The notes beneath the pieces are model-generated. The model was not told the DNA's origin. It searched no databases and saw nothing but the letters and a program-made list of their open reading frames with translations. Of a DNA stretch of 36,143 bases, positions 1-36,143 are shown one piece after another; the stretch's first letter is position 1; every line of letters begins with the position of its first letter. This DNA is from Gammaproteobacteria bacterium HGW-Gammaproteobacteria-3 (lineage in GTDB: Bacteria > Pseudomonadota > Gammaproteobacteria > Methylococcales > Methylomonadaceae): the NCBI GenBank assembly GCA_002843155.1, contig PGZD01000026.1, positions 1 to 36,143 of the forward strand, read 5' to 3'. The position numbers and the translations under genes were made by a program.

Positions 1-81
1 TCGTGAACAGCAAAAAATCTGTAGTGCCAACCGACAGTAGTTAAAATTTTTAACTGATTGAAATGGCGGGGAACTTCGTTA

Positions 82-291
82 TTAGGTGACGAAGTTGGGA
101 TAGGTGTAGCCGATCACGCCGATGAACATGTATCCGCTGTTATTGGTGGCGACCGCTGACAGTCCGGCCAGAGCGGGATGCACCGAGCCGCTGGCCAGGT
201 AATAGTCTTTTTTGGTGTCGCGGCTCAGAAACAGGGAACTGATACCGATGATGACAAACACGCCGAGAAAAAAGATGAAGCTGAAAATCAT
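82..291 (-). pseudogene. N-terminal fragment of a sodium:solute symporter (SSS family)
   Basis: A 69-residue ORF that resembles only the first transmembrane segments of SSS/PutP-type sodium-coupled transporters: a hydrophobic first helix, a charged loop (SRDTKKDYYLASG) and the start of the second helix (SAVATNNSGYMFIGVIGY). Family members are usually about 450-550 residues, so most of the gene is missing. The resemblance ends after GYTY, and a TAA follows five codons later. The ATG lies about 50 nt downstream of the TPR gene, on the same strand as the ectoine genes, so it may once have encoded an osmolyte-uptake transporter at the end of that cluster. That role is inference. An 8-bp inverted repeat (72-79 / 89-96) straddles the stop, which may mark a rearrangement junction. 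Confidence 0.55.
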
Positions 292-341
292 GTTGATGTT
301 TTCAATGGGTGGCCTTTATTGCATTCAATCCAACCCGTCTG

Positions 342-1220
342 CTACTCCTCATTGAGCAGTAAAAGCTTTCTGAACGGTGCAAAATCGTGTAAGGGCTGTA
401 ATGCGGGTTCCTTGGCGATATCTTCGCGATAGGTTTCGGAACGGGTCAGCGTTTCACCCAGATAACGCACCGCTTCCTCGTATTGTTGTAGGGCTGTGCA
501 AGCGCAGGCCAATTGATAAAAGGCGTGGCTGTTGTCCGGGTCGATCACCAGGGCTTGTCGGCACAGATTGGCCGCCCATTGCGGTTCGCCTAGTTCCAGT
601 ACCGCATCGGCTTTATAGGTCAAAGCTTCGCAGTCGTTGCCATGTAGTTTCAGGATTTGATCGTAGATAACGATTTTATTGGCCGGGTTATTATCCTGAG
701 CGGCGCGCAACCATAAGGATTGCAGTTCGCGGGTGCGTTCGATTTCGGTTCGGTTGTCTTCGATGTGCTGGGTTTTCAGATGTAATTGCTGTTCGATATC
801 CTTCAGCCGTTGTTCATATTGTTTGACCAGTTTGGAAATTTTCTCATCGGCCAGGGAAAGCCCACGATCCTTCATCTCCCGGATCGATGACCAGCCTACT
901 AACACCAGGATCGAAGTTGCCCCGGCGATCAGATAGAAAAAATAGGTGATGGTGTTGGTAGCGTAGATGACGCCGCGATCAGCCGAAGATAATTCCCGGT
1001 CGACGATTTGCTGAATCAACTCCGTTTTTTGCGCGGCCATGTCGGTCCGAAGTTGTTTCAGTTCATCCAGGACATAGCGTTCGACAAAGGGCGAATAAAG
1101 GGGTTTGTCGAGATTTTCTACTGTTTTTTCGATGTTTTGCTGTTGCTTTTCCTTTCCGCCGCATACCCCGTCGGGCAGTGAAAAAAGCAGGATCGCCGCA
1201 ACGGCTATGATGCGAGACAT
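342..1220 (-). CDS. Membrane-anchored coiled-coil/TPR protein of unknown function, linked to the ectoine cluster
   Basis: Predicted 292 residues. A hydrophobic N-terminus (about 1-20) looks like a signal peptide. Residues about 84-110 form a clear transmembrane segment, residues about 113-165 are heptad-like and rich in Glu, Lys and Gln (coiled coil), and residues about 175-260 contain TPR-like helices (for example EPQWAANLCRQALVIDPDN followed by a matching repeat with QYEEAVRYL). The expected topology is an inner-membrane anchor with a protein-interaction domain. The ATG overlaps the end of the 54-aa ORF by 16 nt, and that ORF directly follows ectD, so the three genes are probably co-transcribed and translationally coupled. 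I do not recognise the family. A link to osmoadaptation rests only on position. Confidence 0.75.
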   Translation of the reverse strand: MSRIIAVAAILLFSLPDGVCGGKEKQQQNIEKTVENLDKPLYSPFVERYVLDELKQLRTDMAAQKTELIQQIVDRELSSADRGVIYATNTITYFFYLIAGATSILVLVGWSSIREMKDRGLSLADEKISKLVKQYEQRLKDIEQQLHLKTQHIEDNRTEIERTRELQSLWLRAAQDNNPANKIVIYDQILKLHGNDCEALTYKADAVLELGEPQWAANLCRQALVIDPDNSHAFYQLACACTALQQYEEAVRYLGETLTRSETYREDIAKEPALQPLHDFAPFRKLLLLNEE

Positions 1221-1369
1221 ATTGCCCGTCCATAATCATGCGCTTCCACCAGACAGCGATGCAGGCTTTTAATGGCCAAATCGAAATCGTCTTTGGTAAT
1301 GATCAATTGCATATTGACATCGGCAAAGCATTCTCCCGGCATATCCCGGATTCGTTTGATCGTTTTCAT
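1205..1369 (-). CDS. 54-aa hypothetical protein between ectD and the TPR gene
   Basis: A short ORF starting at ATG 1369, immediately after the ectD stop (TGA 1372-1370), and ending at TAG 1207-1205 inside the start of the TPR gene. It encodes MKTIKRIRDMPGECFADVNM followed by a moderately charged helix-like tail containing ITKDDFDLAIKSLHRCL, and has no predicted membrane segment. The tight junctions on both sides (0-nt gap, then a 16-nt overlap) argue for real translation rather than chance. It has two Cys in the second half and one near residue 14. I recognise no family. It could be a small partner of the TPR protein or an annotation artefact; the geometry makes the former more likely. Confidence 0.55.
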   Translation of the reverse strand: MKTIKRIRDMPGECFADVNMQLIITKDDFDLAIKSLHRCLVEAHDYGRAICLAS

Positions 1370-2314
1370 TCATGAATTGCCATAGTCAACTGTTTGTGGC
1401 GTGATAGCCTTGATTTGTTGCCTGCTGCAAAGATATTCAGGGCGCGGCGTCAGGCCGTGGCAGGGTTCGACCACCCGATTACTGAGCGCGTTATAAACCA
1501 TGAAAACGTTGGAGCGCGGGAAAGGCGTGATATTACTGCCGGAGCCGTGCATGGTATTGCAGTCGAACACGATGACACTACCTGCTTTGCCGGTCGCCGA
1601 AACGATACCACCGCGTTGGGCCATTTGTTGCAGCAGGGCGTCACTGGGTACGCCATATTGCTGTTGTTTCAGTGATGAACGGTAATGATCCTTGGGCGTT
1701 TCTCCCTCGCACACGGCATAGTATTGATGAGAGCCGGGAATCAAAAGCAGTGGCCCGTTGTAGGGATGATTTTCGGTCAATGTGATGGACACGCTTAAAG
1801 CCCGCATTCTCGGCATACCGTCCTCAATATGCCACGTTTCAAAATCGGAATGCCAGTAAAATTCCTTGCCTCTGAAGCCCGGCTTGTAATTGACGCGGGA
1901 CTGATGAACATAAATCTCGTCAGCCAATAGATATTGCGCCAAACCGGCTAATCGGTTATCGCTCGCCAGCTTGTTAAATAACAAATTGCTTTCATGAACT
2001 TTGAAAATTGAGCGAATATCTCCGTGACCGGGTTCTCTGATAATTTCATCCGTCGTATCGGTCGCTTCGGTGCGGCGCAAACGCTCAAGTTCCGCGCTGA
2101 AAAGGGCGATTTCCCGGTCGCTGAAAATATTTTCCAGAATCACAAATCCTTGTTCCCGGTATTGTTTGACCAGCGTTGCAGCGATTGGCGCGGTTTCGTC
2201 ATCTCCGGCATACAATACCGGGTCTATTCGTTCAAGCAGGCGCGCAGGGCTGCCATCACGAGAGGGGTAAATGTCTCTAAACGGTTCGGCTGTGTATTTA
2301 TTTTCGGTAAACAT
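1370..2314 (-). CDS. ectD: Ectoine 5-hydroxylase EctD
   Basis: A 314-residue Fe(II)/2-oxoglutarate-dependent dioxygenase of the PhyH superfamily that converts ectoine to 5-hydroxyectoine in the cytoplasm. The EctD signature is intact at about 152-167 (FYWHSDFETWHIEDGMP). The HxD iron ligands are His155 and Asp157, the distal His is His256 in NTMHGSGSN, and a likely 2-oxoglutarate-binding Arg lies near 267. Length is normal for the family (about 300). It starts at ATG 2314 with only a weak ribosome-binding site. It lies downstream of ectC but is separated from it by a strong hairpin (2360-2403), so it may be expressed at a different level from ectABC. A downstream 54-aa ORF abuts its stop codon. 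Confidence 0.96.
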   Translation of the reverse strand: MFTENKYTAEPFRDIYPSRDGSPARLLERIDPVLYAGDDETAPIAATLVKQYREQGFVILENIFSDREIALFSAELERLRRTEATDTTDEIIREPGHGDIRSIFKVHESNLLFNKLASDNRLAGLAQYLLADEIYVHQSRVNYKPGFRGKEFYWHSDFETWHIEDGMPRMRALSVSITLTENHPYNGPLLLIPGSHQYYAVCEGETPKDHYRSSLKQQQYGVPSDALLQQMAQRGGIVSATGKAGSVIVFDCNTMHGSGSNITPFPRSNVFMVYNALSNRVVEPCHGLTPRPEYLCSRQQIKAITPQTVDYGNS

Positions 2315-2359
2315 AGCTTATCTGGTTTTTGTTGATGGGGTTTATACTCATCGTGGATC

Positions 2360-2403
2360 AAAATTCGGCCCCTCACCTAACGCTAGGTGAGGGGCCGAAT
2401 TTT
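2360..2403. terminator. Perfect 20-bp inverted repeat (bidirectional terminator-like hairpin) between ectC and ectD
   Basis: The left arm AAAATTCGGCCCCTCACCTA (2360-2379), loop ACGC (2380-2383) and right arm (2384-2403) form a perfect 20-bp stem. The GC-rich core flanked by A and T tracts gives a stem followed by four U residues on either strand, as in a bidirectional rho-independent terminator. It lies between ectC and ectD, which point the same way. On the minus strand it would reduce read-through into ectD, or it could act as a processing or mRNA-stabilising hairpin at the end of ectABC. Which role applies cannot be seen from the sequence. Confidence 0.75.
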
Positions 2404-2426
2404 GAAGTGCGAAAGGTTTAAATCGT

Positions 2427-2834
2427 TCAGGCGCAGGTTATTGCCTCGGCTTCCAACTCATAAGCGCCATCGGCATTGTGTACTTCCTTGCCGCTAAGGG
2501 GAGGATTAAAGACGCAGGTCATTTTCATTTCGCTAAAAGCCCGTAATATATGTTCATCATGTTGATCCAGAATATACAAGGTGCCTGGCGCAATGGAATA
2601 TTTCCTGCCGTCTGCCAGAGTTTCGACTTCGCCTTCACCGGATAGGCAATAAACCGATTCCAGATGGTTTTGATAGTGCATCCGGAAATCGGCGCCCTGA
2701 TAAATGGTGGTGATATGGAAAGAAAAGCCCATATTGTCGTCTTTTAGCAATAAGCGTGTGCTTTCCCAATTGCCATCGGGTGAAACGATGCGACGTGCGG
2801 TTTTTTCAGCTTCCGGTAAATTTCTGACTATCAT
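2427..2834 (-). CDS. ectC: L-ectoine synthase EctC
   Basis: A cupin-fold cyclase that closes N-gamma-acetyl-2,4-diaminobutyrate to ectoine with loss of water. Visible family features are the N-terminal [21 protein letters not shown], the metal-region segment [18 protein letters not shown] and [11 protein letters not shown]. Starting at ATG 2834 gives 135 residues, matching EctC lengths (about 130-137). A longer reading frame from TTG 2849 adds five residues, but the ATG gives the usual MIVRN start and has GGAA about 9 nt upstream. It is the third gene of the ectABC(D) operon, 122 nt after ectB, and is followed by the hairpin at 2360-2403. Confidence 0.96.
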
Positions 2835-2956
2835 GTTGGTTTTTTCCAAAGAGGGTTACTTCATTCCGGCTGTTGGGTTAAGGCCGGTGCTGCTGAATGA
2901 TTGGCGGCGATTGCAGCGGCTGCGAACAATCACCATCCATCGGGAAGGAGGAAGCA

Positions 2957-4264
2957 CTAGCTGGCCAGTTTCTGGGCTTCGAAATAATCTTTTTGTTCCG
3001 GTATGGACTCTTCCTTGCCGCAGACTTCCTTGATAGCCTGCTCGACGATATCGATACCTTTTTTCAGATTTTCGTCACTGATGATCAAAGGGCATAAAAA
3101 CTTGACCACATGATCATCGGCGCCGCTGGTTTCGATGATTAAGCCTTGCCTGAAAGCCCGGCGGGTAATCTTGCCGGCCAAATCGCCATTGACGCAGTTA
3201 ATGCCTTTAAACATGCCGCGGCCACGCAAGGTGAAATTGCCTTCGCCATGCAGGTCAATAATTCCCTGTAATCTTCGGGAAATATATTCTCCCTTGCGTT
3301 TGACATCTCGCGTCAAACGATCATCCGACCAGTAGTGATCAATTGCCGCCTTGGCGGTCACAAAGGCAAAGTTGTTACCCCGGAAAGTGCCGTTATGTTC
3401 GCCCGGTTTCCACAGGTCCAGTTCAGGCCGGAACAACACGACCGCGAAGGGCAAGCCGTAGCCTCCAAGGGATTTGGATAGAGTGACGATGTCAGGATTG
3501 ATGCCGGCTTCCTCGAAGCTGAAATAGGTGCCGGTGCGCCCGCAGCCTGCCTGAATATCGTCGATAATCAACAAGACTTCGTACTTGCGGCAAACCGTTT
3601 GCAAATTTCTCAACCAGGTAAAACTGGCGGCATTGATGCCGCCTTCGCCTTGTACCGTTTCGACAATGACGGCCGCCGGTTTGTCCACGCCACTACTGGA
3701 ATCGGACAAAACCTTATCCAGATAGGCGGTGGTATCGATATCGTCACCCAGATAGCCATCGTAAGGCATGCGGCTGGTGCCGCTCAGGTTGACGCCCGCC
3801 GCACCGCGATGATGCGAGTTACCGGTTGCAGCCAGAGAACCCAGGCTAACGCCATGAAAACCGTTGGTAAAAGCGATGATGTTTTCGCGTCCGGTCACGT
3901 TTCTTGCCAGTTTCAGGGCCGCTTCGACAGCATTGGTGCCGGTTGGCCCTGTGAACTGGACGACGTAATTCAAATTTCGCGGCTTGAGAATCTTCTCATT
4001 GAAGGTTTCCAGAAATTCGCCCTTGGCCTTGGTATGCAGATCCAGGCCGTGGGTTATGCCATCCTGATGGATGTATTCAAGCAGTTTTTCTTTGAAGACA
4101 GGATTGTTATGCCCATAATTCAAGGTCCCGGCGCCGGCCAAAAAATCCAGGTATTCGTTGCCTTCCTCATCGTAAAGAAATTCGCTCATGGCTTTGTTGA
4201 ATACCCGAGGAAAAGAGCGTGCATAACTCTGTACTTCTGATTCTATCTCTTCAAAAATTTTCAT
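2957..4264 (-). CDS. ectB: Diaminobutyrate--2-oxoglutarate transaminase EctB
   Basis: A 435-residue class III PLP-dependent aminotransferase that makes L-2,4-diaminobutyrate from aspartate semialdehyde using glutamate, the first committed step of ectoine synthesis. Landmarks are GPTGTNAVEAALKLAR (about 106-121, cofactor phosphate region), NGFHGVSLGSLAATGN, the Asp of IIDDIQAGCGRTG (about 233-245) and the Schiff-base Lys264 in TLSKSLGG. Length is typical (about 420-440). The ATG at 4264 has a good AGGAG sequence 7 nt upstream. It lies 52 nt downstream of ectA. No aspartokinase (ask) gene follows ectC here, unlike some ectABC-ask clusters in methanotrophs. Confidence 0.97.
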   Translation of the reverse strand: MKIFEEIESEVQSYARSFPRVFNKAMSEFLYDEEGNEYLDFLAGAGTLNYGHNNPVFKEKLLEYIHQDGITHGLDLHTKAKGEFLETFNEKILKPRNLNYVVQFTGPTGTNAVEAALKLARNVTGRENIIAFTNGFHGVSLGSLAATGNSHHRGAAGVNLSGTSRMPYDGYLGDDIDTTAYLDKVLSDSSSGVDKPAAVIVETVQGEGGINAASFTWLRNLQTVCRKYEVLLIIDDIQAGCGRTGTYFSFEEAGINPDIVTLSKSLGGYGLPFAVVLFRPELDLWKPGEHNGTFRGNNFAFVTAKAAIDHYWSDDRLTRDVKRKGEYISRRLQGIIDLHGEGNFTLRGRGMFKGINCVNGDLAGKITRRAFRQGLIIETSGADDHVVKFLCPLIISDENLKKGIDIVEQAIKEVCGKEESIPEQKDYFEAQKLAS

Positions 4265-4316
4265 GGGTTATTCTCCTGTATGCGGTTAAATTAGAACTGC
4301 CATTGCTATGGCTGCG

Positions 4317-4823
4317 TCAGCCGATCGGGCCAATCCTGACCAGCATTTCCGTATCATGGACATTATTGAAATGGCGCTCGCGCTCGAATAGCGTCGAGCT
4401 TTTTAATTCGCAATCCAACTTATGCGCCAAACCTTGAAACAAAGCCCATGATGCTTGATTGGTTTCGGTGATTGTGGTTTCCAGATACCGGACCTTGTTG
4501 CATTTTGGCCGCGCCAGGATGTGCCCTAACATTTGCTTCGCCAAGCCTTTGCCCCTGGCATTTTGGCTCACCGCGACCTGCCAAACGAACAAAGTGTCCT
4601 GATGCTCCGGAAGCAGATAGCCGGAAATGAATCCGGCCAGTTTATCGCCGTAAACAGCGGCTACCGAAGTGGCGGCAAAATGACTGCATTGCAGCAGATT
4701 GCAATACAGCGAGTTTGGATCCAGAGGCGCGCATTCGGCAATCAGCCTGAAAACCGCCGCGCCGTCTTCGGCTGACGGCGGACGCAGTTCCAGGGGCATG
4801 TTGTCGATGTTCGCCTCATTCAT
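4317..4823 (-). CDS. ectA: L-2,4-diaminobutyric acid N-gamma-acetyltransferase EctA
   Basis: A GNAT-fold acetyltransferase that transfers acetyl from acetyl-CoA to the gamma-amino group of 2,4-diaminobutyrate. Characteristic segments are LRPPSAEDGAAVFRLIAECAPLDPNSLYCN, FVWQVAVSQNARGKGLAKQM (acetyl-CoA-binding Q/RxxGxG/A loop) and YLETTITETNQASWALFQG. Starting at ATG 4823 gives 168 residues; a TTG at 4838 would add five and an ATG at 4801 would remove seven. None has a strong ribosome-binding site, so the exact start is uncertain. It is the first gene of the operon, transcribed away from ectR across a shared AT-rich region that holds a putative EctR operator. Confidence 0.94.
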   Translation of the reverse strand: MNEANIDNMPLELRPPSAEDGAAVFRLIAECAPLDPNSLYCNLLQCSHFAATSVAAVYGDKLAGFISGYLLPEHQDTLFVWQVAVSQNARGKGLAKQMLGHILARPKCNKVRYLETTITETNQASWALFQGLAHKLDCELKSSTLFERERHFNNVHDTEMLVRIGPIG

Positions 4824-4926
4824 AACTATACGAATCAATTTGTTTATATCACTAACTAATTAGCATTCAATAATATAAAAAATAACCGTTTTTTCATTAA
4901 ATAGTAAAGAAAAATAAATTATATAA

Positions 4927-4944
4927 TATATTGTACACTAAATA
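4927..4944 (-). promoter_or_regulatory. Putative EctR operator
   Basis: On the minus strand this reads TATTTAGT-GT-ACAATATA: two 8-bp half-sites separated by 2 bp. From memory, the published EctR1 site of Methylomicrobium alcaliphilum is TATTTAGT-GT-ACTATATA, which differs at one base. It lies between divergent ectR and ectA and covers the predicted ectA -10 box, which fits repression by EctR by blocking RNA polymerase. Confidence 0.75.
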
Positions 4945-4958
4945 ATATTATTTATCCA
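4930..4958 (-). promoter_or_regulatory. Predicted sigma-70 promoter of ectABC
   Basis: On the minus strand, TGGATA (4958-4953, 4 of 6 matches to TTGACA) is followed after 17 bp by TACAAT (4935-4930, 5 of 6 matches to TATAAT). The -10 box lies inside the EctR operator. The leader to ATG 4823 would be about 100 nt and is very AT-rich. Start sites cannot be fixed from sequence alone, and additional promoters are possible. Confidence 0.5.
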
Positions 4959-5017
4959 GGCTGCCCGGTCTCGCCGTTTTTAACAGCCATTTTTGTCGAG
5001 AATTGACAAAACGAAAT

Positions 5018-5034
5018 GTTTCAGACCCTGAAAC
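5018..5034. repeat. Inverted repeat in the ectR leader
   Basis: GTTTCAG-ACC-CTGAAAC is a perfect 7-bp inverted repeat with a 3-bp centre, located 133 bp upstream of the ectR start. It has no following T tract, so it is not a terminator. It could be a binding site for a dimeric regulator or an mRNA hairpin. It does not resemble the EctR operator. Confidence 0.4.
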
Positions 5035-5166
5035 GATTGGGGTGGATTTTAAAGACATTGACAAAAATCTCTTTTGCCGCCACTGCCTGAGGAGAAAACT
5101 CTGTAGCCCGGGTAGTTGCTATCCGGTTTATAATTCGACTTTTTATTCGCTGGAAAGGACAGGCTT

Positions 5167-5706
5167 TTGGAACGTATCGAAGAAGTACTCATTGCTCTGC
5201 GCCGCATCATCAGGGCGACCGATCTTCACTCAAAATATCTTGCCAGGACTACCGGCCTGACTGCGCCGCAAATTTTGTTGTTGAAAACGATACGAGGTAA
5301 AGGCCAGGCGACCATTGGCGAATTGGCAAGCGACATTAGTCTCAGTCAGGCGACCGTGACCACGATCCTGGATCGCCTGGAAAAACGCCACCTGGTCTAT
5401 CGGGAACGCTCGACAGCAGATAAGCGCAAAGTGCACGTACACCTGACGGAACAGGCAATCGAAGTTTTGAAACATGCGCCCATTCCGTTGCAGGATCAAT
5501 TTACCCGACAATTTGAGCTGTTGCAGGAATGGGAGCAAACCATGATCATTTCAGCATTGCAACGGCTGGCTCGGATGATGGATGCGCAGGACATCGATGC
5601 GGCGCCTGTTTTGGATATAGGCACGTTGGATCGATACGGCAGTGTCCCTGAGAATCAGGAAATAGATGATGAATCCGGTGAAGAAGAGCCGGGACCGAAA
5701 AATTGA
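5167..5706 (+). CDS. ectR: MarR-family transcriptional regulator of ectoine synthesis, EctR
   Basis: A 179-residue winged-helix regulator. The segment from about residue 34 (ILLLKTIRGKGQATIGELASDISLSQATVTTILDRLEKRHLVYRERSTADKRKVHVHLTEQ, given here by its extent, residues about 36-96) is a standard MarR domain, with the DxR-type wing motif at TADKRK. The C-terminal tail is acidic (DDESGEEEPG). The start is TTG 5167, preceded by AAAGGA at 7 nt spacing. It is divergent from ectABCD, and the 18-bp site at 4927-4944 matches the known methanotroph EctR operator type, so it most likely represses ectA under low salt. Known EctR proteins in methylotrophs have this arrangement. Confidence 0.92.
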   Translation: MERIEEVLIALRRIIRATDLHSKYLARTTGLTAPQILLLKTIRGKGQATIGELASDISLSQATVTTILDRLEKRHLVYRERSTADKRKVHVHLTEQAIEVLKHAPIPLQDQFTRQFELLQEWEQTMIISALQRLARMMDAQDIDAAPVLDIGTLDRYGSVPENQEIDDESGEEEPGPKN

Positions 5707-5777
5707 GCAGTCGCTTGAGTAAAAAACCTGATCGCTTAGGCTTAAAAGCCGAAAACATGGCGGCGCGCGAAGTATAG

Positions 5778-5783
5778 TATAAT
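5778..5783 (+). promoter_or_regulatory. Possible -10 box for ruvCAB
   Basis: A perfect TATAAT stands 80 bp upstream of the ruvC GTG, in the 157-bp gap after ectR. No convincing -35 hexamer is present 16-18 bp upstream, so the promoter call is tentative. Confidence 0.35.
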
Positions 5784-5863
5784 GTTAAAGCAATGCATTA
5801 GACTGCAAGGCGCAGGTTCAATAAACTGCATCCCACACCTCAAAACAGCGTAAGTCGATTCCA

Positions 5864-6364
5864 GTGACAAGAATTTTAGGTATTGATCCCGGCTCCAGAA
5901 TCACCGGCTACGGCGTGATTGATTATTCAGCGGCTGGTGCGCGCTACATCGCCAGCGGCATTATCCGGGTACAGGCGGATTATTTTCCGGATCGTCTGAA
6001 AGAAATCTATCAGAGCTTGACTGCCGTAGTCGAAATGTACCGCCCCGAACAAATGGCTATAGAACAGGTGTTCATGCACAAAAATGCGGCATCCGCACTT
6101 AAACTGGGGCAAGCGCGAGGCGCGGCCATTTGCGCCATGCAAAGCGCCGATCTGCCGGTGTTCGAATATGCCGCCCGGCAGATCAAGCAAGCTCTGGTGG
6201 GGAAAGGCGGTGCCGAAAAAAACCAGGTACAGCATATGGTTAAAATTCTTCTGAGCCTACAGGGCGAACTTCAGGTCGATGCCGGCGATGCCCTGGGCGT
6301 GTGTCTGTGCCATGCTCATTATCAGCAAACCGAGCGGCGGCTGCGGTTGGGGAGGGTCAATTGA
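5864..6364 (+). CDS. ruvC: Holliday junction resolvase RuvC
   Basis: A 166-residue endonuclease of the RuvABC complex that makes paired nicks in Holliday junctions during recombinational repair. The four acidic catalytic residues are visible: Asp8 (GIDPGSR), Glu67 (AIEQVF), Asp139 and Asp142 (VDAGDALG). Length is close to the usual 170-175. The start is GTG 5864, giving [10 protein letters not shown], the conventional N-terminus. Its TGA overlaps the TTG start of ruvA, so translation is probably coupled. In many gammaproteobacteria yebC precedes ruvC; here ectR does. Confidence 0.97.
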
Positions 6365-6960
6365 TAGGCTTCCTGCGAGGCTTATTGGCGCTGAAAACAC
6401 CGCCGTTTTTGGTGCTCGATGTCAACGGCGTCGGCTATGAAGTTGAAGCACCGATGACAACTTTTTATAATTTACCCGCCTTGGGCGTCGAAGTTAAGCT
6501 GTATACGCATCTGGTGGTACGGGAAGATGCTCATATTCTGTTTGGCTTTGCCACCGAAGCCGACCGCTTGATGTTCAGGAATCTGATTAAAGTCAATGGC
6601 GTCGGCCCCAAATTGGCGCTGACGATATTGTCCGGGCAAAGCGCCGAAGAGTTTCGCCGCTGTATTCAGGACAATGACGCTGCGACACTGGTGCGGCTGC
6701 CGGGAATCGGTAAAAAAACGGCGGAGCGGCTGATTATCGAAATGCGCGACCGCATTCCTGACCTGGGCGAAAGTGCACGCGGAACCGATACCATGATAGA
6801 TAGACCGACGACTCTGAAACCGGCTCAGGAGGCGATCAGCGCTTTGTGTTCGCTGGGCTATAAACCGATGGACGCCGCTAAAATGGTGCGGGACATTCCG
6901 GCGGCCGATAAAAGCTGCGAGGAAATTATCAGGTTGGCTTTGCAGGGGGCGGCTAGATGA
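6361..6960 (+). CDS. ruvA: Holliday junction branch-migration protein RuvA
   Basis: A 199-residue tetrameric junction-binding subunit that recruits RuvB. The N-terminal OB-fold region begins [20 protein letters not shown]. Two helix-hairpin-helix motifs follow ([16 protein letters not shown] and [16 protein letters not shown]), then a flexible linker and the C-terminal RuvB-binding domain ([20 protein letters not shown]). The correct start is TTG 6361, overlapping the ruvC stop; an upstream GTG at 6301 in the same frame adds residues unrelated to RuvA. It overlaps ruvB by 4 nt (ATGA). Confidence 0.97.
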
Positions 6961-7991
6961 TTGAACGTGACCGGTTGATCAGCGCTGCCGCCGGTGTTGA
7001 CGAAGAGCGCCAGGATCGGGCCATTCGACCCAAGCGGCTGGCGGACTATATCGGCCAGGAAGAGCTGCGGATGCAAATGGATATTTTTATCCGGGCTGCC
7101 GCAGGCCGCCGGGAAGCTTTGGACCATGTGCTGATTTTCGGCCCGCCGGGTTTGGGTAAAACCACGCTGGCCAACATTATCGCAGCCGAAATGGGCGTCC
7201 ATATTCGCCAGACTTCGGGGCCTGTACTCGATAAGGCGGGCGATTTGGCGGCGCTGTTGACTAACCTCGAAGCCCATGATGTGCTGTTTATCGACGAAAT
7301 TCATCGTTTGAGTCCGATGGTCGAAGAGGTGTTGTATCCGGCCATGGAAGATTACCAGATTGATATTATGATCGGCGAAGGTCCTGCGGCGCGTTCGATC
7401 AAGCTGGATTTGCCGCCGTTTACGCTGGTGGGTGCGACCACTCGCGCAGGGCTTCTGACATCGCCGTTGCGCGACCGCTTCGGCATCGTGCAGCGTCTGG
7501 AGTTTTATTCAGTAGCCGAATTGGCCGACATCGTGACTCGGTCGGCCCGTTTGTCAGGCATGGCCATCGATCCGGAAGGCGCCAACGAAATTGCCCGGCG
7601 CGCGCGCGGCACGCCCAGAATCGCCAACCGCTTGTTGCGGCGGGTGCGGGATTTTGCCGAAGTCAAAGGCGATGGCCGGGTTGCTTTCGATATTGCCACC
7701 GAGGCTTTATCCATGCTGAAAATAGACCATAACGGGTTTGACGCGCTGGATCGCAAACTGCTCCGCACCCTGATCGATAATTTTGCCGGCGGGCCGGTCG
7801 GGCTGGATACGCTGGCCGCCGCCATCAGCGAAGAGCGCGGCACCATCGAAGATGTGCTGGAGCCGTATTTATTGCAACAAGGCTTTATCACGCGCACGCC
7901 CCGGGGCCGTATGGCCACGCACAGTGCTTATCTGCATTTCGGCCTCCAGCCGCCGGGGCTGATGGGCGTCAGTGACGATTTGTTTACCTGA
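6957..7991 (+). CDS. ruvB: Holliday junction branch-migration ATPase RuvB
   Basis: A 344-residue AAA+ motor that drives branch migration with RuvA. Walker A is GPPGLGKTT, Walker B is [11 protein letters not shown], and sensor 1 is [20 protein letters not shown], which ends in the arginine-finger region. The C-terminal winged-helix domain (residues about 265-335) ends in [18 protein letters not shown]. Length matches the family (about 335-350). It is the last gene of ruvCAB, its ATG overlapping the ruvA stop. No clear terminator follows directly; the next gene is 313 bp away, across a structured non-coding segment. Confidence 0.98.
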
Positions 7992-8073
7992 GACGGGGTG
8001 CTTGCTCAGAGTCTAAAAAGGTGAACTTAGGAATGGGCATGAAATAACTTGGGCAACGGTGCTAAGATTTTTG

Positions 8074-8138
8074 CCCAGCACCTAAATTGGCTATGATTCA
8101 AAATCATAGCCAATAACCTGTGGAATTTAGGTGCTGGG
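8074..8138. repeat. Nested inverted repeat (two-part hairpin) between ruvB and ybgC
   Basis: The outer arms CCCAGCACCTAAATT (8074-8088) and AATTTAGGTGCTGGG (8124-8138) are a perfect 15-bp match. Inside them, TTGGCTATGATT (8087-8098) and AATCATAGCCAA (8102-8113) form a perfect 12-bp stem with a 3-nt loop. A 10-nt bulge (8114-8123) lies only on the right side, and the two left arms share two bases. It lacks a T tract and does not look like a simple terminator. A REP/BIME-type repeat, a fossil of a small mobile element, or a structured RNA are the alternatives. The rest of the 7992-8304 gap shows no gene. Confidence 0.65.
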
Positions 8139-8304
8139 TTCAAGGTGTGCAAACTTAGCGATAGTGAACTATGTAACTGTTTGCACAAAGCGCCGCTCTT
8201 GGCTCACGCCCCTACCTCCCTATAGGCAACGCAGAAGACGGACAAAAAGACAAATCAGTTGCACAAGTTATAAAATGCACGTTCCTTAACCAAAAGGGGT
8301 GACA

Positions 8305-8703
8305 ATGCAGCCATTCAACTGGCCAGTGCGGGTCTATTATGAAGACACTGACGCAGGCGGCGTGGTTTTTTATGCCAATTATCTGAAGTTTTTTGAACGC
8401 GCCCGCACGGAAATGCTCAGACATAAAGGCTTTGAACAAGACCAATTATTGAAAACCGAAGGCATTATGTTTGTCGTGCGGCAGGTTCAGGTCGATTATT
8501 TGATGCCCGCCCGCTTCAACGAACAAATAAATGTCACAGCCCTAGTGACTTCAATCAAAAAAGCCAGTTTAATATTCACGCAAACGATAACCCGGGGCGA
8601 TGCCGTTTTGTGCCGGGGAAGCGTCCGTATCGCCTGTCTGGATTCCCAGTCCTTGCGCCCTAAAGCCATTCCTGAATTTTTATTGAGAGCACTGACCGCA
8701 TGA
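8305..8703 (+). CDS. ybgC: Tol-Pal associated acyl-CoA thioesterase YbgC
   Basis: A 132-residue hotdog-fold thioesterase of the 4-hydroxybenzoyl-CoA thioesterase type. The catalytic-Asp motif is present near the N-terminus (YYEDTDAGGVVFYANYLKFFERARTE). It is normally the first gene of the tol-pal cluster and acts on short or acyl-carrier-linked acyl groups at the inner membrane. ATG 8305 has AGGGG just upstream at a suitable distance; a GTG at 8299 is less likely because it overlaps that site. Its TGA overlaps the tolQ ATG. Confidence 0.93.
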   Translation: MQPFNWPVRVYYEDTDAGGVVFYANYLKFFERARTEMLRHKGFEQDQLLKTEGIMFVVRQVQVDYLMPARFNEQINVTALVTSIKKASLIFTQTITRGDAVLCRGSVRIACLDSQSLRPKAIPEFLLRALTA

Positions 8704-9377
8704 ATGCCGATTTATCCCTGTTTCATTTAGTCAAGGAAGCCAGTTTTGTCGTGCAGCTGGTCATGCTGATCCTGGTATCGGCATCGGTTATTTCATGGAC
8801 TTTTATTTTTCTCAAAAATAAAGAGCTGGTGCGGGCGGCGTCCATTTGCGATGAATTTGAAGAAGAATTCTGGTCCGGCGTGGAATTGGCCGAACTTTAT
8901 AAAAAACTGGCGGCCGATGATTTTGAGCCCGAAGCCATAGAAAAGATATTTCTGGCCGGTTACCGTGAATATTCGCGAATGCGTCACAATGCCGGCAAAG
9001 ACCCCAAAGCGCAGGTCGAAAATGCCCAGCGCGCCATGCGTATCGAGCTCAACCGCGAGCTTGAACGTCTGGACGAGCATTTGCCGTTTCTGGCGACGGT
9101 CGGCTCCATCAGTCCATATATCGGTTTATTCGGAACGGTGTGGGGCATCATGAATTCATTCCGTTCTCTGGGTAATGTGCAACAGGCTACTTTGGCGCAG
9201 GTGGCGCCCGGTATTGCCGAAGCGCTGATTGCCACGGCTATCGGCCTGTTCGCGGCCATTCCCGCCGTGGTGGCCTATAACCGCTTTGTTACGCGGCTGG
9301 ATCGAGTTGTTGGGCGTTACGAGTTGTTTATCGATGAATTTATCGTCTTGTTGGAACGGCAGGCGCACGGACAATGA
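8700..9377 (+). CDS. tolQ: Tol-Pal system protein TolQ
   Basis: A 225-residue inner-membrane MotA/TolQ/ExbB proton-channel protein with three transmembrane segments (about 15-38, 130-155 and 165-190). Conserved stretches are LPFLATVGSISPYIGLFGTVWGIM and APGIAEALIATAIGLFAAIPAV. With TolR it couples the proton motive force to TolA for outer-membrane constriction at division. It overlaps ybgC by 4 nt and tolR by 4 nt (ATGA). Confidence 0.97.
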   Translation: MNADLSLFHLVKEASFVVQLVMLILVSASVISWTFIFLKNKELVRAASICDEFEEEFWSGVELAELYKKLAADDFEPEAIEKIFLAGYREYSRMRHNAGKDPKAQVENAQRAMRIELNRELERLDEHLPFLATVGSISPYIGLFGTVWGIMNSFRSLGNVQQATLAQVAPGIAEALIATAIGLFAAIPAVVAYNRFVTRLDRVVGRYELFIDEFIVLLERQAHGQ

Positions 9378-9802
9378 GCAGCCGACAAAACGGGCGCAGA
9401 AAGCTCAAAGCGGAAATCAATGTCGTCCCTTATATCGATGTCACCCTGGTTTTACTGATCATTTTCATGATTACCGCACCGATGCTGCAAACCGGCGTGG
9501 AAGTCGATTTGCCGCAGGCCGAAGCGCAGGCTTCGGAACAAAAAAACGATCCGCCGGTGGTTGTGTCGATTGACAAAACGGGCCAGTATTTCGTCGATAT
9601 CGGCGGCCAGGAAAGCGAAGCGGTCGGCCCTGAGGAATTATTGATCAAAGTCGCGGCGGTATTGAAAAACAAGCCCGAAATACAGGTATTCATTCGCGGC
9701 GATCAGGCGGTCGATTATGGCAAAGTGGTGAGCGCCATGGCGGCCCTGAAAAACGCAGGCGTAGCCAAAGTCGGCTTGATGACGCAGCCTTACCGGCACT
9801 AA
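9374..9802 (+). CDS. tolR: Tol-Pal system protein TolR
   Basis: A 142-residue ExbD/TolR-type protein. A positively charged cytoplasmic start (RRKLKAEINVVPYIDVTLVL) leads into one transmembrane helix (about 20-40) that includes the conserved proton-path Asp of YIDVTLVLLIIFM. The periplasmic domain follows and ends KVGLMTQPY. It works with TolQ as the motor and peptidoglycan-contact subunit. It starts inside the tolQ stop codon and lies 6 nt before tolA. Confidence 0.97.
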   Translation: MSSRQNGRRKLKAEINVVPYIDVTLVLLIIFMITAPMLQTGVEVDLPQAEAQASEQKNDPPVVVSIDKTGQYFVDIGGQESEAVGPEELLIKVAAVLKNKPEIQVFIRGDQAVDYGKVVSAMAALKNAGVAKVGLMTQPYRH

Positions 9803-9808
9803 CGAAAT

Positions 9809-11155
9809 ATGGGAAACAAACTGAAATTCAGCCGTTCTTTCATTCTGGCCTTGCTGTTGCACCTTCTGTTGCTGAGTGTGTTTATGCTGAGTTTTGACTC
9901 GGATTCGCCGATCATGGAAAGCAAGCCGGCGCCGGAAATGATCGAAGCCACCGTCGTCGATGAAAGCCGGGTCGAAGCCGAAGCCCGGCGCTTGAAAAAC
10001 CAAGAACAAGACCGGCGCTTACAGGAACAACAACGGCAGCAGGCATTGGAAGCCAAGCGTCAACAGGAAGAAGAGCGCCTCAAGCAAATCCGGCAACAAC
10101 AAGTGCAGGAACAGCAAAAAGCCGAAGCCTTGCTGAAACAGCGCGCTGAAGCGGCGATTAGCGAGCAAAAACGGCTGGCTGAATTAAAGCAACAGCAGGC
10201 ACAGGAAGCGGCGCGGCTTGAATCGATGAAAAAAGCGCAAGAGCAGGAACAGGCGCGGCTGGAACAGCTTAAAAAACAACAGGAAACGCTAAAAGCGCAA
10301 GCGGCCCGGCAAACAGCGGCAGATGAAAAGCGCAAAGCTGAACAAGCGGCAAAAAAGCTCGAACAAGAAAAAGCGGCCCAGAAGCAAGCGGCAGCCGACA
10401 AGCTCAAAGCCGAGCAAGTGGCGGTGGAAAAGCGCAAGCAGGAAGAGGTGAGTCGGCAAGCGGCTGCCCAAAAGCTTAAAGCCGAGCAAGTAGCGGCAGA
10501 AAAACGCAAGCAGGAAGAAGCGACCCGGCAAAAAGCCGCAGATGAAAAGCGCAAAGCTGAACAAGCGGCAAAAAAACTCGAACAAGAAAAAGCGGCCCAG
10601 AAGCAAGCGGCAGCCGAAAAGTTCAAAGCCGAGCAGGCGGCGACAGAAAAACGCAAAGCTGAACAAGCCGAAGCTGAACGTCTGGCGGCGGCCCAACGCA
10701 AACAAGAAGCGGAAGAAAAACGTCTGGCCGAACTGGCCAGACAACAAGCCGAACAATTGCGGCAAGCCGAAACCACCAGAAAAAAAGCGGCGGCGGAAGC
10801 CGAGGCGGAAAGACAAAAAGCCCAGGCTCTGCGTCAAGCCGAGCAGGCAAAAGCCGAGGCAGCCCGGCGTCAACAAGCCATCGATGCCGCGAGTCTTGCG
10901 ATCAAGCAGAAAGTGACCCGGAGCTGGATTCGCCCGGTCGCTGCGACGGGCAAATTGCATTGCACCATTCGCGTCAACCTGCTTTCCGACGGTACGGTAA
11001 TGAATGCGACCGTGGTTAAAAGCAGCGGCGACCCGATTTTTGACCGGTCGGCTGAAAATGCCGTCAGGAAAGCGTCACCGCTGCCGCTGCCCGATGATAA
11101 AGCCCTTATCGCCAGTGAGTTCAGAAGCTTTACTTTTGAATTCAGTCCCGATTGA
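9809..11155 (+). CDS. tolA: Tol-Pal system envelope protein TolA
   Basis: A 448-residue protein with one N-terminal transmembrane helix (about 10-30), a very long Ala/Lys/Glu/Gln-rich helix spanning the periplasm (about 45-365) and a C-terminal TolA/TonB-like domain (about 370-448, with SDGTVMNATVVKSSGDPIFD). It links the TolQR motor to TolB-Pal at the outer membrane. The helical domain contains an internal direct duplication of about 92 bp (10319-10410 and 10538-10629, 219 nt apart, nearly identical at DNA level), so the rod length probably varies between strains. The expected next genes tolB and pal are missing; an IS66-type remnant starts 11 bp after the stop. Confidence 0.95.
   Translation: MGNKLKFSRSFILALLLHLLLLSVFMLSFDSDSPIMESKPAPEMIEATVVDESRVEAEARRLKNQEQDRRLQEQQRQQALEAKRQQEEERLKQIRQQQVQEQQKAEALLKQRAEAAISEQKRLAELKQQQAQEAARLESMKKAQEQEQARLEQLKKQQETLKAQAARQTAADEKRKAEQAAKKLEQEKAAQKQAAADKLKAEQVAVEKRKQEEVSRQAAAQKLKAEQVAAEKRKQEEATRQKAADEKRKAEQAAKKLEQEKAAQKQAAAEKFKAEQAATEKRKAEQAEAERLAAAQRKQEAEEKRLAELARQQAEQLRQAETTRKKAAAEAEAERQKAQALRQAEQAKAEAARRQQAIDAASLAIKQKVTRSWIRPVAATGKLHCTIRVNLLSDGTVMNATVVKSSGDPIFDRSAENAVRKASPLPLPDDKALIASEFRSFTFEFSPD
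10319..10629 (+). repeat. Direct duplication inside the tolA helical region
   Basis: The segment starting GCAGATGAAAAGCGCAAAGC at 10319 recurs at 10538 with only a few substitutions over about 92 bp. The spacing of 219 nt is 73 codons, so the frame is preserved. It encodes ADEKRKAEQAAKKLEQEKAA twice. This is a coding repeat, not a mobile element. Confidence 0.8.
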
Positions 11156-11165
11156 TAATTTGGAC

Positions 11166-12092
11166 GTAACTACTCGCGCCCTATAGCCGCGTTCCCCGCA
11201 AGAGCCATTTGAATCGCGATGAGCGGATTATATCCGCAGTTAGCCATGGTTTGCAGATAGCTGGATATTCGACAATAGGCATGGGCATAGTCTTCAGCCC
11301 GAAAGCAGCCGGACACCTAAGGTTTGACCTTGGCCATGCGTAAATCCTGTTCGGCTCGGTTATTGGTAAAAGCCACATGCGGCTCTTTGGCAAATAGGAG
11401 TATGGCGGCTTCATGAGTCTTGAACCGCTCCCACAAGTTGTGTGCATCGGATTTGGCCAGCTTGCCGCGTTTGCCACTGGGTTTTGGCGGAATAACGGGC
11501 AACTCTTTTTCGCCGCAGTCGTCACAAGTCAGGGCCTTGGACAGCGTCACGGTTGCCACGGTACGCCTGTTTTGCGCAGCGCGGTCTTGTTGTCGGGTTT
11601 ACCTTTGTCATTGCGGCTAGGATGGCTCAAAGCCGATTCATCTTTGCCGGTTTGCGAGGAAGGCATGCTGGAATTGGTCGTATCCTTCTTCGTGGTGCGT
11701 TCCAGAAAAATAGCGAGGATCAGCTCAACCACCAGGAACAGGCTAGTCATGATAGCCTGGCTTTCACAGGTGATCTTGCCTTCGGCACACAGCTTCTCGA
11801 AGTCCGCTTTTAAGCGACTGACTTCAGTTCGAACCGAGGCTTTATCGAGGTTGGCCATCCACGTTGACAGGGTCAAGTTTGTGACAAACTCATCCTATCA
11901 TGGGTTTTTTCGGCATCCGCTGGCCGCTTAGGCGCATTAATAACCGCGAACCCTTTACGCGGCGAAAAATCAAGCGTACGCGCACTGAGCTGCCAATACG
12001 GCCGCAATTAAATCAGGGCTGCACAATTTCGCTTTTTAGACACCAAAAACCTGTCAAGCTTTTTTTATTTATTTTATGGGGCGAGTAGTTAC
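11166..12092 (-). mobile_element. Decayed IS66-type insertion element
   Basis: The ends are imperfect inverted repeats: GTAACTACTCGC at 11166 and its complement GCGAGTAGTTAC ending at 12092. The 5'-GTAA terminus is typical of IS66 elements. Inside, on the minus strand, are the beginning and end of an IS66 TnpC-type transposase but not its middle. The element is 927 bp, far shorter than an intact copy. The 8 bp flanking each end (ATTTGGAC and CTTGATCA) do not match, so no target duplication survives. It lies directly downstream of tolA. Confidence 0.75.
11171..11876 (-). pseudogene. IS66-family transposase remnant, internally deleted and interrupted
   Basis: Residues encoded from 11876 to about 11560 match the coiled-coil N-terminus of an IS66 transposase (MANLDKASVRTEVSRLKADF onward). 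A frameshift near 11550 leads to LSKALTCDDCG joined directly to the distal part (ELPVIPPKPSGKRGKLAKSD, then FTNNRAEQDLRMAKVK), so the catalytic core is deleted. The expected KVKQKVSGCFRAEDY is broken in frame by TAG (KVKP, stop, VSGCFRAEDYAHAYCRISS), after which the normal C-terminus continues to MALAGNAA. It is therefore non-functional in three ways. Confidence 0.8.
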
Positions 12093-12107
12093 CTTGATCA
12101 TTGAATC

Positions 12108-12302
12108 ATGGCCCATTGCAATAGGCGTATGAACTACACGGACCAAACCGGGCATTATATCTTGGCCTCGAAATTAGTTCAAACCCCTTTAACCGAGGTC
12201 TATCGTTGTGTGGCGGCGCTGGATGTGCACCAAGCCAAGTTGGCCGTCTGTGTCTTGTATGAAAATGGCTGGCGGAGTATAAGGTCTGGAATTTGTCGGT
12301 AA
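12108..12302 (+). pseudogene. N-terminal fragment of an IS110-type transposase
   Basis: The frame encodes NYTDQTGHYILASKL, then YRCVAALDVHQAKLAVCVLY, which resembles the first acidic (DEDD) motif of IS110-family transposases (GIDVxKxxLxVxV). Resemblance stops after about residue 50 and the remaining roughly 350 residues are absent. It begins 16 bp after the right end of the IS66 remnant. The next 97 bp to the DUF1348 gene hold no recognisable gene. Confidence 0.5.
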
Positions 12303-12399
12303 AAACGGGTTACGATAAAGGTTTTATTTGGAGGTTCGGCCTGCTTTCTGACGCCGGAGCTTCTATACGAACCTATTTTTCAGACCTCGGAGCTTTATC

Positions 12400-12867
12400 A
12401 TGGAAACCAAGCCGCCTCTGCCGCCTTTTACTGTTGAAACCGCCGCACAAAAAGTACGCATGGCCGAAGACGCCTGGAACAGCCGCGATCCCGATCGTGT
12501 CGTCCAGGTTTATAGCGAAGATACCCGCTGGCGTAACCGCGCCGAATTTCCGGTCGGGCGCGAGGCCGTGCATGCTTTTTTGACGCGTAAGTGGGCCAGA
12601 GAGCTGGATTATCGCCTGATCAAGGAGTTGTGGGCCGCAGCCGACAACCGTATCGCGGTGCGCTTTGCCTACGAATGGCGCGATGATTCCGGGCACTGGT
12701 TTCGCAGCTACGGCAACGAAAATTGGGAATTCAACGAATCCGGCCTGATGCAACGGCGTTTTGCCAGTATCAACGATTTACCGATCAGCGCTGAAGAGCG
12801 TCTGTTTCACTGGCCGCTCGGTCGCCGTCCGGACGATCATCCGGGCTTATCCGATCTGGGTTTATGA
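12400..12867 (+). CDS. DUF1348 (SnoaL/NTF2-like) protein
   Basis: 155 residues, almost full-length match in memory to the DUF1348 family: [64 protein letters not shown] and the terminal [19 protein letters not shown]. The fold is an NTF2-like alpha+beta cone with a hydrophobic pocket; the biochemical role is not established. The ATG has GGAG 8 nt upstream. It ends 13 bp before the DUF447 gene, so the two may be co-transcribed, although a functional link is not evident. Confidence 0.88.
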
Positions 12868-12880
12868 GCCGCACTGCTGT

Positions 12881-13447
12881 ATGATTCTGGAAACGCTGGT
12901 TACCAGCCGGAATGAGCAAGGGTTGACGCATCTGGCGCCGATGGGTATTCATGACCAAGGTGATCGGGAATTGATTATTTTGCCGTTTCGCCCTTCCACG
13001 ACACTCGACAATGTTTTGGCGACTGGTGTCGCCGTCATCAATTTTTGTGACGATGTCAGGATTTTTGCCGGGTGTTTGACCGGTCGCCGGGATTGGCCGT
13101 TAGTAGCGGCTGAAAAGATTCAGGGCGAGGTGCTGGCAGACACGCTGGCGCACATCGAAGTGGCATTGACGCGCGTCGAGGACGACCCGATTCGGCCGAA
13201 ACTCTACTGCCGCACCGTGCACAGTGTCAACCACGCGCCGTTTCGAGGTTTTAACCGGGCCCAGTACGCAGTGCTGGAAGCGGCGATTCTGGTCAGCCGA
13301 CTGTCTCTGCTGTCTCGGGATAAAATCGAGGCGGAACTGAAATTTTTACGCATAGGCCTGGAAAAAACCGCAGGCCCCAGGGAGCTTGAAGCCTGGTACT
13401 GGCTGATGGCCGTCATCGAACAACACCAAGGAGAGAACGCAGCATGA
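12881..13447 (+). CDS. DUF447 protein, associated with tetrahydromethanopterin-linked C1 metabolism
   Basis: A 188-residue protein resembling DUF447, a family with a flavin-reductase-like split-barrel fold shared by methanogenic archaea and H4MPT-containing methylotrophs. Typical segments are LETLVTSRNEQGLTHLAPMG, VAVINFCDDVRIFAGCLTGR and RTVHSVNHAPFRGFNRAQYA. I chose ATG 12881 because the frame upstream of it (an ATG at 12761) runs inside the DUF1348 gene and has no family similarity. It overlaps mfnB by 4 nt (ATGA). Its neighbour makes a furan precursor of methanofuran, which supports a role in C1-carrier cofactor biosynthesis; the exact reaction is unknown to me. Confidence 0.8.
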   Translation: MILETLVTSRNEQGLTHLAPMGIHDQGDRELIILPFRPSTTLDNVLATGVAVINFCDDVRIFAGCLTGRRDWPLVAAEKIQGEVLADTLAHIEVALTRVEDDPIRPKLYCRTVHSVNHAPFRGFNRAQYAVLEAAILVSRLSLLSRDKIEAELKFLRIGLEKTAGPRELEAWYWLMAVIEQHQGENAA

Positions 13448-14121
13448 CCGCAATGCTCGCCAGCGTCAGCAATCTGGATGAAGCGCTACAGGTTTTGGCA
13501 GTCAATGTCGGCATCATCGATCTGAAGCAACCCAGCCAAGGCGCGTTAGGTGCTTTAAGCCTCGATACGGTCAGCACTATCGTTACCGCGATAAACGGTC
13601 AATGTCCGCTCAGCGCCACTATCGGTGACCTGCCGATGCATCCCGAAGTGGTGGCGTCGGCGGTTAAACGCATGGCCGCGACCGGTGTCGATTATATCAA
13701 GATAGGCTTTTTTCCCGGCGATGACTGGCCGGGTACGCTTGAGGTTCTGGCGGAACCGGCCGCGTCCGGTCTGGCGCTGATCGCCGTGCTGTTCGCCGAT
13801 TGCCAGCCTGATTTCACGGTTTTGGGTACGTTGAAACAAGCCGGTTTTAAAGGCGTCATGATCGATACGCAAGACAAACAAAAAGGCGCGTTGACGCAAA
13901 TTCTGCCTCAAGCCGACATTAAGGCTTTTGTTGAAAAGGCGGCTCGCTACCAATTGCTCTGTGGCCTGGCCGGTTCACTCAGGCTTGAGGATATTGCGCA
14001 ATTGATAAGCTTACAACCTGATTATCTGGGATTTCGCGGTGCTTTATGCCGTCAGCATGACAGGACGGCGCAGCTTGACGAACATGCCTTGAGAGCCGTC
14101 AAGGCTCGTATGATGCAATAA
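13444..14121 (+). CDS. mfnB: (5-Formylfuran-3-yl)methyl phosphate synthase MfnB (DUF556)
   Basis: A 225-residue TIM-barrel protein of the DUF556/MfnB family. In methanogens the enzyme condenses two glyceraldehyde-3-phosphates into the furan precursor of methanofuran; methylotrophs use a homologue for their methanofuran-type cofactor. Supporting stretches are VGIIDLKQPSQGALGAL (Lys28 is the likely Schiff-base or binding lysine), LSATIGDLP, DYIKIGFFPG, GFKGVMIDTQDK and CGLAGSLRLEDI. It starts inside the stop of the DUF447 gene. The presence of this pair is one of the best indications of a methylotroph. Confidence 0.9.
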   Translation: MTAMLASVSNLDEALQVLAVNVGIIDLKQPSQGALGALSLDTVSTIVTAINGQCPLSATIGDLPMHPEVVASAVKRMAATGVDYIKIGFFPGDDWPGTLEVLAEPAASGLALIAVLFADCQPDFTVLGTLKQAGFKGVMIDTQDKQKGALTQILPQADIKAFVEKAARYQLLCGLAGSLRLEDIAQLISLQPDYLGFRGALCRQHDRTAQLDEHALRAVKARMMQ

Positions 14122-14140
14122 CTGCCAAGGCCCAGTCTCG

Positions 14141-15439
14141 ATGCAACATAAAAGTTCCATCACCACAAAAATCCTTATTGCCATGGGGCTGGGACTGATT
14201 CTCGGCGCGCTTATCAATCAGTGGGGCGCGGATAACGCCTTTATCCGGGATTATCTGGTCAACGGTTTGTTTTATGTGGTCGGTGCGGCTTTTGTCAATG
14301 CGCTCAAAATGCTGGTGGTGCCGCTGGTCACTTTTTCCCTGATCGGCGGCGTTTACGGTATCGGCGATGTCGGCATTCTGGGGCGTGTCGGCATTAAAAC
14401 TTTTTTGTTGTATCTGGCAACCACCGGCATGGCCGTTACCCTGGCCTTGCTCGTCGCTATCGCGGCCGCTCCCGGACAAGGTTTTGAGCGCATCGGAGCC
14501 TTGGCCGAATTTACCGTAGCGCCCGTGCCGCCACTGGCCGAAGTGCTGATCGCTATCGTTCCCGGCAATCCGGTCGCGGCTTTTGCCGAAGGCAATATGT
14601 TGCAGATCATCTTTTTTGTCATTGTGTTTGCCATTGCCATGCTGATGTCCGGTGACAGGGGCCGCCAACTGGCGGGGATAGCCGATAATCTCAATGAAGT
14701 CATGATGAAGGTCGTTATGCTGGTGATGGATTTTGCGCCTGTCGGTGTTTTTTTTCTGATGGCCAAAACTTTTTCCGAGCAGGGTTTTGGCCTGATTGTG
14801 CCGATGCTGGGTTATTTTGTGGTGGTGATCGCCTGTTTATTGCTGCACGGTCTCGGTACTTTCAGTTTGTTGTTGTACTTTATGGCCAAACTTAATCCGC
14901 TGGTTTTTTTCAGAAAAATGCGGCCCGCACATATTTTTGCTTTCAGCACCGCAAGTTCCAATGCGACCATTCCAATTACTTTGCAGGTGGTCGAAAAACG
15001 GCTGGGGGTCGGGAATGCCACGGCGGCTTTTACGGTGCCGCTCGGCGCCACCATCAACATGGACGGCACGGCCATTATGCAAGGCGTGGCGACGGTGTTT
15101 ATCGCTAATGTCTATGGCATCGGGCTGGAGTGGAGCCAATATCTGACCGTTATCGGCATGTCCGTCCTGGCCTCGATCGGTACCGCCGGTGTGCCGGGCG
15201 TGGGCTTGATTATGCTGGCGATGGTGTTCAGTCAGGTGGGCTTGCCGGTCGAAGGTATCGGCCTGATTCTGGGTGTGGACAGGCTCCTCGATATGCTGAG
15301 AACTGTTGTCAATGTGACCGGAGATGCCACGGTAACCACTATCGTCGCTAGAAGCCAGGGGCAAATCGACGATCGGATTTTCAATGACCCGGAGGCCGGT
15401 GTCATTGGCGAGATAAGGTTGCCGCACCGGAATTGCTGA
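14141..15439 (+). CDS. Dicarboxylate/amino acid:cation symporter (DAACS family)
   Basis: A 432-residue inner-membrane transporter of the GltP/DctA/EAAT fold with eight transmembrane helices and two re-entrant hairpins. Diagnostic motifs are the serine-rich hairpin HP1 (FSTASSNATIPITLQ), the TM7 motif GATINMDGTA, and HP2 (IGTAGVPGVGLIMLAMVF), followed by the TM8 Asp region (LGVDRLLDMLRTVVNVTGD). It imports acidic amino acids or C4-dicarboxylates with Na+ or H+. The substrate cannot be fixed from sequence here. It stands 19 bp after mfnB and may share its transcript. Confidence 0.92.
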   Translation: MQHKSSITTKILIAMGLGLILGALINQWGADNAFIRDYLVNGLFYVVGAAFVNALKMLVVPLVTFSLIGGVYGIGDVGILGRVGIKTFLLYLATTGMAVTLALLVAIAAAPGQGFERIGALAEFTVAPVPPLAEVLIAIVPGNPVAAFAEGNMLQIIFFVIVFAIAMLMSGDRGRQLAGIADNLNEVMMKVVMLVMDFAPVGVFFLMAKTFSEQGFGLIVPMLGYFVVVIACLLLHGLGTFSLLLYFMAKLNPLVFFRKMRPAHIFAFSTASSNATIPITLQVVEKRLGVGNATAAFTVPLGATINMDGTAIMQGVATVFIANVYGIGLEWSQYLTVIGMSVLASIGTAGVPGVGLIMLAMVFSQVGLPVEGIGLILGVDRLLDMLRTVVNVTGDATVTTIVARSQGQIDDRIFNDPEAGVIGEIRLPHRNC

Positions 15440-15533
15440 TAATCTGAGTGCCCCGGCGGTTTTGGGTTGGCCTGTTTTATGCGTAATGCGCTATGATAGT
15501 GCCTTGTTTTGCAAAAACCATAGGATTTGATGA

Positions 15534-16160
15534 GTGTCGTGCCATAAGCCGTCGGTATCTCTTGAAATTAAGAATTTAAGTTGCATACGCGACGACCGGG
15601 TATTGTTCGAGTCGCTCGGCTTTGAGTTGGAATCCGGGCAGATATTATTGCTCGAAGGTCAAAACGGTTCGGGTAAAAGCTCCTTGTTGCGGATTTTATG
15701 CGGTTTTCGGGAACCGGATGCCGGTGAAATCCTGTGGTGCGGGCGCCAGCGTGACGATAGCGGTTTTTATCAGCAAATGGCTTATGTCGGCCATTTGGAC
15801 GGCATTAAAAAAGAATTGAGCGTCCAGGAAAATTTAGGCCTGGTAAGGGCGCTCGGCAGCCCCGGACGCTATTCGATACAACAGGCCCTGGAACAGGTTC
15901 ATTTATCCGGGTATGAAGATGTTCCCGTGCAATCACTGTCCGCCGGGCAAAGGCGCCGAATAGCTTTGTCCAGACTGTTGATTACAGACAATCGTCTGTG
16001 GATTCTGGATGAGCCTTTCACGGCGCTGGATAAAACCGGTATTGGCATTTTTGAACAATTAATGGCCGAACATGCGCAGCAAGGTGGACTGATTATGTTG
16101 ACTTCGCATCATGACCTTACTTTGGACGCACTGCCTGTGCAACATATCAGATTATCCTGA
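15534..16160 (+). CDS. ccmA: Cytochrome c maturation ABC transporter ATP-binding protein CcmA
   Basis: A 208-residue ATPase with Walker A at GQNGSGKSS (about 42-50), the signature LSAGQRRRIALSRLL and Walker B LWILDEPFTALD. With CcmB, CcmC and CcmD it releases haem-loaded CcmE in the periplasm. GTG 15534 is the only plausible start: an overlapping ATG at 15530 is in another frame and stops after five codons, and AGGA lies 9 nt upstream of the GTG. Its TGA overlaps the ccmB ATG. It is the first gene of the ccm operon. Confidence 0.96.
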   Translation: MSCHKPSVSLEIKNLSCIRDDRVLFESLGFELESGQILLLEGQNGSGKSSLLRILCGFREPDAGEILWCGRQRDDSGFYQQMAYVGHLDGIKKELSVQENLGLVRALGSPGRYSIQQALEQVHLSGYEDVPVQSLSAGQRRRIALSRLLITDNRLWILDEPFTALDKTGIGIFEQLMAEHAQQGGLIMLTSHHDLTLDALPVQHIRLS

Positions 16161-16834
16161 TGGACTTACTCAACCCTTTTTTCGCGATGATCCGGCGGGA
16201 TTTGCTTTTAGCTGTCAGGCATCGGGCTGAAAGCGCCAATCCCTTGCTGTTTTTTATTCTGGTGGTGACATTGTTTCCCTTGGGGCTTGGCGGACAAGCA
16301 AAATTATTACAAGCTATGGCGCCCGGTATTATCTGGGTCGCGGCTTTATTGGCGGTGATGCTGTCTCTGGACAGTTTGTTCCGTTCGGATTTTGACGACG
16401 GCTCGATGGAGCAGTTGGTGCTGAGTCCCTATCCTTTGTCGCTGCTGGTATTGGCCAAAATTATCGCGCATTGGCTGGTGACCGGCTTGCCTTTGTTGTT
16501 GGTTGCACCGTTGCTGGCCACGCTTTTGAATTTACCAGAGTCGGCCTTTCCCGTGCTGATGCTTACTTTACTGCTGGGTACGCCGGTGCTCAGTCTGATC
16601 GGCGCCATCGGTGTGGCGCTAACGGTCGGGCTGCGTCGCGGCGGCGTTCTTCTCGCCTTGCTGGTGTTGCCGCTGTATATTCCGGTGTTGATTTTTGCCA
16701 GTAACGCCATCGAAATGGCAGCTGGTGGTTTGCCCGTAGGGGCGCAAATTAATATGCTGATTGCGCTGTTGCTGGCGGCTTTGGTGTTGGCGCCGTTACC
16801 TGCCGCAGCGGCATTAAAGATGAGCATTAATTGA
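16160..16834 (+). CDS. ccmB: Cytochrome c maturation ABC permease CcmB
   Basis: A 224-residue integral membrane protein with six predicted transmembrane segments. Family features are the N-terminal IRRDLLLAVRHRAESANPLLFF, the FRSDFDDGSMEQLVLSPYPL loop, and LRRGGVLLALLVLPLYIPVLIF. It is the membrane partner of CcmA. The start overlaps the ccmA stop by one base (TGATG). The next gene, 51 bp on, is not ccmC but a ferritin-like protein. Confidence 0.96.
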   Translation: MDLLNPFFAMIRRDLLLAVRHRAESANPLLFFILVVTLFPLGLGGQAKLLQAMAPGIIWVAALLAVMLSLDSLFRSDFDDGSMEQLVLSPYPLSLLVLAKIIAHWLVTGLPLLLVAPLLATLLNLPESAFPVLMLTLLLGTPVLSLIGAIGVALTVGLRRGGVLLALLVLPLYIPVLIFASNAIEMAAGGLPVGAQINMLIALLLAALVLAPLPAAAALKMSIN

Positions 16835-16885
16835 ATTCTACCGTAAAATAGTGTCTATAACGTTATTTAAATTTGGGAGCAAAAA

Positions 16886-17779
16886 ATGGTTTCGGGCAAA
16901 TATCTTTCGGTTTTTTCGCCGGCGACAGCGCAGCAAAGGCAACAAAATTTTGAAAATTACTGGGTGTTTACCCAACAACACGGCGGCGAATTATTCGAGG
17001 CGGATAAAGATCTGGCCAAAAAACGCGCTAAGTTACAGTATTTTAAAGATAGCCCGGTCAGTTTGCGTAAGCCTTTGGCCGACACCGATGCTTTTTACCG
17101 CAATTACATTAAAATGCAGGATGATCCGGGTAAGCTCGAACGCCTGACCTTGATGCTGACCGCCATTTATAAGTTTGCCCGGCATGAATGGGTCGGCATT
17201 AAGGGCGCCTGGGATGCGGTACCTGATATGGCCAACTCTCACAGCGTCGAAGATAAGATCAGCCGGGTGCATCTGGCGGAAGAATTCTGTCATGTCCGCT
17301 TGTTTGATGAAATGCTAAGAACGTGTGGTCTCGATAACGTGGAATGGGTGCCCTTAGGTCCCATCAAAGAAAAAATTTACCAGCAGTTTCCAAAATTTCC
17401 GGGTTTTTTAATGGATACACCGGCTTTTGTCACAGAATTGATGGGGGTGACTTTTTATCGCCATCTGGACCGCTTATTCGACGATATTCTGGCCGATGAA
17501 CCTGAAGTCAAAGAAAGACTGAAAGCCTTGCTCGATGAAATTACCATCGACGAAGTGGCGCATGTGGGGCAGAGACGAAATTTTATCGGCCCGGTCGGCA
17601 CAAAAGTTTCCTATTGGTTGGTGAAACCTTTCTACACGCTGTTTTTTAATGATATTCCAGAAATAAAACATTTATTCGATCTTCAGCAGATGATTAAAGA
17701 CGGGCAGGCTTTCGATTTTAACGAGCTGCCGGAGTCGATGATCGAGCGAAGCTGGATTCCTTCTTACTGCAAGGCTTGA
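16886..17779 (+). CDS. Di-iron ferritin-like protein of unknown function inside the ccm operon
   Basis: A 297-residue soluble protein with no signal peptide. Four helices carry the ligand set expected for a carboxylate-bridged di-iron centre: Glu101 (ARHEW), Glu133 and His136 (EEFCH, first ExxH), Glu184 (FVTELMG), and Glu223 and His226 (DEVAH, second ExxH). This resembles ferritin-like or AurF-type oxygenase folds, but I do not recognise a named family. GGGAG stands 5-10 nt upstream of ATG 16886. It sits between ccmB and ccmC, a position normally occupied by no gene, and the same strand and short gaps suggest co-transcription. A part in haem/iron handling, cytochrome redox control or an unrelated oxygenation are all possible. 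Confidence 0.85.
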   Translation: MVSGKYLSVFSPATAQQRQQNFENYWVFTQQHGGELFEADKDLAKKRAKLQYFKDSPVSLRKPLADTDAFYRNYIKMQDDPGKLERLTLMLTAIYKFARHEWVGIKGAWDAVPDMANSHSVEDKISRVHLAEEFCHVRLFDEMLRTCGLDNVEWVPLGPIKEKIYQQFPKFPGFLMDTPAFVTELMGVTFYRHLDRLFDDILADEPEVKERLKALLDEITIDEVAHVGQRRNFIGPVGTKVSYWLVKPFYTLFFNDIPEIKHLFDLQQMIKDGQAFDFNELPESMIERSWIPSYCKA

Positions 17780-17828
17780 AAAGTGGTTGAATGAGTCTTT
17801 TTCAGAAAAATAATTTTTATCAGTCAAT

Positions 17829-18590
17829 ATGTTTTTGGTACCCGATTCAGTAGGCCGTTTTTTTCACCGCATGGCCTCGCCGCCGCATTTTTATGCGTTC
17901 AGTGGGCGCCTTATGCCCTGGCTCGGCGTCATTTTCTTGTTGCTGGTGGGGGCGGGTTTATACGGCGGTCTGGTGTTGGCGCCGCCGGATTATCAGCAAG
18001 GTGATAGTTACCGGATTATTTATATCCATGTCCCCAGCGCCTGGATGTCATTGTTCATTTATGTGATGATGGCCGCCGCCGGCGTTATCGGTCTGGTTTG
18101 GCGTATCAAGCTGGCCGAAATCGTGGCCATCAGCAGTGCGCCGGTCGGCGCCGCTTTCACTTTTATCGCCCTGGTCACGGGGTCTTTGTGGGGCAAGCCG
18201 ATGTGGGGCACCTGGTGGGTATGGGATGCCCGTTTGACTTCAGAATTGATTCTGTTGTTTTTATACCTGGGCGTCATGGCGCTTTACAGCGCCATCGACG
18301 ACAAGCGGGTGGCATCTAAAGCCGTGGCTATTCTGGCTCTGGTTGGCGTCGTTAATATCCCCGTCATTCATTATTCAGTGGAATGGTGGAATACTCTGCA
18401 TCAAGGGCCGACCGTCACTAAAATGGACAAGCCTTCGATTCACATCAGTATGCTGGTGCCGTTGCTGACCATGGCGGTGGCTTTCAAGTTTTATTATCTG
18501 ATTGCCATGCTGCAAAGAGCGCGTACCGAATTATTGCAGCGCGAACGCAACAGCCAATGGTTGAAAAAATTACTGGAGAGCGAAGGATGA
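17829..18590 (+). CDS. ccmC: Haem exporter/assembly protein CcmC
   Basis: A 253-residue six-helix membrane protein of the haem-handling family. The tryptophan-rich WWD motif is present (GTWWVWDARLTSELILLFLY), flanked by the two haem-ligand histidines in YIHVPSAWM and IHYSVEWWNTLHQ. CcmC passes haem to CcmE. ATG 17829 gives an N-terminus containing ASPPHFYAFSGRLMPWLG, typical of the family; its ribosome-binding site is weak. It overlaps ccmD by 4 nt. Confidence 0.96.
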   Translation: MFLVPDSVGRFFHRMASPPHFYAFSGRLMPWLGVIFLLLVGAGLYGGLVLAPPDYQQGDSYRIIYIHVPSAWMSLFIYVMMAAAGVIGLVWRIKLAEIVAISSAPVGAAFTFIALVTGSLWGKPMWGTWWVWDARLTSELILLFLYLGVMALYSAIDDKRVASKAVAILALVGVVNIPVIHYSVEWWNTLHQGPTVTKMDKPSIHISMLVPLLTMAVAFKFYYLIAMLQRARTELLQRERNSQWLKKLLESEG

Positions 18591-18748
18591 ACTGGCAGGA
18601 TTTTTGGGCGATGGGCGGTTATGCTTTCTATGTCTGGATGGCTTATGGCTTGACGCTGGTGATTCTGGTGATCAATATCGTGATACCGGTATGGCAGCGT
18701 AAAAGATTTATACAACAAATTCGCAACAGACAGAAAAGGTCGAATTGA
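18587..18748 (+). CDS. ccmD: Haem exporter protein CcmD
   Basis: A 53-residue single-span membrane protein: a tryptophan-rich start (MNWQDFWAMGGYAFYVWMAY), one transmembrane helix and a basic cytoplasmic tail (QRKRFIQQIRNRQKR). This is the usual CcmD design. It stabilises CcmC-CcmE and helps release holo-CcmE. It begins at an ATG overlapping the ccmC stop and ends 1 nt before ccmE. Confidence 0.92.
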   Translation: MNWQDFWAMGGYAFYVWMAYGLTLVILVINIVIPVWQRKRFIQQIRNRQKRSN

Positions 18749-18749
18749 T

Positions 18750-19190
18750 ATGAGGCCCATCAAAAAACAACGCTTGTTACTCATTGCGTTAATGCTGGCA
18801 GGCATTGGCGGGGCGGCGGCTTTTGCGCTTAAATCCTTCAATGAAAACCTGATGTACTTTTTTTCCACCACCGATGTGGTGTCCGGTAAAGCGCCCGGTG
18901 ACGCACTGATCCGCATCGGCGGCATGGTGGTTAACGGCAGTGTCGAACGCCCTGGCGATTCTTTACTGGTGCGTTTTAAACTGACCGATTTCAACCGGGA
19001 TGTACCGGTCGAATATACCGGCATTTTGCCGGATTTATTCAGGGAAGGGCAGGGGATTATCGCTAAAGGCCGCTTGAATGGTCAAGGCACCTTCATTGCC
19101 GAGGAAGTGCTGGCTAAACATGATGAAAATTATATGCCGCCGGAAGTTGCGGCGACGTTAAAACCTGACACGCAAAATAACGCGCAATGA
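18750..19190 (+). CDS. ccmE: Cytochrome c maturation haem chaperone CcmE
   Basis: A 146-residue periplasmic haem chaperone with an N-terminal membrane anchor (about 8-27) and an OB-fold domain. The covalent haem-attachment histidine is His124, with Tyr128 as axial ligand, in LAKHDENYMPPE. GGMVVNGSVERPGD and VEYTGILPDLFREGQGI are conserved. Its ATG follows ccmD directly. A 129-bp gap with no gene separates it from ccmF. Confidence 0.97.
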   Translation: MRPIKKQRLLLIALMLAGIGGAAAFALKSFNENLMYFFSTTDVVSGKAPGDALIRIGGMVVNGSVERPGDSLLVRFKLTDFNRDVPVEYTGILPDLFREGQGIIAKGRLNGQGTFIAEEVLAKHDENYMPPEVAATLKPDTQNNAQ

Positions 19191-19319
19191 TGGCAGCGAT
19201 TTCCGGTTTGACCGTATTTCGGTCGCGGCAGGGAGCTGCCCGAGAGCGCCGTAAACCTTTTCATGGGAGCTTGTCAGTCCCGCCTTACCCTCTTTGTTTT
19301 TAAACCTGGAATTGCTGCA

Positions 19320-21275
19320 ATGATTGCTGAATTGGGACATTTTTCGCTGATACTGGCTTTGTGCCTGGCCTTTATTCTGGGTGTCGTGCCTGTTATCGGC
19401 AGTTTACGCGCTATACCCGGCTGGATAATGCTGGCCCGGCCCGCCGCTTTCGGACAAGTGTTTTTTGTCGCTCTTGCTTATGGCTGTCTGACGTATACTT
19501 TTATTAGCCATGATTTTTCGGTGGCTTATGTCGCGCAAAATTCCAATACCGAATTACCGCTGTTATATCGTATTTCCGGTGTGTGGGCGGCGCATGAAGG
19601 TTCACTTCTGCTGTGGGCGTTGATTTTGTCTTGTTGGACCGGATTGGTGGCGCGCTTCAGCCAAACCATTCCGGAACCAGTCATTGCGCGTGTTCTGGGC
19701 GTGATGGGACTTATCAGCATCGGCTTTCTGCTGTTTTTACTGCTGACTTCCAATCCCTTCGAGCGACTGATTCCGGCACCTGCCGAAGGCCGCGATTTAA
19801 ACCCCTTGTTGCAGGATCCGGGGCTGGCGATACATCCACCGATGCTGTATATGGGTTATGTCGGCTTTTCGGTGGCTTTTGCTTTCGCCATTGCCGCTTT
19901 GCTGGAAGGCCGTCTGGATAGCGCCTGGGCGCGCTGGTCGAGGCCCTGGACCAATATCGCCTGGATGTTTTTAACGCTGGGCATCGCCTTGGGTAGTTGG
20001 TGGGCTTATTATGAACTTGGCTGGGGCGGCTGGTGGTTTTGGGATCCGGTTGAAAACGCTTCCTTTATGCCCTGGCTGATCGGTACGGCCTTAATCCATT
20101 CTTTGGCTGCGACCGAAAAACGTGGAGCTTTTAAAACCTGGACCGTGTTGTTGGCCATTTTCGCCTTTTCGTTGAGTTTATTGGGCACCTTCCTGGTGCG
20201 CTCGGGCGTCTTGACATCCGTTCATGCTTTTGCCACCGATCCGGCCCGGGGTTTGTTCATTCTGGTGTTTCTGGCTATCGTGATCGGCGGTTCGTTATTT
20301 TTGTATGCGCTAAGAGCGCCGCATGTCAGAAGCACCGCGACTTTTGAACTGATTTCCCGTGAATCGGCCTTGCTGATCAATAATGTGTTATTGGTGGTAA
20401 CGGCCGCGACCATTTTGCTGGGCACGCTTTATCCTTTGGTCATCGATGCCTTGGGTCTGGGCAAGCTGTCGGTCGGGCCGCCTTATTTTAACGCGCTGTT
20501 TATTCCCTTGATGGCGCCTTTGGCCGTGATTGTCGGCTTGGGCATGTTGCTGCGCTGGAAAAAAGACGATTTATCCGCCATTGCCGCAAGAATTCGTTGG
20601 CTGGCGCTGATAAGCGTTGCGGTCGGTTGTTTGCTGCCTTTGCTGATGCCTTTTTATTCGTGGGCCGCCGCTTTGGGTCTGACACTGGCGCTATGGACAT
20701 TGGCGATTACCGGTTTGGCGTTTTTTGACCGGTTGGGCCGGAAACAGCCGGTTTGGACTCGCTTATTGAAGTTGCCGGGGGCTTTTTATGGCATGACTGT
20801 GGCGCATCTGGGAATTGCCGTATTCATTGTCGGCATTACTCTGACATCTGTCTACAGTGTTGAACGCGATGTCCGGATGACGCCTGGCGACAAACTGGAC
20901 ATGGCCGGTTATATTTTTGAGTTCCACGGTGTCAGCCAAACCCGGGGGCCTAACTATGATGCCTCTCAAGGCCATGTGACGGTTTCTTATCAGGATCGGC
21001 CGGTCGCCGAATTGAGACCGCAAAAAAGAATTTACCGGGTGCGAAAAATGCCCATGACGGAAGCGGCCATTGAAGCCGGGCTGTTTCGGGATCTGTTTGT
21101 TGCCATCGGCGAGCCTTTGGGTGACTCGGGTGCCTGGAGCCTCAGGATTTATTACAAGGCTTTTATCCGGTGGATTTGGCTGGGCGCTATATTCATGGCT
21201 TTGGGCGGTTTATTGGCGGCTTTTGATCGTCGCTATCAGACTTTATCAAATAAACAGGCTTTAACGGATGTTTAA
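19320..21275 (+). CDS. ccmF: Haem lyase subunit CcmF
   Basis: A 651-residue polytopic membrane protein that ligates haem from CcmE to apocytochrome c. The WWD domain is intact (ELGWGGWWFWDPVENASFMP), with conserved His residues in AAHEGSLLLW, IHPPMLYMGYVGF and LIHSLAA. The correct start is ATG 19320 (MIAELGHFSLILALCLAFIL); the same frame is open upstream to 19263 but that part is unlike CcmF. Length is close to that of the E. coli protein (about 647). It overlaps ccmG by 8 nt. Confidence 0.97.
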   Translation: MIAELGHFSLILALCLAFILGVVPVIGSLRAIPGWIMLARPAAFGQVFFVALAYGCLTYTFISHDFSVAYVAQNSNTELPLLYRISGVWAAHEGSLLLWALILSCWTGLVARFSQTIPEPVIARVLGVMGLISIGFLLFLLLTSNPFERLIPAPAEGRDLNPLLQDPGLAIHPPMLYMGYVGFSVAFAFAIAALLEGRLDSAWARWSRPWTNIAWMFLTLGIALGSWWAYYELGWGGWWFWDPVENASFMPWLIGTALIHSLAATEKRGAFKTWTVLLAIFAFSLSLLGTFLVRSGVLTSVHAFATDPARGLFILVFLAIVIGGSLFLYALRAPHVRSTATFELISRESALLINNVLLVVTAATILLGTLYPLVIDALGLGKLSVGPPYFNALFIPLMAPLAVIVGLGMLLRWKKDDLSAIAARIRWLALISVAVGCLLPLLMPFYSWAAALGLTLALWTLAITGLAFFDRLGRKQPVWTRLLKLPGAFYGMTVAHLGIAVFIVGITLTSVYSVERDVRMTPGDKLDMAGYIFEFHGVSQTRGPNYDASQGHVTVSYQDRPVAELRPQKRIYRVRKMPMTEAAIEAGLFRDLFVAIGEPLGDSGAWSLRIYYKAFIRWIWLGAIFMALGGLLAAFDRRYQTLSNKQALTDV

Positions 21276-21795
21276 ATACAGCGTGCCGTTAGTAATTTTT
21301 ATCGTGCTGGCCATTTTTCTGGCTTTGGGGCTCACGCTCAACCCGCGCGAAATTCCGTCACCGTTAATCGATAAACCGGCTCCGACATTTTCCCTGCCGC
21401 GTTTGCAAAACCCTGAACAAAGCTTGAGTCCGTCCGATTTAAAAGGCCAGGTCTGGCTGCTCAACGTTTGGGCTTCGTGGTGCGTATCGTGTCGGGCCGA
21501 ACATCCGGTTCTGAATCGATTGGCGCAACAAAAATTGGCTGTTATCATCGGCTTGAACTATAAAGACGAAAGCGATTCGGCAAAAAACTGGTTGAGTCAT
21601 TGGGGCAATCCCTATGATGCCAGTGTCGTCGATGCCGAAGGACGCGCCGGTATCGACTGGGGTGTTTACGGTGTGCCCGAAACCTTTGTGATGGACAAAC
21701 AGGGACGGGTTCGTTACAAGCATACCGGCCCGATAACGGATGACGATAGCGTGGAAATTTTTATTCCTCTTATTCAGAAATTACAACAGGAATGA
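21268..21795 (+). CDS. ccmG: Thiol:disulfide oxidoreductase CcmG (DsbE)
   Basis: A 175-residue thioredoxin-fold protein anchored by an N-terminal helix (about 5-24). The active site is WCVSC (Cys72, Cys75) in NVWASWCVSCRAEHP; the cis-Pro loop is GVYGVPETFVMD. It reduces apocytochrome CxxCH motifs in the periplasm before haem attachment. The central active-site dipeptide is Val-Ser rather than the commoner Pro-Thr/Tyr. The start overlaps ccmF; its stop overlaps a possible 13-codon ORF (21792-21833). Confidence 0.95.
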   Translation: MFKYSVPLVIFIVLAIFLALGLTLNPREIPSPLIDKPAPTFSLPRLQNPEQSLSPSDLKGQVWLLNVWASWCVSCRAEHPVLNRLAQQKLAVIIGLNYKDESDSAKNWLSHWGNPYDASVVDAEGRAGIDWGVYGVPETFVMDKQGRVRYKHTGPITDDDSVEIFIPLIQKLQQE

Positions 21796-21829
21796 CAGAC
21801 CGAGAGACAGCTTACGTGCGTGTATTCAT

Positions 21830-22579
21830 GTGATTAAACATCTCATTATTCTATTGTCGGTTACTGTTTATGCAGTTGCCGCGCAAGCGGCGAATGTGGC
21901 CTATCGCAGCAACGATGAACTGGATCCAGCCGATGCGACTTTCCCGACCAGCAGTCTCATGCACGGCGCCTTGACCCATGCAGGCGGCGATAGCGAAGCT
22001 TCGCCAATCAGTCCAGAGCAAAAAATCGACGAGACGATAATAAAGGCCGAACAGAAAAAAGAGGAGACAACAGCTCAAGCGGCTTTCGACCCGTTTGTAC
22101 CGAATGCCCGGGACGCTGAAATGACCGGTTTTGATTATTATGGCAATCCGCAAAGCCAGTTTAAACTGATCAAAGACTCCCGGGAGTTAATAGGTAAGCT
22201 CGGTGACGATGACGAGGCTTTGATCGCTGTTTTTGACGATACCTTGACACTGGCGCAGCAAGTCAATGAGTTCTGGAACAGTCTCGACAGCCAGCTTACC
22301 GTCAAGTTTTATCAAGGACTGGATTATGTGGGCGTCAGCGATAGCTTTGACGCGGGTGACAACCTTAATAATAGACAAAACACAGCGGCTTTCAACGATG
22401 AGATTTTAGAAATCAAGCTAATGCCCGAAGCCACTGATGCCCCAGCCAGCGGCGTTCACAGTTTTATGTTGAAGCTGCCCCGGCTTCTGACGATCAACAA
22501 CATACTTTTGTCCATACTTGCACTGCTGACATGCAATGGCCTGTTCAGAGTTATGCGCTTTGTTCTGCTGCGGCTATAA
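21830..22579 (+). CDS. Exported/membrane protein of unknown function between ccmG and ccmH
   Basis: Predicted 249 residues from GTG 21830, the only in-frame start after ccmG. It gives a convincing signal peptide (MIKHLIILLSVTVYAVAAQA, cleavage after AQA). The mature part is acidic, with a Glu/Lys/Gln-rich linker (about 60-85), a globular segment around FDYYGNPQSQFKLIKDSREL and, near the C-terminus (about 217-240), a second hydrophobic span followed by basic residues. The expected topology is mostly periplasmic with a C-terminal membrane anchor. I recognise no family. Its place inside the ccm operon suggests a role at the haem-ligation stage or in a specific c-type cytochrome, but this is inference. 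Confidence 0.75.
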   Translation: MIKHLIILLSVTVYAVAAQAANVAYRSNDELDPADATFPTSSLMHGALTHAGGDSEASPISPEQKIDETIIKAEQKKEETTAQAAFDPFVPNARDAEMTGFDYYGNPQSQFKLIKDSRELIGKLGDDDEALIAVFDDTLTLAQQVNEFWNSLDSQLTVKFYQGLDYVGVSDSFDAGDNLNNRQNTAAFNDEILEIKLMPEATDAPASGVHSFMLKLPRLLTINNILLSILALLTCNGLFRVMRFVLLRL

Positions 22580-22609
22580 ACCTAAAAAAACCTGAATCCG
22601 GAATTCTCG

Positions 22610-23068
22610 ATGCGTTTATTTTTCTTACTGATTTTTATACTGGCCGCACCCAATGCAGGGGCTGGGGTCGAAGTTAAACAGTTTGCCTCAACCGAACAGG
22701 AGCAGGCATACACAGATTTGATTTCCGAATTGCGCTGTCTGGTTTGTCAAAACCAGAGTATCGCCGAGTCCAATGCCGAATTGGCGCAGGATTTGCGCCA
22801 GCAGGTTTATACCATGCTGCAACAAGGTCAATCCCGACAAGCGATTATTGATTTTATGACGCAGCGTTATGGCGACTTTGTGCTTTACAGGCCGCCGTTT
22901 AAAACGAAAACGCTTTTGCTTTGGCTGGCGCCGGTCGTGTTTTTTATGGCGGGTCTGGTGATTGTCTGGCGCTTGAGCCGTAAACGCAAGCGCGATACAG
23001 TCTCGGCTCAGGATGCGGAACGTATTGAAAAAGCGCGCCAATTACTGGAGCAGGGAGAAGATCTATGA
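22610..23068 (+). CDS. ccmH: Cytochrome c maturation protein CcmH
   Basis: A 152-residue protein with a signal peptide, the redox motif LRCLVCQNQSIAESNAELAQ (Cys43, Cys46) and a C-terminal transmembrane segment (about 102-122). This is the CcmH/CycL type: it keeps apocytochrome cysteines reduced and receives electrons from CcmG. It ends 4 nt inside ccmI (ATGA), so the CcmH and CcmI parts are separate proteins here, unlike the fused E. coli CcmH. Confidence 0.96.
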   Translation: MRLFFLLIFILAAPNAGAGVEVKQFASTEQEQAYTDLISELRCLVCQNQSIAESNAELAQDLRQQVYTMLQQGQSRQAIIDFMTQRYGDFVLYRPPFKTKTLLLWLAPVVFFMAGLVIVWRLSRKRKRDTVSAQDAERIEKARQLLEQGEDL

Positions 23069-24261
23069 GCGCGGCATTCTGGCTGACGCCTTTGGCGTTG
23101 ATTCTGATCGCTTTCGCATTTGTGCTGCCGCCGCTGCTGCGCAAAGCGAAAGCGCTCGATGCTGATCCGGCCGGTTATAATCTGGCTATCGCTAAACGGC
23201 GTCTCTACGATCTGAAACAACAACGCGATGCCCATGCCTTGACATCCGGGCAGTTTGAAGAACAGTACGCCGAGTTGCAAGCATCTTTGGCCGACGATCT
23301 GGCCATCGATACAAGCTTTAAACCCGCGCAAAAGTCGGGGCGCTGGATGGCGATTGTATTGGTATTGGCTGTCCCATTGGTTTCGGTATCGCTTTATGGA
23401 ATGCTCGGAAGCCCCGCACTGGTGCTGACAGAAGCCGACAATCAAGCCAGACTAGCTGAGATAAACGCCAAGGTAGCGGATTTGGCCGAACACTTGCGGC
23501 AGCAGCCGGATGATGCCGAAGGCTGGTTTATGCTGGGACGCTCTTATAAAGTGTTAAACCAATACGACAAAGCCAACGCTGCTTTTGAGCAAGCATATCA
23601 CTTGCAGGGCGAGAATGTTGAACTGCTGCTCCACTATGCCGATGCCCTGGCGCGGGCCAATAACGGCCAATGGGCCGGAAAACCTGCCGAGCTGATAGCC
23701 CGGGCGCTGGAACTGGCGCCCGATAATGCCATGGCATTGTGGCTTGCGGGCATGAGCGCAGTGGAAGCCGGTCGCCCTGATCAAGCTTTGAGGCATTGGC
23801 GAACTTTGGCCGCGCAAATGCCGGAAAATTCTGAAGCCCGGAAAGAACTCAACACTCTCATGGCAAAGCTGACGCGGCAAATTGCCCCTGAATCCGATTC
23901 CGGCGAAGCGGCGCAGTCTGCACTGAGTGTCACTGTGCGCCTCGATCCCGCGCTGGCGAAAACTGTAAAGTTATCCGACACTGTGTTCATTTACGCGCAA
24001 GCCCTGCAAGGCCCCCCCATGCCGCTGGCCATCGTAAAAAAACAAGTCGGCGATTTGCCTGTGTCGGTCACGCTGGATGACAGCCTGGCCATGATACCGA
24101 CACTTAAATTGTCGAATTTCGATCAGGTCAAACTCAGCGCCCGCGTTTCAAAGTCGGGGCAGGCACAGCCGCAGCCGGGCGATTTGCTCGGAAGCCTGGC
24201 CTCGGTGGCTACAAATTCGACTGAAGCCCTCGACATTATCATCGATCGGACTGTCGAATAA
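23065..24261 (+). CDS. ccmI: Cytochrome c maturation apocytochrome chaperone CcmI
   Basis: A 398-residue protein: two transmembrane helices (about 5-24 and 90-112) around a cytoplasmic loop with basic and Gln-rich heptads, then a periplasmic TPR domain (about 140-265, with EGWFMLGRSYKVLNQYDKAN and ALWLAGMSAVEAGRPDQAL), then a beta-rich C-terminal domain (about 290-398, with VFIYAQALQGPPMPLAIVKK). It binds the C-terminal helix of apocytochromes and hands them to CcmF/H. It overlaps hemN by one base. Confidence 0.94.
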   Translation: MSAAFWLTPLALILIAFAFVLPPLLRKAKALDADPAGYNLAIAKRRLYDLKQQRDAHALTSGQFEEQYAELQASLADDLAIDTSFKPAQKSGRWMAIVLVLAVPLVSVSLYGMLGSPALVLTEADNQARLAEINAKVADLAEHLRQQPDDAEGWFMLGRSYKVLNQYDKANAAFEQAYHLQGENVELLLHYADALARANNGQWAGKPAELIARALELAPDNAMALWLAGMSAVEAGRPDQALRHWRTLAAQMPENSEARKELNTLMAKLTRQIAPESDSGEAAQSALSVTVRLDPALAKTVKLSDTVFIYAQALQGPPMPLAIVKKQVGDLPVSVTLDDSLAMIPTLKLSNFDQVKLSARVSKSGQAQPQPGDLLGSLASVATNSTEALDIIIDRTVE

Positions 24262-25640
24262 TGGACCAATCCCTGACTTTCGATCTCGATCTGATTAACC
24301 GTTACGATACCGCAGGGCCGCGTTATACTTCCTATCCCACTGCATTGGAATTGCATGAAAACTTCAGTGCGGAAGATTACCGGCGACACATCGGGTTATC
24401 GAATGCCCGGGGCGGACCGTTATCGCTGTATTTTCATATTCCCTTTTGCGATACCGTTTGTTTCTATTGCGCCTGCAACAAAATAGTCACCAAAAACCGG
24501 CAACATGCCGAACCTTATCTGGATAATTTATGCCGGGAAATCGCCTTGCAAAGTGATTTGTTCGAACGCTCCAGAACAGTCGATCAATTGCATTGGGGCG
24601 GAGGGACGCCGACTTTTTTAAATGTCCGGCAAATGCGCCGCTTGATGGACACTACCCGGCGGCATTTCAATTTGAGAGACGATGACACGGGACAATATTC
24701 GATTGAAATCGACCCACGGGAAACGGAGGAGGGCACCATCACCCAATTGCGCCAACTGGGCTTTAACCGCATCAGTCTGGGGTTGCAGGATTTCGACCCG
24801 GCAGTGCAAAAAGCGGTCAACCGGATTCAGACCGAGCGACAAACTTTTGCCGTGCTGGAAGCCGCGCGCAAGGAAGGTTTTCGCTCGACCAGCATTGATT
24901 TAATTTATGGGCTGCCTTTGCAGTCGGTTGATAGTTTTGCCAGAACCCTGGATAAAATATTGGCTGCCGCGCCGGAACGCTTTTCGGTATTCAATTATGC
25001 ACATTTGCCCGCGCGCTTTAAAACCCAGCGGCAGATCGATGCCGCCGATATGCCGTCACCCGAGGTCAAGTTGGCCATTTTGCAAAGCGTTATCCGGAAG
25101 CTCACCGACGCCGGTTATATTTATATCGGCATGGATCATTTTGCCAAGCCGGACGACGAACTGGCGATAGCCCAGCGCGAAGGCAAGCTGTACCGCAATT
25201 TTCAAGGCTATTCCACGCATTCGGACTGCGATCTGGTCGGTCTGGGCATTACTTCGATAGGCCGGGTAGGAGATGCCTATATTCAGAATGTAAAAAATCC
25301 TGACAGCTATGGTTCATTGCTCGAACAGGGCCGCTTGCCGGTTTTTAAAGGCGTGGAACTCAATGCCGACGACAAATTGCGCCGTACCGTGATCACGCAA
25401 TTGATTTGTCATTTTGAACTGGCTTTTGAGCCGATAACGCACGCTTTTGCCATTGATTTTAAAGATTATTTCAAGGCAGAGCTGAGGGCTTTGGCGCCGA
25501 TGGCGGCTGACCGCCTGTTGACGCTTGACGAGCAGGGTATTAAGGTTTTACCGGCAGGACGTTTGCTGATCCGCAATATTTGCATGGTCTTTGACCGCTA
25601 TCTGGCGCAGAAACAGCAGCAATTTTCGAAAGTCATTTGA
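24261..25640 (+). CDS. hemN: Oxygen-independent coproporphyrinogen III oxidase HemN
   Basis: A 459-residue radical-SAM enzyme that decarboxylates coproporphyrinogen III to protoporphyrinogen IX. The cluster-binding cysteines are Cys63, Cys67 and Cys70 (PFCDTVCFYCACNK). Also typical are YTSYPTALELHE near the N-terminus, HWGGGTPTFL and LGLQDFDPAVQKAVNRIQ. Length is that of genuine HemN (about 455-460) rather than the shorter HemW. The ATG overlaps the ccmI stop, so haem synthesis under low oxygen appears coupled to cytochrome c maturation. No FNR box is evident immediately upstream, because the promoter would lie before the ccm operon. Confidence 0.95.
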   Translation: MDQSLTFDLDLINRYDTAGPRYTSYPTALELHENFSAEDYRRHIGLSNARGGPLSLYFHIPFCDTVCFYCACNKIVTKNRQHAEPYLDNLCREIALQSDLFERSRTVDQLHWGGGTPTFLNVRQMRRLMDTTRRHFNLRDDDTGQYSIEIDPRETEEGTITQLRQLGFNRISLGLQDFDPAVQKAVNRIQTERQTFAVLEAARKEGFRSTSIDLIYGLPLQSVDSFARTLDKILAAAPERFSVFNYAHLPARFKTQRQIDAADMPSPEVKLAILQSVIRKLTDAGYIYIGMDHFAKPDDELAIAQREGKLYRNFQGYSTHSDCDLVGLGITSIGRVGDAYIQNVKNPDSYGSLLEQGRLPVFKGVELNADDKLRRTVITQLICHFELAFEPITHAFAIDFKDYFKAELRALAPMAADRLLTLDEQGIKVLPAGRLLIRNICMVFDRYLAQKQQQFSKVI

Positions 25641-25649
25641 AAAGTTGTG

Positions 25650-25842
25650 GTAACTATTCAGTCCATTAGTCGAGTCGTCCCGCGTGGACTTTTTAAAAGC
25701 CAACAGTGTAGGATGGATACGCTTTGCGCAGCCACCTTTTAGGCGGTAGCCACGCTGAGCGGCTTTGGCGGATGCGCTCAGCGCTTATCCACCCTACAGA
25801 CTAAACGCAGCGCTCAATCAGGATGATAGGCTGAATAGTTAC
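25650..25842. mobile_element. 193-bp MITE with 12-bp terminal repeats and 8-bp target duplication
   Basis: The ends are GTAACTATTCAG (25650-25661) and its exact complement CTGAATAGTTAC (25831-25842). The directly repeated flanks AAGTTGTG (25642-25649 and 25843-25850) are a perfect 8-bp target-site duplication. There is no gene inside. A 5'-GTAA end with an 8-bp duplication is characteristic of IS66-family transposition, so an IS66-type transposase probably mobilised it. The interior contains inverted GTAGGATGGATACGC-type and GCGCTTATCCACCCTAC-type sequences that could fold into a long hairpin. Confidence 0.8.
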
Positions 25843-25868
25843 AAGTTGTGTAGCCATTTAAACATCCG

Positions 25869-25888
25869 TAGGAGCCCGATTTATCGGG
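25869..25888. repeat. Short REP-like hairpin
   Basis: GTAGGAGCCCGATTTATCGGGCG contains the small stem GCCCGAT-TT-ATCGGGC just after the MITE. This kind of GTAGGAGCCCG repeat is common in intergenic DNA of many gammaproteobacteria. From here to 26076 I see no gene. Confidence 0.45.
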
Positions 25889-26076
25889 CGATAGGGAGTG
25901 GCGCGAATTTTGTTGCGTAGGGGGGAGCTTGACGCGTGGGCGCTGTTTGTTTGCGCGCCGGGTCCGCATGGGGCGCTGCGATGAGGCGCTTTGCTACGCT
26001 CGTCACCCGGTAAACCGGGCCTCTTGCAGCCCCCGACACAAGGCGGATGCACTAACCCGACATCATGGGCTATGCA

Positions 26077-26289
26077 CTATGCCGCCGATACGTTCCGCAC
26101 ATAATTTTTGGTAAAGAGCCTAATCGACTCCCGGCGTTGCAAGTACTCCTTGAACAGTTGGTTAACAGCAATCGGCGTTAAATAAACATAAACGCCGACG
26201 CCTGTTTGCGCCATGAATTCGGCGCTTAGCATATCGATAAAAGCGGCGCGTGCCTGGTTGGTAATATCTGTTGGATAACGTGCTTTCAT
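26077..26289 (-). CDS. 70-aa hypothetical protein
   Basis: From ATG 26289 it encodes a 70-residue, mildly basic, helix-rich protein (MKARYPTDITNQARAAFIDM near the start, then LTPIAVNQLFKEYLQRRESI). No signal peptide or membrane segment is evident. ATG 26289 is preferred over the in-frame GTG 26298 and ATG 26295 because AAGG stands 8 nt before it. The strong ribosome-binding site supports a real gene. It lies alone between a repeat region and the signalling gene. I do not recognise a family. Confidence 0.5.
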   Translation of the reverse strand: MKARYPTDITNQARAAFIDMLSAEFMAQTGVGVYVYLTPIAVNQLFKEYLQRRESIRLFTKNYVRNVSAA

Positions 26290-26445
26290 TGTCATCACCT
26301 TTTTTCGTTAGTCAAGTCTAATAAGGCATAAAAAATGCCAACAAAATTATTGCTTGTTTTTACAGGTGATTGGAGAATGGCCGTGAAATGACACGGGGGC
26401 AGGTTGTAAAAATTATTGACACTTTTAAAGTAGTTGTCGCGGGCG

Positions 26446-28302
26446 TTAAACTATCTTCACGCCGTTTCTGCTGCCGTTTTTGACGGCATACAAGGCTTCA
26501 TCGGCCAGTGACATCAGTTTGCGCCAATCCGGCTTGCCGTGTTGCGAGGCGGTGCCGCCGATACTGACGGTCAAAGGTCTTGGCAGCTGCCATTGTTCGG
26601 GTTGATGAATCTCTACTGCATTACGAATGCGCTCGGCCAATAACAGGGCCTGGGCCTTGTCGGTATTGGGGGCGATGACGAAAAATTCTTCGCCGCCGAG
26701 GCGGCAAGCGACATCGCCGGAGCGGATGCTGGCTTGCAGGGTGTTGGCGAAATAAATCAAAACGTCATCGCCGGTGTCATGGCCGAGGCTGTCATTGATG
26801 GCCTTGAAATAATCCAGATCGAGCAAAAACAGGCTCAAGGGCTGTCGGCTGCGCAATGAGGCCGTCCATTCTTTTTCCAGTCTGAGTAAGCCGTAACGCC
26901 GGTTGGGCAGGCCGGTCAGAACATCGGTATGCGCCATCTGCCGGAGTTTGCGATTGGCTTTGGCAAGGGCGGCGGCAGCCTGCTCTCCCGCTTGATGCTC
27001 CCGGCGCAAGTCCTGGTGCAAGGCTGTGATACGTTGTCCGGCCGAAATCCGCGCCAGCAGGACACGAATACTGACCGGCTTGATGACATAGTCGTCGACA
27101 CCGGCGGCGAAAGCGTCGATCAGGCTGTCTTCGCGCGTGTCGTCGGTCAACATGATCAAATAGATACTTTTCCCCTGTGCGAACGCTCTGAGCGTATGGC
27201 AAAATGTGAGTCTCTCCATGCCGTGCATTTGCCAGTCGATGACGATAAGTTGCGGTGGATGGCTGAGGGCCTGTCGCAAGGCGCTTTCACCATCCATGCA
27301 GGTTGTGACGGTGTGGCCGCTGGCGCTGAGCTGTGCGGATAACTCCTCCGGTAAAGTGCTGTCATCTTCGATCAGCATGATGTCGAGCGTGTGACAATGG
27401 CTTTGTGTGGTTTTGGCGGGTGGTTTTTTGTGCGTGTCCTGTGGCGCTTGCCGGGGTGTTTTGATATCGAGCAATTCACCCCAGTCATGCCATTGTGTCA
27501 GAATGTCATCGGCGAAAGCGGTTAAAGTGTCAATCTGGAAACCATGGTTTTCACTCTCCAAAGCTAAGGACGGCAACAGCCCTTCGCGGTCTTCGGTCAG
27601 ACAATAACGGCGAAACTGTCTGGCGAAAACCAATTGGCGCGCACAACGTCCGGTTCGGGTGGTTTGGTTGATGTTTGAAGTAGTGCTGAGTTTAAGCGCA
27701 TCCAGAAATACCGAAGGCAGGCCCCAGTCGTCCAGCAATAATAAAGTCAGGGCATCATGATCGATGGCAAATTGATTCCGCTCCAGGCTTTTCAATGGCT
27801 GGTTGCCTGCCTCCTGCAAGCACTGGCTATAGTCTTCAGGCCAAGCGGTCGCCAGCGCCAGACGTCCGATATCGGCCAGCAAACCCAGCGTGAAAGCTTC
27901 CTCGGGGGGTACGGCGCGCTCACGTGCGGTGATGGCGGTACAGGTGACGGCCAGCAGCAGCGAGTCGGCCCAGAAAGCGGCATAGTCGAAATTTCGGCAG
28001 TGATTCTGAGTTTGGGTGTTGATCAATGACAAACTCAGGGCGAAATTGCGTACGGCCGACATGCCGATCATCGCGACTGCGTCGGCTACATTGACAATGG
28101 GCCTGCGCGCGCCCAGCGCCGCCGAGTTGGCAAAACGCAGGATGCGGCCTGTCAATGCCGGGTCGGTTTGCACCAGGTGCGCGATTTGCGCGGCGCTGGT
28201 TTCACTTGATTGTACCAGACGCATGATTGCCAAGGCCGTCCCCGAAGGTGAAGGCAGGCGGTCAAGGGCTTTCAGTTCGTAGAAGTTAAAGTGGGTGTCC
28301 AT
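26446..28302 (-). CDS. HDOD-REC-GGDEF signalling protein (probable diguanylate cyclase)
   Basis: 618 residues in three domains. HDOD occupies about 10-205 (PSPSGTALAIMRLVQSSETS, LLADIGRLALA). A response-regulator receiver follows at about 306-422, with phospho-acceptor Asp356 (VIDWQM) and Lys408 (VIKPVS). A GGDEF domain occupies about 455-618, with GGEEF at 536-540 and an RxxD inhibitory site (RSGD, 527-530) five residues before it. Catalysis of c-di-GMP synthesis with product inhibition is expected. The order HDOD first, then REC and GGDEF, is uncommon, since receivers usually lead. It is monocistronic. No histidine kinase is nearby. The downstream PilZ gene at 35264 could respond to the same messenger, but this is not shown. 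Confidence 0.9.
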   Translation of the reverse strand: MDTHFNFYELKALDRLPSPSGTALAIMRLVQSSETSAAQIAHLVQTDPALTGRILRFANSAALGARRPIVNVADAVAMIGMSAVRNFALSLSLINTQTQNHCRNFDYAAFWADSLLLAVTCTAITARERAVPPEEAFTLGLLADIGRLALATAWPEDYSQCLQEAGNQPLKSLERNQFAIDHDALTLLLLDDWGLPSVFLDALKLSTTSNINQTTRTGRCARQLVFARQFRRYCLTEDREGLLPSLALESENHGFQIDTLTAFADDILTQWHDWGELLDIKTPRQAPQDTHKKPPAKTTQSHCHTLDIMLIEDDSTLPEELSAQLSASGHTVTTCMDGESALRQALSHPPQLIVIDWQMHGMERLTFCHTLRAFAQGKSIYLIMLTDDTREDSLIDAFAAGVDDYVIKPVSIRVLLARISAGQRITALHQDLRREHQAGEQAAAALAKANRKLRQMAHTDVLTGLPNRRYGLLRLEKEWTASLRSRQPLSLFLLDLDYFKAINDSLGHDTGDDVLIYFANTLQASIRSGDVACRLGGEEFFVIAPNTDKAQALLLAERIRNAVEIHQPEQWQLPRPLTVSIGGTASQHGKPDWRKLMSLADEALYAVKNGSRNGVKIV

Positions 28303-28631
28303 GGTTCATGCTGCCATTGTGCTCACATTATGAAAAATGCCCATCGATTATTGAATGAACTTGAGATGTGTGTGATTAAAGTCTGGCCGGATAATTGCGG
28401 CGTGCCTTTAAAAATCCGCTCTCCCAAAAAGCGTCGAAGGCTGGTTTGATTTTACGCAGACAGTGATGATTCATCATAGTCTGTTATTGTAAAAAAATCA
28501 ACTCAGGCATTAAGAATTGGGTCAGCGCTGATGCTCTTTCTGAATCCTCGCTGCGTCTGCATGATTTTGTGGCGAAATTTGAAGTGCGAAAAATATACGT
28601 TGATCGTCGTTTGGGTAATCAGGAAAACTAT
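28303..28631. other. Non-coding gap upstream of deaD
   Basis: Between the divergent HDOD gene and the predicted deaD promoter there are about 330 bp with no convincing gene, no strong hairpin and no terminator. A frame open at 28569-28769 (66 codons) overlaps the deaD start, resembles nothing and is probably chance. Confidence 0.5.
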
Positions 28632-28661
28632 TATACATTAGCTGTGGTTATCAGATATAAT
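28632..28661 (+). promoter_or_regulatory. Predicted promoter of deaD
   Basis: TATACA (28632-28637, 4 of 6 to TTGACA) is followed by 18 bp and a perfect TATAAT (28656-28661). A start about 7 bp later would give a leader of roughly 60 nt before ATG 28727. Confidence 0.45.
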
Positions 28662-28726
28662 CGCGAGTTAATCAAGTATTCCCCCAACGCGCATTGCCGC
28701 GTCTTCCATTTTCTACAGGTATATCC

Positions 28727-30463
28727 ATGTCCCATGACGATTCAAGTTTTCCTTCTTTCCGTGATTTAGCACTGATCGAGCCGGTGTTAAAAGCATTGGA
28801 AGATGTCGGTTATGAATCACCCTCGCCTATTCAGGCGCAAACCATCCCTTATTTGCTGGAAGGCCGCGATGTACTGGGCCAGGCTCAGACCGGCACCGGC
28901 AAAACCGCCGCCTTTGCCCTGCCCATTTTGTCGCGCATCGATATTAAAAAGACTCAGCCGCAAGTGCTGGTATTGGCGCCAACCCGGGAGCTGGCCATTC
29001 AGGTCGCGGAAGCTTTTCAACGTTACGCGGCTCATTTAAAAGGCTTTCACGTTTTGCCCATTTACGGCGGTCAGGATTATACCACGCAGTTGCGTCAGCT
29101 TAAGCGTGGCCCGCATGTTGTTGTCGGTACGCCGGGGCGAGTTATGGATCATATGCGCAAAGGTACGTTGAAACTGGATGCGCTGACTTGTCTGGTGCTG
29201 GACGAAGCCGATGAAATGCTGCGCATGGGTTTTATCGATGATGTTGAATGGGTGTTGGAGCAAACACCGCCGCAGCGCCAGATTGCGCTGTTCTCGGCGA
29301 CAATGCCGACCGTCATTCGCAAAATTGCGCAAAAATATTTGCGCAATCCCGAGCAAATTACCGTCAAAGTCCGCACCGCGACTGCCGCCTTGATTCGGCA
29401 ACGTTACTGGTTTGTCAGCGGCGTCCACAAACTCGACGCCCTGACCCGTATTCTGGAGTCGGAAACATTCGACGGCATCATCATCTTTGTTCGTACCAAA
29501 ACCGCGACTGTCGAATTGGCTGAAAAACTCGAAGCCCGGGGTTATGCGGCGTCAGCGATTAATGGCGACATGTCGCAGGCGTTGCGCGAACGCACTATCG
29601 CGCATCTGAAAAACGGTAAACTCGATATTCTGATCGCAACTGATGTCGCCGCGCGCGGACTCGATGTCGATCGCATCAGTCACGTTATCAATTATGACAT
29701 TCCTTACGACACTGAAGCCTATATTCACCGTATCGGCAGAACCGGTCGTGCAGGCCGTACCGGCGACGCCATATTGTTTGTGGCGCCGCGCGAACGCAGG
29801 TTGTTGAGCAATATCGAAAAAGCCACCAACCAGAAAGTCGAGGAAATGGGGCTGCCTTCCACTGAAGTCATCAATAACAAACGCATTGCGCGCTTCAAGC
29901 AACAGATTACCGATACCCTGGCCGCCGAAGAGCTTAGTTTCTATTTGCAGTTGATGGAGCAATATCAGCTCGAACACAATGTCAGCGCGCTGGAAATAGC
30001 TGCGGCACTGGCCAAACTGGTTCAGGGCGACACACCGTTACTCTTGAAAAACCCGCCCAAAAAAACCAAAAGTCACGATGAAGAGCGGTCGCCACATGGC
30101 GACCGCCCCGCCAGGGAACGTAAAAGCCGCACCCGTGATGATCGGGCACCTGATGTTGAAATGGAAACCTACCGCATTGAAGTGGGTCGTGCGCATGGTG
30201 TCAAACCGGGCAATATCGTCGGCGCCATTGCCAATGAAACCGGACTGGACGGGGAGCATATCGCGCGTATCAAGATCGAGGAAAATTACAGTACCGTCGA
30301 ACTCCCGGCCGGTATTCCCAAAGATTTGTTTCAGGAACTGAAAAAAATCCGGGTAGCCGGGCAAGCTTTGAATATCACTCGCATGGGTGAAATAATCAAA
30401 AAAGCCAAAGACAAAAAAAGAGTCGGTTCACCTTCTCGTCGCGCCAAACCAAAAAACGATTGA
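28727..30463 (+). CDS. deaD: ATP-dependent RNA helicase DeaD (CsdA type)
   Basis: A 578-residue DEAD-box helicase with all core motifs: Q motif (YESPSPIQAQTIP), I (AQTGTGKT), Ia (PTRELA), II (DEAD in VLDEADEMLRMGF), III (SAT), V (ARGLD) and VI (HRIGRTGRAG). A DbpA-type RNA-binding domain follows at the C-terminus (about 480-555, METYRIEVGRAHGVKPGN), with a basic tail. The family unwinds structured RNA in ribosome assembly and mRNA decay, especially in the cold. ATG 28727 has AGG 8 nt upstream; an in-frame ATG at 28694 adds 11 residues with no support. Confidence 0.95.
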   Translation: MSHDDSSFPSFRDLALIEPVLKALEDVGYESPSPIQAQTIPYLLEGRDVLGQAQTGTGKTAAFALPILSRIDIKKTQPQVLVLAPTRELAIQVAEAFQRYAAHLKGFHVLPIYGGQDYTTQLRQLKRGPHVVVGTPGRVMDHMRKGTLKLDALTCLVLDEADEMLRMGFIDDVEWVLEQTPPQRQIALFSATMPTVIRKIAQKYLRNPEQITVKVRTATAALIRQRYWFVSGVHKLDALTRILESETFDGIIIFVRTKTATVELAEKLEARGYAASAINGDMSQALRERTIAHLKNGKLDILIATDVAARGLDVDRISHVINYDIPYDTEAYIHRIGRTGRAGRTGDAILFVAPRERRLLSNIEKATNQKVEEMGLPSTEVINNKRIARFKQQITDTLAAEELSFYLQLMEQYQLEHNVSALEIAAALAKLVQGDTPLLLKNPPKKTKSHDEERSPHGDRPARERKSRTRDDRAPDVEMETYRIEVGRAHGVKPGNIVGAIANETGLDGEHIARIKIEENYSTVELPAGIPKDLFQELKKIRVAGQALNITRMGEIIKKAKDKKRVGSPSRRAKPKND

Positions 30464-30521
30464 TTCAGGTATGACCGGTCGGGCGGGAGGGCAGCGGAAA
30501 CTGTTCACCGAGCCGACCCGC

Positions 30522-31823
30522 TCAGGGCGAACGGTTGAGTGTTTCCGCTGATTCAGGCTTAAGTGTCCGATCTTCTTCCGTGTAAAGCGGCAAGGCGTCG
30601 ATACGCTTGTCTATTTCTTGCAGGAGTTGCTGATATTGCGGCGTATAAACGGTAAAAAACTGTTTTTTGAACTGTTTTCGATCCAGGTTTTCCGGTAAAT
30701 CGCGTATATCGGGCATGAAAGCGCTGTAATCTTTTATTTCACTCATGTATTTTTGCAGTTTACGGGCTTTTTCAGGCGATGCCGCAGCCAGTTGTCCAAA
30801 GCGCATACCGGCTCTGTCCCCGGCCAAATCGATAAAACTGAAGCCGCTGCCGCTGCGGGCGTCACTCAATTCTTTTTCCATTCCTATCATATTGGCCAAA
30901 TGTCCGCCGCCGGTTGCGGTCACTGTCGCCGAGGCAGCGAAGTGTTTGGCCATGTCAACGCGTTTATACAGATAAACCGGATAGTTGCGTCGGGGCCGTG
31001 CGGTTACGTTGCGGGGCAGATAGGGTAAAACTTTATCTTTGTTGACATAACTGTTGACGGTAAAAATGACAATGCGGTTTTCTTTGATCGCCGTGGCCGG
31101 TGTCGAGCGTTGATAGGCCAATTTAAACAAGGGTTGGAACAATTCCGCCAGAGACAAGCGCCATTTCGGGTCGTGCCGGTTGATGACGGCCGTCAATTTT
31201 TGCTGATAATAAATCATGGCCTGGTGGTCTCTGGCCTGATGCAGCAAATCGACTGTGTTGCCGGTATAGGCGGGGTCGGTAAGATAGGTCAGGCTGAGCT
31301 TTTCCGCATCGAAGTGCAAATCAAGAATTTGCTCGGTGACGAGAATATAATGTTGCTTGAAGTGCGCGTATTTGATGATTTTATAGAGCAGAAAACCGGC
31401 CAGCTCATCGGCCACGGCGATTTTTCCGATATGCAGTGAACTGATTCGGTTGATGCCGTTTTCGCGGGTTAGCTTGAATTGCAGGTTGAGATAGTTGCCA
31501 AGCAGGTTTTCAGGCAGTTGCAACGACAGGGTAAAGTCGAGGCTATTGTCGTTCAAAGCAATCAGCGATGAGCTTTGAATATAATTGTTGAGTAAATAAT
31601 TCAACGCGATATTGAGGTCGCGGCTGTTCAGTTCAATGGTTTTGATGTGGTCTTTGATGGCGTTGCCTTCAAAAATCTGTTTCGCTCTGGCCAGGTCTTG
31701 CTCGGTTACCTGCCATTCAACCTGCGTGGAGGGTTCGGGTTCCACGGCTAAAAAAAGCAGCCAGACCAATATCAGGGTCGGGGCGGCAGCCAGGACGAAA
31801 AAAAAACGCAGGATATGGAGCAT
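30522..31823 (-). CDS. Membrane-anchored protein of unknown function downstream of ppx
   Basis: A 433-residue protein from ATG 31823 with one N-terminal transmembrane helix (LHILRFFFVLAAAPTLILVW) and a large, probably periplasmic, remainder. No catalytic motif is obvious; FAASATVTATGGGHLANMIG, SGSGFSFIDLAGDRAGMRFG and the region around DLPENLDRKQFKKQFFTVYTP look like conserved landmarks. A longer frame upstream enters ppx and is unlikely. It starts 7 nt after the ppx stop, so co-translation with the exopolyphosphatase is likely. I do not recognise the family; a role in envelope or polyphosphate biology is only a guess from position. Confidence 0.78.
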   Translation of the reverse strand: MLHILRFFFVLAAAPTLILVWLLFLAVEPEPSTQVEWQVTEQDLARAKQIFEGNAIKDHIKTIELNSRDLNIALNYLLNNYIQSSSLIALNDNSLDFTLSLQLPENLLGNYLNLQFKLTRENGINRISSLHIGKIAVADELAGFLLYKIIKYAHFKQHYILVTEQILDLHFDAEKLSLTYLTDPAYTGNTVDLLHQARDHQAMIYYQQKLTAVINRHDPKWRLSLAELFQPLFKLAYQRSTPATAIKENRIVIFTVNSYVNKDKVLPYLPRNVTARPRRNYPVYLYKRVDMAKHFAASATVTATGGGHLANMIGMEKELSDARSGSGFSFIDLAGDRAGMRFGQLAAASPEKARKLQKYMSEIKDYSAFMPDIRDLPENLDRKQFKKQFFTVYTPQYQQLLQEIDKRIDALPLYTEEDRTLKPESAETLNRSP

Positions 31824-31830
31824 GTCGATG

Positions 31831-33399
31831 CTAGGCGAATTCCAACTTAAAGCCGCTGTGCTTAAGTTGTTCGGCTTCTTTTTGCAGGTCGGCATGGGTC
31901 AAAGGCGCCTGGTCGAGCCAGTTTTCAGGGAATTGCAAAGCGATTTTTGTCTGCTTCAGGCTTATTTTGAATGCGGGAAGGTCTTTGTCGTTACGGTTGC
32001 GATGCAGCAAAATGGCGATTCGAAGGATGATTGTCAGCAACGGCAGTTGACCCTGCCAGGGTTCAGGTAATTTATCGAAGCGGTCGGCGACAAGTTTTCC
32101 GCGCTGCGACTTGACCAGCGTTGACAAGACGATCTGATCTTGTCTGGAAAAGCCTGCCAGATCCGCATTGGCGAGAATATAGGCGCCGTGTTTATGATAT
32201 TGGCTGTGGGCAATATCGCGGCCGATTTCATGCAGGTCGGCCGCCCAGGCTAAAAAAATACTGTTGTTTTCTTCTTCGGTTTCGGCGCGGATGTCCGGTT
32301 CCAGTTGCTCCAGCATGTAGTGCAAGGTTTGCTTGATCCGTTGTGCATGTGTCTGGTCGGTATGGTAGCGTTCAGTCAGCATGGCCACGGTTTCCGAGCG
32401 AATGTCGCGGTTGTAGATACGGCCCAGCAGATCGTAAACCAGTCCTTCGCGCAGGGCGCCGTCGGAGACTGTCATTTGTTCGATGCCCAGGGTTTTGAAA
32501 GTGGCGTAGATGATAGCGACGCCGCCGGGAAAGACCGGCAGGCGTTCGAGATCCAGTTCGGCCAGATTCAGGTCGTCGATATGCGGGTGCTGCCTGATAT
32601 GCTCGGCCAGTTTTTCCAGCCCTTCCTGGGTAATACCGTTATTGCTCCAGCCTGCCGCTTCCAGCACTTTTTGAATGGCCCTTAAGCTCCCGGAGGCGCC
32701 AATGGCTTCGTCCCAGTTTTTTTGGTTGAATTTACGCTGGTGCGGTTCGAGTTTTTGTTCCGTATACAGCGTCGCCGCCTTGAAAGCTTTGGCGGATAAT
32801 TTGCCGTCTTTGAAAAACTGGTTACTGACTGAAACGCAGCCCATATTCAAACTTTCCTTGGTACGGGGCCGGTCGTCCGTGCCAATGATATACTCGGTGC
32901 TGCCACCGCCTATATCCATCACAAAACGCTTGTTGGCGCTGCTGCTGAGGCTATGGGCGACGCCTTGGTAAATCAGGCGGGCTTCTTCGATGCCGGAAAT
33001 GATATGAATGGGATGTCCGAGCGCGCGTTCGGCCTTGACAATGAATTGCCGGGCGTTGGTCGCGGTGCGCAAGGTATTGGTGCCGACAATGCGGACACTG
33101 CCGGAGGGGAAGCTGCGTATCCTTTGGCCAAAACGCTCCAGGCAGGCCAGCGCCCGATTTTGGGTGGCGGCATCCAGACGGTTTTTTTCGTCCAGGCCGG
33201 AAGCCAGCCGGACCATTTCTTTCAAACGATCCAGGGTTTGCAGTTTATCGTCCTTGAGGCTGCAAACAATCATATGAAAACTGTTTGACCCAAGGTCAAC
33301 GGCGGCAACGGTTTCTGGTAGAGTTTCAGGCACGGTGGTTTCCGGTTTTGTCAGCGGGAGAGTTTGATATCTGATAAGATTATAAGTTTTTAAATCCAT
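31831..33399 (-). CDS. ppx: Exopolyphosphatase Ppx/GppA
   Basis: A 522-residue ASKHA-fold phosphatase that removes terminal phosphates from polyphosphate or converts pppGpp to ppGpp. Motifs are VAAVDLGSNSFHMIV (about 32-46, phosphate 1 loop), GTNTLRTATN, ISGIEEARLIYQGVAH, MDIGGGSTEYIIG (phosphate 2 loop), GASGSLRAIQ and FPGGVAIIYA. The C-terminal HD-like domain includes WAADLHEIGRDIAHSQYHKHGAYI. Length suits the Ppx/GppA two-domain form. It is divergent from the yadG-like gene and leads a two-gene operon with the unknown protein at 30522-31823. Confidence 0.94.
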   Translation of the reverse strand: MDLKTYNLIRYQTLPLTKPETTVPETLPETVAAVDLGSNSFHMIVCSLKDDKLQTLDRLKEMVRLASGLDEKNRLDAATQNRALACLERFGQRIRSFPSGSVRIVGTNTLRTATNARQFIVKAERALGHPIHIISGIEEARLIYQGVAHSLSSSANKRFVMDIGGGSTEYIIGTDDRPRTKESLNMGCVSVSNQFFKDGKLSAKAFKAATLYTEQKLEPHQRKFNQKNWDEAIGASGSLRAIQKVLEAAGWSNNGITQEGLEKLAEHIRQHPHIDDLNLAELDLERLPVFPGGVAIIYATFKTLGIEQMTVSDGALREGLVYDLLGRIYNRDIRSETVAMLTERYHTDQTHAQRIKQTLHYMLEQLEPDIRAETEEENNSIFLAWAADLHEIGRDIAHSQYHKHGAYILANADLAGFSRQDQIVLSTLVKSQRGKLVADRFDKLPEPWQGQLPLLTIILRIAILLHRNRNDKDLPAFKISLKQTKIALQFPENWLDQAPLTHADLQKEAEQLKHSGFKLEFA

Positions 33400-33459
33400 C
33401 AGCCGATACGGTGCCTAATTTAACTTATTTACAAGCTCCCGTTAAGTGTTAGTTCCCTT

Positions 33460-34383
33460 ATGACTGCTTTATCCATCCAGAAGTTGACCAAAATTTACAG
33501 TAATGGCTTTCGGGCATTAAACAGCATCGATCTGGCTGTGGAGACAGGCGATTTTTTTGCGCTGCTCGGTCCCAATGGCGCCGGTAAGTCAACCACGATA
33601 GGCATTATCAGTTCGTTAATCAACGCCAGCGGCGGTGTTGTCGAAATTTTCGGCCATGATTTGCACAATGACCGGGAACGCGCTAAAAACTGCATCGGCC
33701 TGGTGCCTCAGGAAATTAATTTCAATCAGTTTGAAACGGTCAGAAGTATCGTGATGATTCAGGCCGGTTACTATGGCATAAAGCGCAAAGAGGCGCTGGT
33801 ACGCAGCGAAAAATGTCTGAGGCAAATGGATTTATGGGATAGGCGCGATACTGTGTCCAGGCGGCTGTCCGGGGGCATGAAGCGACGCCTGATGATTGCC
33901 CGGGCGATGGTGCACTCGCCGCGCCTGCTGATTCTGGATGAGCCGACAGCGGGTGTCGATATTGAAATCCGTCGTTCCATGTGGGACTTGATGCGGGAAG
34001 TCAACCGGCAAGGCACGACCATCATCCTGACCACGCATTATCTGGAAGAAGCTGAAAGCCTGTGCCGCAATATCGCCATCATCAATCATGGGCGGATTGT
34101 AGAACATTCGGACATGGCCAGTTTGCTGGCGCGGCTTCATGTCAACCATTTTGTGCTGGATTTGGCTGCGCCGGTGACTGCGGTGCCGGTGATACCGGGT
34201 TATCAGATCGATCAATTATCCGCGCGTTCTTTGAGTGTGGCCGTGCCCCAGCAGCAAGGCTTGAATAAACTGTTCGCGCAGCTATCGGAACAAAACATTC
34301 AGGTCGTCAGTATGAAAAACAAGGCCAATCGCCTGGAACAATTGTTCATGGATTTAATCGGCCAAAACCAGCCCCCACTATAA
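33460..34383 (+). CDS. yadG: ABC transporter ATP-binding protein (YadG-like)
   Basis: A 307-residue ATPase with Walker A GPNGAGKST, Q-loop VPQEINF, signature RRLSGGMKRRLMIARA, Walker B LLILDEPTAGVD and switch His in LTTHYLEEAE. It is nearest in memory to E. coli YadG, partner of the ABC-2 permease YadH. The C-terminal 70 residues form the accessory domain usual in this group. It lies 4 nt upstream of the permease gene. The substrate is unknown. Confidence 0.88.
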   Translation: MTALSIQKLTKIYSNGFRALNSIDLAVETGDFFALLGPNGAGKSTTIGIISSLINASGGVVEIFGHDLHNDRERAKNCIGLVPQEINFNQFETVRSIVMIQAGYYGIKRKEALVRSEKCLRQMDLWDRRDTVSRRLSGGMKRRLMIARAMVHSPRLLILDEPTAGVDIEIRRSMWDLMREVNRQGTTIILTTHYLEEAESLCRNIAIINHGRIVEHSDMASLLARLHVNHFVLDLAAPVTAVPVIPGYQIDQLSARSLSVAVPQQQGLNKLFAQLSEQNIQVVSMKNKANRLEQLFMDLIGQNQPPL

Positions 34384-34387
34384 ACTT

Positions 34388-35152
34388 ATGAATTATTCCA
34401 TTGCTTTTCGTACCATTGTCGTTAAAGAAGTGCAGCGCTTCATGCGCATCTGGCCGCAAACCTTGTTGCCGCCGGCGATGACGACAGCTTTATATTTTTT
34501 GATATTCGGGAAGTTGATCGGTGACAGGATCGGTGTTATCGATGGCGCCAGTTATATGGAATATATCGTTCCCGGCGTTATACTGATGGCGGTTATCAGT
34601 CATTCCTACGCCAATGTGGTGTCGTCTTTTTACTCGACCAAATTTCAGCGCCATATTGAGGAGTTGCTGGTAGCACCCATACCCAATATCGTGATTCTGG
34701 CCGGTTACGTCAGCGGCGGAATTATCCGGGGGCTTATGGTAGGCGTGGTGGTTTCTGTGATTTCCCTGGCTTTTACCGATATTCAAGTCGCGCATCCGGG
34801 CATCGCGGTTGCGGTATTTATTTTAACGGCCACGTTATTTGCCCTGGCCGGTTTTATCAATGCGGTTTTCGCCGATAGTTTTGATGATATCGCCATCATT
34901 CCAAGCTTTGTCCTGACACCTTTGAGCTATCTGGGCGGGGTTTTTTATTCGGTCGCCATGTTGCCTGAAATCTGGCAAAAAATATCACTCGGCAATCCGA
35001 TTCTGTATATGATCAACGCTTTTCGCTATGGCTTGATTGGCGTGACCGATGTCAACATCCGGATAGCCTTTGCGATAACGACAGGCTTTATTGTGGTGCT
35101 GGCATTTTTTAGTTTATATCTTTTAAATAAAGGGGTTGGGATCAAGACTTAG
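34388..35152 (+). CDS. yadH: ABC-2 type permease (YadH-like)
   Basis: A 254-residue membrane protein with six predicted helices and the ABC-2 signature region (PLSYLGGVFYSVAMLPEIWQ then LGNPILYMINAFRYGLIG). SSFYSTKFQRHIEELLVAPI is the conserved coupling segment. It forms an exporter with the preceding ATPase. A short inverted repeat (AGGTCG ... CGACCT near 35190-35215) follows it and may be a weak terminator. Confidence 0.88.
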   Translation: MNYSIAFRTIVVKEVQRFMRIWPQTLLPPAMTTALYFLIFGKLIGDRIGVIDGASYMEYIVPGVILMAVISHSYANVVSSFYSTKFQRHIEELLVAPIPNIVILAGYVSGGIIRGLMVGVVVSVISLAFTDIQVAHPGIAVAVFILTATLFALAGFINAVFADSFDDIAIIPSFVLTPLSYLGGVFYSVAMLPEIWQKISLGNPILYMINAFRYGLIGVTDVNIRIAFAITTGFIVVLAFFSLYLLNKGVGIKT

Positions 35153-35263
35153 ACAAAAAGCTGAGTCATGATCAGATGCGATTGTAAGGTCGGATCAATT
35201 TTTATCGACCTGAATTGACTATTTTTGGGTAATTTAAAGCTTTATTGACAGAGGTATTCGATT

Positions 35264-35545
35264 TTGGCAGAACAAAACAATAAAAGAAAACATCCGCGCT
35301 TGGTTCATCGCGCTAAAGTATTGGTGATTTATTCCGATGAACAATCCGAACAATTGCAAATGAATGATTTTTCACAAACCGGCATGTTCATCGGATGCGC
35401 GCATGAGAAATTACCGGCGCTCGGCGACTCGTTTCATGTCCAAAGCCTGGAAATTGACGATGCTCCTGTACTGAGAGTAAGCGTTACCCGATTAGTGCCG
35501 GGCCAAGGGTTTGCGGTTGAATTTATCGATGAAAGCGCTGATTAA
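35264..35545 (+). CDS. PilZ-domain protein
   Basis: A 93-residue single-domain protein with the c-di-GMP-binding motif RxxxR (Arg12-Arg16 in HPRLVHR) and the second motif at NDFSQTGMFIG (D/NxSxxG). The start is TTG 35264 with GAGG 9 nt before it. Such small PilZ proteins act as c-di-GMP-responsive adaptors. It may respond to c-di-GMP made by the GGDEF protein at 26446-28302, but the two are 7 kb apart and no link is shown. The frame stops at TAA and the same frame then continues into the recombinase remnant. Confidence 0.85.
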   Translation: MAEQNNKRKHPRLVHRAKVLVIYSDEQSEQLQMNDFSQTGMFIGCAHEKLPALGDSFHVQSLEIDDAPVLRVSVTRLVPGQGFAVEFIDESAD

Positions 35546-36037
35546 TCGGTAGTTGTTAATCCCGTCATCAAGACGGGTATAAGGCAAAGTCCAGTTAACC
35601 AGATCGCCTTGCTTATGCGGGAACTCGAAGCCGCCCAGTGCAAAAAAATCTTTCTGGAGCAAGTATCCTCCGTTGCTGTCTACGCACAACTTGAAGCCGC
35701 ATTGGAATTTGCGCGTGAGGGTGATGTGCTGGTGGCCACCAAACTCAACCGGCTGGCTCGAGCAGTTGCCGATCTCATGGTGATTATTAAAACGCTGGGG
35801 CAAAAAGAGGTTGGCCTCCGGATTCTGAATCTCGGCATGGACACCCAGACCCCAACCGGAAAACTGATGCTGACCGTATTGGGAGGTGTTGCACAATTCG
35901 AGCGGGAAATGATGCTGGAGCGGCAACGCGAAGGTGTAGCTAAAGCCAAAGCAGCGGGTAAGTACAAAGGCCGAACACCCTTGCCGACCGAGTTGCGTCA
36001 AAAAGTTGTCAGTCTAGGGGCTGTTGCCGTTTTGTAA
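35546..36037 (+). pseudogene. Serine recombinase (resolvase/invertase family) remnant
   Basis: The frame following the PilZ stop encodes a resolvase-like body: MRELEAAQCKKIFLEQVSS, then GDVLVATKLNRLARAVADL and VLGGVAQFEREMMLERQREG, ending KYKGRTPLPTELRQKVVSL. The catalytic-serine motif (YARVSTxxQ) that should precede the body by 10-15 residues is missing; only QSPVNQIALL remains. The C-terminal DNA-binding helix is also cut: after SL the frame enters GAVAVL, apparently encoded by the end of the adjoining IS. It is truncated at both ends and cannot be active. Confidence 0.75.
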
Positions 36038-36143
36038 CTTCCCTTTGAATTTCAATACCTCTGCCTCAAAGATTATTAATTTTGAGTCAAAAACGAGCAA
36101 ACCATGCCGCGACAACTGTTTACGGATGAACTCTGGAGTAAAT
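36017..36143 (+). mobile_element. Left end of a probable IS5-family element, running off the window
   Basis: GGGGCTGTTGCCG at 36017 resembles the terminal repeat of IS5-family (IS427-type) elements, inserted at CTA in the recombinase gene. ATG 36104 starts a frame encoding MPRQLFTDELWSK, the usual N-terminus of IS5-type transposases, which continues beyond the window edge. The right end and target duplication are not visible. Confidence 0.6.

Follow-up and report, generated by a model that had tools for sequence, protein, structure and literature searches.

Genetic Setting of X

The gene considered here, termed X, is located in a stretch of 36,143 nucleotides (contig PGZD01000026.1 of Gammaproteobacteria bacterium HGW-Gammaproteobacteria-3, Methylococcales) that was analysed as a whole and is referred to as the window. 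A first-pass annotation had pointed to an open reading frame with a full set of di-iron ligands between the cytochrome c maturation genes ccmB and ccmC; the frame is real, and both of its neighbours are assigned by Pfam (Table 1). The names ccmA and ccmG are positional, because Pfam returns general models only at these two genes. The gap between ccmB and X measures 51 nt and that between X and ccmC 49 nt, whereas the pairs ccmA/ccmB and ccmC/ccmD overlap. In our reading, ccmB and ccmC are context and lie outside the unit formed by X.

Table 1. Location of X, its upstream element, and the neighbouring ccm genes in the window.
Feature	Position	Strand	Remark
ccmA	15534		named by position; Pfam gives the general ABC ATPase model only
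ccmB	16160..16834	+	upstream neighbour of X; Pfam CcmB, 5.7e-79
candidate promoter element belonging to X (ACCGTAAAAT)	16840..16849	+	starts 46 nt before the ATG
X	16886..17779 (stop codon included)	+	ATG open reading frame; predicted soluble di-metal oxidase of 297 aa
ccmC	17829..18590	+	downstream neighbour of X; Pfam Cytochrom_C_asm, 7.1e-39
ccmD	18587		Pfam
ccmE	18750		Pfam
ccmF	19263		Pfam
ccmG	21268		named by position; Pfam gives redoxin/thioredoxin models only
ccmH	22610		Pfam
ccmI	23065		Pfam
hemN	24261		Pfam; 3' of the ccm operon

The ccm region holds an additional open reading frame of 279 aa between ccmG and ccmH (21740–22579, forward strand), which gave no Pfam match at E ≤ 0.001, no PADLOC match, and no reported tblastn match in the loci of relatives. 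Just upstream of the ccm genes (12851–14121, forward strand), genes for a DUF447 protein and a 4-HFC-P synthase (MfnB-like) adjoin each other, a pair of furan-cofactor synthesis genes that is also adjoining in locus L034. On the reverse strand (1370–4838), open reading frames resembling ectoine hydroxylase, EctB, and EctA were recognized by eye, with a MarR-like regulator frame at 5167.

Conserved Putative Ligands and Predicted Fold

Conservation was assessed over 99 rows, namely the window, 17 regions, 80 loci from a two-peptide scan (see below), and locus L118, which reduce to 89 distinct sequences on account of ten duplicate pairs. The putative ligand set named at the outset (E101, E133/H136, E184, and E223/H226) is present as claimed and also conserved in homologues, all six residues being invariant in 18 of 18 aligned proteins and in 99/99 rows. 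The same holds across the 99 rows for H100, H129, E132, and Phe140, and at the C-terminus for W290, P292, Y294, and C295, where we would guess at a role in partner binding or electron transfer. Purifying selection acts on X: dN/dS amounts to 0.02–0.08 in 7 of 12 pairs, with synonymous sites saturated in four of the twelve (three involving the window, one Nitrosospira–Nitrosospira).

The structure prediction that had been proposed for the di-iron site was carried out with AlphaFold2, with the alignment of 18 rows as input. Out of five models, the top one reached a mean pLDDT of 93.7 and a pTM of 0.91 (pLDDT of the remaining four: 93.2, 87.7, 84.6, and 76.6) and has an R2/ferritin-like fold with one of the four ligand glutamates on each of four long helices: E101 in helix 86–111, E133/H136 in 121–146, E184 in 173–201, and E223/H226 in 206–231. 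Judged by residues and predicted helices, Glu, ExxH, Glu, and ExxH thus follow one another on successive helices of a four-helix bundle. This succession is the ligand scheme of the ferritin superfamily, and by ligand order and modelled helices X appears to belong to the di-iron ferritin-like/R2-like superfamily.

Relation to Known Di-iron Families

A Foldseek search with the model of X gave nothing at E ≤ 0.001, and a sequence search of the PDB, in which R2lox is present, returned nothing below E 0.05. Kinship to R2-type proteins consequently rests on fold comparison at 8–13 % identity. For this purpose VIA-align was run on Foldseek's list; among the best 50 rows considered, the top matches were R2lox (Z 14.6), human ribonucleotide reductase R2 (Z 13.8), and stearoyl-ACP desaturase (Z 13.2). 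These scores are close to the level that is common among helical bundles, for which a Z below roughly 13 can be of little significance.

The likeness to R2lox, a protein with a Mn/Fe cofactor and a Tyr–Val ether cross-link, extends over 226 residues, and X is likewise predicted to be a soluble protein of a single gene; however, the two are only 10–12 % identical and are not connected by a PDB sequence match. The metal ligands of R2lox are reported to be four Glu and two His, for which X has six such candidates, and the protein to hold a long-chain fatty acid (PMC6399176); one member has been reported as an alkane hydroxylase (PMC10867098). The desaturase resembles X over 225 residues and shares two ExxH motifs, but again differs in sequence (12–13 % identity, no PDB sequence match). 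In class Ia R2 proteins, the radical Tyr is found four residues after the His of the first ExxH motif. X instead has Phe140 at this distance from H136 in 99/99 rows, and no gene for a ribonucleotide reductase large subunit was seen by eye among the neighbours of X at its loci.

The Pfam family AurF (PF11583) gave weak matches in 16 of 18 members (best E 2.7e-4); the window protein stays below threshold (15 bits versus a gathering cut-off of 29.6, E 0.014), as does that of G068 (23 bits). When X was compared by profile with six AurF relatives found elsewhere in the Gammaproteobacteria, the motifs came out in colinear order, but weakly (probability 6.6 %). In these relatives a His, the third His ligand of AurF, is invariant (6/6) four residues before the last ExxH Glu, whereas X has Ile219 at the place of this extra helix-D His in 99/99 rows, as far as the weak alignment goes. 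An AurF gene was not found in the window's own genome. DUF455 was matched by 3/18 members (best E 0.0028), Ferritin_2 and Ferritin-like by 1/18 each (E 0.23 and 0.19); in NCBIfam, the window protein had no match and the 18 members gave two stray ones (E 0.082 and 0.19). No Pfam or NCBIfam family assignment covers X, and no description of it was found in the literature searched, with subscription journals outside reach. Within the well-known R2/ferritin-like superfamily, X forms a new branch, and one whose distribution is unusual.

Occurrence

Within the window's own genome and 40 relatives, full-length X is present in 18/41, and one further genome (G001) has a remnant only. A scan with two short peptides across the genome contigs of 84,980 species yielded 195 stretches, of which 144 encode relatives of X. 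Eighty of these were kept; by record title, 53 are Methylococcales, 16 Nitrosospira or Nitrosomonas, 10 "uncultured proteobacterium", and one "Gammaproteobacteria bacterium". Over the order Methylococcales, full X occurs in 54/161 genomes and remnants alone in three more (G001, G503, and G504); as 107/161 are devoid of a full copy, X is not needed for methane oxidation. In the Nitrosospira family, 31/100 genomes gave a match (28 full-length, three pieces in G583, G584, and G601). Elsewhere the gene is rare, with 1/368 other genomes in a sample of the class that includes a few Methylococcales (the exception being G068) and 0/397 other Pseudomonadota in a partly overlapping sample of the phylum; phyla beyond Pseudomonadota were covered by the two-peptide scan alone. 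Carriage by phages or plasmids was not borne out: a two-peptide scan of viral contigs gave no match, and X was not matched in plasmids either. PADLOC gave no match to it as a defence gene.

Three genomes carry two full-length copies (G442, G532, and G533). Pieces of the 3' end were noted in G021 (L033, 17758–17904) and G537 (L122, 7545–7748), where they lie about 8.3 kb and about 25 kb, respectively, downstream of a full copy, and on their own in G584 (L125, 16177–16395). These prompted the idea that the 3' end of X serves as an integration site for genomic islands, which may still apply but was set aside, since the remnants at ccm can be explained without one.

Genomic Position and the ccm Genes

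Counted over all 99 rows, the window and 36 others have both ccmB and ccmC within 3.5 kb of X, five have ccmC only, and 57 neither. Among the 89 distinct sequences, 31 lie between ccmB and ccmC, four beside ccmC alone, and 54 elsewhere (16 of them from named ammonia oxidisers), with the proviso that some contigs end near X on one side and a few of the "elsewhere" rows rest on a single flank. The ccmB–X–ccmC order is thus real and recurrent in many Methylococcales, but a minority arrangement, and most relatives carry the gene beside neither ccmB nor ccmC. As the order is common to rows from several parts of the tree, the address is old, and we regard the gap between ccmB and ccmC as one long-lived address of X. 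The distance between X and the ccm genes ranges from tens of bases up to about 1.2 kb.

In two genomes of one genus (G503 and G504), a 3' remnant of X persists between ccmB and ccmC, and each gene from ccmA to ccmI, as well as hemN, gave a match that covers most of it; the decay was perhaps one event. G001, with two pieces of X just upstream of ccmC, was considered as a third loss in place and dropped, since neither ccmA nor ccmB stands beside the remnants. X as part of ccm was accordingly rejected: its position varies, it is not kept beside the ccm genes across relatives (35/89 beside ccmB and/or ccmC), and it decays in place while ccm remains. The case illustrates how an "operon" reading can mislead when a self-contained gene is lodged in ccm and can be lost without it.

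The neighbours of X away from ccm are varied. By eye, no conserved neighbour that could indicate a partner, and no gene for an electron donor or a substrate, was found among the neighbours at the loci. Nitrosospira loci have neighbours in common, as do those of some lake methanotrophs (names assigned by eye).

An Element Upstream of X

A pattern, YNYGTANAAT, was written after viewing the sequences before X and sought within 110 nt of the gene, one locus with short upstream sequence being dropped. It is present in 25/35 ccm-located and 12/33 other Methylococcales loci, counts in which related loci are not independent, and starts 40–50 nt before the start codon in every matching locus; random stretches of the same loci matched in 107/17,600 cases. 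It was found in 0/16 ammonia oxidisers and 0/4 distant relatives. The window's own element (ACCGTAAAAT) has one mismatch to that of the relatives and is not among the 37 matching loci. In 21 genomes picked since X seemed to carry the element, ATATCYCGTARAAT occurred in 18, at 19 sites: 18 on the contig with X, one per genome, and one elsewhere, with a single site for the reversed control. By these counts the element is nearly unique to X, and it may be the promoter of the gene. A scan of 16700–18000 for sigma-70 promoters and terminators gave nothing usable above shuffled sequences and did not report the element.

Phylogeny and Probable Gene Transfer

In a tree of the 89 distinct sequences, the ten Nitrosospira rows cluster together with a support of 85/86 and the six Nitrosomonas rows with one of 100/100; the two groups stand apart, with Methylococcales rows in between. 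The ammonia-oxidiser label changes at least twice by starred branches, counted against ccm-labelled rows only. Two clades of ammonia oxidisers nested in X of Methylococcales suggest that methane and ammonia oxidisers exchanged the gene in at least two transfers, the direction of which is a matter of inference, because the root is a midpoint root and several deep forks are open. X of Nitrosospira shares a median of 76 % and a maximum of 86.5 % identity with that of methanotrophs, and X of Nitrosomonas a median of 75 % and a maximum of 82 %. As a control, one other gene, NAD kinase, gave 42–43 % between five Nitrosospira and three methanotroph loci.

Copper Monooxygenases in X-Bearing Genomes

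Copper monooxygenases were searched with the families PF02461 and PF04896. PF02461 is found in 47 of the 54 Methylococcales genomes with full X, and the other seven include five with PF04896, one of them (G003) below the cut-off, and two (G522 and G033) with neither family. Since 131/161 Methylococcales have PF02461 overall, the association with X inside the order says little. Fifteen of the 16 X-bearing ammonia oxidisers were tested: PF02461 is present in five and PF04896 in seven more, and G532, G533, and G540, titled Nitrosospira or Nitrosomonas, gave neither. Several of the matches cover no more than a short stretch where a contig ends, which is to be expected when multi-copy operons are assembled in draft genomes. 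One or the other family was also found in 10 genomes of the 11 loci with uninformative titles (neither in G544, locus L093), and PF04896, the one family searched there, in 9/10 further X loci titled Methylococcales (not in G1048, locus L069). G068 carries PF02461. Hydroxylamine oxidoreductase (PF13447) was considered as a partner of X and rejected, as it occurs in 15/54 Methylococcales with full X versus 39/107 others and hence has no positive association.

Proposed Function and Alternatives

Among the roles offered in the first-pass annotation (supplying or oxidising iron, remodelling haem, protecting haem export from oxygen, or modifying a small molecule), the last survives best. On account of the ligands and the R2lox/desaturase-like fold, X would be an O2-activating oxidase of a small hydrophobic molecule; we infer metal content, O2 chemistry, electron donor, and kind of substrate alike. 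The six ligands would bind a metal pair, either two Fe or Mn together with Fe. Once reduced by a ferredoxin- or flavin-type donor of a general kind, the pair would bind O2, and X would oxidise a small, probably hydrophobic molecule inside the bundle, in the manner of R2lox and acyl-ACP desaturases. Its gene would be an accessory one in bacteria that have copper monooxygenases for methane or ammonia, and would frequently be lost, change its place in the genome, and pass between methane and ammonia oxidisers. We give roughly even chances to this reading of X as a free-standing, soluble di-metal oxidase outside ccm and accessory to copper-monooxygenase bacteria.

More tentatively, and with somewhat less than an even chance of being right, X may be an enzyme of this guild in a stricter sense, its substrate existing or mattering only in cells with a copper methane or ammonia monooxygenase; it could then be a product or by-product of the monooxygenase, or a lipid of the internal membranes. 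A substrate of this kind would account for two or more passages of the gene between methanotrophs of the Gammaproteobacteria and nitrifiers of the Betaproteobacteria, and for its near absence from the rest of the genomes searched. Should this distribution hold, X is shared and exchanged by aerobic methane and ammonia oxidisers besides the monooxygenase itself, and its substrate would point to a chemical requirement that is the same in two processes governing the release of methane and nitrous oxide.

The functional link to cytochrome c maturation that the locus had suggested, with X handling iron or oxygen at haem export and the ccmB–X–ccmC order lasting for that reason, appears very improbable to us. 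It can draw on the 35 distinct sequences at ccmB and/or ccmC, which come from several parts of the tree and share the strand of the ccm genes, and on one other X that adjoins hemN (L111); yet 54/89 lie elsewhere, the gaps can be wide, the ccm genes of G503 and G504 outlast the decayed X, two thirds of Methylococcales (107/161) manage without a full copy, and in part of the order X has its own upstream element inside and outside ccm. The address itself may nonetheless have some use, given its recurrence in several parts of the tree. A stress protein, that is, a ferritin-like protein storing iron or consuming peroxide or NO and so guarding cells rich in radicals and nitrogen oxides, would suit the ligand scheme, but we consider it unlikely, as the fold comparison places chains of R2, R2lox, and desaturases at the top and the ferritin families of Pfam are matched by single members at insignificant E values. 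One study puts a ferritin-like "rubrerythrin" at 1.2 % of the proteome in both N. ureae and N. multiformis and reports none in N. europaea (PMC5960693). Loci whose titles name the first two species contain X, which makes it a candidate for that protein (UniProt entries to compare: Q2Y7X9 and A0A0S3AFT3); if the two are the same, X would account for about 1.2 % of two ammonia-oxidiser proteomes.

X-bearing organisms are able to make hydroxylamine, and a role as an AurF-like N-oxygenase with an amine or hydroxylamine as substrate, which might for instance remove toxic hydroxylamine formed from ammonia by copper monooxygenases, would agree with this and with the weak AurF matches of 16/18 members. 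We nevertheless find it decidedly unlikely in view of the sub-threshold score of the window protein, the low probability of the profile comparison, the invariant Ile219 at the place of the relatives' invariant His (in a weak alignment), and the missing positive association with hydroxylamine oxidoreductase. A loss of catalytic activity, with X now serving a structural or regulatory role as a partner, would fit loci with no donor or substrate gene beside it, but is improbable in the extreme, as all six ligands are invariant in every one of the 99 rows.
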